DNA of 64,000 bases from Agathobaculum sp. Marseille-P7918 (GTDB lineage Bacteria > Bacillota > Clostridia > Oscillospirales > Butyricicoccaceae), in contig NZ_UYYD01000005.1 of NCBI RefSeq assembly GCF_900625105.1, forward strand, positions 75,883-139,882. The letters are read 5' to 3'. Numbering within the stretch: position 1 is the stretch's first letter; each line of letters opens with the position of its first letter. Under the pieces are notes generated by a model that saw nothing but the letters and a program-made list of their open reading frames with translations, searched no databases and had not been told where the DNA came from. Of the stretch, positions 1-64,000 are shown in pieces. Made by a program: the position numbers and the translations under genes.

Positions 1-1057
1 TCAGGCCGATGAACATCCACAGGTTGCGCTTGTTGAACAGACGGTCGAGCGTTGCCGCGCCCGCGAAGATGTAACAGATCTTAGCGATCTCCGAGGTTTG
101 CAGCGACAGCGGGCCGAGGCGCAGCCACGCCTTCGCGCCGCCCTGACTCGAGCCGATCAGCAGCGTGATGACCAGCAAACCGACCGCCGCCGCGCCCATG
201 AACCAGCGCACCTTTTGCGCGCGCGTCAGGTCGCGCAGGAAAAAGCCGAGGATCAGGAAGATCGCAAGGCCCATCAGGATCGCGATCAGCTGCTTGGGCA
301 TCTCCTCGGGCACCTTGGAGCCGGTCACGGCCAGCGACAGCGTGCACAGGAAAAACGCGATCGTCTCCATCTCAAAGCCGATGCGCCGGAACGAGCGCAG
401 GATGATGAAATAGCCCCAGCAAACCAGCGTCAGCACCAAAAAGGTCAGCGGGATGGTGACGGTTGCCTCCTCCCCCGCGGCCACGATCAGCTGCAAGGCG
501 GTCAGCACCTGAAACAGCGTCAGCAGCACGAGCGAACCCCACATGCCGGCCGGACGGCCTTCGATGCGGCGCTCGGCCATCTGCTCGCGCTTTTCCTCGG
601 CCGAGATGGGCACCAGCATGGTCGGGATGCCGCCGAAGGACACGGTGTCCCCGTCCTCGACAACGGCGTACTCGTCCACCGGCAGGTCGTTGACCTTGAC
701 GCCCCCCTTGGAGCCGAGGTCATAGACCGTCCAGGAGCCGTCGTCCTCGCGGATGAGGGCGGCGTGCTGCCGGGAAACCGAGGGATATTCGATCTGCACG
801 TCGCACGAGGGCGCACGGCCGATGATGTTTTCCCAGTGTGTGATGGGCAGGCGCACCCCGTTTGCCATGCCCAGATAGCCCCAGACCTCGTCCGGGTGTT
901 TGACCTTCCAGAGCGAGCGGATCGCGCCGACCAGAATCATCAGCGCCAGAATCGGGAACACGAACCGCACCACGGTCGTGTACCATGCGCCGACGAGCGG
1001 ATTTTCCGCCAAAAAGGCGGTCAACGCATCGAGCGGCCCCTGCAAGGCATCGTTCAT
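1..1057 (-). CDS. FHA domain - FtsW/RodA/SpoVE (SEDS) fusion protein, 3' end missing
   Basis: The reading frame stays open to the window edge, so only the first 352 residues are visible. A single membrane segment (about residues 27-47) is followed by a cytoplasmic FHA domain (about 67-145) with the phosphothreonine-binding elements GR, SRQH and a GSKGGVKVND turn. After that come hydrophobic helices and the SEDS signature GGAKAWLRLGPLSLQTSEIA, as in peptidoglycan polymerases of the FtsW/RodA/SpoVE family. The ATG is preceded by AAAGGAGG with 9 bases between. FHA suggests that a Ser/Thr kinase signal controls the polymerase; this is inference. A partner penicillin-binding protein would be expected just outside the window. 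Confidence 0.85.
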   Translation of the reverse strand, partial: MNDALQGPLDALTAFLAENPLVGAWYTTVVRFVFPILALMILVGAIRSLWKVKHPDEVWGYLGMANGVRLPITHWENIIGRAPSCDVQIEYPSVSRQHAALIREDDGSWTVYDLGSKGGVKVNDLPVDEYAVVEDGDTVSFGGIPTMLVPISAEEKREQMAERRIEGRPAGMWGSLVLLTLFQVLTALQLIVAAGEEATVTIPLTFLVLTLVCWGYFIILRSFRRIGFEMETIAFFLCTLSLAVTGSKVPEEMPKQLIAILMGLAIFLILGFFLRDLTRAQKVRWFMGAAAVGLLVITLLIGSSQGGAKAWLRLGPLSLQTSEIAKICYIFAGAATLDRLFNKRNLWMFIGL

Positions 1058-1162
1058 GTTGATGTTCCTCCTTTCAAAAATCGGATTCTTTAACCTATAT
1101 ATTATAGCACAGCTTGTCAAGGAACAAATGAACGGACAGTAAATGACAAAACCGGATACCAC

Positions 1163-1191
1163 TTGACAGTATTCGCATAGGATGTTACACT
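1163..1191 (+). promoter_or_regulatory. sigma-A promoter of the glycine-riboswitch transcript
   Basis: TTGACA, 17-base spacer, TACACT. Transcription would begin near 1198, just ahead of the aptamers. Confidence 0.75.
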
Positions 1192-1212
1192 GGTATTCCA
1201 AGACCATACAAG

Positions 1213-1397
1213 CGACAAACGAAGTTTGCAGGAAAAAGCCGCAAGGCTTGCCGAAGGAGCAAAACTCTCAGGCGTCCGGATTGCCGGATGGGGACTGTAA
1301 ATGGATGTGACTCTGGAGAACGCTCCGCAGGGAGCTGCCGAAGGTGCAACGCGTGCGGCGGGGAACCGCATGCCAATCTCTCAGGCAAAAGGACAGA
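1213..1397 (+). ncRNA. tandem glycine riboswitch (gcvT type)
   Basis: Two glycine aptamers lie head to tail. The first has GCCGAAGGAGCAA (about 1250) and CTCTCAGG (about 1264) followed by GGGGACTG near 1290. The second has GCCGAAGGTGCAA (about 1337) and ATCTCTCAGGCAAAAGGAC (about 1376-1393), both close to the family consensus. The gene downstream is a sodium:alanine/glycine symporter, a usual target of this riboswitch. The first aptamer is less well conserved in its 5' arm than the second. Confidence 0.93.
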
Positions 1398-1408
1398 GTG
1401 CGAACCTC

Positions 1409-1431
1409 AGCGCAGGACAGGCGCTTTTTTT
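1409..1431 (+). terminator. short hairpin plus T-run directly after the glycine aptamer
   Basis: AGCGC, 7-base loop, GCGCT and seven T residues. It starts only 12 bases after the second aptamer, so it is the likely expression platform. Confidence 0.6.
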
Positions 1432-1466
1432 GTGTTTCCTGCCGCGCTGAACGGCCCGTTCTTTCA

Positions 1467-1501
1467 GAGTCAGGCCCCCAAAGGGGGTGCTGGCTCTTTT
1501 T
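1467..1501 (+). terminator. second intrinsic terminator in the agcS leader
   Basis: A long GC-rich hairpin (GAGTCAG-GCCCCC / GGGGGT-GCTGGCTC, loop AAA) followed by TTTTT, 40 bases before the agcS start. Two terminators in series between riboswitch and gene imply tight glycine control. Confidence 0.7.
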
Positions 1502-1539
1502 GTTTGCCGCAAAAAAAGAAAAAGGGGTATGTAGGTAAA

Positions 1540-2913
1540 ATGTCTATGGATCAACTGGCGGCGCTGGTCAAGCAGATCAGCGACATCGTGTGGAACAGCG
1601 TGCTGCTGTATCTGCTAGTGGGCACGGGTATCATCTTCACCATCCGCACGCGCTTTGTGCAGGTGCGCAAGTTCGGCGCGGGCTGGAAGCGGCTGTTCGG
1701 CAACTTCTCGCTGCACGGCGAAAAGGCCGGCAAGGACGGCATGAGCCCGTTCCAGGCGCTGACCACCGCAATCGCGGCGCAGGTCGGCACAGGCAACATC
1801 GCGGGCGCGGCCACCGCACTGTATTCCGGCGGCCCGGGCGCGATCTTCTGGATGTGGCTTTCTGCCTTCTTCGGCATGTCCACCATCTACGGCGAGGCCG
1901 TGCTCGCGCAGAAGTATAAGACGGTCGATCAGAACGGTCACGTCACCGGCGGCCCGATCTACTACATTCGCGCGCGCTTCACCGGCAAGTTCGGCAAGTT
2001 CCTCGCGGGCTTCTTCTCGATCGCGATCATCTTCGCGCTGGGCTTCACCGGCAACATGGTGCAGGCCAACTCGATCAGCGAAGCGTTCCAGAACGCCTTC
2101 GGCGTGGATAAGCGCATCATCGGCGTGATCTGCGCGATCATCGCGGCGTTCATCTTCCTTGGCGGCGTCAGCCGCATCGCGGCCTTCACCGAAAAGGTCG
2201 TTCCGGTCATGGCGGGCTTCTACATCGTCGGCTGCGTCATCATCCTTTGCATCAACCATGCCGCCATCATCCCGGCGTTCCGCTCGATCTTTGTCGCGGC
2301 GTTTGACCCGCAGGCCATCCTCGGCGGCGCGGTCGGCATCACGGTGCGCGAAGCGATGCGCTACGGCGTGGCGCGCGGCCTGTTTTCCAACGAGGCCGGC
2401 ATGGGCTCGACCCCGCACGCGCACGCGCTGGCCAAGGTCGAAAAGCCGCAGGATCAGGGCGAAATCGCCATCGTTTCCGTGTTTATCGACACCTTCATCG
2501 TACTGACGCTGACCGCGCTGGTCATCCTGACCTCGGGCCAGCTGCAAGCAGGCGTGCCCGGCGGGCTGGAGGGCACCGCGCTGGCGCAGGCCGCGTTCAA
2601 CTTCGCGCTCGGCTCGTTCGGCAACGCCTTTGTCGCGATCTGCATGCTGTTCTTCGCGTTCTCGACCATCATCGGCTGGTACTTCTTCGGCGAAACCAAC
2701 GTCAAGGCGCTGTTCGGCCAGAAGGCGACCAAGCTGTACGCCGCGATCGTCGTCGTGTGCATCGTGATCGGCTCGGCGCTCAAGGTCGATCTGGTGTGGA
2801 ACCTGTCCGACCTGTTTAACGGCCTGATGGTATTCCCCAACCTGATTGCGCTGTTGTTCCTGTCCGGCATCGTCGCGCGCGCCGCGCATGATGAGGACAT
2901 CATGAAAAAATAA
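1540..2913 (+). CDS. agcS: sodium:alanine/glycine symporter (AgcS family)
   Basis: 457-residue multi-spanning membrane protein of the alanine or glycine:cation symporter family. The family signature region PGAIFWMWLSAFFGM and the motifs GTGNIAG and GLFSNEAGMGS are visible. It imports glycine or alanine with Na+. I start it at the ATG (MSMDQLAAL), because the longer open frame upstream runs through the riboswitch and terminators and cannot be translated sensibly; AAAGGGG lies 12 bases upstream. The tandem glycine riboswitch suggests that glycine is the physiological substrate. A paralogue lies at 12720-14117 without a riboswitch. Confidence 0.93.
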   Translation: MSMDQLAALVKQISDIVWNSVLLYLLVGTGIIFTIRTRFVQVRKFGAGWKRLFGNFSLHGEKAGKDGMSPFQALTTAIAAQVGTGNIAGAATALYSGGPGAIFWMWLSAFFGMSTIYGEAVLAQKYKTVDQNGHVTGGPIYYIRARFTGKFGKFLAGFFSIAIIFALGFTGNMVQANSISEAFQNAFGVDKRIIGVICAIIAAFIFLGGVSRIAAFTEKVVPVMAGFYIVGCVIILCINHAAIIPAFRSIFVAAFDPQAILGGAVGITVREAMRYGVARGLFSNEAGMGSTPHAHALAKVEKPQDQGEIAIVSVFIDTFIVLTLTALVILTSGQLQAGVPGGLEGTALAQAAFNFALGSFGNAFVAICMLFFAFSTIIGWYFFGETNVKALFGQKATKLYAAIVVVCIVIGSALKVDLVWNLSDLFNGLMVFPNLIALLFLSGIVARAAHDEDIMKK

Positions 2914-2924
2914 CAATTCCTATG

Positions 2925-2954
2925 CAAAAAAGGCCGCTTTTTGCGGTCTTTTTT
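2925..2954 (+). terminator. intrinsic terminator after agcS
   Basis: GGCCGC, TTTTT loop, GCGGTC and a T-run, with an A-run on the 5' side. Confidence 0.8.
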
Positions 2955-2974
2955 GTATTTTGCCGGTTTTTGGT

Positions 2975-3002
2975 TTGACAAAACCCACCCATCGGGTATA
3001 AT
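2975..3002 (+). promoter_or_regulatory. consensus sigma-A promoter of brnQ
   Basis: Perfect TTGACA and perfect TATAAT separated by 16 bases, 32 bases ahead of the brnQ start. Confidence 0.88.
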
Positions 3003-3033
3003 AAGGTTGAGTCACATGAGGGGGGACTTTTCT

Positions 3034-4335
3034 ATGCAAAAACTGCACGGCAAAAACCTGCTGCTGGTCGGGTTTACGCTGTTTTCCATGTTCTTCGGGG
3101 CGGGCAATCTGATCTTCCCGCCCTATCTCGGCGCGGAGGCCGGCACGGCCGCGTGGCCGGCTTTTATCGGCTTCGCGATGAGCGCGATCGGCCTGCCCGT
3201 ACTGGGCGTGATCGCGGTGGCGCGGTCGGGCGGGCTGTCCGCCCTTGCCGGGCGCGTGCACCCGCGCTTTGCCGCGGTGTTCACGCTGCTGATCTATCTG
3301 TCGATCGGCCCGTGCCTTGCCATCCCGCGTACGGCGAGCACCTCGTTCGAGATGTTTGCGCCGATCATCGGCGGCGGTACGGCCAAGCAGGCCGCGTATT
3401 CCGTGCTGTTTTTCGCGGTCGCGTTCCTGATCGCCCTGCGGCCGGACAAGCTGACCGACCGCCTGGGCAAAATCCTGTGCCCGACGCTGATTGTGCTGAT
3501 CGTCGTGCTGTTCGCGGGCTGCCTGATCGACCCGGTTGCAGCGCACTACGGCGTGGTGCAGCCGGCCTACGCTTCCCTGCCGGCCGCGGTCGGCTTTCTC
3601 GGCGGCTATCAGACCATGGACACGATCGCGGCGCTCAACTTCGGCGCGGTGATCGCGCTCAACATCCGTGCCAAAGGCATTGAAGAGGACAAGCAGGTCG
3701 TGCGCGGCACGATCCGCGCGGGCTGGATCGCGGGCGCGCTGCTGCTCGTGATCTACGCGATGCTGACGCACGCGGGCGCCATTGCGGGCGGCGCGTTCCC
3801 GCTCGGCGCATCCGGCGCGGATACGCTGTCCTCGCTCGCCTATGCCCTGTTCGGCACGCCCGGCCGCGTGCTGCTGGCCGCGATCTTCCTGATCGCCTGC
3901 CTGAATACCTGCATCGGCCTGATCTCCTGCGTCAGCGAATACTTTCACGGCCTGTGCCCGCGCATCTCCTACCGCATGTTCGCGGCGTTTTTCTCGGCGG
4001 CCAGCATGGTTATCTCCAACATCGGCCTCGCGGGCATTATCCGCCTGTCCACGCCGGTTCTGAACGCCATTTATCCGGCCGCGATCGTGCTGATCGTGCT
4101 GTCGTTCGTGCCGCATCTGACCGCGTACCGGCTGGTCTACCCGCTCGCCGTTGGCCTGACCTGCGTGCAGAGCGTGACCGAAGCGCTCGCGCAAAGCGGC
4201 GCGGTCATCCCGCTCTGGACCGATGCGGTCGCCGCCCTGCCGCTGACCGGCGCGGGCTTCGGCTGGGTGCTGCCGGCGCTGGCAGGTCTGCTGCTGGGGC
4301 TTGTGTTCTCCGGCCACAAAGCGCAGGAGGCTTGA
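3034..4335 (+). CDS. brnQ: branched-chain amino acid:cation symporter BrnQ
   Basis: 433-residue membrane protein of the LIVCS family, which moves Leu, Ile and Val with Na+ or H+. The N-terminal block GFTLFSMFFGAGNLIFPPYL is characteristic, and about twelve hydrophobic segments follow. The ATG (MQKLHGKNLLL) is chosen because GAGGGGGG sits 6-7 bases upstream and a consensus promoter lies just before it; upstream in-frame codons would lie at or before the promoter. It is monocistronic, with a strong terminator on each side. Confidence 0.93.
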   Translation: MQKLHGKNLLLVGFTLFSMFFGAGNLIFPPYLGAEAGTAAWPAFIGFAMSAIGLPVLGVIAVARSGGLSALAGRVHPRFAAVFTLLIYLSIGPCLAIPRTASTSFEMFAPIIGGGTAKQAAYSVLFFAVAFLIALRPDKLTDRLGKILCPTLIVLIVVLFAGCLIDPVAAHYGVVQPAYASLPAAVGFLGGYQTMDTIAALNFGAVIALNIRAKGIEEDKQVVRGTIRAGWIAGALLLVIYAMLTHAGAIAGGAFPLGASGADTLSSLAYALFGTPGRVLLAAIFLIACLNTCIGLISCVSEYFHGLCPRISYRMFAAFFSAASMVISNIGLAGIIRLSTPVLNAIYPAAIVLIVLSFVPHLTAYRLVYPLAVGLTCVQSVTEALAQSGAVIPLWTDAVAALPLTGAGFGWVLPALAGLLLGLVFSGHKAQEA

Positions 4336-4378
4336 ATCCATCCACAGCCCTGTGGAAGAACGCAGAATTCTCCACCAA

Positions 4379-4409
4379 ACAAAAAGGACGCCGTTTGGCG
4401 TCCTTTTTT
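4379..4409 (+). terminator. intrinsic terminator after brnQ
   Basis: AGGACGCC, loop GTTT, GGCGTCCT with A-run and T-run on either side, so it can act in both directions. Confidence 0.85.
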
Positions 4410-4437
4410 CGCGCCGCAAGGCACGCATGCAACAGAA

Positions 4438-4463
4438 AAGAACCGCCAAAAGGCGGTTCTTTT
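4438..4463 (-). terminator. intrinsic terminator after carB
   Basis: AGAACCGCC / GGCGGTTCT hairpin with a short U-tract on the minus strand, directly after the carB stop. Confidence 0.7.
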
Positions 4464-4473
4464 CATCGAAATT

Positions 4474-7400
4474 TTAGATTGTATTGATATCCACCGGTTC
4501 GCAGTTTTCGATCCGGATGTCGCCCTCGAGGCAGCGCAGCAGCGCCGACGCCGTGTCGATCGAGGTCAGGCACGGGATCGCACGCTCGACCGCCGTGCGG
4601 CGGATGTGCACCGAGCCCAGCTCGGGGTGGCGGCCCTTGACCGAAGTCGCCACGACATAGTCGATCTTGCCGGACTCGATCAGGTCGATGATGTTCGGGC
4701 TCGGCTCGTCCACGTTGCGGATCGCGTTGGTCGCGACCATGTGGCGGTTGAGCACGTTCGCCGTGCCGCTCGTCGCATAGATATCGAAGCCGAGCGCTTC
4801 AAACCGCTCGCCGATGCGGATGGCTTCCTGCTTGTCCGAATCGCGCACGGAGATCAGCACCGCGCCCTTCTTCTTCATCTTGAAGCCCGCGCCGATCAGA
4901 CCCTTGAGCAGCGCTTCGCGGAACGTGGTCGCCACGCCCAGCACCTCGCCGGTCGATTTCATTTCCGGCCCCAGCTGGGTGTCGAGGTCGCGCAGCTTCT
5001 GGAACGAGAACACCGGCACCTTGACCGCGTAGTGATCGCCTTCCGGATGCAGGCCGGTGCCGCAGCCCATGTCGCGCAGCTTTTCGCCGAACATGCAGCG
5101 GGTCGCGAGATCGACCATCGGCACGCCCGTTACCTTGGAGATATACGGCACGGTGCGCGACGAACGCGGGTTGACCTCAATGACGTAAACCTGATCGTTA
5201 TACAGCACGAACTGGATGTTGACCAGACCGAGTACCGCGAGGTTCTTCGCAAGCGCCTCGGTGTAGCGGATGATGGTATCCTTGTGCTTCTGCTCAATGT
5301 TGATGGACGGATAAATCGAGATCGAGTCGCCCGAGTGGACGCCCGCGCGCTCGAAGTGCTCCATGATGCCCGGGATGAGGATGTCGTCGCCGTCGCAGAT
5401 GGCGTCAACCTCGATCTCGCGGCCCATCATATACTTATCGACCAGCACCGGGTTTTCCACCTTGTTGCGGGTGATGACCTTCATGAACTCGCGCACGTCC
5501 TCTTCCTTGTGCGCGATCTCCATGCCCTGACCGCCGAGTACATAAGACGGACGGACAAGCACCGGATAGCCGAGCTGGTCGGCCGCGGCAACGGCTTCTT
5601 CCTCGGTCATAACCGTGTGGCCCGCCGGACGCGGGATACCGCACTTCTCGAGGATAACGTCGAACTTTTCGCGGTCCTCCGCGGCGTCAATCGACCACGC
5701 CGGGGTGCCGAGGATCGGGACGCCCAGCTTTTCGATGTGCGCAGCGAGGTTGATCGCGGTCTGGCCGCCAAACTGCACGATGGCAAAGTCCGGCTTTTCC
5801 GCGTTGACCACGCCGGTCACATCCTCCGGCGTCAGCGGCTCGAAATACAGACGGTCAGCCGTGTCGAAGTCGGTCGAGACGGTCTCCGGGTTGTTGTTGA
5901 TGATGACGGTCTCACAGCCGAGGCGCTGCAGCGCCCAGACCGCGTGTACCGAGCAATAGTCGAACTCGATACCCTGACCGATGCGGATCGGGCCGGAACC
6001 GAGTACCAGCACCTTCTTTTTGCCGGAAGCGGGCTTGACCTCGGTCTCCTCGTCGTAGGTCGAGTAGTAATACGGGGTTTCGGCCTCGAACTCGGCAGCA
6101 CAGGTATCAACCATCTTGTAAACCGGCAGACGCTTGACATCCGAAATATCCTTGCCGGACAGCTGCTCGATCGTCTTGTCGAGGAAGCCCATCTTCTTGG
6201 CGCGCAGGTACAGATCCTTGTCGATCTTTTCCGCCGACGCCAGCTCCTTCTCCATATCCACGATGTTCTGGAACTTATGCAGGAAGAAGGTGTCCATCGT
6301 GGTGACCTCGTGGATCTCCTCAATGGTCATCAGGCCGCGGCGCAGCGCCTCGCAGATGTGGAACAGACGCTGGTCGTCCACGCGGGCCACGCCCTTGCGG
6401 ATCTCCGCATCCGACTGCTGCTGGATGCGCGGAGCGATCATGCTGTCGAGCTTGATCTCGCAGCCGCGGACCGCCTTCATCAGCGCGCCTTCAAACGTGT
6501 TGTCGATCGCCATGACCTCGCCCGTCGCCTTCATCTGCGTGCCGAGCGTGTTGTCCGCGTACACGAACTTGTCAAACGGCCAGCGCGGGAACTTGACCAC
6601 GCAGTAGTCGAGCGTCGGCTCGAAGCAGGCCTTGGTCTTTTTGGTGACGGCGTTTTCGATCTCGTCCAGGCCGTAGCCGACCGCGATCTTGGCGGTCACC
6701 TTGGCGATCGGGTAGCCGGTCGCCTTGGACGCCAGCGCGGACGAACGCGAAACGCGGGGGTTTACCTCGATGACCGCGTACTCGAACGAATCCGGGTTGA
6801 GCGCATACTGCACGTTGCAGCCGCCCTCGATGCCCAGCTCGGTGATGATGTTGAGCGCCGAGGTGCGCAGCATCTGGTATTCCTTGTCGCACAGCGTCTG
6901 GCTGGGCGCGACAACGACCGAGTCGCCGGTGTGTACGCCGACCGGATCGACGTTTTCCATATTACAGATCGTGATCGCGTTGCCCTTGTGGTCGCGCATG
7001 ACCTCGTATTCGATTTCCTTCCAGCCCGCGATGCACTTCTCGACCAGGATCTCGTCCACGCGCGAGTACATGATGCCGGTCGCGGCGATCTCGCGCAGCT
7101 GGTCCCAGGTGTAGGCGATGCCGCCGCCCGTGCCGCCGAGCGTGTACGCCGGACGGATGATGACCGGCAGGCCGATTTCCCGGGTAAACTCGACCGCATC
7201 CTCGACCGAGTGCACGACCTTGGACGCGATGACCGGCTCGCCGATCTTCTCCATCGTGTCCTTGAACATCTGGCGGTCCTCCGCCTTGGCGATGGTCTCA
7301 GGGTTTGCGCCGAGGAGCTTGACGCCCATCTTGTCGAGGAAGCCGCTCTCGCACAGCTCCATGGCGAGGTTCAGACCGGTCTGGCCGCCGAGGTTGGGCA

Positions 7401-7658
7401 GCAGCGAGTCCGGATGCTCTTTCTTGATGATCTCCTGCACCGCTTCAACGGTCAGGGGTTCGATATAGACCTTGTCGGCCATGGCCTTATCGGTCATGAT
7501 GGTGGCGGGGTTGGAGTTGACCAGCACGACCTCCAGGCCTTCCTCGCGCAACGCGCGGCAGGCCTGCGTGCCCGCGTAGTCGAACTCGGCCGCCTGGCCG
7601 ATGACGATCGGGCCGGAGCCCAGTACCATAACCTTATGAATATCCTTGCGCAGCGGCA

Positions 7659-7659
<1 letters not shown>
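4474..7659 (-). CDS. carB: carbamoyl-phosphate synthase large subunit
   Basis: 1061 residues, the usual length. Two homologous ATP-grasp halves are visible, each opening with a GSGPI-x-IGQ phosphate loop (residues about 13 and 555), and a C-terminal MGS-like allosteric domain from about 930. It makes carbamoyl phosphate from bicarbonate, ATP and ammonia delivered by CarA, for pyrimidine and arginine synthesis. Stop and start of carA and carB overlap in TAATG, which implies translational coupling. GGGAGGTG precedes the ATG. Last gene of the pyrR-pyrF-carA-carB operon. Confidence 0.98.
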
Positions 7660-8753
<1,094 letters not shown>

Positions 8754-8778
8754 TCTTGTATCTCCACGCTCCCATTTT

Positions 8779-8958
8779 GAAATTCGCAGAATTTCCATTC
8801 AGTCCAGACACAAGCCATGCTTGTGTCATCCAAAGTCAGGACATGCGCCTGACTTTGGATACCCCGACCCAGCGGCTTCGGGCCGCGTCCGGGGGTATCA
8901 AAAATCAGTTTCTTCGGAACTGATTTTTGTATATAGGGGGTACCGGGTACCCCCTATA
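8779..8958. repeat. run of six palindromes between pyrF and carA
   Basis: Six inverted repeats fill almost the whole spacer: 8779-8795 (6-bp stem), 8807-8827 (9-bp perfect stem, 3-base loop), 8828-8860 (13-bp perfect stem), 8859-8898 (7-bp outer stem ATACCCC plus an inner GCGGC stem), 8899-8929 (12-bp stem around TTCGG) and 8932-8958 (13-bp perfect stem around a single G). The last five abut each other. None is followed by a U-run on the transcribed strand, so they are not ordinary terminators. Confidence 0.85.
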
Positions 8959-8960
8959 AG

Positions 8961-9878
8961 TCACTTGATCGCCGCGACGATTTCATCGCGCATGCGGATC
9001 GCTTCCGCGCGCGCGGCTTCCTTGTAGTCCTCGCCGTTGTTGCCGGTTTTCTTCCACGCGCACATGATACCGCGCGAGGAATTGACGATCGCGCCGAGGC
9101 CGTCGTCGTTGAAGGCATTGGCAATGTCCTTGGCGGTTGCGCCCTGCGCGCCGTAGCCCGGCACGAGGAAGTAGGACTTCGGCAGCAGCTCGCGCACGAT
9201 CTTCTGCTCTTCCGGATAGGTCGCGCCGACGACCGCGCCGATCTGGTTGTAGCCGCACGGCGTATCCAGACCCTCGCCCCATTTCGCGACCATCTCGGCC
9301 ATGCGCGCGTACAGCGGCTTGCCCTCCATGTCGCGGTTCTGCAGCTCGCCGGAGGACGGGTTGGAGGTCTTGACCAGCATGAACAGGCTCTTGTCGCGGT
9401 TGCGGCACTCCTTCAAAAACGGCTCAACGCCGTCCGTGCCCAGATAGCCGTTGACCGTCACGCTGTCGCAGCCGTAAGGCGCGATCTCGGTGTCGCCCAC
9501 GCGGGTCTTGCCCAGATACGCTTCCGCGTAAGCGGTCGCGGTTGCGCCGATGTCGTTGCGCTTGATGTCGCCGATGACGTACATGCCCTTGGCGTGCGCG
9601 TAGTCGATGGTCTCCTTGAGCGCCATCGCGCCGTACGAGCCAAGCAGCTCATAGTACGCCGCCTGCGGCTTGACCGCGGGCACGATGTCGCACAGCGCAT
9701 CGATCAGGCCGCAGTTGAACGCGACCACGCTCTCGGCCGCCGCGCGCAGCGTCTCGCCGTGCAGCATCATGTTGCGTCCCGAAATGTGCTGGGGGATGTA
9801 CTCCAGCCGCGCATCCAGACCTGCGACGGTCGGGTTGCCCTTTTCCTTGATCTTTTCTACCAGTGTTTGGATCGACAT
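8961..9878 (-). CDS. pyrF: orotidine 5'-phosphate decarboxylase (long subfamily)
   Basis: 305 residues, the long form (subfamily 2) of OMP decarboxylase, which converts OMP to UMP in the last step of pyrimidine synthesis. The active-site element GDIKRNDIGATA (about residues 100-111) carries the catalytic Asp-Lys-Asp array, and AGLDARLEY near residue 19 is the substrate loop. GAAAGGAAG lies before the ATG. It begins 35 bases after pyrR and precedes the palindrome run and carAB. Confidence 0.96.
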   Translation of the reverse strand: MSIQTLVEKIKEKGNPTVAGLDARLEYIPQHISGRNMMLHGETLRAAAESVVAFNCGLIDALCDIVPAVKPQAAYYELLGSYGAMALKETIDYAHAKGMYVIGDIKRNDIGATATAYAEAYLGKTRVGDTEIAPYGCDSVTVNGYLGTDGVEPFLKECRNRDKSLFMLVKTSNPSSGELQNRDMEGKPLYARMAEMVAKWGEGLDTPCGYNQIGAVVGATYPEEQKIVRELLPKSYFLVPGYGAQGATAKDIANAFNDDGLGAIVNSSRGIMCAWKKTGNNGEDYKEAARAEAIRMRDEIVAAIK

Positions 9879-9913
9879 AGATATTCTTCCTTTCTCAGCT
9901 GCAAGCGGTTATC

Positions 9914-10447
9914 CTACGTTTCACTGCTCAAAATAACAACGTTGTCCGCGCCGTCCACCTCGCATAGCCGGACGCAGACGCGCTCATCGCGCGCGGTGGG
10001 CAGGTTTTTGCCGATATAGTCCGGCCGGATCGGCACCTCGCGATGGCCCCGGTCGATCAGCACCGCCAGCTGGATGCGCCCCGCGCGGCCCTGATACGAC
10101 ACCGCTTCGATCGCGGCGCGCACCGTGCGCCCGGTATAGAGCACATCGTCCACCAGCACGACCGTCGCGCCCTCGATGCGCGGATCGGACGATGATTGAG
10201 GCGCGCCCTCGCGCGGCTTGTCGTCCCGCCACGGGGTCACGTCCAGTTCGATCACCGGCGGCGTGCGGCCTTCGACCTCGCCGAGCTTTTTGGCGATGCG
10301 CTGCGCCAGAAATACGCCGCGCGTCTTGATCCCGGCCAGCAGCAGGTTTTCCGCACCCTTGTTTTTTTCGATGATTTCAAACGCAATGCGGGTCAGCGCG
10401 CGGCGCACGCCGTCCGCATCCATAATCACGGCCTTTTGTTCGGCCAT
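9914..10447 (-). CDS. pyrR: PyrR, pyrimidine operon attenuation protein / uracil phosphoribosyltransferase
   Basis: 177 residues. The PRPP-binding loop [17 protein letters not shown] is diagnostic for PyrR. The protein binds UMP and a conserved stem-loop in pyr mRNA leaders to promote termination, and has weak UPRTase activity. GGGGAGGTGG precedes the ATG. It is the first gene of the operon, and its own 165-base leader carries a terminator and a PyrR-loop-like hairpin, which fits autoregulation. Confidence 0.96.
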
Positions 10448-10612
10448 CCTGCCACCTCCCCACCTGAAAAATTTGCAAAAAAACAGCCTCCTGCGCCGAA
10501 AGCAGAAAGCCGTACCTCAAAATTACACCTGTCCCCCATTTTCTCCGGCTGACGGCGTATGCACTGTTTTCTGCCTTGGCGGCTCACGGGCCGCGCCTTA
10601 AAGGCGGATTGT
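10448..10612 (-). promoter_or_regulatory. pyr operon leader with attenuator (PyrR-type)
   Basis: The leader from the promoter at 10620-10648 to pyrR carries a hairpin whose loop, CCCGTGAG, matches the CCNGNGAG core of the PyrR-binding loop (about 10569-10592, minus strand). It ends in an intrinsic terminator (10477-10511). The binding-loop assignment rests on the core only; flanking positions deviate from the Bacillus consensus. Confidence 0.65.
10477..10511 (-). terminator. attenuator terminator ahead of pyrR
   Basis: On the minus strand a 10-bp stem (GGCTTTCTGC / GCAGGAGGCT, three G-U pairs) with a 7-base loop is followed by GTTTTTTT, 30 bases before the pyrR start. Since transcription begins at about 10612 it can only act on the operon's own transcript. 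Confidence 0.75.
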
Positions 10613-10619
10613 TTCATTT

Positions 10620-10648
10620 ATTATATCGTATGAAACGGGTTTTGTAAA
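10620..10648 (-). promoter_or_regulatory. sigma-A promoter of pyrR-pyrF-carAB
   Basis: TTTACA, 17 bases, TATAAT on the minus strand. Confidence 0.82.
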
Positions 10649-10785
10649 CAGACGATACCACAAAACAATTTTGTTTTTTTATACAAATTTTGTTGCCGCC
10701 GCACAGCGTGTAAGACCGGATGCAAAGCGGGCATACTATATCCGGCGGCACCCAAATCTTTTTTTGAAAGGCGGCGGACAGGACT

Positions 10786-10968
10786 ATGCGGATATCTCCC
10801 TTTGTTTCAGGCATTGCGACCGGTGCGGTCGCGGGCGCAGTCGTCTCCATGATGGCGGCGGGCGCGATGATGAACCCCTCGGTGCGGCGCAGCGCGCAGC
10901 ACGCGGCAAACAAGGCGGAACACGCCATGCACAAGGCGGCGACGAACGTCGGCCATATGCTGGGCTGA
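10786..10968 (+). CDS. small hypothetical protein, one hydrophobic segment
   Basis: 60 residues. An N-terminal glycine/alanine-rich hydrophobic stretch (about residues 7-29) is followed by an amphipathic Arg/His/Ala-rich tail (RRSAQHAANKAEHAMHKAA). This resembles small YtxH-like or phage-tail-tip-type membrane-associated proteins, but I do not assign a family. GAAAGGCGG stands about 11 bases upstream and a strong bidirectional terminator follows, which supports a real gene. The 140 bases before it hold a weak inverted repeat (CCGGAT/ATCCGG) and no clear promoter. Confidence 0.6.
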   Translation: MRISPFVSGIATGAVAGAVVSMMAAGAMMNPSVRRSAQHAANKAEHAMHKAATNVGHMLG

Positions 10969-10982
10969 CGACGCCCGGACGC

Positions 10983-11022
10983 AAAAAAAGAGAAGCAGGC
11001 AAGCCTGCTTCTCTTTTTTTTG
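10983..11022. terminator. bidirectional intrinsic terminator
   Basis: AGAGAAGCAGGC-AA-GCCTGCTTCTCT with A-run and T-run; serves the small ORF on the plus strand and the YhhQ operon on the minus strand. Confidence 0.88.
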
Positions 11023-11026
11023 CAAA

Positions 11027-11743
11027 TTACGCCGCGTCCGCGGTATGTCCCTTTTTCTGATCGTGCAGCCGGCGCGCGGCGTACACGACCGGTGTGTCGA
11101 GCAGCGAAGTGAAAATGAAGATCACATAGCTCGACAGCGCGACCGAAATCAGTGTTGGAATATCGTAGGTGCCCCAGAACGCGAGCGCGGTGAACAGCAC
11201 GGTGTTGACCAGCTGCGAGACCAGCGTCGAACCGTTGTTGCGCAGCCAGAGGAACGCGCGGTGGTCGCCGGTCTTGCGCTCGGTGATTTCCCCCCACTTG
11301 TGGTACAGCCACACGTCGAACCCCTGCGCGACCGCGTACCCCGCCAGTGACGACAGCATCATGCGCGGGGTGTTGGAGAACACCGCCTCGATCGACGGAC
11401 GCACCCAGTCATTTACCGACGGGACATACAGCAGCCACGACTGCGAAACCACAATAAACAGCACATTCGCGGCGATACCCGCCCAGACCGCCTGCTGCGC
11501 GGCGCGCTTGCCCGCGACCTCGCTCAAAATATCGGTCACGAGGAAGGTGGTCGCAAACAGGATGTTGCCCAGCGTCATCTCCATGCCGAACGCATCCACC
11601 AAAATCATCACTTCGATGTTGGCCGCAATGGTCGCAAACACGGTGAACGCCATCAGGCCGCCGGTGCCGAACAGGTAAAACCACAGCAGTACCGCGCCGT
11701 ACAGCACGATGAGCGTGCCGATCAACAGAATTTCGTTTATCAT
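11027..11743 (-). CDS. queuosine precursor transporter (YhhQ/VUT family)
   Basis: 238 residues with about six membrane segments. The pattern DILSEVAGKRAA, the polar motif in VYAARRL and the overall spacing fit the YhhQ (COG1738, DUF165) family, which imports queuosine precursors (preQ0, preQ1 or queuine). The ATG overlaps the stop of the upstream radical SAM gene in ATGA, so the two are cotranscribed and probably translationally coupled. The pairing with a radical SAM enzyme suggests salvage of a queuosine-related compound. Confidence 0.87.
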   Translation of the reverse strand: MINEILLIGTLIVLYGAVLLWFYLFGTGGLMAFTVFATIAANIEVMILVDAFGMEMTLGNILFATTFLVTDILSEVAGKRAAQQAVWAGIAANVLFIVVSQSWLLYVPSVNDWVRPSIEAVFSNTPRMMLSSLAGYAVAQGFDVWLYHKWGEITERKTGDHRAFLWLRNNGSTLVSQLVNTVLFTALAFWGTYDIPTLISVALSSYVIFIFTSLLDTPVVYAARRLHDQKKGHTADAA

Positions 11744-12447
11744 TTCACATCTCCTACGCCAAAATCTGTGTTTTCCAGCAGAATATCCACCCGCGGGTTG
11801 TCTTTATACAGCGGATACACCTCGCGCACAAAATCCGCGCGCACAGCGTCGTCCGGACGGACGGGTGTGGTGTTCGGCACCATGATGTTGACGCAGACGC
11901 GGTCAAAATGCGCAAGCCCGGTCTCGATGTCGCGCTGCATGCTGTCCGCCGTCTGCCCGGCAAGGCCGAACAGCAGGCAGCAGTCATCAAAGTCCGCGGC
12001 GATCTTCGCGGGGTCGCTCTCATCGATGCCCTTGTCGAGCACCCGCTCGCGCCAGTCCGCGTCAAAGGTCTCCACGCCGATCTTGACATGCAGCGTGACC
12101 CCCTGCCCCGCAAACCGCGCGCGCAGCGCGGGCAGCGTTTTGCGGAAGATCCAGTGGCTTTCGATGTGCAGGTCGTGAATGCCCTTTTCGCGGCACACGC
12201 GTTCAACCTCGCGGATGGTGGACTCGTCCAGCTCGGCGAACGAGCCGGAGTTGATCGCCTCCAGGCGGCCATATACGCCGGTCACCTGCGCGAGCACACC
12301 GCGGTTGAGGGCGAGATTGGCCTGCTCGTCGCGCGACGCATCCAGATGATAGTCGCAGAAGCGGCAGCGCTTCCATGCGCAGCCCCGCCCGCGCAGCAGC
12401 ACGATCTCGCGCGGGTTTTTGTCCTCGATCACCGAATAACGCGTCAT
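11740..12447 (-). CDS. radical SAM protein, candidate queuine lyase (QueL-like)
   Basis: 235 residues from the ATG at 12447; a TTG ten codons upstream is possible but overlaps the leader terminator. The cluster motif GCAWKRCRFC (Cys-x4-Cys-x2-Cys) lies near residue 23, followed by a TIM-barrel-like sequence with SGSFAELDE, IESHWI and KIGVETFD. It shares a 4-base overlap with a YhhQ transporter gene. A radical SAM queuine lyase, QueL, has been described in Clostridioides difficile salvage; the context fits, but assignment to that family is inference. It could be another small radical SAM enzyme acting on a transported precursor. Confidence 0.7.
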   Translation of the reverse strand: MTRYSVIEDKNPREIVLLRGRGCAWKRCRFCDYHLDASRDEQANLALNRGVLAQVTGVYGRLEAINSGSFAELDESTIREVERVCREKGIHDLHIESHWIFRKTLPALRARFAGQGVTLHVKIGVETFDADWRERVLDKGIDESDPAKIAADFDDCCLLFGLAGQTADSMQRDIETGLAHFDRVCVNIMVPNTTPVRPDDAVRADFVREVYPLYKDNPRVDILLENTDFGVGDVK

Positions 12448-12633
12448 CTCCACCGGTTTTCCCCTCTCTTTTTGCAAAAAAAAATAAGGCGTACCCTCAA
12501 AAACGGTACACCATCCCTCGACCCGCGCCGTCCGGCGCGGTACAGCCTTCGATAAAAAGCATTTTTCATCGAAGTCTTTCCCGTAGTTTTGTTTAAAGAC
12601 AGGATGGTTCCGAACTGTCTGTTCTGCAATTTC
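12448..12633 (-). promoter_or_regulatory. structured leader of the radical SAM-YhhQ operon, candidate attenuator
   Basis: Read on the minus strand the 186-base leader has an AGACAG/CTGTCT hairpin (12597-12620) that competes with a GTCTTT/AAAGAC hairpin (12574-12600), then a stem at 12547-12574 with CTTCGAT ends, a perfect 8-bp CCGCGCCG hairpin (12523-12540), and a terminator (12474-12512). The segment GTACC at 12539-12543 could pair with the GGTAC half of the terminator as an antiterminator. I could not match it to a known preQ1 riboswitch class. Confidence 0.55.
12474..12512 (-). terminator. leader terminator directly upstream of the radical SAM gene
   Basis: GGTGTACC, 9-base loop, GGTACGCC (8 bp, one wobble), then TTATTTTTTTTT on the minus strand. 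The promoter is upstream of it at 12640-12667, so it must act by attenuation. Confidence 0.78.
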
Positions 12634-12639
12634 CCTCCC

Positions 12640-12667
12640 ATTATATCGGATCTGCGCCGAAAGTCAA
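12640..12667 (-). promoter_or_regulatory. sigma-A promoter of the radical SAM-YhhQ operon
   Basis: TTGACT, 16 bases, TATAAT on the minus strand. Confidence 0.8.
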
Positions 12668-12719
12668 GCATATTTCGCGCGGGGCTGCGGCATATACTTT
12701 CCCGAATGGAGGGATGCGT

Positions 12720-14117
12720 ATGCCATGGGACACCATCGCGCGGGTCAACGACGCCTTGCGCGGCGTCATCTGGGGCGCGCCCATGCTGATTCTGCTCACC
12801 GGTACGGGCGTCTATTTCACGCTGCGCACCGGCCTGTTCCAGCTGCGGTACCTGCGGCTTTGGCTGGGGCGCACGATCCTGTCCTGCTTTTCCGGCCAAA
12901 CGCGGCGCGCGGGCGGCATCTCCCCCTTTGCCACCGTGTGCACCGCACTTGCCGCGACGGTCGGCACGGGCAACATTGCGGGCGTCGCCACTGCGCTGAC
13001 CATCGGCGGCCCGGGCGCGGTGTTCTGGATGTGGGTCGCGGCCTTTTTCGGCATGATGACCGCCTTTGCGGAGAATACGCTGGGCATGCTGTACCGCGAG
13101 AAAGGGCCGGACGGCGCATGGCGCGGCGGGCCGATGTATTATCTGAAAAAAGGGCTGCATGCGCCTCTGCTCGCCGGAGCGTTTGCGTTGTTCTGCGCGC
13201 TCGCCTCGTTCGGCATCGGCAACATGAGCCAGTGCAACTCGATCGCGGGCGGGCTGCGCAGCGTGTTCGGCGTGCCGCCGCTCGCGACCGGTCTGGTCAC
13301 CGCTGCGCTTTTGGGCGCGGTCATGCTGGGCGGACTCAAACGCATTTCGCGCGTGACGACCGCGCTCGTGCCCGCCATGGCGCTGTTTTACATGGGCGGC
13401 GCGGCGGTCGTGCTGTGGTGCCGCCGCGAATTTGTTCCACAGGCTTGTGGACAAATCCTCGCCTGTGCCTTTGACCTGCGGGCAGCTGGCGGCGGCGCGG
13501 CCGGGTTCGGCATCGCGCAGGCCATCCGTATCGGCATTTCGCGCGGCGTGTTCTCCAACGAGGCCGGGCTCGGCTCATCGGTCATGGTGCACACGGCGGC
13601 GGATGCAAAAGAGCCGTGCGAACAGGGCATGTGGGCGGTGTTCGAGGTGTTTTTCGACACGATCGTCATGTGCACGGTCACCGCGCTGGTCATCCTGTCG
13701 AGCGGTGTTTACAACGCTACGCAGTACGGCCTTGCGGCGGGCACACCGCTGCTGATGCGGCTCGAAACCGGCGCGGCGCTGACCGCGCACGCGTTTTCCT
13801 CGGTGTTCGGCGCGCCGGGCGGCGCGTTCGTCGCGGTGTCGCTCGCGCTGTTTGCCTTTTCCACCCTGCTCGGCTGGTCGTACTACGGCCAGCGCGCCGC
13901 GGAATACCTGTTCGGCGCGCGCGCCGTACCTTTTTATAAGGTACTGTTTGTCGCGGCGGCGGCCGCGGGCTGCGTCATGCGGCTGGATCTCGCATGGGCG
14001 CTGTCCGACACCTTCAACGGCCTGATGGCACTGCCCAACCTTGCCGGTGTGCTCGCGCTGCGGCGCGATGTGTTGGGCGAATGGCGGCGCTATCGCCGCA
14101 CCCGTCATATTATTTGA
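12720..14117 (+). CDS. sodium:alanine/glycine symporter, second paralogue
   Basis: 465-residue AgcS-family transporter. It shares with the first paralogue the blocks TVGTGNIAGVATAL, GGPGAVFWMW, GVFSNEAGLGSS and a C-terminal LSDTFNGLMALPNLAG. The start MPWDTIARVND is chosen because GGAGGG stands 7 bases upstream; the ATG two codons earlier is too close to it. No glycine riboswitch precedes this copy, so it is regulated differently from the gene at 1540-2913 and may prefer alanine. Transcribed divergently from the radical SAM-YhhQ operon. Confidence 0.92.
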   Translation: MPWDTIARVNDALRGVIWGAPMLILLTGTGVYFTLRTGLFQLRYLRLWLGRTILSCFSGQTRRAGGISPFATVCTALAATVGTGNIAGVATALTIGGPGAVFWMWVAAFFGMMTAFAENTLGMLYREKGPDGAWRGGPMYYLKKGLHAPLLAGAFALFCALASFGIGNMSQCNSIAGGLRSVFGVPPLATGLVTAALLGAVMLGGLKRISRVTTALVPAMALFYMGGAAVVLWCRREFVPQACGQILACAFDLRAAGGGAAGFGIAQAIRIGISRGVFSNEAGLGSSVMVHTAADAKEPCEQGMWAVFEVFFDTIVMCTVTALVILSSGVYNATQYGLAAGTPLLMRLETGAALTAHAFSSVFGAPGGAFVAVSLALFAFSTLLGWSYYGQRAAEYLFGARAVPFYKVLFVAAAAAGCVMRLDLAWALSDTFNGLMALPNLAGVLALRRDVLGEWRRYRRTRHII

Positions 14118-14166
14118 CAATTCCTTCTATTTTCTCACCCCTTTCCCTCACAGATTGCACAAAATT

Positions 14167-14190
14167 ACGTTTTTTGCATCCAAAAAACGT
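14167..14190. promoter_or_regulatory. 24-base perfect palindrome ahead of the nhaC promoter
   Basis: ACGTTTTTTG-CATC-CAAAAAACGT, a perfect 10-bp inverted repeat ending 8 bases before the -35 element. It is too AT-rich to be a good terminator for agcS2 and is placed like an operator. Confidence 0.5.
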
Positions 14191-14198
14191 TTTTGACC

Positions 14199-14227
14199 TT
14201 GTCAATCGGGCGCAATCCATATAAAAT
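14199..14227 (+). promoter_or_regulatory. sigma-A promoter of the nhaC-type antiporter gene
   Basis: TTGTCA, 17 bases, TAAAAT. Confidence 0.65.
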
Positions 14228-14283
14228 ATAAGAGCATTGCAGGAATGAAACAAACATCCTGCAAAATGAAGGGGGAAAATGGA

Positions 14284-15777
14284 ATGGATTTAACGGCAAC
14301 CCTGTGGACGCTGCTGCCGCCGATCATCGCGATCGCATTGGCGCTGATCACCAAGGAGGTTTACTCCTCCCTGCTCATCGGCATTCTGGCAGGCGCACTG
14401 CTTTACACGGGCTTCAACCCGCTGCATGCGGTCGAAACGACCTTCACGGTCATGGGCGGCAAGCTCGGAGACAACATCAACATCTGTATCTTTCTGGTGC
14501 TGCTCGGCATTCTGGTGTCGCTGGTCACCAAATCGGGCGCATCGCGCGCCTACGGCGACTGGGCGGTCAAAACCATCCGCACCCGCCGCGGCGCTTCGTT
14601 TGCAACTTCGTTCCTCGGCATGTTCATTTTTGTCGATGACTATTTCAACTGCCTGACCGTCGGCACGGTCATGCGTCCGGTCACCGATAAGTACAGCATC
14701 ACGCGCGCCAAGCTCGCGTACATCATCGACGCGACCGCCGCACCCGTGTGCATCATCGCGCCGATCTCCAGCTGGGCGGCCGCCGTCGGCTCGTCCCTGC
14801 CCGAGTCCAGCTCGATGGACGGCTTCTCGCTGTTTTTGCAGACCATCCCGATGAACCTGTACGCCCTGCTGACCATCCTGTTCCTGATCTGGCTGATGGC
14901 GGTCGATTTCGACTTCGGCCCGATGGAGAAGTACGAGCGCACGCACCGCGATGACGACCTCTCCCATCAGGAAGAGAATTACGTTGTCGGCGGCGCGGGC
15001 AAGGTGTACGACCTGATCCTGCCGATCTGCGTGCTGATCGTGCTGTGCGTGGCCGGCATGCTGTACACCGGCGGCATCCTCGAGGGCGTCGGCGTTGTGG
15101 ATGCGTTCGCCAACTGCGATTCCTCGACCTCGCTCGTACTCGGCTCGTTCTTTACGCTGGTCTTTACCTTTATCCTGTATATCCCGCGCAAGGTGCTGTC
15201 CTTCGGTCAGTTCTGCGAGGCGTTCACCGAGGGCTTCAAGTCCATGGTGCCCGCCATCCTGATCCTGACGCTCGCGTGGACGCTGTCCGGCGTCTGCTCG
15301 GAGGATTACCTCAACATCGGCGGCTTTGTCTCCTCGGTCGTCAGCGGCGACTCGATGGTGTCCATGCTGATGCCCGCGATCTTCTTCCTGATCGCGCTCG
15401 GCCTGGCCTTCGCCACCGGCACCTCCTGGGGCACGTTCGGCATCCTGATCCCGATCGCGGTCGCGGTATTCGGCGACGCGCCGAGCACCATGCTGATCAT
15501 GACCGTCGCGGCCTGCCTGTCCGGCGCGGTCTGCGGCGACCATATCTCGCCGATCTCGGATACCACCATCCTCGCGTCCGCGGGCGCGCAGTGCAACCAC
15601 ATTGACCACGTTTCCACCCAGATGCCCTACGCGCTGATGATCGCTGCGATCAGCTTTATCGGCTTTTTGGTGGGCGGCGTTGTCGGCAACGGCATCGTCG
15701 CGCTGCTTGTCGGCATCGTACTGCTGGTCATCGTTGCGCTGTGGATCATGGCGCGGCACAAAAAGTCCAAAGCATAA
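14284..15777 (+). CDS. Na+/H+ antiporter, NhaC family
   Basis: 497 residues, about twelve membrane segments. Conserved family elements include FVDDYFNCLTVGTVMRPVTD (about residues 118-137), PISSWAAAVGSS, GTSWGTFGILIP and GDHISPISDTTILAS. NhaC proteins exchange Na+ for H+, and relatives such as malate/lactate or Tyr/tyramine antiporters exist, so the exact substrate is open. The start is the ATG with AAGGGGG eight bases upstream. A palindrome and promoter precede it. Confidence 0.9.
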   Translation: MDLTATLWTLLPPIIAIALALITKEVYSSLLIGILAGALLYTGFNPLHAVETTFTVMGGKLGDNINICIFLVLLGILVSLVTKSGASRAYGDWAVKTIRTRRGASFATSFLGMFIFVDDYFNCLTVGTVMRPVTDKYSITRAKLAYIIDATAAPVCIIAPISSWAAAVGSSLPESSSMDGFSLFLQTIPMNLYALLTILFLIWLMAVDFDFGPMEKYERTHRDDDLSHQEENYVVGGAGKVYDLILPICVLIVLCVAGMLYTGGILEGVGVVDAFANCDSSTSLVLGSFFTLVFTFILYIPRKVLSFGQFCEAFTEGFKSMVPAILILTLAWTLSGVCSEDYLNIGGFVSSVVSGDSMVSMLMPAIFFLIALGLAFATGTSWGTFGILIPIAVAVFGDAPSTMLIMTVAACLSGAVCGDHISPISDTTILASAGAQCNHIDHVSTQMPYALMIAAISFIGFLVGGVVGNGIVALLVGIVLLVIVALWIMARHKKSKA

Positions 15778-15814
15778 AAAAACCTGCACGTTTTTGACAA
15801 CCGCATCACCTGAC

Positions 15815-15837
15815 GGCTCCCCCGTTTTGGGGGAGCC
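15815..15837 (+). terminator. hairpin after the nhaC gene
   Basis: Perfect 9-bp GGCTCCCCC / GGGGGAGCC stem with loop GTTTT. The following TGTTCTGT is a poor U-tract, so termination may be incomplete and the MATE gene may receive readthrough. Confidence 0.55.
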
Positions 15838-15919
15838 TGTTCTGTGCCTTTGGCGCGCCAAACCGCGCCAAAAAATACCCAATCCCACCCCAACGCACCA
15901 AAAGAAAGGAAGAACTCCG

Positions 15920-17278
15920 TTGACCACCGACCTGACCGAAGGAAAACCCTCATCCAAACTGTTCTGGTTCTCGCTGCCGCTGCTGCTGAGCGTGGCATTC
16001 CAGCAGCTCTACCAGATGGCCGACTCCATGATCGTCGGCCGCTTTGCGGCGACGCCTGCCGCGGGCGAACTGGCGCTCGCCGCCGTCGGCGCAAGCTACC
16101 CGATCACCCAGCTGTTCGTCGCGGTCGCGACCGGCGTCAACATCGGTACGAGCGTGCTCGTGTCCCAGCTGTTCGGCGCCAAGCGCTATCTGCGCATGAA
16201 AACCGCGATCTCGACCGCGCTGCTGACTACGACCGTCATCGCGCTCATCCTGACGCTGATCGGCGCGCTCGCCACGGGCAGCATCATGCGCGCGCTGCAA
16301 ACGCCGGACAATATCTTTGCCGACGGCTCGCTCTATCTGCGGGTGTATGTGTTCGGCCTGCTGTTCCTGTTCATCTATAACGTCTGCACTGGTATCTTCA
16401 ACGCGATGGGCGACAGCCGCACCCCGCTGATCCTGCTGATCCTGTCCTCGGTGGTCAACGTCGTGCTCGACCTGATCTTCGTAGCCGCGTTCCAGTGGGG
16501 TGTTGCGGGCGTTGCATGGGCAACCTTCATCGCGCAGGGCGGCGCGGGCGCGCTGGCCTTTGTGCTGCTGATGCGCCGCGTGCGCACCTTTGACACCGGC
16601 GGACACTTCCTGCTGTTTTCGCCCGAAATGCTGCGCCGCCTGACCAACTACGCCATCCCGTCGATCGCGCAGCAGAGCTTTGTCTCGGTCGGCAATGTCA
16701 TCATCCAGTATTACATCAACCTGTGCGGCGCAACCGTCATCGCGGGCTTCTCGGCCGCGACCAAGATCAACACCTTCGCGCTGACCTGCTGCATGTCGTT
16801 CGCCTCCGGCCTGTCCAGCTTTGTCGCGCAGAACATCGGCGCGCGCAAGCTCGACCGCGTCAGTCAGGGCCTCAAGGCGGGCGCGACCTTCTCGCTGTCG
16901 CTCTCGGTCGTGTTCACCGCGATCTACCTGCTGTTTGCCAACACGCTGGTCGGCCTGTTCGTCCCGGCGGGCAGCTCGTCGGGCGTCATCGACGTCGGCC
17001 GGCAGTATCTGTTCGTCGTCACCCCGTTCTACCTGATCGTGTGCATCAAGTTCGTGTGCGACAGCGTGCTGCGCGGCGCGGGCGCGATGCGGCCGTTCAT
17101 GATCACCACCTTCTCCGACCTGATCATCCGCGTGGTGCTGTCCATTGTGCTGTTCCACCTGCTGGGCAACGAACTGGGCATCTGGCTGTCCTGGCCGATC
17201 GGCTGGTTCCTCGGTTCCGGCCTTTCCGCCTGGTTCTACAAAAGCGGCGCTTGGCGCAAAAATCTGCCTGTGCTGTAA
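15920..17278 (+). CDS. MATE family efflux transporter
   Basis: 452 residues, about twelve membrane helices in two homologous halves, each of the MatE domain: LPLLLSVAFQQLYQMADSMI near the N-terminus and AIPSIAQQSFVSVGNVIIQY at about 240. The family exports drugs, organic cations or metabolites with Na+ or H+. The best start is TTG at 15920, with AAAGGAAG 7-8 bases upstream; no in-frame ATG fits the family N-terminus. Substrate not predictable. Confidence 0.9.
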   Translation: MTTDLTEGKPSSKLFWFSLPLLLSVAFQQLYQMADSMIVGRFAATPAAGELALAAVGASYPITQLFVAVATGVNIGTSVLVSQLFGAKRYLRMKTAISTALLTTTVIALILTLIGALATGSIMRALQTPDNIFADGSLYLRVYVFGLLFLFIYNVCTGIFNAMGDSRTPLILLILSSVVNVVLDLIFVAAFQWGVAGVAWATFIAQGGAGALAFVLLMRRVRTFDTGGHFLLFSPEMLRRLTNYAIPSIAQQSFVSVGNVIIQYYINLCGATVIAGFSAATKINTFALTCCMSFASGLSSFVAQNIGARKLDRVSQGLKAGATFSLSLSVVFTAIYLLFANTLVGLFVPAGSSSGVIDVGRQYLFVVTPFYLIVCIKFVCDSVLRGAGAMRPFMITTFSDLIIRVVLSIVLFHLLGNELGIWLSWPIGWFLGSGLSAWFYKSGAWRKNLPVL

Positions 17279-17281
17279 GGC

Positions 17282-17316
17282 AAACAGGGCTTCCCGTTGG
17301 GAGGCCCTGTTTTTTT
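17282..17316 (+). terminator. intrinsic terminator after the MATE gene
   Basis: AACAGGGCTTCCC / GGGAGGCCCTGTT stem with loop GTT and a T7 run. Confidence 0.85.
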
Positions 17317-17370
17317 GTATAAAACCGCGCCTTTCCCTGCAAAATAAGGGTGGGAAGGAAGGGAAAGCCC

Positions 17371-18030
17371 TTGCTAAAGCTCATCCATGCGAGTAAAATA
17401 TATCATGACAGCGGCGTGACCGCGCTGCGGGATGTCAACCTGCATGTCGCGCGCGGCGACTATGTGTCCATCACCGGCGCGTCCGGTTCGGGCAAGAGTA
17501 CACTCATGCACATCCTCGGCCTGCTCGACACGCTCTCCGAGGGACAGTACCTGCTCGGCGGGGCGGACGTGTCCTGCCTGCCCCCGCGCACGCTTGCGCG
17601 GCTGCGCCGAGAGCAGATCGGCTTTGTCTTTCAGGGCTTCCGCCTGCTGCCCGGCATGAACGCGCTCGAGAACGTCGCGCTCCCGCTCGCCCTGCAAGGG
17701 GTGCCGCGGACAGAGCGGCTGGAACGCGCCGAAGAGGCGCTGGCGCGCGTCGGCCTGTCCGACCGCGTGTCCCACCGGCCCGACCAGCTTTCCGGCGGCC
17801 AGCAGCAGCGTGTGGCGATCGCCCGCGCCGTGGTCACCCGGCCGAGCGTCGTGCTGGCGGACGAACCGACCGCGGGCCTCGACCCCGCCGCGGCGGAGGA
17901 CGTCCTGCGCCTGCTCGACGGCCTGCATCAGGCGGGCCACACCATTGTTCTGATCACACACGACCGCGCCGCAGCGGCACGCGCGGCACGGCGGCTCTAT
18001 CTGGAAAGCGGCGTGCTTTCCGGCGGATAA
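17371..18030 (+). CDS. ABC transporter ATP-binding protein (MacB/LolD type), no adjacent permease
   Basis: 219 residues. Walker [10 protein letters not shown], signature [14 protein letters not shown], Walker [13 protein letters not shown] and switch His in LITHD are all intact. The sequence is of the MacB/LolD/FtsE class, which normally pairs with a FtsX-like permease. The gene upstream is a MATE exporter and the gene downstream a dCMP deaminase, so the partner is elsewhere or absent. A TTG start is inferred from GGAAGGAAGGG seven bases upstream; a GTG seven codons earlier would remove the ribosome site. Confidence 0.88.
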
Positions 18031-18051
18031 AAACATTCAGGGAGGCGGATT

Positions 18052-18540
18052 ATGAACCGACGGGATAAGACAAACTATTATCTGGATATGGCACAGGTGG
18101 CGCTCGAGCGCGGCACCTGCCTGCGGCGCAACTTCGGCGCGGTGATCGTCAAAAACGACGTGATCGTATCCACCGGCTACACCGGCGCACCGCGCGGCCG
18201 AGCGAACTGCATCGACATCGGCACCTGCATTCGGCAGAAAATGGGCATCCCGCGCGGCGAACGGTATGAATTCTGCCGCTCGGTGCACGCGGAAGCCAAC
18301 GCCATCATCGCCGCCCCGCGCGACCAAATGCTGGGCGCGACACTCTATCTGGTCGGACGCGACATGTCCACGGGCGAAATCATGCCGGACGCCAACTCCT
18401 GCACCATGTGCAAGCGCATGATTATCAACGCGGGCATTGCAAAAGTGGTCATCCGGCGCGATCAGGATACATATGACACGATCGATGTATCCGACTGGGT
18501 CGCCCATGATGATATTCTGGATGGACAAACGGGATACTAA
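18052..18540 (+). CDS. deoxycytidylate deaminase (ComEB-like)
   Basis: 162 residues. Zinc and catalytic residues are seen in VHAEANAI (His, Glu) and CTMCKR (two Cys). The enzyme turns dCMP into dUMP, feeding dTTP synthesis; close relatives are named ComEB in competence operons, but no competence genes are near. GGGAGGCGG precedes the ATG. It follows the ABC ATPase by 21 bases and may share its transcript. Confidence 0.93.
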   Translation: MNRRDKTNYYLDMAQVALERGTCLRRNFGAVIVKNDVIVSTGYTGAPRGRANCIDIGTCIRQKMGIPRGERYEFCRSVHAEANAIIAAPRDQMLGATLYLVGRDMSTGEIMPDANSCTMCKRMIINAGIAKVVIRRDQDTYDTIDVSDWVAHDDILDGQTGY

Positions 18541-18575
18541 GCCGTTTTCCTACATAACAAAAGGAGGATATTCCC

Positions 18576-18956
18576 ATGGAACTGAAAATCTACAAATGCA
18601 TGCATTGCGGCAATATCATTGAAATGATCGACGATCACCATGTACCGGTGATGTGCTGCGGCGAGAAGATGAAGGAATTCAAGGCCGGCGAGACCGACGG
18701 CGCGTCGGAGAAGCATGTGCCGGTTGTAACGGTTGAGGGCGACGTTGTCCGTGCCAAGGTCGGCGAAGTCGCGCACCCGATGACCGAGGAGCATCACATC
18801 GCGTTCATCTGGCTGGTGACCGACAAGGGCGTACACCGCGCGGTACTCGACCACACGGGCGCACCCGAGGCGACGTTCCGTCTGGCGGACGGCGAAAAGG
18901 CCGAAGCGGTTTACGAATTCTGCAACCTGCACGGCCTGTGGAAGGCGACGCTGTAA
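18576..18956 (+). CDS. dfx: desulfoferrodoxin (superoxide reductase)
   Basis: 126 residues, the usual class I length. The N-terminal desulforedoxin centre uses Cys8, Cys11, Cys27 and Cys28. The catalytic Fe(His)4Cys centre uses the His residues in EKHVP, VAHPM, EEHHI and the C-x2-H of FCNLHGLW. It reduces superoxide to peroxide without making oxygen, a hallmark of strict anaerobes. AAAGGAGG is well placed before the ATG, and a strong terminator follows. Confidence 0.96.
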   Translation: MELKIYKCMHCGNIIEMIDDHHVPVMCCGEKMKEFKAGETDGASEKHVPVVTVEGDVVRAKVGEVAHPMTEEHHIAFIWLVTDKGVHRAVLDHTGAPEATFRLADGEKAEAVYEFCNLHGLWKATL

Positions 18957-18973
18957 GTTTTCCCTGCACAAAC

Positions 18974-19010
18974 AAAAAAGCGTGTTTCCGATTGGAAACA
19001 CGCTTTTTTT
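18974..19010. terminator. bidirectional terminator between dfx and citrate synthase
   Basis: AAGCGTGTTTCC-GATT-GGAAACACGCTT with A- and T-runs; serves both convergent genes. Confidence 0.9.
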
Positions 19011-19020
19011 ATTCGGTTTG

Positions 19021-20388
19021 TCAGCCGCGGTCGTCCAGATTGACGTATTCGACCGATTTGGCCAGCGGCTTGTAGGCCGGGCGGATGATCTTGCCGCCGG
19101 TCGTGACTTCCTCGAGCCGGTGGGCCATCCAGCCGACGATACGCGCCGTGGCAAACAGCGGCGTATACAGCGACCGGGGCAGGCCGAGCATTTTATAAAC
19201 AAAGCCGGAATACATATCCACATTGGCGCACATCGGCTTGTCGCTGCCCTTCTTCTCGGCAAAGATCGCGGGCGTCAGCTTTTCGACCAGCTCGATCAGG
19301 TCCATTTCCTCGGAAAAGCCAGTCTTTTCCGCCAGCGGACGCGCCGCCCGCTTGAGCGCCACCGCACGCGGGTCGCTCTTGGTGTAAATGGCGTGGCCCA
19401 TGCCGTAGATCAGGCCGGAACCGTCGCCCGCCTCACCGTCCAGGATCTTGCGCAGGTAATCGGCGACCTCGCCCTCGTCCTTCCAGTTGTGCAGATTTTC
19501 CTTCATCTCGTCAAACTGCTTGACGACGCGCAGGTTCGCGCCGCCGTGACGCGGGCCCTTGAGCGCGGAAACCGCCGCGGCGATCGCGGAATAGGTGTCC
19601 GTGCCCGAAGAGGAGGTCACGCGCACGGTAAATGAGGAGTTGTTGCCGCCGCCATGCTCGGCATGCAGGATCAGGCAGCGGTCGAGCAGCTTGGCCTCGT
19701 CGTCGTTATACTTGCCGTTCGGGCGCACCAGATGCAGGATGTTCTCCGCGGTCGAGCGGTCCGGGTCGGGCACATGCAGGAACATGGAGTCGCCGTCAAA
19801 ATAGCGGCGCTTGGCCTGATAGGCATGCGAAATGATGACCGGGAACTTGGCCATCAGGCTGATGCCCTGCCGCATGATGTTCTCAACCGTGGTTTCATCC
19901 GGGTTGGCGTCGTAGGAGTAAAGCGCAAGCGTCGCGCCCGCGAGCTTGTTCATAATGTCGCGGCTGGGCGCGCGCATGATCATATCCTCGGTGAAGTTAT
20001 CCGGCAGCGCACGCTCCAAGCCGATCGTGTGCTGGAACTCCGCCAGCTGGCGGCGGGTCGGCAGCTGGCCGCACATCAGCAGATAGCCGACCTCCTCGAA
20101 CCCGAAGCGGTCCTCCTTTTCCAGACCGTGGATCAGGTCGTATACATTATAACCGCGATAGGTCAGCCGGCCTTCGATCGGCTCGCGCTCGCCTTCGTTG
20201 AGTATGTAACCGTGTACGTTGCCCAACCGGCTCGCGCCGACCAGTACGCCCGTGCCGTCCGCATTGCGCAGGCCGCGCTTGATGCGGTAGCGGGAGTACA
20301 GCTCCGGCGGGATCTGGCTGTTCAGACGAAAGCTCTCACTGAGTTCATGCAGGAGCTCCTCTTTTACATAATTCGGCTGAATCGTCAT
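19021..20388 (-). CDS. citrate synthase
   Basis: 455 residues. Active-site residues are visible in ILHAEHGGGNNSSF (His), GPRHGGAN (His) and ANVDMYSGFVY (Asp). It condenses acetyl-CoA and oxaloacetate; in Clostridia this usually feeds 2-oxoglutarate and glutamate synthesis. The protein is about 20 residues longer at the N-terminus than the Bacillus enzymes, as is usual for the clostridial form. Monocistronic, with its own promoter. Confidence 0.96.
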   Translation of the reverse strand: MTIQPNYVKEELLHELSESFRLNSQIPPELYSRYRIKRGLRNADGTGVLVGASRLGNVHGYILNEGEREPIEGRLTYRGYNVYDLIHGLEKEDRFGFEEVGYLLMCGQLPTRRQLAEFQHTIGLERALPDNFTEDMIMRAPSRDIMNKLAGATLALYSYDANPDETTVENIMRQGISLMAKFPVIISHAYQAKRRYFDGDSMFLHVPDPDRSTAENILHLVRPNGKYNDDEAKLLDRCLILHAEHGGGNNSSFTVRVTSSSGTDTYSAIAAAVSALKGPRHGGANLRVVKQFDEMKENLHNWKDEGEVADYLRKILDGEAGDGSGLIYGMGHAIYTKSDPRAVALKRAARPLAEKTGFSEEMDLIELVEKLTPAIFAEKKGSDKPMCANVDMYSGFVYKMLGLPRSLYTPLFATARIVGWMAHRLEEVTTGGKIIRPAYKPLAKSVEYVNLDDRG

Positions 20389-20431
20389 CCGGCTATCCCC
20401 TTTCCTTCCTTACCATATCTTTATGAATAAT

Positions 20432-20460
20432 ATTGTACTCCTATCCTGCATCTATGTCAA
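20432..20460 (-). promoter_or_regulatory. sigma-A promoter of the citrate synthase gene
   Basis: TTGACA, 17 bases, TACAAT on the minus strand. The 145 bases between here and the next terminator show nothing else. Confidence 0.8.
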
Positions 20461-20605
20461 ATTTTGTTGCTGGTAAAACCCTACAAAAACGGGTTTTTAG
20501 CACTTTTTTCCGTTGTTCACTCTGCCTGTACGCAAGATTTTTCTTCTCGCTGTGCAAATGGTTTCCCAATTTGCCTTGCAAAAGCGACGGCGGGACAGCA
20601 AAACA

Positions 20606-20640
20606 AAAAAAATCACGGCCCTAAGCCGTGATTTTTTTGA
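20606..20640 (-). terminator. intrinsic terminator after the zinc-ribbon/TPR gene
   Basis: ATCACGGC-CCTAA-GCCGTGAT with A8 and T8 on its flanks; can act in both directions. Confidence 0.85.
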
Positions 20641-20653
20641 TTCCGGTTTGCTG

Positions 20654-21961
20654 TTACATCAGATCGAGCAGCTTGTAGCAGCGCGCCTTGGTGTAGCTCT
20701 GCTTGAAGCTGTAAGACGCCAGCTGGCCGGCCGTCTCGTCCGAGCTTTCCTTGGCTGCGTTGGCCGCGCCCGAGTCGCGTTCCTGCACCCACTGCTTGTA
20801 GCTCTCTTCCTCGGCGGCATACTGGTCCGCGTTGAGCACGGTCGCCAGATAGTCGTACATCTCGACCAGCAGGTTATCCCACGACTCGAACGAGCTTGCC
20901 GTCAGCGCCAGCTCATCCTCCTGCGTTGCGGCGGACGCGATTTGCAGATCGTTCTGCTCGAGCGCATCCATCTGGCTGCTGAAGTCCTGCTTCTGCTGAC
21001 TCTGCTGCTGCTGGGTTTCCTGCTGCTTCTGCTCGTCCTGCTGCGCCTGCGACAGCTGGTCGCGCAGATCGGAGAGCTGCTTTTTCTGGTCGGCGGTCAG
21101 CGTATCGTCCGCATCCAGCGAATCCAGCTTGCCCGCGGCCGCGTCATACTTCTTATCCGCCAGATAGCTCTGCACTTCCGCAAGATCCGAGGCAAACTCG
21201 TCGTCCGACTGCGCGGTCTGCGCCTGCTCGAGCAGGTCCTCGACCGCGTCGTACAGCGCAGAATCCGGGTCGGTCACGCGGTTTTGCAGCTGCTTGAGCA
21301 GCGCGATCGCTTCGGTGTACTGGCCGTTATCCACATACTGCTGTGCGGTCTGGTAATCCTGCAGCATCTGGATGGTCGAGTCGAGCGAGGACGGGTCCTT
21401 GGCCTCGGCCTGCGCGGCGAGGTAATACTCGAGCGCCTTGTCGAAATCGCCGCGGTTTAAGTACTTCTCGGCCAGCGTCAGGTTTTCGTCCGGCTGGCGG
21501 CTCATAAAGAACCACACACCGCCGCCGATCAGCGCGATGATCAGGATCACGACCACGGCGATCACCGCGCCCTTTTTGCCCTTGGAGGGCTTGCGGTACG
21601 GCTTATCGTCCGGATCGGGTTCGGAAAAATAGGTGGTGCGCGGCGCGCTCGGCGTGCCCGAGGCACGGCGCACAGGCGGCACATCGATGGGCGGCAGCTC
21701 CTCCGCCGTCGGGATATGCGGATCGGTCGCGGCGAACGGGTCGCCCGTGGTCACGCCATCGTCCGTCAGGCCGTCCGCGTGATGGTCTTCTTTCATGACC
21801 GCGTCAAAGGCCGAAAGATCGATCGGTCCTTTCAGTTCGTCCGGCAGCGAGGTAAAGACGGCGGTTTCATCGTTGACGCCTTCCTGCTCAACGACCGCGC
21901 CGCAGAATGGGCAGAACTTGCCCGCGATGGGCAGCTCCCTGCCGCAGTTCTTGCAAAGCAT
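20654..21961 (-). CDS. zinc-ribbon membrane protein with TPR-like, Gln-rich and LprI-like regions
   Basis: 435 residues. Order: a zinc ribbon (Cys-x2-Cys pairs CKNCGRE and CPFCGAV, residues 3-22), an acidic disordered stretch, a Lys-rich stop-transfer segment and one membrane helix (about 130-150), an outside region with TPR-like helices, a coiled, Gln-rich segment (about 300-330), and a C-terminus like the LprI/DUF1311 lysozyme-inhibitor domain. The start is chosen from AGAGGAGGAACC just before MLCKNCG. The function is unknown; the topology suggests the zinc ribbon inside and the repeats outside. Confidence 0.75.
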   Translation of the reverse strand: MLCKNCGRELPIAGKFCPFCGAVVEQEGVNDETAVFTSLPDELKGPIDLSAFDAVMKEDHHADGLTDDGVTTGDPFAATDPHIPTAEELPPIDVPPVRRASGTPSAPRTTYFSEPDPDDKPYRKPSKGKKGAVIAVVVILIIALIGGGVWFFMSRQPDENLTLAEKYLNRGDFDKALEYYLAAQAEAKDPSSLDSTIQMLQDYQTAQQYVDNGQYTEAIALLKQLQNRVTDPDSALYDAVEDLLEQAQTAQSDDEFASDLAEVQSYLADKKYDAAAGKLDSLDADDTLTADQKKQLSDLRDQLSQAQQDEQKQQETQQQQSQQKQDFSSQMDALEQNDLQIASAATQEDELALTASSFESWDNLLVEMYDYLATVLNADQYAAEEESYKQWVQERDSGAANAAKESSDETAGQLASYSFKQSYTKARCYKLLDLM

Positions 21962-22005
21962 GGATGGTTCCTCCTCTGAAAAATACAATATAACAATCCG
22001 ATAAT

Positions 22006-22034
22006 AGTATAACATGCGGAAAAGCGGTTGTAAA
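22006..22034 (-). promoter_or_regulatory. sigma-A promoter of the zinc-ribbon/TPR gene
   Basis: TTTACA, 17 bases, TATACT on the minus strand. Confidence 0.75.
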
Positions 22035-22137
22035 CCTTTGTGACGGGAACCAAACAGCCCGCTTTTCCGTTTTTACAGACAGGCGGGAAACCATGGAAAA
22101 AACAGGATTTGTATCGAAACTGAAACCGCGCTTTGGC

Positions 22138-22166
22138 TTGACAAGCCATAGCCCCGACCGTACAAT
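22138..22166 (+). promoter_or_regulatory. sigma-A promoter of the SLH/L,D-transpeptidase gene
   Basis: TTGACA, 17 bases, TACAAT. Confidence 0.82.
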
Positions 22167-22197
22167 AGAATTACTATCGAACAAGGGGGAGTAAACC

Positions 22198-24948
22198 TTG
22201 AAAAAACGTCTTTTCAGCAGCCTTTTGGCTGCTGTCATGTTACTGACCACCGCGTTTGCCGCGGGCGGTGACGTTACCGGCACGCAGCCGAAGGCCGCGT
22301 CCGATACGGTTTTGACCTTTGCGGTCACGCTGCCCGAGGGCACGGAGGCCATGACAAGCGAGCTGGCTGACCAGCTGCAAACCGTGCTCAGCCGCCGGCT
22401 CGAGCAGCTGGCGCTCGAAACCGCGACGGTCACCCTCGCGGAGGACAACGCCTCGATCACCGTCACTTTGCCCGCGGATGCGGACGTGCCGGACGATCTG
22501 GCCGCCTTCCTGACGCAGCCGAACGCGCTGTCCGTCACGGACACGGAAGACAAAATCAGCCTGACGAGCGCGGACATCACCGCCGCGGAAGCCGGCCAGA
22601 TGGCCGAAGGCGACGGCGGCGCGGCTTACATACAGCTGACCCCGTCCGACGACGCGCAGGCGGCGCTGGCCGAGCTGACCGAGGACGACACGCTGTCCGT
22701 CACACTGGACGGCGCGGCCATCGGCAAAACCGCGACCTATGACGCGGACGACGCCGCGCTGACCGTGACCGGCGGCTTGGATCTGGACACCGCCAAGCTG
22801 TACGTCGTGCGCATCACGGCGGGCACGCTGCCTGTCACGCTGACGCTGTCCGACGACGCCCAGACCGAACAGCCGGAAGAGCCGGTCGAACCCGCTTTCC
22901 CGGACATCGCGGGCCACTGGGCGGAAAAAGCACTCAACAAGGCCGTCGGCATGGGCCTGATCAAGGGTGTAGACGGCAAAATGCTGCCGGATGCCGCAGT
23001 CAAGCGCTCGGAAGCCATCGTTATGCTTAACCGCGCGCTCGGCGCGACCGTCACGGATGACACGAGCGGCCTTTCCGGCACGCCGGCCAACGCATGGTAT
23101 GTGGAGGACCTCGGCAAGGCCATCCATCTAGGCATGATCGACGCCAACGACAGCCGCAACTTCGACACCGCCGCCACCCGCGCGGAGGCGTTCGAATGGC
23201 TCGCCCGCGCCTTTGTCTTTGACCGCGCGGAAACCGGCGCGGATGAACTGAGCGTGTTCACCGACACCGCCTCCATGACCGCCGCGCAGCAGCGGGCGGC
23301 CGCCGCACTGGTCGCGGCGGGCGTGGTCAACGGCGTGACCGACACCACGCTTTCTCCGCAGACCAGCCTGACCCGTGCGCAGTTTGTCACCATGATTACG
23401 CGCATCGCGGATCAGATCATCGCCCCGCAGGAGGCGACCGAAGAAGAGCAAACCGAGGATGATGCCCAGACGCCGGCGGCTGTGCTGTCCGGCAATGCCA
23501 TCGTCGCCCTGTCCGAGGACACAGTCTCGGATGTGGAGATCACCGGCGACGTGATCTACGGCGCGGCAACGCAGAAGATCACGCTGGACGCGGTCACCGC
23601 GCATGACCGCATCGCGCTCAAGGGCGCGGAGCAGACCGAACTGAACGCGCGCAACGCCTGCACCATTTCCACGCTTGCGGTCGATCCCGCCGGCACCGCC
23701 GATATCACCCTGTCGGATAACTCCGGCGTGCAGACGCTGGTCATCGCCGGCAAGGGCGGCAAAGTTTCCTTCTCCGGCCAGGCGACCAACATCGAAATCA
23801 CCGCGTCCGGCCGCGAAATCGACCTGTCCGACATGGATGCTGAGATGATCACCGTCACCGGCAGCAGCAACACGATCGTAATGAACGGCTCGGTCGGCGC
23901 GGCGGCGGTCAACGGCGGCGCCAAGAACAATACGCTGACGCTCAACAAAGCGGTCGATACCCTGCTGGTCGCGGGCGTCGGCACCAAGGTGAACGGCCGT
24001 GGCAAGGCCGGCACGGTGGACATCCGCGCGGTGGACTGCGACGTATCTATCACCGCGGATTCCAAGGTTGAAAACATCGACTCCGGCCTGTCCGGCGTGA
24101 CGCTCTCGATGGGCGTGCCGACCAAGGTCAAGGCCGGCGGCTCGCTGGTGACGCAGGTCACGTTCCAGGGCGTGACCGAGCCCAAGATCTGCTCGGCGCA
24201 GTGGTACAAGAACGGCAAGGCCATGGCCAACTACAAAAACGACGACTTTGAGCTGACTTCGGACGCGGTTTCCCGCATCACGACCTATTTCACCTTCACC
24301 AAGGACATGGACACCAGCGTGACCATGGGCTTTAAGCTGACCTATGAGAACCCCTCGACCGGCGAGACCGAAGAGCTGTACGTCGAAAAGACCGTCCCGA
24401 TCGAGAATTACTCGGACGAGTGGTACTACCAGCGCGACGTCAACCGCATCCTGAATCTGGTTTCCTCGACCTATCGCGGCAACTATACCACGTCTTATGC
24501 GGTCAACAACGACTACAAGACCTATGAAAAGGAAGTCTGGGTCAACGCCAAGGGCTATTCGAGCCGCACCCAGTACCTCATCTGGATCAACCGTGCATAC
24601 CAGCACGTCAACGTATTCCAGGGCTCCAAGGGCAACTGGAAGCTCATCAAGTCCTTCCTCGTGGGCACGGGCGCGGCCTCCACGCCCACGCCGACCGGCC
24701 TGACGACGGTTTCCTACAAGTCCGCGGGCGGCTGGACGACCAGCACCTACACCGTGCGGCCGGTCGTCGGCTTCTACCCCGGCACGGGCTACGCGTTCCA
24801 CTCGCGTCTGTGCTATCCGGGCACGGACACCGAGTATGACTTCAGCGCAGGCTATCCGGTTTCGCACGGCTGCGTGCGCATGTACAAGAGCGATGTCAAG
24901 TGGATTTACAACAACATCCCGGTCGGCACAACCGTTGCAATTTTCTAA
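22198..24948 (+). CDS. secreted fusion: SecD P1-like domain, three SLH repeats, L,D-transpeptidase
   Basis: 916 residues from a TTG start with AGGGGGAG seven bases upstream. A signal peptide (KKRLFSSLLAAVMLLTTAFA) is followed by a region (about 30-225) that resembles the SecD periplasmic domain: LSRRLEQLALETATV, a TLPADADVPDDLAAFL segment, and a GGLDLDTAKLYVVRITAG block ending in TLPVTLTL. Three SLH repeats follow (about 233-285, 290-345, 355-403), then a Thr/Ser-rich beta region, and a C-terminal YkuD domain with His868, His890 and Cys892 in SHGCVRM. SLH repeats anchor proteins to the wall; YkuD makes 3-3 cross-links or attaches proteins. The SecD likeness is my reading by eye. Confidence 0.85.
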   Translation: MKKRLFSSLLAAVMLLTTAFAAGGDVTGTQPKAASDTVLTFAVTLPEGTEAMTSELADQLQTVLSRRLEQLALETATVTLAEDNASITVTLPADADVPDDLAAFLTQPNALSVTDTEDKISLTSADITAAEAGQMAEGDGGAAYIQLTPSDDAQAALAELTEDDTLSVTLDGAAIGKTATYDADDAALTVTGGLDLDTAKLYVVRITAGTLPVTLTLSDDAQTEQPEEPVEPAFPDIAGHWAEKALNKAVGMGLIKGVDGKMLPDAAVKRSEAIVMLNRALGATVTDDTSGLSGTPANAWYVEDLGKAIHLGMIDANDSRNFDTAATRAEAFEWLARAFVFDRAETGADELSVFTDTASMTAAQQRAAAALVAAGVVNGVTDTTLSPQTSLTRAQFVTMITRIADQIIAPQEATEEEQTEDDAQTPAAVLSGNAIVALSEDTVSDVEITGDVIYGAATQKITLDAVTAHDRIALKGAEQTELNARNACTISTLAVDPAGTADITLSDNSGVQTLVIAGKGGKVSFSGQATNIEITASGREIDLSDMDAEMITVTGSSNTIVMNGSVGAAAVNGGAKNNTLTLNKAVDTLLVAGVGTKVNGRGKAGTVDIRAVDCDVSITADSKVENIDSGLSGVTLSMGVPTKVKAGGSLVTQVTFQGVTEPKICSAQWYKNGKAMANYKNDDFELTSDAVSRITTYFTFTKDMDTSVTMGFKLTYENPSTGETEELYVEKTVPIENYSDEWYYQRDVNRILNLVSSTYRGNYTTSYAVNNDYKTYEKEVWVNAKGYSSRTQYLIWINRAYQHVNVFQGSKGNWKLIKSFLVGTGAASTPTPTGLTTVSYKSAGGWTTSTYTVRPVVGFYPGTGYAFHSRLCYPGTDTEYDFSAGYPVSHGCVRMYKSDVKWIYNNIPVGTTVAIF

Positions 24949-24956
24949 ACACAAAC

Positions 24957-24991
24957 AAAAAGGCTTGGAACTTCGGTTCCAAGCCTTTTTT
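24957..24991. terminator. bidirectional intrinsic terminator
   Basis: AGGCTTGGAAC-TTCG-GTTCCAAGCCT with A- and T-runs, between convergent genes. Confidence 0.88.
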
Positions 24992-24999
24992 CTGTCCAT

Positions 25000-26286
25000 T
25001 TACGTTTTTTTGCGCCGCAGGCTGCCGGCAAACAGCGCGATACCGGCGCACAGTGCGGTCAGAATCAGCAGGACGATCAACCCGCCGAGCTGGATGGTGA
25101 TATCCCCCACTGCGTATGGCTGCTGCGCAAATATCTCATAGTCGATGTCCAGCCATATCGCGGTGCTGGGCAGCCAAATCACGGCATCCACCGCCAGCAT
25201 AACTGCACTGACGAACGGCACGCGTCCATGCGTCACGCGCCACAGCACCAGCAGCACCAACAGCAGCACTGCCGCCGCGGCCGCGGCGTACAGCATGGCG
25301 TGATAGCCCGCCGCTTCGATCGCCAGCCCCATCTCGTCAACCTCGCTGATAGTCGGCTGCGGGTCGCCGAACTGCGGCATGCGCGCCAGCGCGGTCTGTG
25401 CACGCTGCCAGCCAATGACGCCCGCGCCGATGAGGCACGGCAGCGCGGGCAGCACCAGCGGCAGCAGCCGGAAGCGGGTTTCCATTGTCATGCGGCGGTA
25501 GGCCAGCGCGAACACCGCAACCAACACGAAGGCCAGCGGCGCAGCTACCATCGCGTAGAGCGGCAGCCATTGATGCAAACTGTTAATATTCACATCCATC
25601 ATGTCAAGTGCGATGCGGTAGCGGTCGATTTTTGTCACTTCATAGCCGTTGAGCATCCATCCAAACCGGTTGACCAACCCCCACATCAGCAGCTGAAATA
25701 CCCATATCACGCCGAATAGCCGGTCGGTTATGTACGCGCGGCAGCGGCTGACCGTCGTTTCCATCCCAAGCGCAGTAAAGCGGTCGCACTGCTTGTTGTG
25801 CCACACACGGAACGCGATATAGACAATCACCACGATCACCAGATTGCGCAGTATATTGGCCTGCCCGAACAGGCGGCCGGCGTACATCGTGGCGAGCAAG
25901 CACACCACCGCCGCGAGCAGCATTCTGTCGTCCGTGCTGCCCAGCCGGTCAGCCAGATAGTCCTGCGGCGGCAGGAACGCTTCGAGCGACGGTGCGCCGG
26001 TCTTGCCCTGCGGGCTGCCGCCGTCCGGCGGTGTGTCGTCCGGCGCGGCGCTGTCCTCCGGCGGTGGTTCTTCGCCGCGCGCCGCGCCCGCGAGCAATTC
26101 ATCCACCGTCAGGCCGAGGATCTGCGCGAGCGCCGGCAGCAGCGTCACCTCGGGGTAGCTTGCGCCGACCTCCCATTTGCTGACCGCCTTATCCGACACG
26201 AGCAGCCGTTCGGCCAGCTGCTTCTGTGTCAGCCCCAACGCTTTGCGCCTCTGCGCGATGAGCGCGCCCGTATTCCTTGCATCCAT
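25000..26286 (-). CDS. XRE-type transcription regulator with membrane domain
   Basis: 428 residues. An N-terminal HTH_3 domain (about 6-60, with LTQKQLAERLLVSDKAVSKWE) is followed by a Pro/Asp/Gly-rich linker and then six or more hydrophobic helices. This layout is common in Clostridia for membrane-bound XRE proteins of unknown signal. ATG is placed by AGGAGG eight bases upstream. No target genes are obvious next to it, though the region upstream is short (110 bases) and shared with the phosphatase-acetyltransferase gene's end. Confidence 0.85.
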   Translation of the reverse strand: MDARNTGALIAQRRKALGLTQKQLAERLLVSDKAVSKWEVGASYPEVTLLPALAQILGLTVDELLAGAARGEEPPPEDSAAPDDTPPDGGSPQGKTGAPSLEAFLPPQDYLADRLGSTDDRMLLAAVVCLLATMYAGRLFGQANILRNLVIVVIVYIAFRVWHNKQCDRFTALGMETTVSRCRAYITDRLFGVIWVFQLLMWGLVNRFGWMLNGYEVTKIDRYRIALDMMDVNINSLHQWLPLYAMVAAPLAFVLVAVFALAYRRMTMETRFRLLPLVLPALPCLIGAGVIGWQRAQTALARMPQFGDPQPTISEVDEMGLAIEAAGYHAMLYAAAAAAVLLLVLLVLWRVTHGRVPFVSAVMLAVDAVIWLPSTAIWLDIDYEIFAQQPYAVGDITIQLGGLIVLLILTALCAGIALFAGSLRRKKT

Positions 26287-26396
26287 GTTCCCCACCTCCT
26301 TTGTGTGCTTTCAGCATAGCAGAAAGCCGCCCCTGCGGCAACCGACAGACGGAAGAAGGGCGCTCTACCAGCGGTAGAATGCCCTTCCAAAGTGCG

Positions 26397-27557
26397 TCAG
26401 TCGATGCAGATTCTCTTGAACATGCGGTAATGCAGGCCGTTTTCGTCCCGATATTCACCGCGCTGCTCGAACGCGAATTTGTGGTAGAAGCCCTGCGCGC
26501 GGGCGTTCTCCGACGCAACATGCGCGCATAAGTAATCCTTCCCCAGCATGCGGTACACGCTGATCGCCTGCCCCAAGATCTGCCCGCTCAGGCCGTGGCC
26601 GCGGTAATCTTTGTCGATGCAGAACCCGCCGACCAGTCCCACGCCCGGCTCGTCGTCGTACCACGTTTTGAGGTAGACAAGCGCGACCGGCGTTTCGTCT
26701 TCCAGACAACCGAAGCAGCACGAGCGCGGGCTGACGCGCTGCGCGCGCATCACGTCCGCGAGCAGCGCCGCGGGGTCGAGTCCCGCGTCTGTGCCGTAGG
26801 CATTGCGGTGCAGCTCACGCATGAACGCGACGATTTTAGCGGCGTCGCCCTCATCCATCGGGTCGGCACGGCGGAAATACAGCTGCGGCGTGTTCGGCAC
26901 GCCCTTGTTGTCCGTCCAGCCGATGGACGCAAAGGTGGACAGCTCCTGCGGCAGGTGCGACGCGTCGTTTTCGTATACGACGTCGATGTGTCCTGCCTCG
27001 TCAAACTCGAATTTGGCCACGCAGGTGTTGTCGCCCCAGCCGATTTCGCCCATCTGCTCGGGCGCAAAGCCGTGCGCGATGGTCAGCGCGCCGCGAATGG
27101 CCGAGCCGTGGGTCACAACCGCGATCGTTTTGCCCTCGTTCTCCGCAGCCAGCCGCCTTACGCCGTCCAGCATGCGCCGGCCGGCCTGCATGACGCTCTC
27201 GCCGTGCGGCGGCACCGCGTCCCACGGGCGCGCGCGCCAGACCGCGTATTCCTCCGGCCAGATGCGCGGCAGCTCGGCCCACGGCAGGTCTTCCCAGTCG
27301 CCCATGTCGATCTCACGCAGCACCGGGCGGATTTCGACGTTCAAGCCGTGCGGCGCGGCGACCGCCTTTGCCGTCGTGCGTGCGCGGAACAGGTTGGACG
27401 CATAAACCGCGTCGAGCGGCACATTCTCAAACCGTTTTGCCAGATACGGCAGCTGCTGGTACGCGCGGGGCGTGAGCAGGCTGTCGTACTGCCCGTGGCA
27501 GCGGCGATAGACGTTGCCCTCGGCCTCCGCGTGGCGGATGAGGTAAACCGTGGTCAT
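26397..27557 (-). CDS. histidine phosphatase - GNAT acetyltransferase fusion
   Basis: 386 residues. The N-terminal half is a phosphoglycerate-mutase-like phosphatase with the RHAE motif at residues 8-11 and the second catalytic His in VVTHGSAIRG. The C-terminal half (about 230-385) is a GNAT domain with the acetyl-CoA loop DKDYRGHGLSGQILGQA. Both active sites look intact. The gene lies 4 bases from the end of pyrD on the same strand, so it could be the last gene of the pyrK-pyrD transcript. Substrates unknown. Confidence 0.88.
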   Translation of the reverse strand: MTTVYLIRHAEAEGNVYRRCHGQYDSLLTPRAYQQLPYLAKRFENVPLDAVYASNLFRARTTAKAVAAPHGLNVEIRPVLREIDMGDWEDLPWAELPRIWPEEYAVWRARPWDAVPPHGESVMQAGRRMLDGVRRLAAENEGKTIAVVTHGSAIRGALTIAHGFAPEQMGEIGWGDNTCVAKFEFDEAGHIDVVYENDASHLPQELSTFASIGWTDNKGVPNTPQLYFRRADPMDEGDAAKIVAFMRELHRNAYGTDAGLDPAALLADVMRAQRVSPRSCCFGCLEDETPVALVYLKTWYDDEPGVGLVGGFCIDKDYRGHGLSGQILGQAISVYRMLGKDYLCAHVASENARAQGFYHKFAFEQRGEYRDENGLHYRMFKRICID

Positions 27558-27561
27558 GCTG

Positions 27562-28470
27562 TCAGACCTCCACCGCGCCGGACAGCTCGGAAACCGACTT
27601 CACGCCGTGCGCGTCCATCCACTCCTCGAGCTCGCGCAGCGCCTTGACCGGCGCCATCGGGTCGGCGAACATCACGGTGCCCATTGCGATCGCGTCCGCG
27701 CCCGCAAGCAGCATTTCGACGATGTCCTTGCCGGTGCGGATGCCGCCCATGCCGAGGATCGGCACGGAAACCGCCTTGCGCACCTGATAGACCATGCGCA
27801 CCGCGACCGGGAACACGGCAGGACCGGACAGGCCGCCCATGATGTTGGACAGGATGGGCTTTCTCGTCTCGATATTGATGCGCATGCCGAGCAGCGTGTT
27901 GATGAGCGAGAGCGCATCCGCGCCCGCAGCTTCCGCGGCGCGCGCGATCTCGGTGATGTCGGTGACGTTCGGGCTTAATTTGACGATCAGCGGCTTTTTC
28001 GCCTTTTTCTTCGCCGCCGATACGACCTCCTCGACCATATCCGGCCGCGTGCCAAAGGCCATGCCGCCGCACTTGACGTTCGGGCAGGAGATGTTCATTT
28101 CAATCAGATCGACGTCCGCGTCCGAGATCTTCTCGACCATGCCCTCGTATTCCTCGACCGTGTTGCCCGACACGTTCGCGATGATCGCGGTGTCGTACTG
28201 CCGCAGGAACGGGATCTGTTCCTCGATAAACCGGTCGATGCCCGGGTTTTGCAGGCCGACGCAGTTGAGAATGCCCGCCGGGGTCTCCGCGATACGGGGC
28301 GCGGGATTGCCCAGCCGCTCGGTCGGGGTCAGGCCCTTGACGCCGATGCCGCCGAGCAGGGACAGGTCGAAGAACTCGCCGTACTCATGGCCGAAGCCGA
28401 ACGTGCCGGACGCGGTCGTAATCGGGTTTTTCAGCTCCACGCCGCAGAAATTGACTCTCAAATCCGCCAT
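27562..28470 (-). CDS. pyrD: dihydroorotate dehydrogenase B, catalytic subunit
   Basis: 302 residues of the class 1B enzyme. FMN- and substrate-site elements are seen in NPITTASGTFGFG, NISCPNVKCGG (with the catalytic Cys), NTLLGM and GMGGIRTG. It oxidises dihydroorotate to orotate and passes electrons to PyrK and then NAD+. The ATG overlaps the pyrK stop in TAATG, and AAAGGAGG stands ten bases upstream; the GTG two codons earlier is less well placed. It lies outside the pyrR-pyrF-carAB operon. Confidence 0.97.
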   Translation of the reverse strand: MADLRVNFCGVELKNPITTASGTFGFGHEYGEFFDLSLLGGIGVKGLTPTERLGNPAPRIAETPAGILNCVGLQNPGIDRFIEEQIPFLRQYDTAIIANVSGNTVEEYEGMVEKISDADVDLIEMNISCPNVKCGGMAFGTRPDMVEEVVSAAKKKAKKPLIVKLSPNVTDITEIARAAEAAGADALSLINTLLGMRINIETRKPILSNIMGGLSGPAVFPVAVRMVYQVRKAVSVPILGMGGIRTGKDIVEMLLAGADAIAMGTVMFADPMAPVKALRELEEWMDAHGVKSVSELSGAVEV

Positions 28471-29237
28471 TACCACTCGACCTCCTTTGTATCAAACACC
28501 GGGCCGTCCTTGCAGACGTGGCCATACCGGGTTTCACCGTTTTCCGCCTTGAGCGCGCACGCGCACACCAGACACGCGCCGATGCCGCAGCCCATGCGCT
28601 CTTCCATCGAGACCTGACACGGCAGGCCGGCTTCGTCCGCGATGGCGGCAATCGCCTTGAGCATCGGCTTGGGGCCGCAGGCGGCCACGCCGGTCGCGTC
28701 CGCAACGATTTCTTTCAGCACATCGGTGACAAAGCCATGACGGGCATAGGAGCCGTCATCGGTCGTGACGAACACCTCGCAGACCGCCTTAAAGTCGTTC
28801 TCCAAAATCACAGCGTCCTTATTCCGGAAGCCGAGGATCGCGCGCGGCTGCGCGCCCTCGCCCGCCGCCTTTTTGACGCACGCGAGCATGGGCGGCACGC
28901 CGATGCCGCCGCCGATGAAAACGGGCTTTGCGCCGAGGGCCTTAGTGTCAAACCCGTGGCCGAGCGGCCCGAGCACATCCAACTCGTCCCCTTCCTTGCG
29001 GGCGGCGAGCCACTTCGTGCCCTCGCCCTTGACCTGAAACACGATACGCAGGTTTCCGTCCTGCCAGTCGCAGATCGAGATCGGGCGGCGCAGCAGATTG
29101 CCCTCGCCGCACGCAATGTGCACAAACTGGCCGACCTGCGTCTTTTCGCAGATCGCAGGCGCGTGCATCGTGATCGAATATAAGCCTTCGCCCAGCCGCG
29201 CACACTCCGCGACCCGGCAGATTTCCTGAATCGACAT
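28470..29237 (-). CDS. pyrK: dihydroorotate dehydrogenase B, electron transfer subunit
   Basis: 255 residues. FAD-binding RRPISICDW, the NAD-binding GGGIGVPPML and AACGPKPML, and the C-terminal [2Fe-2S] ligands in MGCGIGACLVCAC and GHVCKDGPVF are present. It links PyrD to NAD+. AAAGGGG precedes the ATG. Together with pyrD it forms a coupled pair. A possible -10 (TACAAT) lies about 40 bases upstream but I see no convincing -35. Confidence 0.96.
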   Translation of the reverse strand: MSIQEICRVAECARLGEGLYSITMHAPAICEKTQVGQFVHIACGEGNLLRRPISICDWQDGNLRIVFQVKGEGTKWLAARKEGDELDVLGPLGHGFDTKALGAKPVFIGGGIGVPPMLACVKKAAGEGAQPRAILGFRNKDAVILENDFKAVCEVFVTTDDGSYARHGFVTDVLKEIVADATGVAACGPKPMLKAIAAIADEAGLPCQVSMEERMGCGIGACLVCACALKAENGETRYGHVCKDGPVFDTKEVEW

Positions 29238-29298
29238 ACCTCTTTCCCCTTTCAGTCATTGCTGCTTCTATTGTACAGGAATTTTGCGCAAAAGGGAA

Positions 29299-29329
29299 CA
29301 AAAAAAGGACAGGCAAGCCTGTCCTTTTT
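29299..29329. terminator. bidirectional intrinsic terminator between pgsA and pyrK
   Basis: AAAGGACAGGC-AA-GCCTGTCCTTT flanked by A- and T-runs; it ends the rimO-pgsA transcript. Confidence 0.85.
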
Positions 29330-29335
29330 GCTGCG

Positions 29336-30025
29336 TTACTTTTGCTTGACTGCGCCGTCCTTGATGAGGTCCCAGTTCTTGCGCAGGTAGTCATAACCCG
29401 AATAGACCGTCACCAGCGTCACGACCCAGCCGACCACGGTCAGCAGAAGGTTACGTCCGGTTACACCATCGCTGACCACCGTCATACCGGTCACTGCAAA
29501 CGAACCGCCTGAGGCCGCCTGCACAATGGCGCTCACATCCCAAACGCCGTTGGCCGAAGCACCCAGCAGAATGTAATACAGATAAATCACAATAATGCCG
29601 CCGATCTGCACGCAGGTCTTGACCTTGCCCGTCCATGTTGCGGCAAGCACGCGGCCCTTGTTGGCCGCAACCACGCGCAGCGAGGTGATGATGAGCTCGC
29701 GCGCAAGGATGACGCACACCATCCAGCCCGCGATCGCACCCTGTTCGGCCAGCAGGATGAGCGCGGACGACACCAGCAGCTTGTCCGCCAGCGGATCGAC
29801 AAACTTGCCGAAGTCGGTCACCTGATTGTACTTGCGGGCGACGTAACCGTCGAGAAAATCGGTGAAGCTCGCCACGCAGAACAGCACGAGCGCAATGATC
29901 ACGTTTGTCGGGAAAGCCGCGCGATAGTGCTCCGCGTCAATCAAAAACATGGGCTGCGACGCGAAATACAGGAAAAACGGGATCATACAGATACGCGTGA
30001 GCGTGATTTTATTGGCTGTTGTCAT
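29336..30025 (-). CDS. pgsA: CDP-diacylglycerol-glycerol-3-phosphate 3-phosphatidyltransferase
   Basis: 229 residues. The CDP-alcohol phosphotransferase motif is complete: D-x2-D-G-x2-A-R-x8-G-x3-D-x3-D, seen across DFLDGYVARKY and DFGKFVDPLADK. It makes phosphatidylglycerophosphate, the precursor of phosphatidylglycerol, in the membrane. The ATG overlaps the rimO stop in ATGA. It carries a somewhat long loop (about 155-190) compared with the shorter Bacillus enzyme. Confidence 0.95.
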   Translation of the reverse strand: MTTANKITLTRICMIPFFLYFASQPMFLIDAEHYRAAFPTNVIIALVLFCVASFTDFLDGYVARKYNQVTDFGKFVDPLADKLLVSSALILLAEQGAIAGWMVCVILARELIITSLRVVAANKGRVLAATWTGKVKTCVQIGGIIVIYLYYILLGASANGVWDVSAIVQAASGGSFAVTGMTVVSDGVTGRNLLLTVVGWVVTLVTVYSGYDYLRKNWDLIKDGAVKQK

Positions 30026-31359
30026 TTTTTATCCCCCTTTTGCCGGACGCCGAGCAGATCGGGCCCGAGGCTTTCGGTGATCAACACCGGCACAAACGTG
30101 CCCTCTTCGGGCGCCTCGTCGGCTGCAAAATATACATGCCCGTCCACCTCGACCGAGTCGGCGTAGGTGCGGCCGTACCAGAGCTGCTGCTCGTCGTCAA
30201 AGCCCTCGCACAGCACGTCCATCACTTCGCCGTGGCGGGACGTGTTGTAGTCGTCGAGTACGCCCGACTGCAGTTCCTCCACGATCAGGCGGCGGTTGGC
30301 CTTGGTCTCCGCGTCGATCTGGTCGGGCAGTTCGGCGGCTTCCGTCCCCTCTTCGGGCGAAAACTCGAACACGCCGACGCGCTCGATCTGCGTCTCCTGC
30401 AAAAAGCTGCACAGCTCGGCAAATTCCTCTTCGGTCTCGCCCGGCAGGCCGACGATCAGGCTGGTGCGCAGCACGAGGCCCGGAATGCGCTCGCGCAGAT
30501 TCTGAATGAGCGAAGCAAACTCCGCGCCGTCGCCCGGGCGGTGCATCGCGCGCAGGATGCGCTTCGACACATGCTGGAGCGGGATATCGAGGTACTTGAC
30601 GATCTTGGGCTCGCTTGCGATCACGTCGATCAGCTCGTCTGTGATCTGGTCGGGGTACAGATAATGCAGGCGCACCCAAGTGAAGTCCAGCTCGCACAGC
30701 CGCCGCAGCAGTTCGGGCAGCAGGCGCTTGTGCTCGGGCAAGTCCATACCGTACTTGGTGATGTCCTGGGCAATGACGATCAGCTCTTTGACGCCCGCGT
30801 CGGACAGTGCTTTCGCTTCTTGCATGAGCGCGTCCATCTCGCGCGAGCGGTACGGCCCGCGCAGCTTGGGGATGATGCAGTAGCCGCAGCGGTTGGAACA
30901 ACCCTCCGCGATCTTGAAGTACGCGGTGTAGGACGGGGTCAGGCGGTCGCGGTCGCCCTCAAGCGCCGCCGACGCCATATCCGCCATGTACGCGGCCTTG
31001 TGGCCGCCGAGCGCGGCAGAAGCCGCGTCCACGATGCTTTCATAGCTGCCCGTGCCGCAGATCGCGTCGATCTCGGGCAGTTCCTTCTGCATTTCGTCCG
31101 CATAGCGCTGCACAAGGCAGCCGGTCACGACCAGACCCTTCATCTTGCCGGTCTGCTTATACTGCGCGGTCTCGAGAATGGTCTCGATGGCCTCGCTCTT
31201 GGCCGCTTCGATGAAACCGCAGGTGTTGACCACACCCACGTCCGCTTCGGCCATATCCTCCGTAATCTCCCAGCCCGCCGCGCGCAGCAGGGCCAGCATG
31301 TGCTCGCTGTCCACCAGATTTTTGGCGCAGCCGAGCGAGATCAATCCGATTTTCGGCAT
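30022..31359 (-). CDS. rimO: ribosomal protein S12 methylthiotransferase RimO
   Basis: 445 residues. The N-terminal MTTase cluster cysteines lie in SLGCAKNLVDSE, NTCGFIEAA and GCLVQRY; the radical SAM motif is EGCSNRCGYC; a C-terminal TRAM domain follows. It adds a methylthio group to Asp of S12. The CAKNLVDSE sequence separates RimO from the tRNA enzyme MiaB. First gene of a coupled rimO-pgsA pair. Confidence 0.97.
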   Translation of the reverse strand: MPKIGLISLGCAKNLVDSEHMLALLRAAGWEITEDMAEADVGVVNTCGFIEAAKSEAIETILETAQYKQTGKMKGLVVTGCLVQRYADEMQKELPEIDAICGTGSYESIVDAASAALGGHKAAYMADMASAALEGDRDRLTPSYTAYFKIAEGCSNRCGYCIIPKLRGPYRSREMDALMQEAKALSDAGVKELIVIAQDITKYGMDLPEHKRLLPELLRRLCELDFTWVRLHYLYPDQITDELIDVIASEPKIVKYLDIPLQHVSKRILRAMHRPGDGAEFASLIQNLRERIPGLVLRTSLIVGLPGETEEEFAELCSFLQETQIERVGVFEFSPEEGTEAAELPDQIDAETKANRRLIVEELQSGVLDDYNTSRHGEVMDVLCEGFDDEQQLWYGRTYADSVEVDGHVYFAADEAPEEGTFVPVLITESLGPDLLGVRQKGDKK

Positions 31360-31388
31360 TCGATCTCTCCTCTCTGATAGTTCACCTT

Positions 31389-31417
31389 ATTATACAGGAT
31401 TTGCGCGCATTTGTCAC
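31389..31417 (-). promoter_or_regulatory. sigma-A promoter of rimO-pgsA
   Basis: GTGACA, 17 bases, TATAAT on the minus strand; the -35 overlaps the end of the oligoendopeptidase gene. Confidence 0.72.
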
Positions 31418-33213
31418 GCCAGAAGCGCTTCCATTTCACCGATCAGCTCGTCAAACAGCTTTGTCGCGTCCTCGACCGGGGCGGGGCTCGCCATATCAAC
31501 GCCCGCGCCGCGCAAAAGCGTTACCGGATCGGCCGAGCAACCGCCCGTCAGGAACCCGATATAGTCGCGCACGGCGCTTTTACCCTCGCGCAGGATGCGG
31601 CGCGACAGCGCGATCGCCGCAGCGTAGCCCGTGGCATACTGATAGACGTAATAATCGTAGTAGAAGTGCGGGATGCGCGCCCACTCGAGCGCGATCTCGT
31701 CATCGACCACCATGTCCGGCCCAAAATACTGCACATTCAGGTCCTTGTACAGCGCGCAGAGCGCCTCGGCGGTCGTTCCTTCGCCGCGCTGGGTCATTTC
31801 GTTGACGCGCAGCTCGAACTCCGCGAACATCGTCTGGCGGTACAGCGTGCCGCGGAACTGCTCGAGGAAATGGTTGATGAGATACGCGCGCTGTTTCTTA
31901 TCGGTCGTGACCGACAGCAGATACTCCATCAGCAGCGCTTCGTTGCAGGTCGAGGCGACCTCGGCCACGAAAATCACATAGTCCTGATACGCGGTCGGCT
32001 GGTGCTGGTTGGACAGATAGGAGTGAACCGCGTGACCCATCTCGTGCACGAGCGTGAATACATCGTCCAGCGTGCCCTTGAAGTTTAACAGCACAAAGGG
32101 GTGTACGCGCGCGCCCGCCGAGTATGCGCCCGAACGCTTGCCCTGATTTTCATAAACATCGATCCAGCCATTGGAAAAACCTTCGCGCAGCAGGTTCAAA
32201 TAATCCTCACCAAGCGGCGCGAGTGCCTTCAGAGCGATCTCCTTGGCTTCCTCAAAGGTGAACTTCATCTCGACGCCCTCGACGACCGGGACATACAGGT
32301 CGTACATGTGCAGCTCGTCCAGCCCGAGCGCGCGGCGACGCAGCGCGACATAGCGGTACATCGGCTGGAAGGAACGGTGCACCGCGTCGATCAGGTTGTG
32401 GTAGATCGCGGGATCGACCTCGGTGCCGTCCAGCGCGGCGGCGAGCGTCGAGGGGTACTTGCGCGCGTTCGCGAAGAACAGCAGCTGCTTCACCTGCGCG
32501 GACAGGATGGACGCCGCCGTGTTGCGGAACTGGCCGTAGACCGAGTAGAGCGAGTCGAACGCGGACTTGCGCAGCACGCGGTCATAGGACTGCATGAGCG
32601 GGATATAGGTGCCATGGGTCACGGGGTGCATTACGCCGTCCTTGTCCGTGGCGTCCGGGAATTTGAGGTCGGCGTCGTTCAGCATGGAGAACACATCGTC
32701 GGGCGCCGCGGCCATTTCGCCCGCGGCCGCAAGCAGCGCTTCCTCCTTGTCGCTCAGGACATGCTCCCGGCGGCGGCGCACGCGGTCGATGTTCAGGCGG
32801 TACAGCGTAAGGTCAGGCTCGGCCTGATAGAAGCCTTCGAGCGTGTCGTCCGGAATGGCGAGCAGCTCGGGCGTCTGGAACGCTGCGGCGGACTGGAGTT
32901 CGACCGCGAGCCGCATCACCTGGCTGACCATCTCCTGATACGCGGCGACGCGGGTGTCCTCGTCGCTCTTTCGCTGCGCGTAGTGCACCAGTGCGTCAAA
33001 GGCAAGGCTGATCTCATCGTCCAGCCGCAGGTAGTCCAGCAGGGTCTGGGCGCTCTCGCCCAGACGGCCGCGGAACGCCTGCACCCGCGGCACATATTCC
33101 TTCGCCGCGGCCAGCGCCGCGCGCCAATCATCGTCGGTTGCAAACAGATCGTGGATCGCCCACTTGTCCTGCGCGGCAACCTCCGCGCGGGCGGGAATCT
33201 GCATGGTTTCCAT
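31414..33213 (-). CDS. pepF: oligoendopeptidase F (M3B family)
   Basis: 599 residues, the usual length. The zinc site HEMGHAVHS lies near residue 390, with the third ligand Glu in the following helix. The protein cleaves short peptides in the cytoplasm. AAAGGAAG stands about seven bases before the ATG; a second ATG three codons later is a possible alternative. Stands alone with its own promoter. Confidence 0.95.
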   Translation of the reverse strand: METMQIPARAEVAAQDKWAIHDLFATDDDWRAALAAAKEYVPRVQAFRGRLGESAQTLLDYLRLDDEISLAFDALVHYAQRKSDEDTRVAAYQEMVSQVMRLAVELQSAAAFQTPELLAIPDDTLEGFYQAEPDLTLYRLNIDRVRRRREHVLSDKEEALLAAAGEMAAAPDDVFSMLNDADLKFPDATDKDGVMHPVTHGTYIPLMQSYDRVLRKSAFDSLYSVYGQFRNTAASILSAQVKQLLFFANARKYPSTLAAALDGTEVDPAIYHNLIDAVHRSFQPMYRYVALRRRALGLDELHMYDLYVPVVEGVEMKFTFEEAKEIALKALAPLGEDYLNLLREGFSNGWIDVYENQGKRSGAYSAGARVHPFVLLNFKGTLDDVFTLVHEMGHAVHSYLSNQHQPTAYQDYVIFVAEVASTCNEALLMEYLLSVTTDKKQRAYLINHFLEQFRGTLYRQTMFAEFELRVNEMTQRGEGTTAEALCALYKDLNVQYFGPDMVVDDEIALEWARIPHFYYDYYVYQYATGYAAAIALSRRILREGKSAVRDYIGFLTGGCSADPVTLLRGAGVDMASPAPVEDATKLFDELIGEMEALLA

Positions 33214-33253
33214 GGAAATACTTCCTTTCCGGTATGAATTTCAATACCCTATT

Positions 33254-33282
33254 ATGATACCCCAAGCGCGGTAAACATGCAA
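33254..33282 (-). promoter_or_regulatory. probable promoter of pepF
   Basis: TTGCAT, 17 bases, TATCAT on the minus strand. Confidence 0.6.
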
Positions 33283-33321
33283 GCAAGGCGCGGTAAAATC
33301 GGCGGATTTTCCGAAAAACAC

Positions 33322-33350
33322 AAAAAAGCGTGCCAAGCACGCTTTTTTTA
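33322..33350 (-). terminator. intrinsic terminator after recX
   Basis: AAAGCGTGC-CAA-GCACGCTTT with A- and T-runs. Confidence 0.85.
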
Positions 33351-33818
33351 TTCAAACGTATCCGGGATACTCTGTCCGTACGCCGCGAGCGCGTCGCGGA
33401 TATCCTGCCACGAAAAGCCGCGCCGCTGCAAAAAGGCAACCGCCTTGTCGATCTCCTTGCAGTCGGACACGTCTCCGCGCAGGCGCTTGTCCAGCAACGC
33501 GACGAGCTGCGCGCGGTCGGGCGAAAAGCCCGCAAGCGCGGCTTCGGCCGTCTCCCGGTCCACGCCGCGGCGCGTCAGCTCCTGCCGGATGCGCATTTCG
33601 CCATAGCCCTTGCGGGCACACGAACGCACCACGCTTTCCGCATACGCCGTGTCGTCCAGCAGATGCCGTTCGGTCAGCCATGCGAGCGCATAGTCCGCGG
33701 CCTCCTCATCATGGCCCTTATCCAGCAGCTTGTCGCGCAGGGCTTTCGCGCTCAGCGCGCGGTAAGACAGCTGCTTGGCAGCCGCATCCAGCGCCGCGCG
33801 GTATTTATCCTCGCTCAT
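33348..33818 (-). CDS. recX: RecX regulatory protein
   Basis: 156 residues made of tandem three-helix RecX repeats ([52 protein letters not shown]). It modulates RecA filaments. The ATG overlaps the recA stop by four bases (ATGA), so the pair is cotranscribed and LexA-controlled from the recA promoter. Confidence 0.93.
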
Positions 33819-34978
33819 TCGTCGTCGAGGTCGTCAAAATCGTCCGCGTCGATCGAAACTGCCTTGGACGAGCTGGCCTTGGGCGCGGCGGTCTTGGCCG
33901 CAGGCGCTGCGGCCGGTGTGCCGGGCTTTGCCGCCTTCTTCTGGTGCTCATTGCGGCGCTCTTCCTCGACCTTGTCCATGATCTGCTTCTGCACGTCGTC
34001 CGCGATGTCCGGATGGTCCTTGAAATACTGCTTGGCAGCGTCGCGGCCCTGTCCCAGACGGGTCTCGCCCATCGAGAACCACGCGCCCGACTTGTTGACG
34101 ATGCCGTATTTGACGCCCAGATCGACCAGCTCGCTCGTGCGCGAGATGCCCTCGCCGTACATGATGTCGAACTCGGCCTCCTTGAACGGCGGCGCGACCT
34201 TGTTCTTGACCACCTTGACGCGCGTGTGGCTGCCGATCATCTCGGTGCCGTTTTTGAGGTGCTCCATGCGGCGCACGTCCAGACGCACGGACGCATAGAA
34301 CTTGAGCGCGCGGCCGCCGGTCGTGACTTCCGGGCTGCCGTAGATGACGCCGACCTTTTCGCGCAGCTGGTTGATGAAGATCGCCACGCAGTTGGACTTG
34401 GAGATCGAGCCGGCCAGCTTGCGCATCGCCTGGCTCATCATGCGGGCGTGCAGGCCGACGAACGAGTCGCCCATTTCGCCCTCGATCTCGGCGCGCGGGG
34501 TCAGCGCGGCGACCGAGTCGATGACCACGATGTCGATCGCGCCCGAACGCACGAGCGCTTCCGCGATGTCCAGGCCCTGCTCACCGGTGTCCGGCTGGGA
34601 GACCAGCAGGCTGTCGATATCCACGCCCAGCGCCTGCGCGTACACCGGGTCGAGCGCATGCTCCGCGTCGATGAACGCGGCGGTGCCGCCCAGCTTCTGC
34701 GCCTCGGCCACGCAGTGCAGCGCAACCGTGGTCTTACCGGAGGATTCCGGCCCGTAGATCTCGACGATACGGCCGCGCGGCAAGCCGCCGATGCCCAGCG
34801 CGAGATCCAGACCGATCGAACCGGTCGGGATGTGGTCTATGTTCATGCTGGCGTTTTCGCCCAGACGCATGACCGAGCCCTTGCCGAACTGCTTTTCGAT
34901 CTGCCCGAGCGCGGCCTCGAGCGCTTTCTTTTTATCGGCCGCAGGCGCGACCGGTTCCAGCTGTTTCTTGGTAGCCAT
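33815..34978 (-). CDS. recA: RecA recombinase
   Basis: 387 residues. Walker [10 protein letters not shown], the L2-region segment and the conserved blocks [13 protein letters not shown] and [15 protein letters not shown] are intact. The C-terminus is a long Ala/Lys/Pro linker ending in an acidic tail ([11 protein letters not shown]). It drives strand exchange and LexA autocleavage. GCAGGAGG precedes MATKKQ; the longer frame upstream runs over the promoter and is rejected. Confidence 0.98.
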
Positions 34979-35016
34979 GAAAAGCCTCCTGCACGTTTTG
35001 AAAATTCCTGCTCTTA

Positions 35017-35045
35017 TTATAGCAGTGCCAAAAAACAAAAGCAAG
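35017..35045 (-). promoter_or_regulatory. sigma-A promoter of recA-recX
   Basis: TTGCTT, 17 bases, TATAAT on the minus strand. Confidence 0.78.
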
Positions 35046-35052
35046 AAAAATC

Positions 35053-35066
35053 GAAAATTTGTTCGT
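35053..35066 (-). promoter_or_regulatory. LexA (SOS) box of recA
   Basis: CGAACAAATTTTCG on the minus strand, one base away from the Gram-positive consensus CGAAC-N4-GTTCG, 7 bases upstream of the -35 element. Confidence 0.7.
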
Positions 35067-35079
35067 ATTCTTTTTCGAT

Positions 35080-35107
35080 AAAAAATGCCCACCAAGTCGG
35101 TGGGCAT
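35080..35107 (-). terminator. intrinsic terminator after prmC
   Basis: TGCCCACC, 5-base loop, GGTGGGCA followed by TTTTTT on the minus strand. Confidence 0.83.
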
Positions 35108-35116
35108 GTGTTTTGC

Positions 35117-35995
35117 TTATGCCAGCGGATCGCTGATATCCGTGTTGTAGCCATAAACGATGCGCGGCACGCCGGCCAGATCTTCCGTGATGCCGATGCC
35201 GCCAAAGCGGTTTTCCTCCAGAATGGCGGCGACGTCGTTTGCCTGCTTCCAACCGCACTCAAACAGGATCATGCCGCCGGTGACCAGCAGTGAACCCCAT
35301 TTGGAGCAGATCGAGCGGTAAAAGTCCAGCCCGTCTACCCCGCCATACAGCGCTTCGTGCGGCTCGAAATCGGAAACACTCCGGTCGAGCTGGCGCATTT
35401 CCGCGCGGGTCACATAGGGCGGGTTGGAAACGATGATGTCGAACTGGCCCATGTTGCCGGGCGGGCGCAGACACACATCGGCGTTCACCGCCACGAAACG
35501 GCTCTGCACGCCCAGCCGCCGCGCGTTTTCGCGCGTGATGCGCAGCGCGCCCTCGGAATTGTCCACCGCGGCAACGTGCGCATCGTCCACATAGTGCGCC
35601 GCCGCGATGCCGATGCAGCCCGAACCGCAGCACAGGTCAAGGATGCGGGGCGACACCTTTTGTTTCGCCTGCTCGATCACCAGTTCGCACAGCCGCTCGG
35701 TGTCCGAGCGCGGAATAAGCACATTTTTGTCCACCTGAAAGGTCAGGCCGTAAAAATCCCATTCCCCCAGAATGTAGGCCAACGGCTCGCCGTCCAGACA
35801 CTTGTCGCACAGCAGGTTCGCATAATCGACGGTCGCGTCGTCCAGATAAACGTGGCCCCAGTCGCCCGTGCGGTTTTTGTCCGCCTTGCAGGCGTACGCG
35901 GTCAGCTCGCGCGCGGCGAGCGACGGTTGCGGGTCGTCCGCTTCCTTGAAGCGGTGAAACAGCTCCATATAGACATCGTTGATCGTCTTGGTCAA
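35117..35995 (-). CDS. prmC: release factor glutamine methyltransferase PrmC
   Basis: 292 residues from a TTG start preceded by AAAGAGGTGG. An N-terminal helical domain with GEPLAYILGEWDFYGL is followed by the SAM-binding LDLCCGSGCIGIA and the catalytic NPPY in IIVSNPPYVTR. It methylates the GGQ Gln of release factors RF1 and RF2. prfA is not adjacent. A DUF1385 gene lies upstream on the same strand, a common clostridial pairing. Confidence 0.94.
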   Translation of the reverse strand: MTKTINDVYMELFHRFKEADDPQPSLAARELTAYACKADKNRTGDWGHVYLDDATVDYANLLCDKCLDGEPLAYILGEWDFYGLTFQVDKNVLIPRSDTERLCELVIEQAKQKVSPRILDLCCGSGCIGIAAAHYVDDAHVAAVDNSEGALRITRENARRLGVQSRFVAVNADVCLRPPGNMGQFDIIVSNPPYVTRAEMRQLDRSVSDFEPHEALYGGVDGLDFYRSICSKWGSLLVTGGMILFECGWKQANDVAAILEENRFGGIGITEDLAGVPRIVYGYNTDISDPLA

Positions 35996-36059
35996 ATAGG
36001 ACCACCTCTTTTTGTGAAATGAGCACGCGTCCGTAAGATCGCCCTCCCCCCTGGGGTGG

Positions 36060-36292
36060 CAACCGTTCCGGTTGTTCTGATTCTGCGAAACGGGCGGCAG
36101 CCGGAAGCCAGAACCCTGTTCTGCGCGCGCAGCGCGCCCTGAAAGGAAGCGGGGTGATTCGCAAGAGGGGAGAAACCTGTGGTGTCTCCCCTCTTGTGCG
36201 CCTGCGGCGCGCAGCCGCATCGTTTCTCTTGCTTTGCCAAAGCACCGGCGGAAACCGCACGCCCTACGTCGTGCAGCCGCAATGTTTCCGCC
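36060..36292. repeat. palindrome-dense spacer between DUF1385 gene and prmC
   Basis: The 315-base gap (35996-36310) has no credible gene. It holds at least six inverted repeats: 36060-36074 (CAACCG), 36109-36123 (CAGAAC), 36162-36196 (12-bp stem CAAGAGGGGAGA), 36198-36210 (GCGCC), 36231-36243 (GCTTT) and 36247-36292 (9-bp GGCGGAAAC closing an inner GCACG hairpin). No terminator-like U-run follows any of them on the transcribed strand. Confidence 0.75.
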
Positions 36293-36310
36293 GCTTTGGA
36301 AAAGCGTGTT

Positions 36311-37246
36311 TTACCAGTTGTCCGAACCGTCGTCCGGGATGACCGCCTTCATGCCGGTGATCGCCACTTCGATCATCGAGTCGTCCGGCTCAAACACGGT
36401 CAGGTGCTGGATCATCAGGCCCGGCCAGCGCAGCGCGCGCGAGATCAGGCTTTCCGACCGCCCCGCATAGCGGTTGAACTCATAGCTGATGCCGACGACG
36501 AGCGGCAGCAGGATCAGATGCGCCAGCATGCGCAGAAACGGGTTGGTGATATCGATGATGGAAAACACGATCGACGAGACGATCGTCGCAATGATGATGA
36601 GCACAAACATAAAGCTGGTGCCGCAGCGGGGGTGATACTTTTTCTGACGGCGCACGTTTTCCACCGTCAGCTCCTCCCCTGCCTCATAGCAGAAAATGGT
36701 CTTGTGTTCCGCGCCGTGGTATTCAAACGTGCGGCGGATGTCCTTCATATGCGACACCGACCACATGAACAGCAGGAAGATGATGACGCGCACGACGCCT
36801 TCGAGCACGTTGCGCGCCAGCACGCCCCAGCTTTTCGGCACGAAGCCGCCGAGAAAGCTCGGCAGCAGCAGGAACAGCGCCACCGGCAGCGCGATGCCGA
36901 TCACGGTCGAGATGCCGAGGATGAATTTGTCCAGCCCTTCCGAGCCGAACTTTTTCTCCACCCACAGCTCGAACTTGGAGGGCGGCACGTCGGCTTCCTC
37001 ATCCTCAAAAAAGGACGCCGAGTAGTTGATGGCCTGAATACCGTCCTTGAGCGCCATAAACAGGCCGTAGGCGCCGCGGAAGATGGGTTTTTTCCAGAGA
37101 GCGGACGGCTGGTGCGCGTCCTCCTCCTTGACGACCAGCTCACCGCCGGCCTTGCGCACGACGGTGCAGGTCTTTTTGGGGCCTTTCATGACGATGCCCT
37201 CAATGATGGCCTGCCCGCCGATGGTGGTTTTCTTTTGCGTTGTCAT
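36311..37246 (-). CDS. DUF1385 membrane protein
   Basis: 311 residues. The DUF1385 signature is clear in IGGQAIIEGIVMKGP near the N-terminus and YHGAEHKTIFCYE in the middle (about 180), with His residues that may bind metal, and four or so membrane helices. The function of the family is not known; in Clostridia and Thermotogae it sits with prmC and rpmE. Its ATG overlaps the stop of the sensor kinase gene by four bases. Confidence 0.92.
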   Translation of the reverse strand: MTTQKKTTIGGQAIIEGIVMKGPKKTCTVVRKAGGELVVKEEDAHQPSALWKKPIFRGAYGLFMALKDGIQAINYSASFFEDEEADVPPSKFELWVEKKFGSEGLDKFILGISTVIGIALPVALFLLLPSFLGGFVPKSWGVLARNVLEGVVRVIIFLLFMWSVSHMKDIRRTFEYHGAEHKTIFCYEAGEELTVENVRRQKKYHPRCGTSFMFVLIIIATIVSSIVFSIIDITNPFLRMLAHLILLPLVVGISYEFNRYAGRSESLISRALRWPGLMIQHLTVFEPDDSMIEVAITGMKAVIPDDGSDNW

Positions 37247-38796
37247 GGGTTATCTCCTTCGGGGGTATAGGGATTGTCCGGGATTTTGGGGATCGCGCCC
37301 GTGATGCCGAGCGCTTCCTCGGCCTCGGCGGCCGGCAGCGTGACGGTCACGGTCGTGCCCGCGCCCAGCGTGGACGCGATATCCAGCGTGCCGCCGTGCA
37401 GGGATACGATCTCGTCGGTCACGGCAAGGCCGATGCCGCTGCCGCGCTGCTTGGACGAACCCTTGTAAAATTTCTCTTTGACGAACGGCAGCTCGGCCTC
37501 GGGAATGCCCTGGCCGTAGTCACGCACACTTGCTACCACCTTGCCGCCGTCGCGCCGCAGAGTGATGTCGATTTTCTTGCCGTCGCCGCCGTATTTCGCG
37601 GCGTTGTCGAGGATGTTGAGGAACACCTGCTTCATGCGGTGCCGGTCGCCGTTAATGTAATAGTTGGCGTCCACGTCCTCGTCATAATTCAGTTTGATGC
37701 CGCTTTTGTGCAGCAGGTTTTCATACATGTAAACCGCTTCGTACAGCTCGATCGACAGGTCGAACAGCTCGACCTCGAGCTTCATGCGGCCGGATTCGAT
37801 GCGGGCAAAGTCCAGCAGCTCCTCGACCATACGGGTCAGGCGGTTGGACTCCTTCTGGATGATGGTCAGGCCCTGCATGACCTCTTCCGGGTCCTCGCCG
37901 CCGCCGGCGAGCAGTGTTTCGCTCCAGCCGCCGATCGCGGTCAGCGGGGTACGCAGCTCGTGCGACACCGAGGAAATAAAGTCGTTCTTCATACGCTCGG
38001 CGCGGCTGATCTCATCCGACATATAGTTGATCGTGTCGCACAGCTCGCCGATCTCGTCGTCATAGGTCTTTTGCAGCCGCACGCCGTAACGGCCCGCCGC
38101 AATTTCCTTGGCAATCGAGTTGATCTTGAGCACGGGATCGACGATCGACTTGACAAAATAGCTGTTGGACGCGACGACCAGCACGAGGAAGATCAGGCAG
38201 GCCAGCAGGCCGATGCCGATGATGATCCAGATCTGCCGCTCGACGATGCGCAGCGAGGTGATAAACCGCACGCCGCCGATCAAATCGCCGCGCGAGGACA
38301 GCAGCGGCGCGGTCACGCTCATCACGCGCTCGCCCGAGAGCGGATCGCGGCCGGTGTAGATCGACGTTTTCTGCGTGGAAAGCGCCTGCGTGGCGTCCTC
38401 GGTCGAGGCCATGCCGCCGCCCGACAGGCCGGAGGTGGACAGCAGGATGCGGCCGGTCGAGTCGAGGAACTGCTCTTCGAGCTTGTCCTGCTCCTGGAAG
38501 GTCGCGACGGTCGATTCCGCCTGCGTGTAAAACTGGTCGTAGGTCTCGGTAAAGTACTTGCGGAAGGTATCCGCCGCCGTGGTGGCGCGCGAGACCAGAT
38601 TGTCGCGCACGGTTGCATAATAATAGCCCGATATGCCGACCGAGATCAGGATCATCACGACCGCAAGGATGACCAGCACGAACGAGAGCGAGTTCATCAT
38701 CCAGCGGCCTTTGATGCCGCCCGGAGAGTGCAGCACCTTGGGCACGGCCGGCTGCGGCGGCACTTCAGGCTTTTTCTTTTGTCTGTGATAGTTCAT
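37243..38796 (-). CDS. sensor histidine kinase, HAMP type
   Basis: 517 residues. A basic N-terminus, membrane helix (about 35-59), extracellular sensor (60-185), second helix (about 187-209), HAMP, HisKA with the phosphorylated His279 in SSVSHELRTP, and a HATPase with NILDNAAKYG, RDYGQGIP and GSGIGLAV. Resembles PhoR/WalK-class kinases. Cotranscribed after the response regulator (62-base gap) and coupled to DUF1385. The signal is unknown; the lipoprotein at the head of the operon may take part. Confidence 0.93.
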   Translation of the reverse strand: MNYHRQKKKPEVPPQPAVPKVLHSPGGIKGRWMMNSLSFVLVILAVVMILISVGISGYYYATVRDNLVSRATTAADTFRKYFTETYDQFYTQAESTVATFQEQDKLEEQFLDSTGRILLSTSGLSGGGMASTEDATQALSTQKTSIYTGRDPLSGERVMSVTAPLLSSRGDLIGGVRFITSLRIVERQIWIIIGIGLLACLIFLVLVVASNSYFVKSIVDPVLKINSIAKEIAAGRYGVRLQKTYDDEIGELCDTINYMSDEISRAERMKNDFISSVSHELRTPLTAIGGWSETLLAGGGEDPEEVMQGLTIIQKESNRLTRMVEELLDFARIESGRMKLEVELFDLSIELYEAVYMYENLLHKSGIKLNYDEDVDANYYINGDRHRMKQVFLNILDNAAKYGGDGKKIDITLRRDGGKVVASVRDYGQGIPEAELPFVKEKFYKGSSKQRGSGIGLAVTDEIVSLHGGTLDIASTLGAGTTVTVTLPAAEAEEALGITGAIPKIPDNPYTPEGDNP

Positions 38797-38858
38797 ATTC
38801 GGGGGCCTTTCTGCAAAATGCCGGTTTCAACGCGGCAAAAAGCCGCGGGAAGGCCAAA

Positions 38859-39548
38859 TCAGCCTTCCCACATGTAGCCGTAGCCGCGCACGGTGACGAT
38901 GTGCGTCGGGTCGGCCGGATCGTCCTCAATCTTGATGCGCAGACGGCGGATGTTGACGTCCACGATCTTGAGCTCGCCCACATAGTGATGGCCCCACACC
39001 ATCTCGAGCAGTTCGTCGCGCGAAAGCGCCTTGCCGATGTTCTCCATAAACGCCTTCAAGAGGCCGTATTCGATCTGCGTCAGCTCGATCTTGATGCCGT
39101 TCTTGAGCACCTCGCGCGCGCGCAGGTTGAGCTTGAACGGGCCGGACTTGATGACGTCCTCCTCCGAGAAGGGCGAACCGGACACGCGGCGATACAGGGC
39201 GTCCACGCGCGCGGCCAGCTCAATGACCGAGAACGGCTTGGTGACATAATCGTCCGCGCCGTTCATCAGACCGGTGACCTTGTCCGCTTCCTGCGTGCGG
39301 GCGGTCAGCATGATGACACCCGCGGCATAGCCCGCGGCGCGCATCGCGCGGCAGACCTCATAGCCGTCAATGCCGGGCAGCATGACGTCCAGCACCGCGA
39401 CCGCGATATCCTGATTGGCATGGTATTTTTCCAGCGCCTGTTCGCCGGTTTCCGCCTCTATCACTTCATAACCGCTGCGCTTGAGGTTGAGCACCAAAAA
39501 CGAGCGGATATTCTCTTCATCTTCCAATACCAGTATCTTACGCTTCAT
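38859..39548 (-). CDS. OmpR-family response regulator
   Basis: 229 residues. Receiver domain with phospho-acceptor Asp54 (AVLDVMLPGIDG), conserved Lys in VTKPFS, and a C-terminal winged helix with ELTQIEYGLLKAFMEN and the GYGYMWEG end. Partner of the kinase directly downstream. AAAAGGAGG precedes the ATG. Confidence 0.95.
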   Translation of the reverse strand: MKRKILVLEDEENIRSFLVLNLKRSGYEVIEAETGEQALEKYHANQDIAVAVLDVMLPGIDGYEVCRAMRAAGYAAGVIMLTARTQEADKVTGLMNGADDYVTKPFSVIELAARVDALYRRVSGSPFSEEDVIKSGPFKLNLRAREVLKNGIKIELTQIEYGLLKAFMENIGKALSRDELLEMVWGHHYVGELKIVDVNIRRLRIKIEDDPADPTHIVTVRGYGYMWEG

Positions 39549-39575
39549 GGATAGTCCTCCTTTTATTCCAAACAA

Positions 39576-40910
39576 TCAGTTATTCCAATCCTGTTTGACG
39601 AGCGAGAAGCGGTTTTTGATCTCCTCGCCGCTGATTTGCAGCGAGCTGTCCTCCGCCTCGTCCGCGACGCGGGCAAAATACACCGCCTGCGCCGTCTGAC
39701 CGAGCTGCAGCAGGTCGGTGCGGCCGGCATAGTAATCCCGGTTGGAGCCGGTGGCGCAATAGATGGTGAACAGCGGGATATGGCCGCCTCTGCCGACATA
39801 TTCGGAAAACGTGACCGCGCTCAGGCCGCTGTCGGCCGATTTGGTCGCGGTGATGCGATCGTGCCAGGTCGGGTCGATGACCAGGCTCCACGCATCCGAG
39901 ATATTCTGATAGGTCGTCATCACCAATGTGGGCGGCTCGTTTACGCTGTACGCGTACCAGTCGAGCATGAACACCGCATCGGACGACGCGGCGTCGGTAT
40001 AGCCCGCCATGAGCACAGCACGCGGCAATTCGGTCACGCCGTCGCCGTTGACGTCGGACGCATAGACCGACACCGGGCGATAGGTGCTGCGCGAAATGGA
40101 ATCCTCGCCGTCAAGCGCCAGATTGACCAGCGTCTGATCGGCAAACACAAAGATATCGGTCGTCAGACCCACGCCGCTTGCCATTTTTTCCTCGGCGAAC
40201 ACCGCCGTATAATCATTCAGCACATGACCGGTCTGCATGCGTTCCACCGAAACCGTTTCCGCACTCGTGGCCGCTTCGCCCACCATGGTCAGGCTGCCGC
40301 TGCGATACTGGTACAGCCGCGCCACGCGCTTGCCTTCGGGCGCGGTGGTCATCAGCAGCAGATCCTTCGCGCCGTCGCCGGTCATATCGACCAGATCCAT
40401 GGCGGAATACTCGGTCTCGAGCAGCACGCCGGGCGCGCAGTCATTGGAAAAATCGCACATGGTCAGTGCACCCGTGCCGTCCGCGGACAGCCGCCAGGAA
40501 ATCACCATGCCGCGCCGTCCGTCGGGCGTGATGACCGGATAATCGACCGACTGGATGGCCGTGCCCGTGCCCTCGATCGAGCCGGTGCAGACGTAGCGGT
40601 CGTCCTGCTTGCGGTAAACATATACCTTGAACTCATTGCTGGTTGCCGAGGACGAACCGCGGAAAAAGGAGATGGCTTCCTCCACGCCGTCGTTATCCAG
40701 ATCGATCAGCTGGATGGAAGAGCGGTTTTCCCCTTCCACCGGCGCGGTGTAGGAGATGCCGGAAGCGATCAGCTCTTCCAGTTCAGCCTGCAATGTTTGA
40801 TAGTTGGTTGACGGCTTGGGCGCCGCCAGAAGATCGTCGCCAGACGGGAACGTACAGCCGCTGAGCACCAGAAAAGCCAGCAGTACGGAAAGCATACGAA
40901 TCGGTTTCAT
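39576..40910 (-). CDS. lipoprotein with FG-GAP/VCBS-like repeats
   Basis: 444 residues. Signal peptide with a lipobox (VLSGC, Cys19), then a beta-rich secreted region with several D-x-D-x-D-G motifs: LIDLDNDGVEEAIS, MDLVDMTGDGAKDLLL and ASDVNGDGVTELPR, typical of Ca-binding FG-GAP/VCBS propellers. No enzyme motif was seen. It lies 27 bases upstream of the response regulator gene, so it is probably part of that operon; a role as an accessory sensor is inference. Confidence 0.82.
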   Translation of the reverse strand: MKPIRMLSVLLAFLVLSGCTFPSGDDLLAAPKPSTNYQTLQAELEELIASGISYTAPVEGENRSSIQLIDLDNDGVEEAISFFRGSSSATSNEFKVYVYRKQDDRYVCTGSIEGTGTAIQSVDYPVITPDGRRGMVISWRLSADGTGALTMCDFSNDCAPGVLLETEYSAMDLVDMTGDGAKDLLLMTTAPEGKRVARLYQYRSGSLTMVGEAATSAETVSVERMQTGHVLNDYTAVFAEEKMASGVGLTTDIFVFADQTLVNLALDGEDSISRSTYRPVSVYASDVNGDGVTELPRAVLMAGYTDAASSDAVFMLDWYAYSVNEPPTLVMTTYQNISDAWSLVIDPTWHDRITATKSADSGLSAVTFSEYVGRGGHIPLFTIYCATGSNRDYYAGRTDLLQLGQTAQAVYFARVADEAEDSSLQISGEEIKNRFSLVKQDWNN

Positions 40911-41059
40911 GGATTTCTCCCATTCATTCTACTGCAACAGATATACAAATTCAGTATAGCACAAAACGGTTTGCTTTGGTACTGGGAATTGCATAATTTT
41001 TAAGCGTATTGCTTTTCTTTTGCGGCAAAAGGAGGAGTCCCGGCAGCCTGTTCTGCGGA

Positions 41060-41088
41060 TTGACAAATCCGCGTAAAGTGGGTATACT
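41060..41088 (+). promoter_or_regulatory. sigma-A promoter of tRNA-Leu
   Basis: TTGACA, 17 bases, TATACT, 35 bases ahead of the tRNA. Confidence 0.85.
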
Positions 41089-41122
41089 GAGGATACCTTT
41101 GTTTCATCTTTCTATTTTCTAT

Positions 41123-41207
41123 GCGGGTATGGCGGAATTGGCAGACGTGCAGGATTTAGGTTCCTGTGCCGCAAGGCGTGTGGGTTCGACCCCCACTACC
41201 CGTACCA
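41123..41207 (+). tRNA. tRNA-Leu (anticodon UAG)
   Basis: 85 bases with an encoded CCA end. Acceptor GCGGGTA pairs with TACCCGT (first pair G-U), the anticodon stem is CAGGA/TCCTG with a TTTAGGT loop (anticodon TAG), the long variable arm is TGCCGCAAGGCG, and the T-loop is GGTTCGACC. The long variable arm and the anticodon identify leucine. Confidence 0.95.
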
Positions 41208-41234
41208 CGTTGGAGCGGACGGCGCTCCCTTTAC

Positions 41235-41259
41235 AAAGCCCGGCTTTCGGCCGGGCTTT
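41235..41259 (+). terminator. hairpin after tRNA-Leu
   Basis: Perfect 10-bp AAAGCCCGGC / GCCGGGCTTT stem, 5-base loop; the U-tract after it is delayed (TTTTTT at about 41267). Confidence 0.65.
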
Positions 41260-41392
41260 CATACTGTTTTTTCCGGTCCGGATGCATCGTTTTGATGGGT
41301 CCGGATTTGTTTTTTTGCGCGGAATACGCTATACTGAAAGCACTACCGGCAGCGGCGGCCCGGCCGCCCTGTCCGTCCGGGAGGAAACAGCC

Positions 41393-42058
41393 ATGGAATT
41401 ACGGGAATATTTTCCCTTTTGGGATGAGATCAGTGAAGAACAGCGCGCGCGCTTGCAGCAGGCCGCTCTGCCCGCACATTTTGCGCGCGGCGAAACGCTG
41501 CATGAGGGCGGCGTGTGCACCGGCCTGATCATTGTCGTGCGCGGCCGCATCCGCGCCTATACCCTGTCCGCCGAGGGCAAGGAGCTGACGCTGTACCGTC
41601 TGCTCGAACGCGATATCTGCCTGCTGTCCGCGTCCTGCATCATGCGCGGACTGGATTTTGACGTTACGCTGACCGCCGAGACCGACTGCGACGTGCTGGT
41701 CATCCCGGCGGAGGCATACCAGAGCGTGATGCAGCAGTCCGCTGCGGTCGCGGGCTTCACCAACGAGCTGATGGCCGCGCGGTTTTCCGACGTGATGTGG
41801 CTGATGGACCAGCTGCTCAACCACAAGCTGGACAGCCGGCTTGCGGCCTTTCTGCTGGAAGAGCGCACGCTCGAAGGCACGGACACGATCTCGCTGACGC
41901 ATGAGCGCATCGCGTCCCACCTCGGCAGCGCGCGTGAGGTGGTCACGCGCATGCTCAAGTATTTCCAGAGCGAAGGGCTGGTGCGGCTCGAGCGCGGCAG
42001 CGTGACGCTGACCGACCCCGACCGGCTGCGCGCCCTCGCGGGCGACAGCCTGCGCTGA
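41393..42058 (+). CDS. Crp/Fnr-family transcription regulator
   Basis: 221 residues. An N-terminal cyclic-nucleotide-binding-like beta barrel (about 20-120) and a C-terminal HTH_Crp domain with ISLTHERIASHLGSAREVV (about 165-185). No Fe-S Cys cluster of the FNR type is seen. GGGAGGAAACAG precedes the ATG. The next gene, an SGNH hydrolase, starts 15 bases later and is likely in the same transcript. Confidence 0.9.
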   Translation: MELREYFPFWDEISEEQRARLQQAALPAHFARGETLHEGGVCTGLIIVVRGRIRAYTLSAEGKELTLYRLLERDICLLSASCIMRGLDFDVTLTAETDCDVLVIPAEAYQSVMQQSAAVAGFTNELMAARFSDVMWLMDQLLNHKLDSRLAAFLLEERTLEGTDTISLTHERIASHLGSAREVVTRMLKYFQSEGLVRLERGSVTLTDPDRLRALAGDSLR

Positions 42059-42073
42059 GAAAGGGGTTTCGCC

Positions 42074-42655
42074 ATGCCGAAAACCATCCTGTGTCTGGGC
42101 GACTCCAACACCTGGGGCTATGACCCGCGCGGCGCATTCGGCGGCCGCTATCCGGCGGACGTGCGCTGGACGGCGCGGCTTGCGCAGTCCGGCGCGTGGG
42201 TTATCCACAACCTTGGGGAAAACGGGCGGGAAATCCCGCTCACGCCCTTCGCGCTCGACCTGATCGCGCGCCAGATCGACGCGCTGCGGCCAATCGACGG
42301 CATTTGCGTGCTGCTTGGCGCAAACGACCTGCTGTGCGGCGCAGCGCCCACGCAGGCGGCGGCGCGCATGGAGCGCCTGCTGGACCGGCTGGCGGATTTC
42401 CGTGTTCCTGTATTGCTGCTTGCGCCGCCGCGCTTTGCGCCCGGCGATTGGGTGCAGGATGCGCGTCTGATCGACGCTTCGGCGCAGCTAGCCGGTTATT
42501 ACCGCACGCTCGCCGCCGACCGCGGCCTTGCGTTTGCCGACGCGGGCGCATGGGACATTCTGCTCTGTTTTGACGGCGTGCACTTCACCGAAGAGGGGCA
42601 CCGGCGGTTTGCGGCGCAGGCGCAGGCAGCTTTTACACAAGCCTTTGGCGCATAA
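42074..42655 (+). CDS. SGNH/GDSL hydrolase
   Basis: 193 residues, cytoplasmic (no signal peptide). Block I CLGDSNTWGYD carries the nucleophile Ser, block III LLGANDL the Asn, and block V DGVHFTEEGH the Asp and His. Such enzymes hydrolyse esters of lipids or sugars; the substrate is not predictable here. AAAGGGG precedes the ATG. Confidence 0.9.
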   Translation: MPKTILCLGDSNTWGYDPRGAFGGRYPADVRWTARLAQSGAWVIHNLGENGREIPLTPFALDLIARQIDALRPIDGICVLLGANDLLCGAAPTQAAARMERLLDRLADFRVPVLLLAPPRFAPGDWVQDARLIDASAQLAGYYRTLAADRGLAFADAGAWDILLCFDGVHFTEEGHRRFAAQAQAAFTQAFGA

Positions 42656-42684
42656 AAAAAGGACGGCTTTCGCCGTCTTTTTTT
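42654..42684. terminator. bidirectional intrinsic terminator
   Basis: AAAGGACGGC-TTTC-GCCGTCTTT with A- and T-runs between convergent genes; it overlaps the last codon of the glycosylase gene. Confidence 0.83.
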
Positions 42685-43297
42685 AGTTGTCCTGCGCCGC
42701 AATTTCCCACAGATACAGTCCGGCGACCGTCGCATAAGGCGCATACCGTGCGCGATAAACCGCAAACTGTTCGCGCGTCAGCTCGTCCAACCCGTACAGG
42801 CGGCAGATGCCCTTGCGGATGCCGAAATCGTCAAACGCGAGCACGTCCGGCCGCTCGAGCGAGAAGATCAGCAGCATTTCGGCCGTCCAGCGGCCGACGC
42901 CGGGCAGCGCGGTCAGAGTGCGGATGATCTCTTCGTCGGATTTTTCCACAAGGCTGTGGATAGGCAGCGTTCCGTCCTGCACGGCGCGCGCCGCTGCCAG
43001 CATATAACCTGCCTTTCGTCCGGATAAGCCGCAGGCGCGCAGGTCATCTTCCCCTGCCGCCAGCACGGCCGCAGGCGTGATTTCGCCCAGCCGGTCGCAC
43101 AGCCGCGCCCACACGGTCGCAAGCGCCTTGCCCGAGATCTGCTGCCCGGCGATCGAGTTGATGAGCGCGGCAAACAGGTCGGGGATCACGACGCGGTCGA
43201 TGTGCCCGATGCGCGCGATCGCATCGCCCAGCACCGGGTCGCGCGCCGCCAGATAATCGGTCTCAGTCGATCCGTACCAGAAAAATTGCTGTTTCAT
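42683..43297 (-). CDS. DNA-3-methyladenine glycosylase (AlkA-like, HhH-GPD)
   Basis: 204 residues. The helix-hairpin-helix LPGVGRWTAEM (about 130) and the catalytic Asp in LAFDDFGIRKG define the HhH-GPD fold; QQISGKALATVW matches the AlkA/Mag N-terminal element. It excises alkylated purines. The start MKQQFFWYG is preferred by GAGGTG upstream; three extra codons are possible. A parS-like sequence overlaps its ribosome site and start. Confidence 0.92.
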   Translation of the reverse strand: MKQQFFWYGSTETDYLAARDPVLGDAIARIGHIDRVVIPDLFAALINSIAGQQISGKALATVWARLCDRLGEITPAAVLAAGEDDLRACGLSGRKAGYMLAAARAVQDGTLPIHSLVEKSDEEIIRTLTALPGVGRWTAEMLLIFSLERPDVLAFDDFGIRKGICRLYGLDELTREQFAVYRARYAPYATVAGLYLWEIAAQDN

Positions 43298-43305
43298 GTG
43301 AAACA
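43290..43305. promoter_or_regulatory. parS-like site
   Basis: TGTTTCATGTGAAACA differs from the parS consensus TGTTTCACGTGAAACA at one central base. It covers the start codon and ribosome site of the glycosylase gene. Confidence 0.55.
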
Positions 43306-43311
43306 CCTCAC

Positions 43312-43339
43312 AAAAAAGGGCGGGATTGTATCCCGCCCT
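43312..43339 (-). terminator. intrinsic terminator of the serS-thioesterase transcript
   Basis: AGGGCGGGAT-TGT-ATCCCGCCCT followed by T6 on the minus strand. Confidence 0.85.
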
Positions 43340-43376
43340 AAGTTTATAAAATTTTCTTCAGACGATGTAATGATTC

Positions 43377-43485
43377 ACGCGCGGCAGCGCGTATTGTTCA
43401 GCCGCTCTGTGAGCGGCATCGGAAAGTCGAGCTCTGCCCGACTTTTCGATACGTCTGATTCGATCGAAAGCGTGGTTTCGATCGA
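43377..43485. repeat. run of four palindromes after the thioesterase gene
   Basis: Inverted repeats at 43377-43392 (ACGCGC, perfect), 43401-43417 (GCCGCTC, perfect), 43418-43450 (12-bp stem ATCGGAAAGTCG with one G-U) and 43460-43485 (TCGATCGAAA, perfect 10 bp). Two of them abut. They lie in the 3' untranslated part, before the real terminator at 43312-43339. Confidence 0.82.
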
Positions 43486-43489
43486 GTGT

Positions 43490-43882
43490 TTACGCGTTCT
43501 TCTTGGCCTGTGCCTTCTGCTCAAAACGCTCCTTGCTGACGATGGCGCGCTGATGCGTGCCCTCGCCGATCAGGCCAGCTTCGTCGTAGGCCGCGACCTT
43601 GAAGGTCAGCATCTTGCCGTTCGGCGCAATCTCGGTCAGCTCGGTCTCGACGCGCACTTCCATGCCTTCGGGCGTGGCGGCGACATGGCTGACGTTGACC
43701 AGCGTGCCGACCGTGGTCTTACCCTCTTCCAGATAGGGCGCAACGCTGCCCGCTGCGGTGTTTTCGATTGCTGCGATCATCATGGGCGTGGCGAAAACCG
43801 ACACCAGACCGCTGCCGACGTTGCAGGCCAGCTTATCGTTTGTTACGACGAACTTCTGCTCGCCCTTGATACCAATTTCCAT
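43490..43882 (-). CDS. FlK-like hotdog acyl-CoA thioesterase
   Basis: 130 residues. Single hotdog fold; the catalytic Thr-Glu-His pattern of the fluoroacetyl-CoA thioesterase (FlK) family is visible as ATPMMIAAIENTA and VNVSHVAATP. Clostridial members likely clear short acyl-CoAs; the specific substrate is unknown. GAAAGGAAAAG precedes the ATG. It begins 4 bases after the serS stop, in one operon. Confidence 0.9.
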   Translation of the reverse strand: MEIGIKGEQKFVVTNDKLACNVGSGLVSVFATPMMIAAIENTAAGSVAPYLEEGKTTVGTLVNVSHVAATPEGMEVRVETELTEIAPNGKMLTFKVAAYDEAGLIGEGTHQRAIVSKERFEQKAQAKKNA

Positions 43883-43886
43883 ATTT

Positions 43887-45185
43887 TTACTTTTCCTTTC
43901 TGCGGATCTCGGTCATGCCGCCCATGTACGGCTGGAGCACCTTCGGGATGGCAACCGAGCCGTCCTCACGCAGGTTGTTTTCCAGGAAGGCGATCAGCAT
44001 GCGCGGGGGCGCAACGACCGTGTTGTTCAGCGTGTGCGCGAAGTACAGTTCCTTCGGGTTTTCCTTGCTGCGCACGCGGATGCCCAGACGGCGCGCCTGT
44101 GCGTCGCCCAGGTTGGAGCACGAGCCGACCTCGAAGTACTTCTTCTGGCGCGGCGACCATGCCTCTACGTCGCAGGACTTGACCTTCAGGTCAGCCAGAT
44201 CGCCCGAGCAGCACTCGAGCGTGCGCACCGGAATATCCAGCGTGCGGAAGAAATCAACCGTGTTGTTCCAGAGTTTATCATACCACATCTTGGAATCTTC
44301 CGGCTTGCAGACGACAACCATCTCCTGCTTCTCGAACTGATGGATGCGGTACACGCCGCGCTCCTCAATGCCATGCGCGCCGACTTCCTTGCGGAAGCAG
44401 GGCGAATAGCTGGTCAGGGTCTGCGGCAGGGTGTCCTCATCGTTGATGGTGTCGATGAACTTGCCGATCATCGAGTGCTCGGAGGTGCCGATCAGGTACA
44501 GGTCCTCGCCCTCGATCTTGTACATCATGTTCTCCATTTCCTTGAAGGACATAACGCCCTTAACCACATCGCCATGGATCATGAACGGCGGGATATAGTA
44601 GGTGAAGCCACGGTCGATCATGAAGTCACGCGCATAGGACAGGATGGACGAATGCAGGCGTGCGATGTCGCCCTTGAGGTAGTAGAAGCCGTTGCCCGAG
44701 GTGCGGCGCGCAGCGTCCAGATCGATGCCGTCAAACGACTCCATGATGTCAACGTGATACGGAATTTCATAATCCGGAACGTACGGATCGCCGAACTTCT
44801 CCAGCTCGACGTTCTCGGAATCGTCCTTGCCGATCGGAACCGAGGGGTCGATGATGTTCGGAATGACCATCATGCGGCTCTTGACCTCTTCTGCGTAGGT
44901 CTTTTCGTCCGCTTCCAGCTGCTCCATCTCGTCGGCCATGGCCTTGACCTCGGCCTTGATCTTCTCGGCCTCGTCCTTCTGACCCTTGGCCATCAGGCCG
45001 CCGATCTCCTTGGACTTCTTGTTGCGCTGCGCGCGCAGCTCGTCGCAGCGGGTCTTGGCTGCACGGTACTTGGCGTCAAACTCGATGACCTCATCGACCA
45101 TCGGCAGCTTTTCGTCCTGGAACTTTTTCTTGATGTTTTCCTTGACCGCGTCCGGGTTCTGACGGACAAATTTGATATCCAGCAT
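43887..45185 (-). CDS. serS: seryl-tRNA synthetase
   Basis: 432 residues. An N-terminal coiled-coil tRNA-binding arm (about 1-110) and a class II catalytic core with motif 2 CFRKEVGAHGIEERGVYRIH and motif 3 NNTVVAPPRMLIAFLEN. It charges tRNA-Ser and supplies the tRNA for selenocysteine. Its place downstream of parAB near the origin is common in Clostridia. No T-box was found in front of it; the spacer is 28 bases. Confidence 0.97.
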   Translation of the reverse strand: MLDIKFVRQNPDAVKENIKKKFQDEKLPMVDEVIEFDAKYRAAKTRCDELRAQRNKKSKEIGGLMAKGQKDEAEKIKAEVKAMADEMEQLEADEKTYAEEVKSRMMVIPNIIDPSVPIGKDDSENVELEKFGDPYVPDYEIPYHVDIMESFDGIDLDAARRTSGNGFYYLKGDIARLHSSILSYARDFMIDRGFTYYIPPFMIHGDVVKGVMSFKEMENMMYKIEGEDLYLIGTSEHSMIGKFIDTINDEDTLPQTLTSYSPCFRKEVGAHGIEERGVYRIHQFEKQEMVVVCKPEDSKMWYDKLWNNTVDFFRTLDIPVRTLECCSGDLADLKVKSCDVEAWSPRQKKYFEVGSCSNLGDAQARRLGIRVRSKENPKELYFAHTLNNTVVAPPRMLIAFLENNLREDGSVAIPKVLQPYMGGMTEIRRKEK

Positions 45186-45213
45186 GTTTTTCTTCTCCTT
45201 CTATATCCTTATA

Positions 45214-45753
45214 TTATTTTTCTTCGCTATCCTGGCTATCCATCTGCTGCTGCACGGCCTCGAACAGCTTGTTGATATCCGCATCAAAGCTGTCCTCGGT
45301 GTTGCCGAGCAGACGATCTTTGCCGTATTTCTGCACCAGTTCGTCATACGCCTGCTTGGCGTCCGACAGATTGTCCGCCAGCAGCTGCGCGTTGATGCGC
45401 GCCAGAAGCGCGTAGACATCGCGCTCTTCCATGCGCTGCTCGGTGGCGCCGACAACGTCGGTTTCCGCCAGCTCGGTATCCAGCACTTCGCGCACCTTAT
45501 TAAGCGCGGCGCTCTGCGCATCGAACTGTGCCTGCAAATCTTCCACTTTTTGGGTGGCGCCCTGCGCGACCGTCTGCTGCTCGTTGAGCTGGTCGGTCAG
45601 CGTGTCGAGCTGCCGGTCGGCGCGCGCCTGCGCTACATAGCTGATCAAAATAAGTGCGATCGCCACTGAAAACAGGCCGACGATATAAAACGTCAACGTG
45701 GTGCGGCTGAGTTTTTTCTCCGGCTTGGGCTCGGGCTTTTTCTTTTCCTCCAT
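45214..45753 (-). CDS. membrane-anchored coiled-coil protein of unknown function
   Basis: 179 residues. A Lys/Pro/Glu-rich cytoplasmic N-terminus (1-18), one membrane helix (about 21-42), a coiled coil (about 45-95), and an acidic helical C-terminus. I do not recognise a family. It sits between parB and serS, the position often taken in Clostridia by a small membrane protein such as DUF4446, but the sequence does not look like that family. AGGAACCGCC precedes the ATG; it follows parB by 12 bases. Confidence 0.75.
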   Translation of the reverse strand: MEEKKKPEPKPEKKLSRTTLTFYIVGLFSVAIALILISYVAQARADRQLDTLTDQLNEQQTVAQGATQKVEDLQAQFDAQSAALNKVREVLDTELAETDVVGATEQRMEERDVYALLARINAQLLADNLSDAKQAYDELVQKYGKDRLLGNTEDSFDADINKLFEAVQQQMDSQDSEEK

Positions 45754-45765
45754 GGCGGTTCCTCC

Positions 45766-46638
45766 TTATACGCGCAGGCCGCGCAGCGCTTCGATCAGGC
45801 GTTCCAGATCGTCTGCGCCGTAGTATTCCAGCGAAAGCGTACCGCTGTTTTTGCCCTGTTCGATGCTGATTTTACGGCCGAGCACGCTTTCCAGCTCTTT
45901 TTCGACCTCCGCGACATAATCCACGGAAAATCCTTCGGGCTGCGGCTTGGGTGCCGGCTTTTTGTTCAGGCGCTTGGCAAGCGATTCCGCCTGCCGCACG
46001 CTCATGCCGACCATCTGCTTGGCCGCGTCCACGCGCTTGTCCTCTTCCGCTACCGAAAGCACGGCGCGTGCATGACCGCCGGACAGCTTGCCTTCTGCAA
46101 CCATGGTGCGCACCTCGTCGGGCAGCGCGAGCAAACGCAAGGCGTTTGCCACCGCCGGGCGGGATTTGACCACGCGATGGGCGACTTCTTCCTGCGTCAT
46201 GCCGAACTGGCGCATCAACAGGTCATAGCCCTCGGCTTCTTCGATCGGGTTGAGGTCCTGTCGCTGCAAATTCTCGATCAGCGCCAGCTCCATGACCTCG
46301 TTTTCCTTGGCTTCCAGCACCATGGCGGGAATCTCCTTGAGTCCTGCCAGACGCGCGGCGCGCCATCGGCGCTCGCCTGCAATGATCTGGTAATAACCCG
46401 CCTTGTCACCCGGCCGCACGGTGATCGGTGTGATCACGCCGTGCAAACGGATGCTTTCTGCCAGCTCTTCCAGCGCTTCCTGGTCAAATTTTTTACGGGG
46501 CTGATTGGGGTTCGGCTCGATTTTGGACAGTGCGATCTGCGAAACGCTGTCGGTTGCCCCCGCAGCACTCAAATCGGTCGCATCCGCGCCGAACAGGTTG
46601 GACAGGCCGCCGCCCAGCCCTTTTTTGCTTGACGCCAT
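45766..46638 (-). CDS. parB: chromosome partitioning protein ParB (Spo0J)
   Basis: 290 residues. A short N-terminal ParA-activating tail (SSKKGLGGGLSNLFG), the CTP-binding motif IIAGERRWRAAR, the partner region ENLQRQDLNPIEEA, the HTH with MTQEEVAHRVVKSRPAVAN, and a C-terminal dimerisation domain. It loads on parS, clamps with CTP, spreads, and recruits SMC. The ATG overlaps the parA stop in TGATG. Confidence 0.97.
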   Translation of the reverse strand: MASSKKGLGGGLSNLFGADATDLSAAGATDSVSQIALSKIEPNPNQPRKKFDQEALEELAESIRLHGVITPITVRPGDKAGYYQIIAGERRWRAARLAGLKEIPAMVLEAKENEVMELALIENLQRQDLNPIEEAEGYDLLMRQFGMTQEEVAHRVVKSRPAVANALRLLALPDEVRTMVAEGKLSGGHARAVLSVAEEDKRVDAAKQMVGMSVRQAESLAKRLNKKPAPKPQPEGFSVDYVAEVEKELESVLGRKISIEQGKNSGTLSLEYYGADDLERLIEALRGLRV

Positions 46639-47414
46639 CAGCCTCTCCCCTTTCTCTCTGACTTTCTCAGTATTTCATCCGCGAGAGACAAATATGCCTC
46701 CGCACCGCGGCACATCCGGTCGTAATCCGTAATCGGCTTGCCGTGGCTGGGCGCTTCGCTCAGGCGCACATTGCGCGGCACGACCGACGAGAACACTTCG
46801 CCCGGGAAGTGCTTTTTGACTTCCTCGACCACCTGAATGGACAGGTTGGTGCGGCCGTCAAACATGGTCAGCAGCACGCCTTCCAGCTCGAGCGACGGAT
46901 TCATGGACTTTTTCACCATGCGAACGGTCGTCATCAGCTGGCTCAGGCCTTCCAGCGCGTAGTATTCGCACTGGAGCGGCACCAGAAAGCTGTCGGCCGC
47001 GCACAGGCAGTTGAGCGTCAGCAGACCGAGCGACGGCGGACAATCGATGAAGATGTAGTCATAGTCGTCGCGCACGCGGTCGAGCACGCCTTTGAGACGG
47101 TTTTCGCGGTTGTCCATGGCGATCAGATCGAGTTCGGCGCCCGCCAGATTGACATTGGCACCGATCAGATCCACCCATTTGGTGGATACGATGGCGCTTT
47201 TCACGTCCGGTTCGTCCGCCACGATCAGATCATAGATCGAGGTTTCGAGCGAGCGCGGGTCTACGCCGAAGCCCGAGGTGGCATTGCCCTGCGGATCGAA
47301 ATCACACAGCAGCATGCGTTTGCCGCGTTCATAGAGCGCTGCCGCCAGATTGATGGCTGTGGTGGTTTTCCCTACGCCGCCTTTTTGGTTGGCGAACGCG
47401 ATAATTTTCCCCAT
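46638..47414 (-). CDS. parA: chromosome partitioning ATPase ParA (Soj)
   Basis: 258 residues. Deviant Walker A KGGVGKTTT, Walker B FIDCPPSLG and the conserved YYALEGLSQL block. It works with ParB in origin segregation and also regulates DnaA in relatives such as Bacillus. Coupled with parB; two parS sites lie just upstream. Confidence 0.97.
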   Translation of the reverse strand: MGKIIAFANQKGGVGKTTTAINLAAALYERGKRMLLCDFDPQGNATSGFGVDPRSLETSIYDLIVADEPDVKSAIVSTKWVDLIGANVNLAGAELDLIAMDNRENRLKGVLDRVRDDYDYIFIDCPPSLGLLTLNCLCAADSFLVPLQCEYYALEGLSQLMTTVRMVKKSMNPSLELEGVLLTMFDGRTNLSIQVVEEVKKHFPGEVFSSVVPRNVRLSEAPSHGKPITDYDRMCRGAEAYLSLADEILRKSERKGRG

Positions 47415-47456
47415 ATCTGGTTCCCTCTTATCTTTGGTTATTTTCCTACGGGTTTC

Positions 47457-47484
47457 ATTATATCACACCCTTGTTGGAATGCAA
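47457..47484 (-). promoter_or_regulatory. sigma-A promoter of parA-parB
   Basis: TTGCAT, 16 bases, TATAAT on the minus strand; a parS site begins 26 bases upstream. Confidence 0.75.
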
Positions 47485-47509
47485 AGCAAATCGCTTAAAT
47501 TTTCTGGTT

Positions 47510-47525
47510 TGTTTCACGTGAAACA
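47510..47525. promoter_or_regulatory. parS site 1
   Basis: TGTTTCACGTGAAACA, a perfect match to the bacterial parS consensus. Confidence 0.96.
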
Positions 47526-47526
47526 T

Positions 47527-47552
47527 CAAAAAGAGCTGCCTTGCGGCAGCTC
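47527..47552 (-). terminator. intrinsic terminator of the noc-like gene, between the parS sites
   Basis: GAGCTGCC-GCAA-GGCAGCTC followed by TTTTT on the minus strand. Confidence 0.8.
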
Positions 47553-47568
47553 CCCTTGCCGGGCCTTA

Positions 47569-47584
47569 TGTTTCACGTGAAACA
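47569..47584. promoter_or_regulatory. parS site 2
   Basis: A second perfect TGTTTCACGTGAAACA, 59 bases from the first (start to start). Confidence 0.96.
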
Positions 47585-47609
47585 TTGCCCTGCTGTATAT
47601 AAAAATGCA

Positions 47610-48431
47610 CTATGCGCGTGCATGCGGAATCTGGATGGTCAGTGTCAGACAATCGTCGTCCTCGGTCTGATCGACCGTCGCGCCAATGCCGGCATCCACC
47701 ATCACGCCAACCGCGCGGTTGAGCGTGTTGAGGAAAAAGCGCACATCCTTAATCAAACGCACGACCTTGCGCTCACCGGTCGGCGGCGCTTCCTCCTCCT
47801 TGAGCAGCGCGTCGATGTACTGCTCCGACCGGCTGACATTCAGATCATGCTCAATGATGTACTTGGTCGCATTGATGCGGTCAACCTCATTGTCCAGCCG
47901 TAGCAGACAGCGCGCATGCCGCTCGGTCAGATTTGCGCTGCGGATCATCTCCATGTTCTGCGGCGACAGGCGCAGCAGGCGCAGCTTGTTCGCGACCGCC
48001 GACTGTGTCTTGCCGACCTTGCGCGCGGCTTCCTCCTGCGTCAGGCCGTACTGGTCGATCAGCCGCTTGAAGCCCTCCGCTTCCTCAAAGAAGTCCAGAT
48101 CGCGGCGCTGCAAATTTTCCACCAGCGCGATCGCGGACGAGTCCTCATTGTCCGCCGCAATCACCAGACAGGGCACATCGTTCAGCCCTGCCACGCGTGC
48201 CGCACGCAGCCGCCGCTCCCCCGCGACCAGCTCATACCCGCCGCCCGGTGCGCGCCGCACGGTCAACGGGTTGAGCACACCGTACTGCCGGATACTCTCC
48301 GCCAGCTGCGCGATCGCCTCCGGGTCGAAATACTTGCGCGGCTGGTTGGGATTGCGCACAATATCACTCACCCGTACCCGCCGTAGCGTCCGGTCCTCTT
48401 TTCCTGTCACCAACGTCAAAACCGACATCAT
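47610..48431 (-). CDS. noc: Noc-like ParB-family protein (nucleoid occlusion)
   Basis: 273 residues. ParB fold with LVAGERRLRAARV, ENLQRRDLDFFEEAEGF, and an HTH with LTQEEAARKVGKTQSAVANKLRLLRLS. Its position between rsmG and parA is that of noc in Bacillus, where it protects the nucleoid from division. The N-terminal amphipathic membrane-targeting helix of Noc is not obvious here, so it could also be a second ParB. The start is chosen from AAGGAGGA six to eight bases upstream. Confidence 0.85.
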   Translation of the reverse strand: MMSVLTLVTGKEDRTLRRVRVSDIVRNPNQPRKYFDPEAIAQLAESIRQYGVLNPLTVRRAPGGGYELVAGERRLRAARVAGLNDVPCLVIAADNEDSSAIALVENLQRRDLDFFEEAEGFKRLIDQYGLTQEEAARKVGKTQSAVANKLRLLRLSPQNMEMIRSANLTERHARCLLRLDNEVDRINATKYIIEHDLNVSRSEQYIDALLKEEEAPPTGERKVVRLIKDVRFFLNTLNRAVGVMVDAGIGATVDQTEDDDCLTLTIQIPHARA

Positions 48432-48492
48432 GTCATCTCCTCCTTGTGCTGTCAAACCGCCGGAACACCGTGTCGGTTCGTCCTTCGGTAAT

Positions 48493-48520
48493 AGATTACC
48501 ATATTATTACAGTTTGGCAA
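48493..48520 (-). promoter_or_regulatory. probable promoter of the noc-like gene
   Basis: TTGCCA, 16 bases, TAATCT on the minus strand. Confidence 0.55.
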
Positions 48521-48605
48521 GCAAAATCGACCGCAAAACCTGCCTGTTTCGACACGCATTTGTCATTTCCTTCCAGAAATCACACATTTCCATGCATTTT
48601 CGGAC

Positions 48606-48645
48606 AAAAAATAACCCTCTGTAATTTCCATACAGAGGGTAAACA
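48606..48645 (-). terminator. intrinsic terminator after rsmG
   Basis: ACCCTCTGT, 10-base loop, ACAGAGGGT, then TTATTTTTTG on the minus strand. Confidence 0.8.
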
Positions 48646-48663
48646 GATTGTATTGTTTTCGAC

Positions 48664-49368
48664 TCAAAGCGGATCGGTCTGAATTTTTTTGAAGCGGCGC
48701 GGATACTGCGCCGGCGTGTCCGCGGTCTTTTGCAGACGCACCAGCACACGCTCCACCCCGTCATGCGGCACGGTGTAGCGCAGCAGCTCGGCCGAAGGCG
48801 CGCCCAGCACGGAAAACGCATGCGACGCCGCGCGGACTTCATCCATGCAGTCGGCCGCCTTCATCGCATAGAACACGCCGCCCGTCTTGACCATCGGGAT
48901 GGTCAGCTCGCTCAGCATGCGCAGATCCGCGACCGCGCGCGACACCGCAACGTCAAACGACGCGCGATGCAGCGACGCAAATTCCTCGGCGCGCGCGTGC
49001 ACCGGCATGACGTTGGCAATGTCCAGCGCTTCCGCGACCTCGCGCAAAAAGTCGATGCGCTTGCGCTGCGCGTCCAGCAGCGTGAACTGCGCGCCCGGAC
49101 ACAGGATCGCCAGCGGCAAACCGGGAAAACCCGCACCCGTGCCGACGTCCAGCACGGTCTGCCCTTCCCGGATATACGGCGCAAGCGACGCACAGTCGAG
49201 AAAATGCCGCGTGACCACCTCGCTCGGCTCGGTGACTGCGGTCAGGTTCATCACTTTGTTTTTCTCGAGCAACAGATCGCAGTACCGCAGCAATTTATCC
49301 ACAGCTTGGGGACAATCCGCGTGGATGATCTGCTGCAAGCCGGTCACCAAAAGCTCATATGCCGTCAT
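48664..49368 (-). CDS. rsmG: 16S rRNA (guanine527-N7)-methyltransferase
   Basis: 234 residues. SAM-binding [16 protein letters not shown] and the conserved [13 protein letters not shown] block. It methylates G527 in 16S rRNA; its loss gives low-level streptomycin resistance in relatives. The ATG overlaps the mnmG stop (ATGA). Confidence 0.96.
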
Positions 49369-51251
49369 GCCTTGTCCTCCTTCCAGCGCGTCTCGATATA
49401 AATCATCAGCGCGGTGATATCTGCGGGCGACACGCCCGAAATGCGCGCGGCCTGCCCGAAGTTCAGCGGCTTGACCTGGTTGAGCTTCTGCCGCGCTTCC
49501 AGCCGCAGCGAATCCACCTGCTCATAATCCAAATCGGTCGGCAGCGGCCGCGACTGCAATTTGCGGTACTGCTCGACGTCCTTCTGCTGGCGGTCGATGT
49601 AGCCCGCGTACTTGACGCGGATCTCGACCTGCTCGCGGATGACCGCGGGCAGCGCCGGACGGTCGGGGTCGAAGTGCGCGAGATCGGCATAGCTCAACTC
49701 GGGACGGCGCAGCAGGTCGATCAGCTTGCAGCCATCCTTGACCGGTGCGCTGTTCTTGCCCGCAAGGAACCCGTTCAGCGCGTCCGACGGTGCGATGCCG
49801 ACCGCCGCGATGCGGTCGATCTCCTGCTGCACCTGCTCGTACTTGCGGCGGACTTTTTCGCCGCGCTCGGGCGGGTTGAGACCGATGCGCACGCCGATCG
49901 GCACCAGCCGTTCGTCCGCATTGTCCTGCCGCAGCAGCAGACGGTATTCCGAACGCGAGGTCATCATGCGGTACGGCTCGTTGGTGCCGCGCGTCACGAG
50001 ATCGTCGATCAGCGTGCCGATGTAGCCGTCCGCACGGTCGAGGATGAGCGGCTCCTCCCCCTTGAGGGCGAGCGCCGCGTTGACGCCCGCGACCAGTCCC
50101 TGTGCGGCCGCTTCTTCATAGCCGGACGAGCCGCAGAACTGCCCCGCGCCGTACAAGCCCTTGACCTTTTTGGTCTCGAGCGTCGGGCGCAGTTCGAGCG
50201 GATCGACGCAGTCGTACTCGATCGCGTAAGCCGGGCGCATGATCTCGGCGTGCTCCAAACCCTTGACCGTATGCAGCATATCGCGCTGCACATCAAACGG
50301 CATGGAGGACGAGAAACCCTGCACATAGATTTCCTCAGTGTCCAGCCCCATCGGCTCGAGGAACAGCTGATGCCGCGGCTTGTCCGCGAAGCGCACGACC
50401 TTATCCTCGATCGACGGGCAATAGCGCGGGCCGACGCCCTCGATCTGGCCGCCGTACAGCGGCGAACGGTCGAGGTTGGCGCGGATCAGCTCATGCGTCT
50501 TGGCAGTCGTGTAGGTCAGATAGCAGACCGCGCGGTTTTCGGGCGGCCGGTCGGTCTCGAACGAGAACGGGATGATCTCCTCTTCGCCCTGCTGCAGCTC
50601 CAGCCCGGCAAAGTCGATCGAGCGGCGATGGATGCGCGGCGGTGTGCCGGTTTTGAAGCGCTGCAAGCGCAGCCCGAGCGCGCGCAGCGACTCGGTCAGC
50701 GGCTTTGCCGCCGCCATGCCGTCCGGCCCGCTCTCGCGCGTGTATTCGCCGATGATGATGCGGCCGCCGAGAAAGGTGCCCGAGGCGATGATGACGGCTT
50801 TCGCCGGATGGCGTGCGCCGATCGCGGTCACGACCGCGCTGACCGCGCCGTTTTCGGTCTCGACCGAAACGATCTCATCCTGCATCAGATACAGGTTGTC
50901 CTGCCGCTCGAGCGCGTGCTTCATATACGTCCGGTATTTGACGCGGTCGGCCTGCGCGCGCAGCGAATGCACGGCCGGGCCTTTGCCGCGGTTAAGCATG
51001 CGGTACTGGATGCAGGCCGCGTCGGCCGCACGCGCCATCTCGCCGCCCAGCGCGTCGATCTCGCGCACCAGATGGCCTTTGGCCGTGCCGCCGATGGCCG
51101 GGTTGCACGGCATGTTGCCGACGGCATCCAGATTGATCGTAAAACACGCGGTTTTCATCCCGAGACGCGCGGCGGCAAGCGCGGCCTCGATGCCCGCGTG
51201 TCCCGCGCCGACGACCACCACGTCAAATGCTTCGGCTGGAAAAACCGTCAT
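49365..51251 (-). CDS. mnmG: tRNA 5-carboxymethylaminomethyluridine-modifying FAD protein MnmG (GidA)
   Basis: 628 residues. FAD-binding [21 protein letters not shown], the [18 protein letters not shown] block with a catalytic-loop region, and a C-terminal helical domain that binds MnmE. With MnmE it makes the cmnm5 modification of U34. The start is set by AAAGGAGGAGG; a longer frame upstream runs through the AT-rich spacer. Confidence 0.97.
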
Positions 51252-51440
51252 GGATCCTCCTCCTTTTTGCTGATGACAGAGTATCCCACAAAACATGGGC
51301 TTGACAAGTGCACCTTTGTGCATACCTGTTGATAACTCTGTGTAAACTTTGGATAACTTGCACTTTTGGGCAAAAGTTTGATTCTGTTTTAGTATTATTG
51401 CAGAATGATATTACAAATAGTATATGACTTTTTCCACAGA
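51252..51440. other. AT-rich spacer with DnaA-box-like sequences between mnmE and mnmG
   Basis: Three nonamers are one base from TTATCCACA: 51327-51335 (TTATCAACA, minus), 51348-51356 (TTATCCAAA, minus) and 51430-51438 (TTTTCCACA, plus), flanking an AT-rich stretch at 51366-51428. No clear promoter for mnmG was found in this spacer. Confidence 0.5.
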
Positions 51441-51472
51441 AAAGGGCCGCTGCGCGCGGCAGGCGGCCCTTT
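51441..51472 (-). terminator. hairpin after mnmE
   Basis: AAAGGGCCGC / GCGGCCCTTT 10-bp stem with a 12-base GC-rich loop, then TTTTCTG on the minus strand; a moderate terminator. Confidence 0.65.
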
Positions 51473-51490
51473 CCATTGCGGCATCTTTCC

Positions 51491-52852
51491 TTATTTTCCC
51501 ACACAGAAATCGCTGAAGATCCGGGAAACGACCGCTTCGGTCACGGTCTCGCCGGTGATCTCGCCCAGCGCGGCAATCGCGCCTTCGGCGTCCATCACGA
51601 CCGCGTCCGGCGTCATGCCCGACTGTGCGGCATACAGCGCCGCTTCGCAGCGCTCGGCCGCGCGGGCCAGCGCCGCAGCCTGACGGGCGTTGGTGATCAG
51701 CGCGCCGTCAAACGCGCCGTCCCCCAGTCCGATCGTGCGCGGAATGAGCGCAAGCAGTTTATCCATGCCCGCGCCGGTCTTGGCCGACAGCGGGACAATG
51801 TGCAGGAAGTGTTTTTTCAGCAGCTTTTCATCCAGCTGCTGCGGCAGATCGACCTTGTTGACCACAGCGATCGCGCGGTGGCCCGCCGCACGGGCGAGCA
51901 CCAGCATGTCCTCATCCCCGATCGGCTGCGAGCCGTCGAACACCGCAAGGATGAGCGAGGAAGCCGAAGCTTCCGCCATCGCACGGTCGATTCCGGCCTG
52001 TTCGATCGGGTCGGTCGTGTCGCGCAGACCGGCGGTATCCGTGATGCGCAGCAGCAGCTGGCCGACCTTGACGTTTTCCTCGATCAGGTCGCGGGTCGTG
52101 CCGGGAATATCGGTGACAATCGCGCGCTCGCGGCCGAGCAGCGCATTGAGCAGCGTACTTTTGCCCGCATTCGGACGGCCGAGGATGACGCACGGCACGC
52201 CTTCGCGCAGGATGCGGCCGCGCTCATAGCTTTCGGCCATCGCGTACAGACGGCTGGTCGTGCGGTGCAGCAAAGCGGCAGCGTCGTCAAACAGCACGGG
52301 GTCGATGTCCTCATCCGGAAAATCGACGACCGCATGAAAATGCGCCACCATGCCGATCAGCTCCTCGCGCATCTGCTGCACGGGCGAGCCGACCGCGCCC
52401 ATCACCTGGGCCGCCGCGTTCTGCGCGGCTTCCGCGGTGCGGGCGGTGATCAGATCGTGCACGGCTTCCGCTTCGGAAAGCCCCAGCTTGCCGTTGAGGA
52501 AGGCCCGGCGGGTGAACTCGCCCGCCTCGGCCTGCCGCACGCCCTGCGCGAACAGCGCGTCCAGCCCCTGCTGCAGCACCGCGGTCGAACCGTGGCATTG
52601 CAGTTCCGCCATCGGCTCGCCGGTATAGGTATGCGGCGCACGGAACACCACTGCATAGCAGCAGTCGATCACCTTGCCGTTTTTATCCTGCAATGTACCG
52701 TAAACCAGCTTTTGCGTGGGCGCATCCAGCATACGCTTGCCGTTTTTCGCACGAAAAACCGCGTCCACTGCTGCAATCGCCTGCTCACCCGACACCCGAA
52801 TCAGACCGATCGGCCCGCCGGCAGAAGAAATGGCGGCAATCGTATCGTTCAT
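51491..52852 (-). CDS. mnmE: tRNA modification GTPase MnmE (TrmE)
   Basis: 453 residues. N-terminal folate-binding domain, a G domain with GRPNAGKST (G1), TDIPGTTRD (G2), DTAG (G3) and NKVD (G4), and the invariant C-terminal FCVGK. Partner of MnmG in U34 modification. GAAAAGCC precedes the ATG; it follows khpB by 15 bases in the same operon. Confidence 0.97.
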   Translation of the reverse strand: MNDTIAAISSAGGPIGLIRVSGEQAIAAVDAVFRAKNGKRMLDAPTQKLVYGTLQDKNGKVIDCCYAVVFRAPHTYTGEPMAELQCHGSTAVLQQGLDALFAQGVRQAEAGEFTRRAFLNGKLGLSEAEAVHDLITARTAEAAQNAAAQVMGAVGSPVQQMREELIGMVAHFHAVVDFPDEDIDPVLFDDAAALLHRTTSRLYAMAESYERGRILREGVPCVILGRPNAGKSTLLNALLGRERAIVTDIPGTTRDLIEENVKVGQLLLRITDTAGLRDTTDPIEQAGIDRAMAEASASSLILAVFDGSQPIGDEDMLVLARAAGHRAIAVVNKVDLPQQLDEKLLKKHFLHIVPLSAKTGAGMDKLLALIPRTIGLGDGAFDGALITNARQAAALARAAERCEAALYAAQSGMTPDAVVMDAEGAIAALGEITGETVTEAVVSRIFSDFCVGK

Positions 52853-52867
52853 AGGCTTTTCCTCTTA

Positions 52868-53854
52868 TCAGGAACGGGAGCGATAGCTGTTATCCGGTGC
52901 GATCACCACGCGGCGGCCCGGCTCGGTGCCGGTCGAATACGTCGTGACACCGTTGAAATCCTGCAAAGCGGCATGGATGATGCGGCGCTCATACGGATTC
53001 ATCGGCTCGAGCGTCATCGAACGGTGGGACTTGACCACCTTCATCGCCATCTTGCGGGCGAGACGCTCCAGACTCTCCGCGCGCTTCTCGCGGTAATTTT
53101 CCGTGTTGACCGACAGGCGCACATGCTCGTCCAGCGCGTTATTGAGCACCAGCGAACCAAGATACTGAATCGCATCCAGCGTGTCGCCGCGGCGGCCGAT
53201 AATCGGGCCCATATCCGGGCCGGAGATCTCCAGGCGCAGCTGGTCGCACTCGACCTGCGGCAGGGTGGCAACCGTGCCTTCCACGCCCATCTTTTCCAGC
53301 AGGCCGGTGACGAAATCGGTCGCCAACTGCTCTGCCTTTTTCATGCATTCCTCGGAAACCGGGATCAGCTCGCGCTCCTTGGGAACGGACGGGGTGATCG
53401 GGCGTTCCTCGCGCGGACGGCGGTCACGACGTCCGCTGCGTTCGCGGCGCGGACGCTCGCGGCGCGGCGGGCGCTCGATCTCGAGCTTTTCCGGTACGAA
53501 ATCCGCCGGCGCGGCCTTGACCAGGCGCGGCGTATCGTCCTCATCCGTGATGGAGAGCTTCTGCGGCTTGGCGGCAGGCTTTTCCTCCTTTGCCGCAGCG
53601 GGCTTGTCCGCATGGCGCGGCTTGGACGGCTTTTCCACAGGGGTGTGGACAGGTTCCGCCTTTTTGACCGGCTCATCCGGCACCTGATAGGTCACGCGCA
53701 CGCGTGCCGGCGTTGCGCCGATGCCGAGAAAGCCCTTCTTGCCGTTATCCAGTACCTCGACCGACACGTCATCCCGGTCCATGCCGAGCTGATCGAGCGC
53801 CGCCTGGATGGCAGCGTCACGGGTGTCGCCCGTGGTTTCGATAAATTTCTCCAT
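52868..53854 (-). CDS. khpB: RNA-binding protein KhpB (Jag)
   Basis: 328 residues. Jag-N domain (1-52, with KGFLGIGATPARV), a long charged linker rich in Lys, Pro and Arg (about 60-165), a KH domain with ISGPDMGPIIGRRGDTLDAI, and an R3H domain ending in NPYERRIIHAAL. KhpB with KhpA controls cell elongation and RNA stability in relatives. Starts 3 bases after the yidC stop. Confidence 0.95.
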   Translation of the reverse strand: MEKFIETTGDTRDAAIQAALDQLGMDRDDVSVEVLDNGKKGFLGIGATPARVRVTYQVPDEPVKKAEPVHTPVEKPSKPRHADKPAAAKEEKPAAKPQKLSITDEDDTPRLVKAAPADFVPEKLEIERPPRRERPRRERSGRRDRRPREERPITPSVPKERELIPVSEECMKKAEQLATDFVTGLLEKMGVEGTVATLPQVECDQLRLEISGPDMGPIIGRRGDTLDAIQYLGSLVLNNALDEHVRLSVNTENYREKRAESLERLARKMAMKVVKSHRSMTLEPMNPYERRIIHAALQDFNGVTTYSTGTEPGRRVVIAPDNSYRSRS

Positions 53855-53857
53855 AAC

Positions 53858-54832
53858 TTACTTGTCCCCCTTCTTTTTCTTCGCGTTCTGGGACTGTTCC
53901 TGCTGCGCAGCTCTGTGCGCCGCGCGCTTTGCTTCCTTTTCCGCCTCGATGCGGGCCGATTCCTCGGCGTCCTTCTTTTCCTTCTTACCGCGCAGGTATC
54001 TGGTCAGCGTCAGCTCCTGCACGCAGGCAAACAGGTTGTTGAAAATCCAGTAAATGCCGATGGCGCCCGGCAGGATGAATGCAAAATACAGCGACATGAG
54101 CGGCATGATGACATTCATCATCTTCATCTGGCCGGCAGCCGCGCTGTTCTGCGTGCCCTGCATTTTCTGCATGACATAGCTGGACAGGAACGCGGTGACG
54201 CCCGACAGGATCGGGATGATCCAGATGATGCTCGGATGCGTGATGGACGGCGTCTGCGCCAGGTTCAGGCCGAGGAAGTGGAAATCAATGTTGAGCAGCT
54301 CGCCCGCGCCATTGGTGATCGCCGTCACGCTGTCCGGCCAAACGCCGCCGTTATCGGTGAACAGCTGGCCGAGCTTTTCCGCGATCGTGATCTGGCCGTA
54401 ATAACCCGCGGACTCCATATTGACGCCGACCAGCGTGCCCAGCTGATTGATGACATCATCCGAAAAGCCCATCATGAACTTGAGCGGCTGCTGCACGGCA
54501 TAGTACAGACCCATCATGATCGGCAGCGGGATGAACTGCGGCAGGCAGCCCGTCATCGGGTTGACGCCGTGTTTGTCGTACAGTTTCTGCGTCTCTTCGT
54601 TGAGCTTGACGCGGTTGTTGGCATACTTTTTCTGCAGCTGCTGCATCTCCGCGTTGAGTGCGGTCATGGCGAGCATGCTCTTTTTGCCCTTGATGGCCAG
54701 CGGAATGCAGATCAGCTTGACCAGCAGCGCAAACAGGATCACCGCAAGACCGTAGGAACCTACCGTCTTGAAGATCGCCAGCAGGATCAAACCAAGCGGT
54801 CTGACGATGACAAGTCCGAAAATTTCTCCCAT
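53858..54832 (-). CDS. yidC: membrane protein insertase YidC/SpoIIIJ
   Basis: 324 residues with five membrane helices of the YidC/Oxa1 family and a Lys/Glu-rich cytoplasmic tail. The blocks GCLPQFIPLPIMMGLYYAV and GAIGIYWIFNNLFA are diagnostic. It has a longer loop (about 120-185) than Bacillus SpoIIIJ. No lipobox is present, unlike many Bacillus homologues. In the rpmH-rnpA-yidD-yidC-khpB cluster. Confidence 0.96.
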   Translation of the reverse strand: MGEIFGLVIVRPLGLILLAIFKTVGSYGLAVILFALLVKLICIPLAIKGKKSMLAMTALNAEMQQLQKKYANNRVKLNEETQKLYDKHGVNPMTGCLPQFIPLPIMMGLYYAVQQPLKFMMGFSDDVINQLGTLVGVNMESAGYYGQITIAEKLGQLFTDNGGVWPDSVTAITNGAGELLNIDFHFLGLNLAQTPSITHPSIIWIIPILSGVTAFLSSYVMQKMQGTQNSAAAGQMKMMNVIMPLMSLYFAFILPGAIGIYWIFNNLFACVQELTLTRYLRGKKEKKDAEESARIEAEKEAKRAAHRAAQQEQSQNAKKKKGDK

Positions 54833-54904
54833 ATAAACCTCCGTAGGGTTGTTTTTCCTTTGTGAAACGAAATGTGTTCCGGTGCTTTCCCTCTTTCTAA
54901 CGCG

Positions 54905-55117
54905 TTACGGCACGGGATCATACGGCCCGCGTTTGGAAAAGGGGTGGCACCGGCAGATGCGTTTGAATGCCAGCCAGCCGCCCTTGAGCGCGCCGTATTT
55001 CTCGATCGCCTCGATCGCATATTGCGAACACGTCGGGATATACCGGCAGCAGGGTGGTCTCGCCGGGGAAATATGCCGGCGGTAAAACCGGATTGCCGCC
55101 AGCATAAAACGCTTCAT
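54905..55117 (-). CDS. yidD: membrane protein insertion efficiency factor YidD
   Basis: 70 residues. The family signature [20 protein letters not shown] and the Cys-rich C-terminal [16 protein letters not shown] are complete. It overlaps the rnpA stop by four bases. A spacer of 72 bases separates it from yidC. Confidence 0.95.
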
Positions 55118-55458
55118 GACCGAGCTGCCGCGACTTTATTCTCCTGCAAAGCCCGCAGCAGCGATTTTTCAATTTCCAAATAGGTTGCACCCACCGCGCG
55201 GCTGCGCGCGACGAGTATCAGATCCACGCCCACCGCAAATTCGTCCTCATGCAGACGATATGCCTCGCGGAACAGGCGCTTGATGCGGTTTCTCTGCACC
55301 GCACCGGCCAGCTTGGCGCTGACCGTCAGCCCCAGCCGGTTATATCCCAACCGGTTTTTCCGGCAATACAGGACCAGATGCCTGCCCGCCGAAGAAACAC
55401 CCCGGTGATACAGCCGCCGGAACTCGTGGTTTTCCTTCAAGGATATGGTGTGCTTCAT
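55114..55458 (-). CDS. rnpA: ribonuclease P protein component
   Basis: 114 residues. The basic core with [13 protein letters not shown] is the RNase P signature, and the N-terminal [14 protein letters not shown] block matches. It binds RNase P RNA, which is not in the window. GAGGAGAAAAAG precedes MKHTISLK; a longer frame upstream is not supported. Confidence 0.96.
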
Positions 55459-55756
55459 CTTTTTCTCCTCGTTTTTCCGATGCCCGGGAAAAAACGGAAG
55501 GTAACGCCCACACATTTTTGGGGACGTTATCTCAAATTTCTTTGCAGCTAAGTATGTTTGCAAAGCCGACCGTATCGCTTTTGCCGTCCGGCGGATACGG
55601 CCCGAAACCTGTTCGCCGGATTTTCCTTTGCCGGGCAAAACGCAGTGGTCTGCGTGTTTTCACCCGGACAAACGAAAAAAACGAGCCGCAGAATAAAGCG
55701 GCTCGCTTCGTTTTCCCTTCGCGCCGCCGGCGCGTATTGAAAAATCGGTTTTTCGC
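55459..55756 (-). other. hairpin-rich spacer between rpmH and rnpA
   Basis: 298 bases without a gene. After the rpmH terminator (55674-55705) there are more inverted repeats, including CCGTATC/GATACGG near 55568-55598, AAAACGCAG/CTGCGTGTTTT near 55637-55660 within an outer CCGGG/CCCGG stem, and a GTAACGCCC/GGGGACGTTAT pair near 55501-55530. No clear rnpA promoter was identified. Confidence 0.6.
55674..55705 (-). terminator. intrinsic terminator after rpmH
   Basis: CGAGCCGC, 8-base loop, GCGGCTCG then TTTTTTT on the minus strand. Confidence 0.82.
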
Positions 55757-55891
55757 TTAGTGCGTCAGGCGTGCGCGGCCCTTGGCACGGCGACGGGCCA
55801 GTACCTTGCGGCCGTTCGACGTACGCATACGCTTGCGGAAACCATGCTCCTTGGAGCGCTGACGCTTCTTGGGCTGATAAGTTCTCTTCAT
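55757..55891 (-). CDS. rpmH: 50S ribosomal protein L34
   Basis: 44 residues, [20 protein letters not shown] and the Arg-rich end are typical for L34. The frame extends upstream but the protein begins at the family Met, with GAGGTGCACG upstream. Divergent from dnaA. Confidence 0.97.
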
Positions 55892-56000
55892 TTCTTCGTG
55901 CACCTCCCTGTTCATGGATTTACGGATGGGCACCGGCATAGGTCCGGCGCGAGACGCGGGCACATGCCGCTGCCTGTCCGCAGAATATGAGACAATAATT

Positions 56001-56029
56001 ATTATCCTATAAAAGCACCCAAATGTCAA
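56001..56029 (-). promoter_or_regulatory. sigma-A promoter of rpmH
   Basis: TTGACA, 17 bases, GATAAT on the minus strand. Confidence 0.8.
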
Positions 56030-56129
56030 GGTTTTTTTGCGTTTTCAACATCTTGGGGACGGGTCAAAAAATCCTACCATAACTTGCGTCTGTGTTGGCA
56101 AAAATTCCGAAAACCATACACAATTTTCT

Positions 56130-56143
56130 CCCCAGCTGGGGAA
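56130..56143. promoter_or_regulatory. palindrome upstream of the dnaA promoter
   Basis: TCCCCAGCTGGGGA, a perfect 14-base palindrome, 12 bases upstream of the -35 element of dnaA. Confidence 0.5.
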
Positions 56144-56155
56144 AACCCTTTCAGT

Positions 56156-56184
56156 TGAATCTGTCGGAATCTTGTGCTATTATT
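56156..56184 (+). promoter_or_regulatory. sigma-A promoter of dnaA
   Basis: TTGAAT, 17 bases, TATTAT. Confidence 0.7.
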
Positions 56185-56221
56185 ATATTATCTATGTACT
56201 TATATCGACAGGAGGCGCCCC

Positions 56222-57502
56222 ATGGCTAACAATATATTGGAAATGGCGCTCGAACGCCTTGAACGCGATTTCCCGCCGTCCAGCCTTTCCGCCTGGTTCG
56301 ACGATGCAACGGTTGTTTCTTTTACGGACAACCGTTTGATTTTGCATTCCCCGGTCCAGTTCAAAAAAGAATTTATCGATCAGAAGTTCATCGAGCCGCT
56401 GCAAAACGCGCTGTATGAGCTGACCGGCGACCCGATCACGGTCGTCGTCGTCACCGGCGAGTACACCGCGCCCACGACCAGCTCTTCCCCCTACGATGAC
56501 TACACCTTCGAACGGTTCATCGTCGGCTCATCCAACAAGTTCGCGCACGCGGCGGCGCTCGCGGTGGCCCAGCGGCCGGCGGCGGAAAACAACCCGCTGT
56601 TCATCTACGGCAACTCGGGTCTGGGCAAAACCCACCTGATGTACGCGATCGCGAACGTGCTGCGCCGGACGCACCCGGAATTTCGCATCATCTACGTCAA
56701 GGGCGAGGATTTCACCAACGAGCTGATCACCGCCATCCAGGAAGGCAACGTACAGGCGTTCCGCAACAAATACCGCATGGTCGATCTGCTGCTGCTGGAC
56801 GACGTGCAGTTCATCGCGGGCAAAGAGCGCACGCAGGAGGAATTTTTCCATACCTTCAACGCGCTGTACGAAGCGAAAAAGCAGATCGTGCTCACATCCG
56901 ACCGGCCGCCCAAGGAAATCAATACGCTCGAGGACCGCATGAAAACCCGTTTCGAGTGGGGCCTGCTGGCCGATATCCAGCCGCCGGACTTTGAAACCCG
57001 CATCGCGATCATCCGCGACAAGGCAGTCAAGATGGGCGTAGACCTGCCCGACGACGTCTCCACCTACATCGCGGAGAACATCCAGTCCAACATCCGGCAG
57101 CTTGAAGGCGCGGTCAAAAAGATCAAGGCCATGCACGAGCTGATGGGCGAACGCATCACCGTTCCGCTGGCGGAAAACGCGATCGACGCCCTGCGCATCG
57201 AAAACCCCGGCCTCAACCCGACGCCCGAACGCATCATGGAAGCGGTCGCCAACTATTTCTACATCCCGGTCGAGCAGATGATTTCGCAGAACCGCTCCAA
57301 GGACGTTGCCTATCCGCGTCAGATGGCCATGTACATGATCCGTCAGGAACTCGAATATTCCTTCCCGGATATCGCCAAGATTTTCAAGCGCGATCACACG
57401 ACCGTCATGCACGCCTGCAACAAAATCGAGGAGGAACGCAAGAACTCCCGAGAGACCGAAGAGGTCATCAAAAAGCTGCACAACAACATCCGCGGGGAAT
57501 GA
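56222..57502 (+). CDS. dnaA: chromosomal replication initiator DnaA
   Basis: 426 residues. Domain I (about 1-75), a short linker, an AAA+ domain with Walker A GNSGLGKTH and Walker B LLLLDDVQF, and the DNA-binding domain IV with the signature RDHTTVMHACNKI near the C-terminus. It opens oriC and regulates its own promoter. GACAGGAGG precedes MANNILE. The linker between domains I and III is short compared with Bacillus. Confidence 0.98.
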   Translation: MANNILEMALERLERDFPPSSLSAWFDDATVVSFTDNRLILHSPVQFKKEFIDQKFIEPLQNALYELTGDPITVVVVTGEYTAPTTSSSPYDDYTFERFIVGSSNKFAHAAALAVAQRPAAENNPLFIYGNSGLGKTHLMYAIANVLRRTHPEFRIIYVKGEDFTNELITAIQEGNVQAFRNKYRMVDLLLLDDVQFIAGKERTQEEFFHTFNALYEAKKQIVLTSDRPPKEINTLEDRMKTRFEWGLLADIQPPDFETRIAIIRDKAVKMGVDLPDDVSTYIAENIQSNIRQLEGAVKKIKAMHELMGERITVPLAENAIDALRIENPGLNPTPERIMEAVANYFYIPVEQMISQNRSKDVAYPRQMAMYMIRQELEYSFPDIAKIFKRDHTTVMHACNKIEEERKNSRETEEVIKKLHNNIRGE

Positions 57503-57731
57503 AAAACTATCCACAGAAGCCTGTGGATTCCACAAGGGTTGTCCTGTGGATAAAAAAGCAAACTGTGGAAGCTGTGGAGCGGACAGAATTCATCCACATC
57601 CCGCTGTGTACGACATTTCCCGCACCACGTCTGGGTTTGCACGGTTTTTCCCCAATTTCCCCAACCCCTACTACTACGATAAAAACCTATCCTGTTTTTT
57701 CTTACGATTTCCAAAGAAAGAGGAACGACCG
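57503..57731 (+). other. oriC: DnaA-box cluster and unwinding element
   Basis: One perfect DnaA box (TGTGGATAA, 57545-57553) and several near matches: 57507-57515 (CTATCCACA), 57522-57530 (TGTGGATTC), 57564-57572 and 57573-57581 (TGTGGA cores), 57590-57598 (TCATCCACA), 57605-57613 (TGTGTACGA). Downstream are CTA triplets at 57668-57676 (DnaA-trio-like, TAG on the other strand) and the AT-rich 57677-57720. Confidence 0.85.
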
Positions 57732-58841
57732 ATGAAATTCTCCTGTGAAAAAGAAACTCTGCTCAGCCTGATCGGCACAGCCTCCCGTGCAGTGACCGGA
57801 AAAAGCGCCATGCCGCTGCTCGAAGGTCTGCTCGTCACTGCCGATGCCGATTCACTGACCTTGACCGGCTACGATCTTTCCATGGGCATCCGCACCACGG
57901 CCGAAGCCGATATTGTCGAACCCGGTAGCATCGTTTTGAACGCCAAGCTGTTTTACGACATTGTCCGCAAGCTGCCGCAGGACGTCGTCTATCTGGAAAC
58001 CGACGACAAGCTGCTGACCACCATCAAGTGCGGCCGCGCAGTGTTCAACCTGATCGCGACCGAAGCCGACGAATATCCGGCGCTGGCCGAGGTTTCGGCC
58101 GACACCGGCTTTTCTCTGCCGCAGTCCATGCTGAAAAGCATGATTGCGCAGACCATTTTCTCGGTGTCCGACAACGAGAGCAAGCCGATCCACACCGGCT
58201 GCCTGTTTGAGCTGGAAGGCAGCCGCCTGAACGTCGTCGCCGTGGACGGCTATCGCCTGTCCGTGCGCCGCGAAACCGTGGAAGGCATTTCCGGGGACAT
58301 GAAATTCGTCGTTCCCGGCTCGTCGCTGCGCGAAATCGAGCGCATTTTGACTGAAGAGGACGGCGACGTCGAGATTTTCCCCGACCGCAAGAACATCCTG
58401 TTCCGCATCGGCGGCACCACGCTGATCACCCGCCTGATCGACGGCGAGTTCCTCAACTACCGCGCCGCAATCCCCGCGGAATTTGAATATGTCGTCAAAG
58501 CCGACCGCCACGAATTCATCACCTGCATCGAGCGCGTGTCGCTGATCGTATCGGAAAAGCTGAAAAACCCGGTACGCTTCCATTTTGACGGCTCGTATGT
58601 GCAGATGTCCTGCATCACGGCCGTCGGCAAGAGCTATGACGAATGTGCGTTCGACGGCAATATCGAAGATCTGGAGATCGGTTTCAACAACCGCTACATT
58701 CTGGACGCGCTGCGCGCCGCGGGCGACGATACGGTCAAATTGCAGCTCAAGGGCTCGCTCAACCCGATCGTCATTTCGCCGCTCGAAGGCGACAAATACA
58801 CCTATCTTGTGCTGCCCGTGAGGTTGAAAGCCAATGACTGA
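57732..58841 (+). CDS. dnaN: DNA polymerase III beta sliding clamp
   Basis: 369 residues in three homologous clamp domains; [30 protein letters not shown] and the C-terminal LVLPVRL are typical. It tethers the replicase and other partners to DNA. AGAAAGAGGAACGACCG precedes the ATG. The last codons overlap the next gene by eight bases. Confidence 0.98.
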
Positions 58842-59040
58842 GATCAAAATTGACACCGAATTTATCAAGCTGGATGCACTGCTCAAGTTTGCAAACCTCG
58901 TGTCCTCGGGCGGCGAGGCCAAGATCCGCATCGCCGAGGGCGAGGTTGCAGTGAACGGCGAACCCTGCACGATGCGCGGCAAAAAGCTGCGCCCGGGCGA
59001 CACCGTGACGCTGGACGGCGAAAGCGTCCGGATCGTATGA
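58834..59040 (+). CDS. yaaA: S4-domain RNA-binding protein YaaA
   Basis: 68 residues, one S4 domain ([37 protein letters not shown]). A conserved partner of recF in Firmicutes; related proteins act in ribosome assembly. Overlaps dnaN by eight bases and recF by four. Confidence 0.93.
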
Positions 59041-60137
59041 ACATCCGCTCGCTCACGCTCGAGCAGTTCCGCAACTACGAGCAGGCGCATTTTGACTTTG
59101 ATCCCGCGGTCAACCTGATCTGCGGCGAGAACGGGCAGGGCAAAACCAACCTGCTCGAGGCCGCCGCGGCCTGTTCGACCATGCGGCTGTTCCGCACGGC
59201 GCAGAAAAAAGAGGGTCTGCGCTTTGGACAGGACCATGCACGGATTTTAGCGGATTTTCAGGCGCAGGGGCGCGATTTCGCGCTCGAACTGCGCCTTTCG
59301 CGCTTAAAATCCATGGAAATTTACAAAAACGGCGTGCGTCAGAAGCGGCAGTCGGATGTGCAAGGACTTTTAAAAACTGTTTTATTTTGTCCGGAGGACC
59401 TGATGCTCGTGCGGCAGGGCGCCGGTGCACGCCGCCGCTTCCTGGACACCGCGCTGTGTCAGCTGCGACCGTACTATGCGCGCTATCTCGAGGAATACAA
59501 CCGCCTGCACGACCACAAGACCCGCATCCTGCGCGACAGCGAGGAAAAGCCCTCACTTTTGTCTATGTGGGAGGATTTTTCGCTGCGCATGGCGCATATT
59601 GGCGCGCAGATCATCCGTTACCGCGCATATTACTGCAAAAAGCTGCTCCAAGCGGCAGCGGCCGTCTATGCCGACATCGCGCCGCAGGAGGTGCTTTCGG
59701 GCGAGTATCAGACCGTGTCGAGCGTGACCGACCCGTTTGCCTCGGCGGCGCAGATCGAACAGGAGCTGGTCGACCACGTCCTGAGCCACAAGCAGGCCGA
59801 GATCGCGGCGCGCAGCTGCCTGTCCGGCCCGCATAAGGACGACCTTGTGCTGCTGCTCGACGGGCGCAGCGCTGCGTCCTACGGCTCGCAGGGGCAGGTG
59901 CGCACCTGCACGCTGTCGCTCAAACTTGCCGAGCGCGAGCTGTTCTTCCACGAGGACGGCGAGTATCCCGTGCTGCTGCTCGACGACGTGCTTTCCGAGC
60001 TCGACCGCCGGCGGCAGGACTTTGTGTTGAACCGCATTTCGGCCGGTCAGGTCATGATTACCTGCTGCGAGGACGGCATTTCGGACAAGCTGCGCACGGG
60101 CGCGGTTTTCCAAATAAAAAACGGCAAAATCATTTGA
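59037..60137 (+). CDS. recF: DNA replication and repair protein RecF
   Basis: 366 residues. SMC-like ATPase with Walker [10 protein letters not shown], the signature region around [18 protein letters not shown] and Walker [14 protein letters not shown]. It loads RecA at gaps. ATGA overlap with yaaA. Confidence 0.97.
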
Positions 60138-60178
60138 GTTTTTCCGGCTTTTCGGTACACAAAACCTGAAAAAAGTGG

Positions 60179-60184
60179 TATAAT
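60179..60184 (+). promoter_or_regulatory. -10 element of a promoter ahead of remB-gyrB
   Basis: Perfect TATAAT; a weak -35 (TACACA) sits 17 bases upstream. The leader that follows is 120 bases or so and folds into a junction. Confidence 0.55.
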
Positions 60185-60207
60185 TACAATAGAATACAGC
60201 CCGAGGG

Positions 60208-60274
60208 ACAGACCGGCGGACGATCCTCCGCGCGGCGGCTGAAAAAACCCGCGCGCGGCCGTTCCACGGTCTGT
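60208..60274 (+). promoter_or_regulatory. three-way-junction-like leader of remB-gyrB
   Basis: ACAGACCG (60208-60215) pairs with CGGTCTGT (60267-60274), enclosing a GCGGA/TCCGC hairpin (60216-60231) and a GCGG/CCGC hairpin (60232-60252). The U-tract after it (TATTTTG) is poor, so a terminator is possible but weak. Confidence 0.4.
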
Positions 60275-60314
60275 TATTTTGTCCATTTTGTGGGAAAACA
60301 GGAGGATTTTTTCC

Positions 60315-62562
<2,248 letters not shown>

Positions 62563-62610
62563 TGCGCGTACGGTATGCATAAATAACGCCAACAATTCCG
62601 GAGGCAAAGA

Positions 62611-64000
<1,390 letters not shown>

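Follow-up and report, generated by a model that had tools for sequence, protein, structure and literature searches.

The protein encoded at 22198..24948 (+) of the window, i.e., the whole stretch of 64,000 nucleotides of Agathobaculum sp. Marseille-P7918 DNA that was analysed, carries a domain of the export factor SecD in front of a wall anchor and a wall enzyme. From profile comparisons and structure prediction, its signal-proximal domain is best described as a SecD P1 domain that comprises both base and head and is of SecD ancestry. This confirms the observation, made in a sequence-only reading of this DNA, of a SecD-P1-like domain on an SLH/YkuD wall protein, and the similarity to SecD is above background. 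From N- to C-terminus, the protein consists of a signal peptide, the P1 domain, SLH repeats, a beta-solenoid-like region, an Ig-like region and a YkuD domain. The features are as follows.

20654..22015 (-): divergently oriented gene next to the wall gene, head to head, for a protein with zinc-ribbon / single hydrophobic segment / TPR-like parts
22138..22166 (+): sigma-70-type promoter-like site (-35 TTGACA 22138-22143, 17-base spacer, -10 TACAAT 22161-22166)
22183..22200 (+): translation start, with the ribosome-binding site AAGGGGGAG at 22183-22191 and the TTG codon at 22198-22200
22198..24948 (+): whole gene, wall protein SecD-P1 / SLH / beta-solenoid-like / Ig-like / YkuD, 916 aa
22198..22263 (+): signal peptide, residues about 1-22, from sequence reading; the most hydrophobic stretch of the protein
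22306..22530 (+): N-terminal part of the SecD P1 base, residues about 37-111 (profile, hhalign and structure comparisons)
22531..22770 (+): SecD P1 head, residues about 112-191 (profile, hhalign and structure comparisons)
22771..22863 (+): C-terminal part of the SecD P1 base, residues about 192-222, with the GGLDLDTAKLYVVRITAGTLP block
22897..23412 (+): SLH repeats, residues about 234-405 (Pfam PF00395, 5.3e-18)
23494..24117 (+): beta-solenoid-like region (DUF3060-like), residues about 433-640 (PF11259, E 0.0094, below the cut-off)
24118..24417 (+): Ig-like beta region, residues about 641-740 (strands of the model; named by appearance)
24574..24942 (+): catalytic domain of L,D-transpeptidase type (YkuD), residues 793-915 (PF03734, 2.5e-18)

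Identification of the SecD P1 domain

A family profile (A1) was built from the wall P1 rows of 19 genomes among the 24 with an ortholog, leaving out three genomes without the N-domain, the diverged G008 and the partial G010. Its best four matches in the PDB were SecD, the next match having an E-value of 0.55, and hhalign aligned the wall P1 family with the SecDF of the window's genome at 99.5% over 187 columns, the profile similarity spanning both base and head. When PF22599 was searched at E up to 1, 10 of the 19 family members matched (best 6.6e-12). The base-plus-head fold was predicted with confidence, structure comparison of this model showed the same fold as the solved SecDF P1, and all Foldseek matches from rank 1 to rank 9 were SecDF. 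The profile and structure comparisons called for by the sequence-only reading, which had proposed that a SecD P1 domain was recruited into an SLH/YkuD wall protein, both returned SecD above background, and every motif quoted in that reading was found in the translation of the ORF.

A chance likeness of an alpha/beta domain would have some footing in searches with the sequence of the window's protein alone, where neither PF21760 in the Pfam search nor PF22599 (E up to 10; cut-off 27 bits) was matched and phmmer found no SecD in the PDB. However, profile, profile-profile and structure comparisons all put SecD first with a large gap, and we judge this explanation refuted, its probability being practically nil. 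The sequence by itself did match NCBIfam secD above background, with an E-value of 1.7e-4; the score of 20.9 bits is below the equivalog cut-off of 244 bits for SecD. The members of the wall P1 family are 28-64% identical to the domain of the window, and their identity to SecD P1 averages about 26%, the best value per wall row being 27-33%.

Tests with the single sequence were weak and potentially misleading: other matches of the N-terminus were Cohesin (Pfam, 0.022, in one of the 19 members in the family scan), Ig_CycH (Pfam, 0.15, second half of the N-terminus) and a myo-inositol-phosphate-synthase-related protein (phmmer against the PDB, 0.015), judged to be due to chance because they do not recur across the family as SecD does. 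The acidic charge of P1 (mean -22.9 in the wall family, n=19, against -16.3 in SecD, n=38, and -27 in the window) was dropped as a clue, the difference between wall and SecD domains being too small.

Gene and domain organization

The reading frame 22198-24948 (+) is a real ORF of 916 aa with a TTG start codon, preceded by the ribosome-binding site AAGGGGGAG. The aligned start is TTG in all 22 rows of the genus, the starts having been chosen through the signal-peptide motif rather than by experiment. The promoter-like site holds 11 of the 12 consensus bases and is the sole site on the + strand in 21980-22260, just upstream of the gene, while shuffled sequence yields a mean of 0.4 promoter-like sites of any kind. 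The -10 core ACAATA lies at most 40 bases from the start in 18 of the 22 genus rows, including that of the window.

The limits of the N-terminal base part and of the head of P1 were placed from the alignment to the genome's own SecDF. Outside the signal peptide, no membrane segment is expected, the highest 19-residue hydrophobicity score being 1.33, in agreement with the earlier remark that the piece is free of membrane helices. The SecD/SecF membrane region (PF02355) was not matched in the wall protein up to E = 1, and the true SecDF of the same genome matches it at 5.5e-73; the wall protein is thus without the SecD membrane motor.

As stated in the sequence-only reading, wall anchoring and wall cross-linking domains lie on the same protein, PF00395 reaching 65.2 bits (cut-off 20.8) and PF03734 67.5 bits (cut-off 23.4). 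Two SLH stretches pass on their own, and a probable third repeat was assigned by eye and from helices in the full-length model. The region that follows is rich in strands with a pLDDT mostly above 90 in the model and is putatively called "solenoid-like"; residues about 641-740 gave no family match. The catalytic-looking residues H868, H890 and C892 of the YkuD domain are all present. In the A2 alignment (15 rows), H868, G891, C892 and R894 are invariant and H890 is found in at least 90% of the rows. The wall protein has the motif H...SHGC.R, which we take to be the catalytic motif of YkuD. The YkuD part was poorly modelled in the full-length prediction, and therefore no arrangement of the domains is claimed.

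Distribution and history of the wall P1 domain

Here the genus is a label of kinship, two members being named Butyricicoccus in their records (L060, L061), and the genome and locus sets of the genus overlap, so that their two counts are not independent. A clear wall-type P1 was found in 20 of the 25 genomes of the genus, in frame with the rest of the protein in 19 of them; in G010, a P1 frame is found on one contig and the rest of the protein on another. A. butyriciproducens has a diverged P1 (26.5 bits, 1.9e-7), and no wall-protein ortholog was found in one genome that is 82% complete. In three genomes of one clade (G002, G011, G024; loci L028, L029, L030), P1 is missing and only 76-101 residues, signal peptide included and of low complexity, precede the first SLH repeat. 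More distant relatives were represented by 26 loci, in which A1 matched none of the frames longer than 120 aa with an E-value of 10 or less; the frame of L082 starts at a sequence end and is possibly cut. An order-wide search of 295 genomes, six of them of this genus, gave, among the matches listed, wall-type P1 (>200 bits) in four genomes, each a member of the genus, and the match that followed was a SecD at 117.6 bits. The census proposed together with the initial observation shows a domain order that recurs in the genus and a P1 that is absent from the 26 loci outside it.

On the tree of the shared SLH-to-YkuD part, two changes are needed to account for P1, and one gain plus one loss costs the same as two losses. 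Because none of the 26 loci from outside the genus has P1, a single gain is preferred: most simply, P1 would have been gained once in Agathobaculum, lost once in a supported clade (99/99) and kept in most species. A tree of 62 P1 rows placed 18 of the 19 wall rows in one clade (96/97). L147, which is truncated where its contig ends, and L148, from the genome that also has L115, were left out beforehand. The wall clade is not firmly beside any SecD lineage and the best identities of wall rows to SecD are only 27-33%, so that no SecD lineage stands out as the donor. L064, from A. butyriciproducens, falls elsewhere with a branch length of 2.96; it is treated as a probable diverged copy, a second origin of P1 being the less likely reading.

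P1 outside SecD in other bacteria

Unusual architectures were sought through unusual frame lengths or second matches, giving 11 stretches and 5 more, some SecD controls included; P1 searches also return SecD genes, and the figures are not a frequency of P1 fusions. In L156:1697-3700 (-), a zinc-ribbon Ser/Thr kinase bears a C-terminal SecD P1 behind a hydrophobic segment (PF00069 6.4e-42, PF22599 6.6e-26, PF21760 1.5e-20). This P1 is 50-68% identical to SecD-length frames in its family, the value for such a frame of its own genome being 62%. The fusion was found in one of the 20 genomes of the family. The paralogs L154:104-1525 (-) and L155:188-1585 (+), which are lipoprotein-like and 79% identical, join a SurA_N-type N-terminal domain to a C-terminal SecD P1 head; this fusion, in two copies, occurs in one of three genomes of its family. 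The pairing of a SurA-like part with P1 recalls published docking models of SurA on SecDF P1.

Five small proteins consist of little but P1: L141:1522-2283 (-), L142:484-1287 (+), L150:2219-3001 (-), L145:878-1696 (-) and L146:1056-1847 (-). They are lipoprotein-like or membrane-anchored, lipoprotein status having been judged by eye for all the P1 proteins, and L150 was matched via profile A1 only, at 25.3 bits. The five do not group together in the P1 tree. With these stand-alone domains scattered and the kinase and SurA_N fusions each seen in a single genome of their families, P1 appears to have been recruited several times.

The proteins of L141, L142 and L150 adjoin secD. This arrangement speaks for a docking module, i.e., a wall P1 that would compete with or mimic SecDF P1 at the Sec exit site, placing the new transpeptidase by translocons or folding factors. 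P1 would moreover be the first folded part out of the channel, and AlphaFold models dock SurA on the SecDF P1 head, a predicted docking site (PMC9987972). Against it, identity between wall and SecD P1 averages about 26% and does not exceed 33%, and one would expect the protein to move from the membrane to the wall; docking is regarded as quite improbable.

Conservation and proposed function of P1

We favour, with an even chance of being right, the proposal that P1 is a passive binding module for a polypeptide or a partner next to the transpeptidase; the sequence-only reading had offered, with reserve, either reception of emerging peptides or a plain scaffold. After Sec export of the protein, its SLH part would hold it to a pyruvylated wall polymer and YkuD would make or edit peptidoglycan links. 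P1, cut off from any proton motor, would act as a passive binding module: without the membrane part it cannot pull, and it could use the surface proposed in SecD to hold emerging chains. In this way, polypeptides that are unfolded or have just been exported, or else a partner protein, would be retained near the enzyme that cross-links the wall. Passive binding is favoured because of the missing motor, of an amphiphilic cavity in the SecDF P1 head proposed to hold precursors (PMC8082313), of the SurA docking models, and of the SurA_N and kinase fusions, which by analogy may suit a binding or sensing module.

Conservation bears on this proposal and on that of a plain spacer or display scaffold, in which the P1 fold would have been taken up because it is stable and soluble outside the cytoplasm, and would only provide distance or cover for the SLH part, with no specific binding. 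In eight chosen pairs, the dN/dS of P1 was 0.19-0.43, indicating purifying selection, compared with 0.08-0.24 for SLH, 0.02-0.14 for YkuD and 0.15-0.34 for the solenoid-like region. Selection on P1 is thus weaker than on SLH and YkuD and similar to that on the solenoid-like region. The faster evolution of P1 counts against binding and for a spacer, as does the existence of one clade that lives without P1, with low-complexity residues instead, and the orthologs outside the genus, which are without P1, also fit a spacer. Mean identity within the wall family, counted without L059 and L064, is lower in the head (0.425) than in the two base parts (0.522 and 0.581), the opposite of what a strongly kept cavity would give and, with the natural loss, a further point for spacing. 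However, the head is also the less conserved part in the SecDs of the family (0.536 against 0.705 and 0.736), so this comparison does not decide the question. The confident base-plus-head fold, predicted although the other members are 28-64% identical to the domain of the window, the purifying selection and the presence of a head subdomain, which spacing does not need, all argue against a mere spacer, which we regard as possible, if on the unlikely side.

A broader version of the binding proposal, in which SecD P1 would be a mobile extracytoplasmic polypeptide-binding module repeatedly recruited in Bacillota, into chaperone-like lipoproteins, a sensor kinase and the only L,D-transpeptidase of Agathobaculum, and would there couple export to wall cross-linking by holding new chains or Sec-site factors at the enzyme, is rather unlikely as a whole.

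Genome setting

The genome of the window is 2.83 Mb in size and, judged by named relatives, belongs to Agathobaculum in the Butyricicoccaceae; its only YkuD domain at E up to 0.001 is that of the wall gene. Exactly one YkuD was found in 24 of the 25 genomes of the genus, each at the place of the wall gene, and none was found in the remaining one (82% complete), several others being also incomplete. One pyruvyl-transferase domain is encoded in the genome, fused behind a glycosyltransferase in a single frame of 772 aa (L153:259-2574 (+), G000:C12), as expected if the SLH part of this protein binds such a polymer.

The divergent neighbour shows zinc-ribbon and TPR matches, all below the Pfam cut-offs, and has its own promoter-like site at 22034-22006. 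This head-to-head arrangement recurs in 20 of 21 loci of the genus, the contig ending there in L047, and the neighbour was found in none of the 15 outgroup loci examined. It is kept also where P1 is missing (L060, L061) and is a candidate partner of the wall protein.

Regarding SecD itself, frame lengths indicate that SecD and SecF are fused (about 800 aa) in some species of the genus and that SecD is separate (about 435 aa) in others, the fusion having been checked by domain for the genome of the window only. Elsewhere in the window, dnaA is followed by dnaN at 56174-58841 (+) (Pfam), and the window may hence hold the replication-origin region.

Significance and comparison with known systems

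A SecD domain, an SLH anchor and the enzyme are each known, and their combination was not found in the literature searched. Searches for YkuD with SLH, or for an L,D-transpeptidase with an SLH domain in clostridia, gave nothing on-topic, those for the SecDF P1 head gave nothing, and SecD with an SLH domain gave a general treatment of Sec. By these searches, no SecD P1 fusion has been published. That the P1 head of SecD holds proteins as they emerge has been argued chiefly on the basis of complete motor structures. A soluble P1 that is split from this motor, and that most species of a genus retain on a wall enzyme, offers a natural way to ask what P1 does alone. It suggests that an export part was put to new use in the cell wall, for binding or support, and that export of proteins and cross-linking of peptidoglycan may be connected in gut bacteria where one YkuD enzyme was found.

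Compared with the P1 of SecD and SecDF (PDB 3aqo; PF21760 and PF22599), the wall domain is carried on a wall enzyme without the RND-type membrane region, the SecF part and the proton path. Its mean identity to the SecDs of the family is about 26% and, in the alignment with Thermus SecDF P1, it has about 25 fewer residues between base and head. The SLH-YkuD proteins of Butyricicoccus and other Oscillospirales can be aligned with it from the first SLH repeat to the end of YkuD, with 33-38% identity for the five Butyricicoccus loci in the tree, and differ by being without SecD P1 (0 of 26 loci). The stand-alone or fused P1 proteins (L141, L142, L145, L146, L150, L154-L156) likewise have P1 without the SecD membrane motor but, unlike the wall protein, are without SLH or YkuD; being scattered, they apparently represent separate recruitments. 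The wall P1 adds to the cases of SecD parts found outside the translocon.
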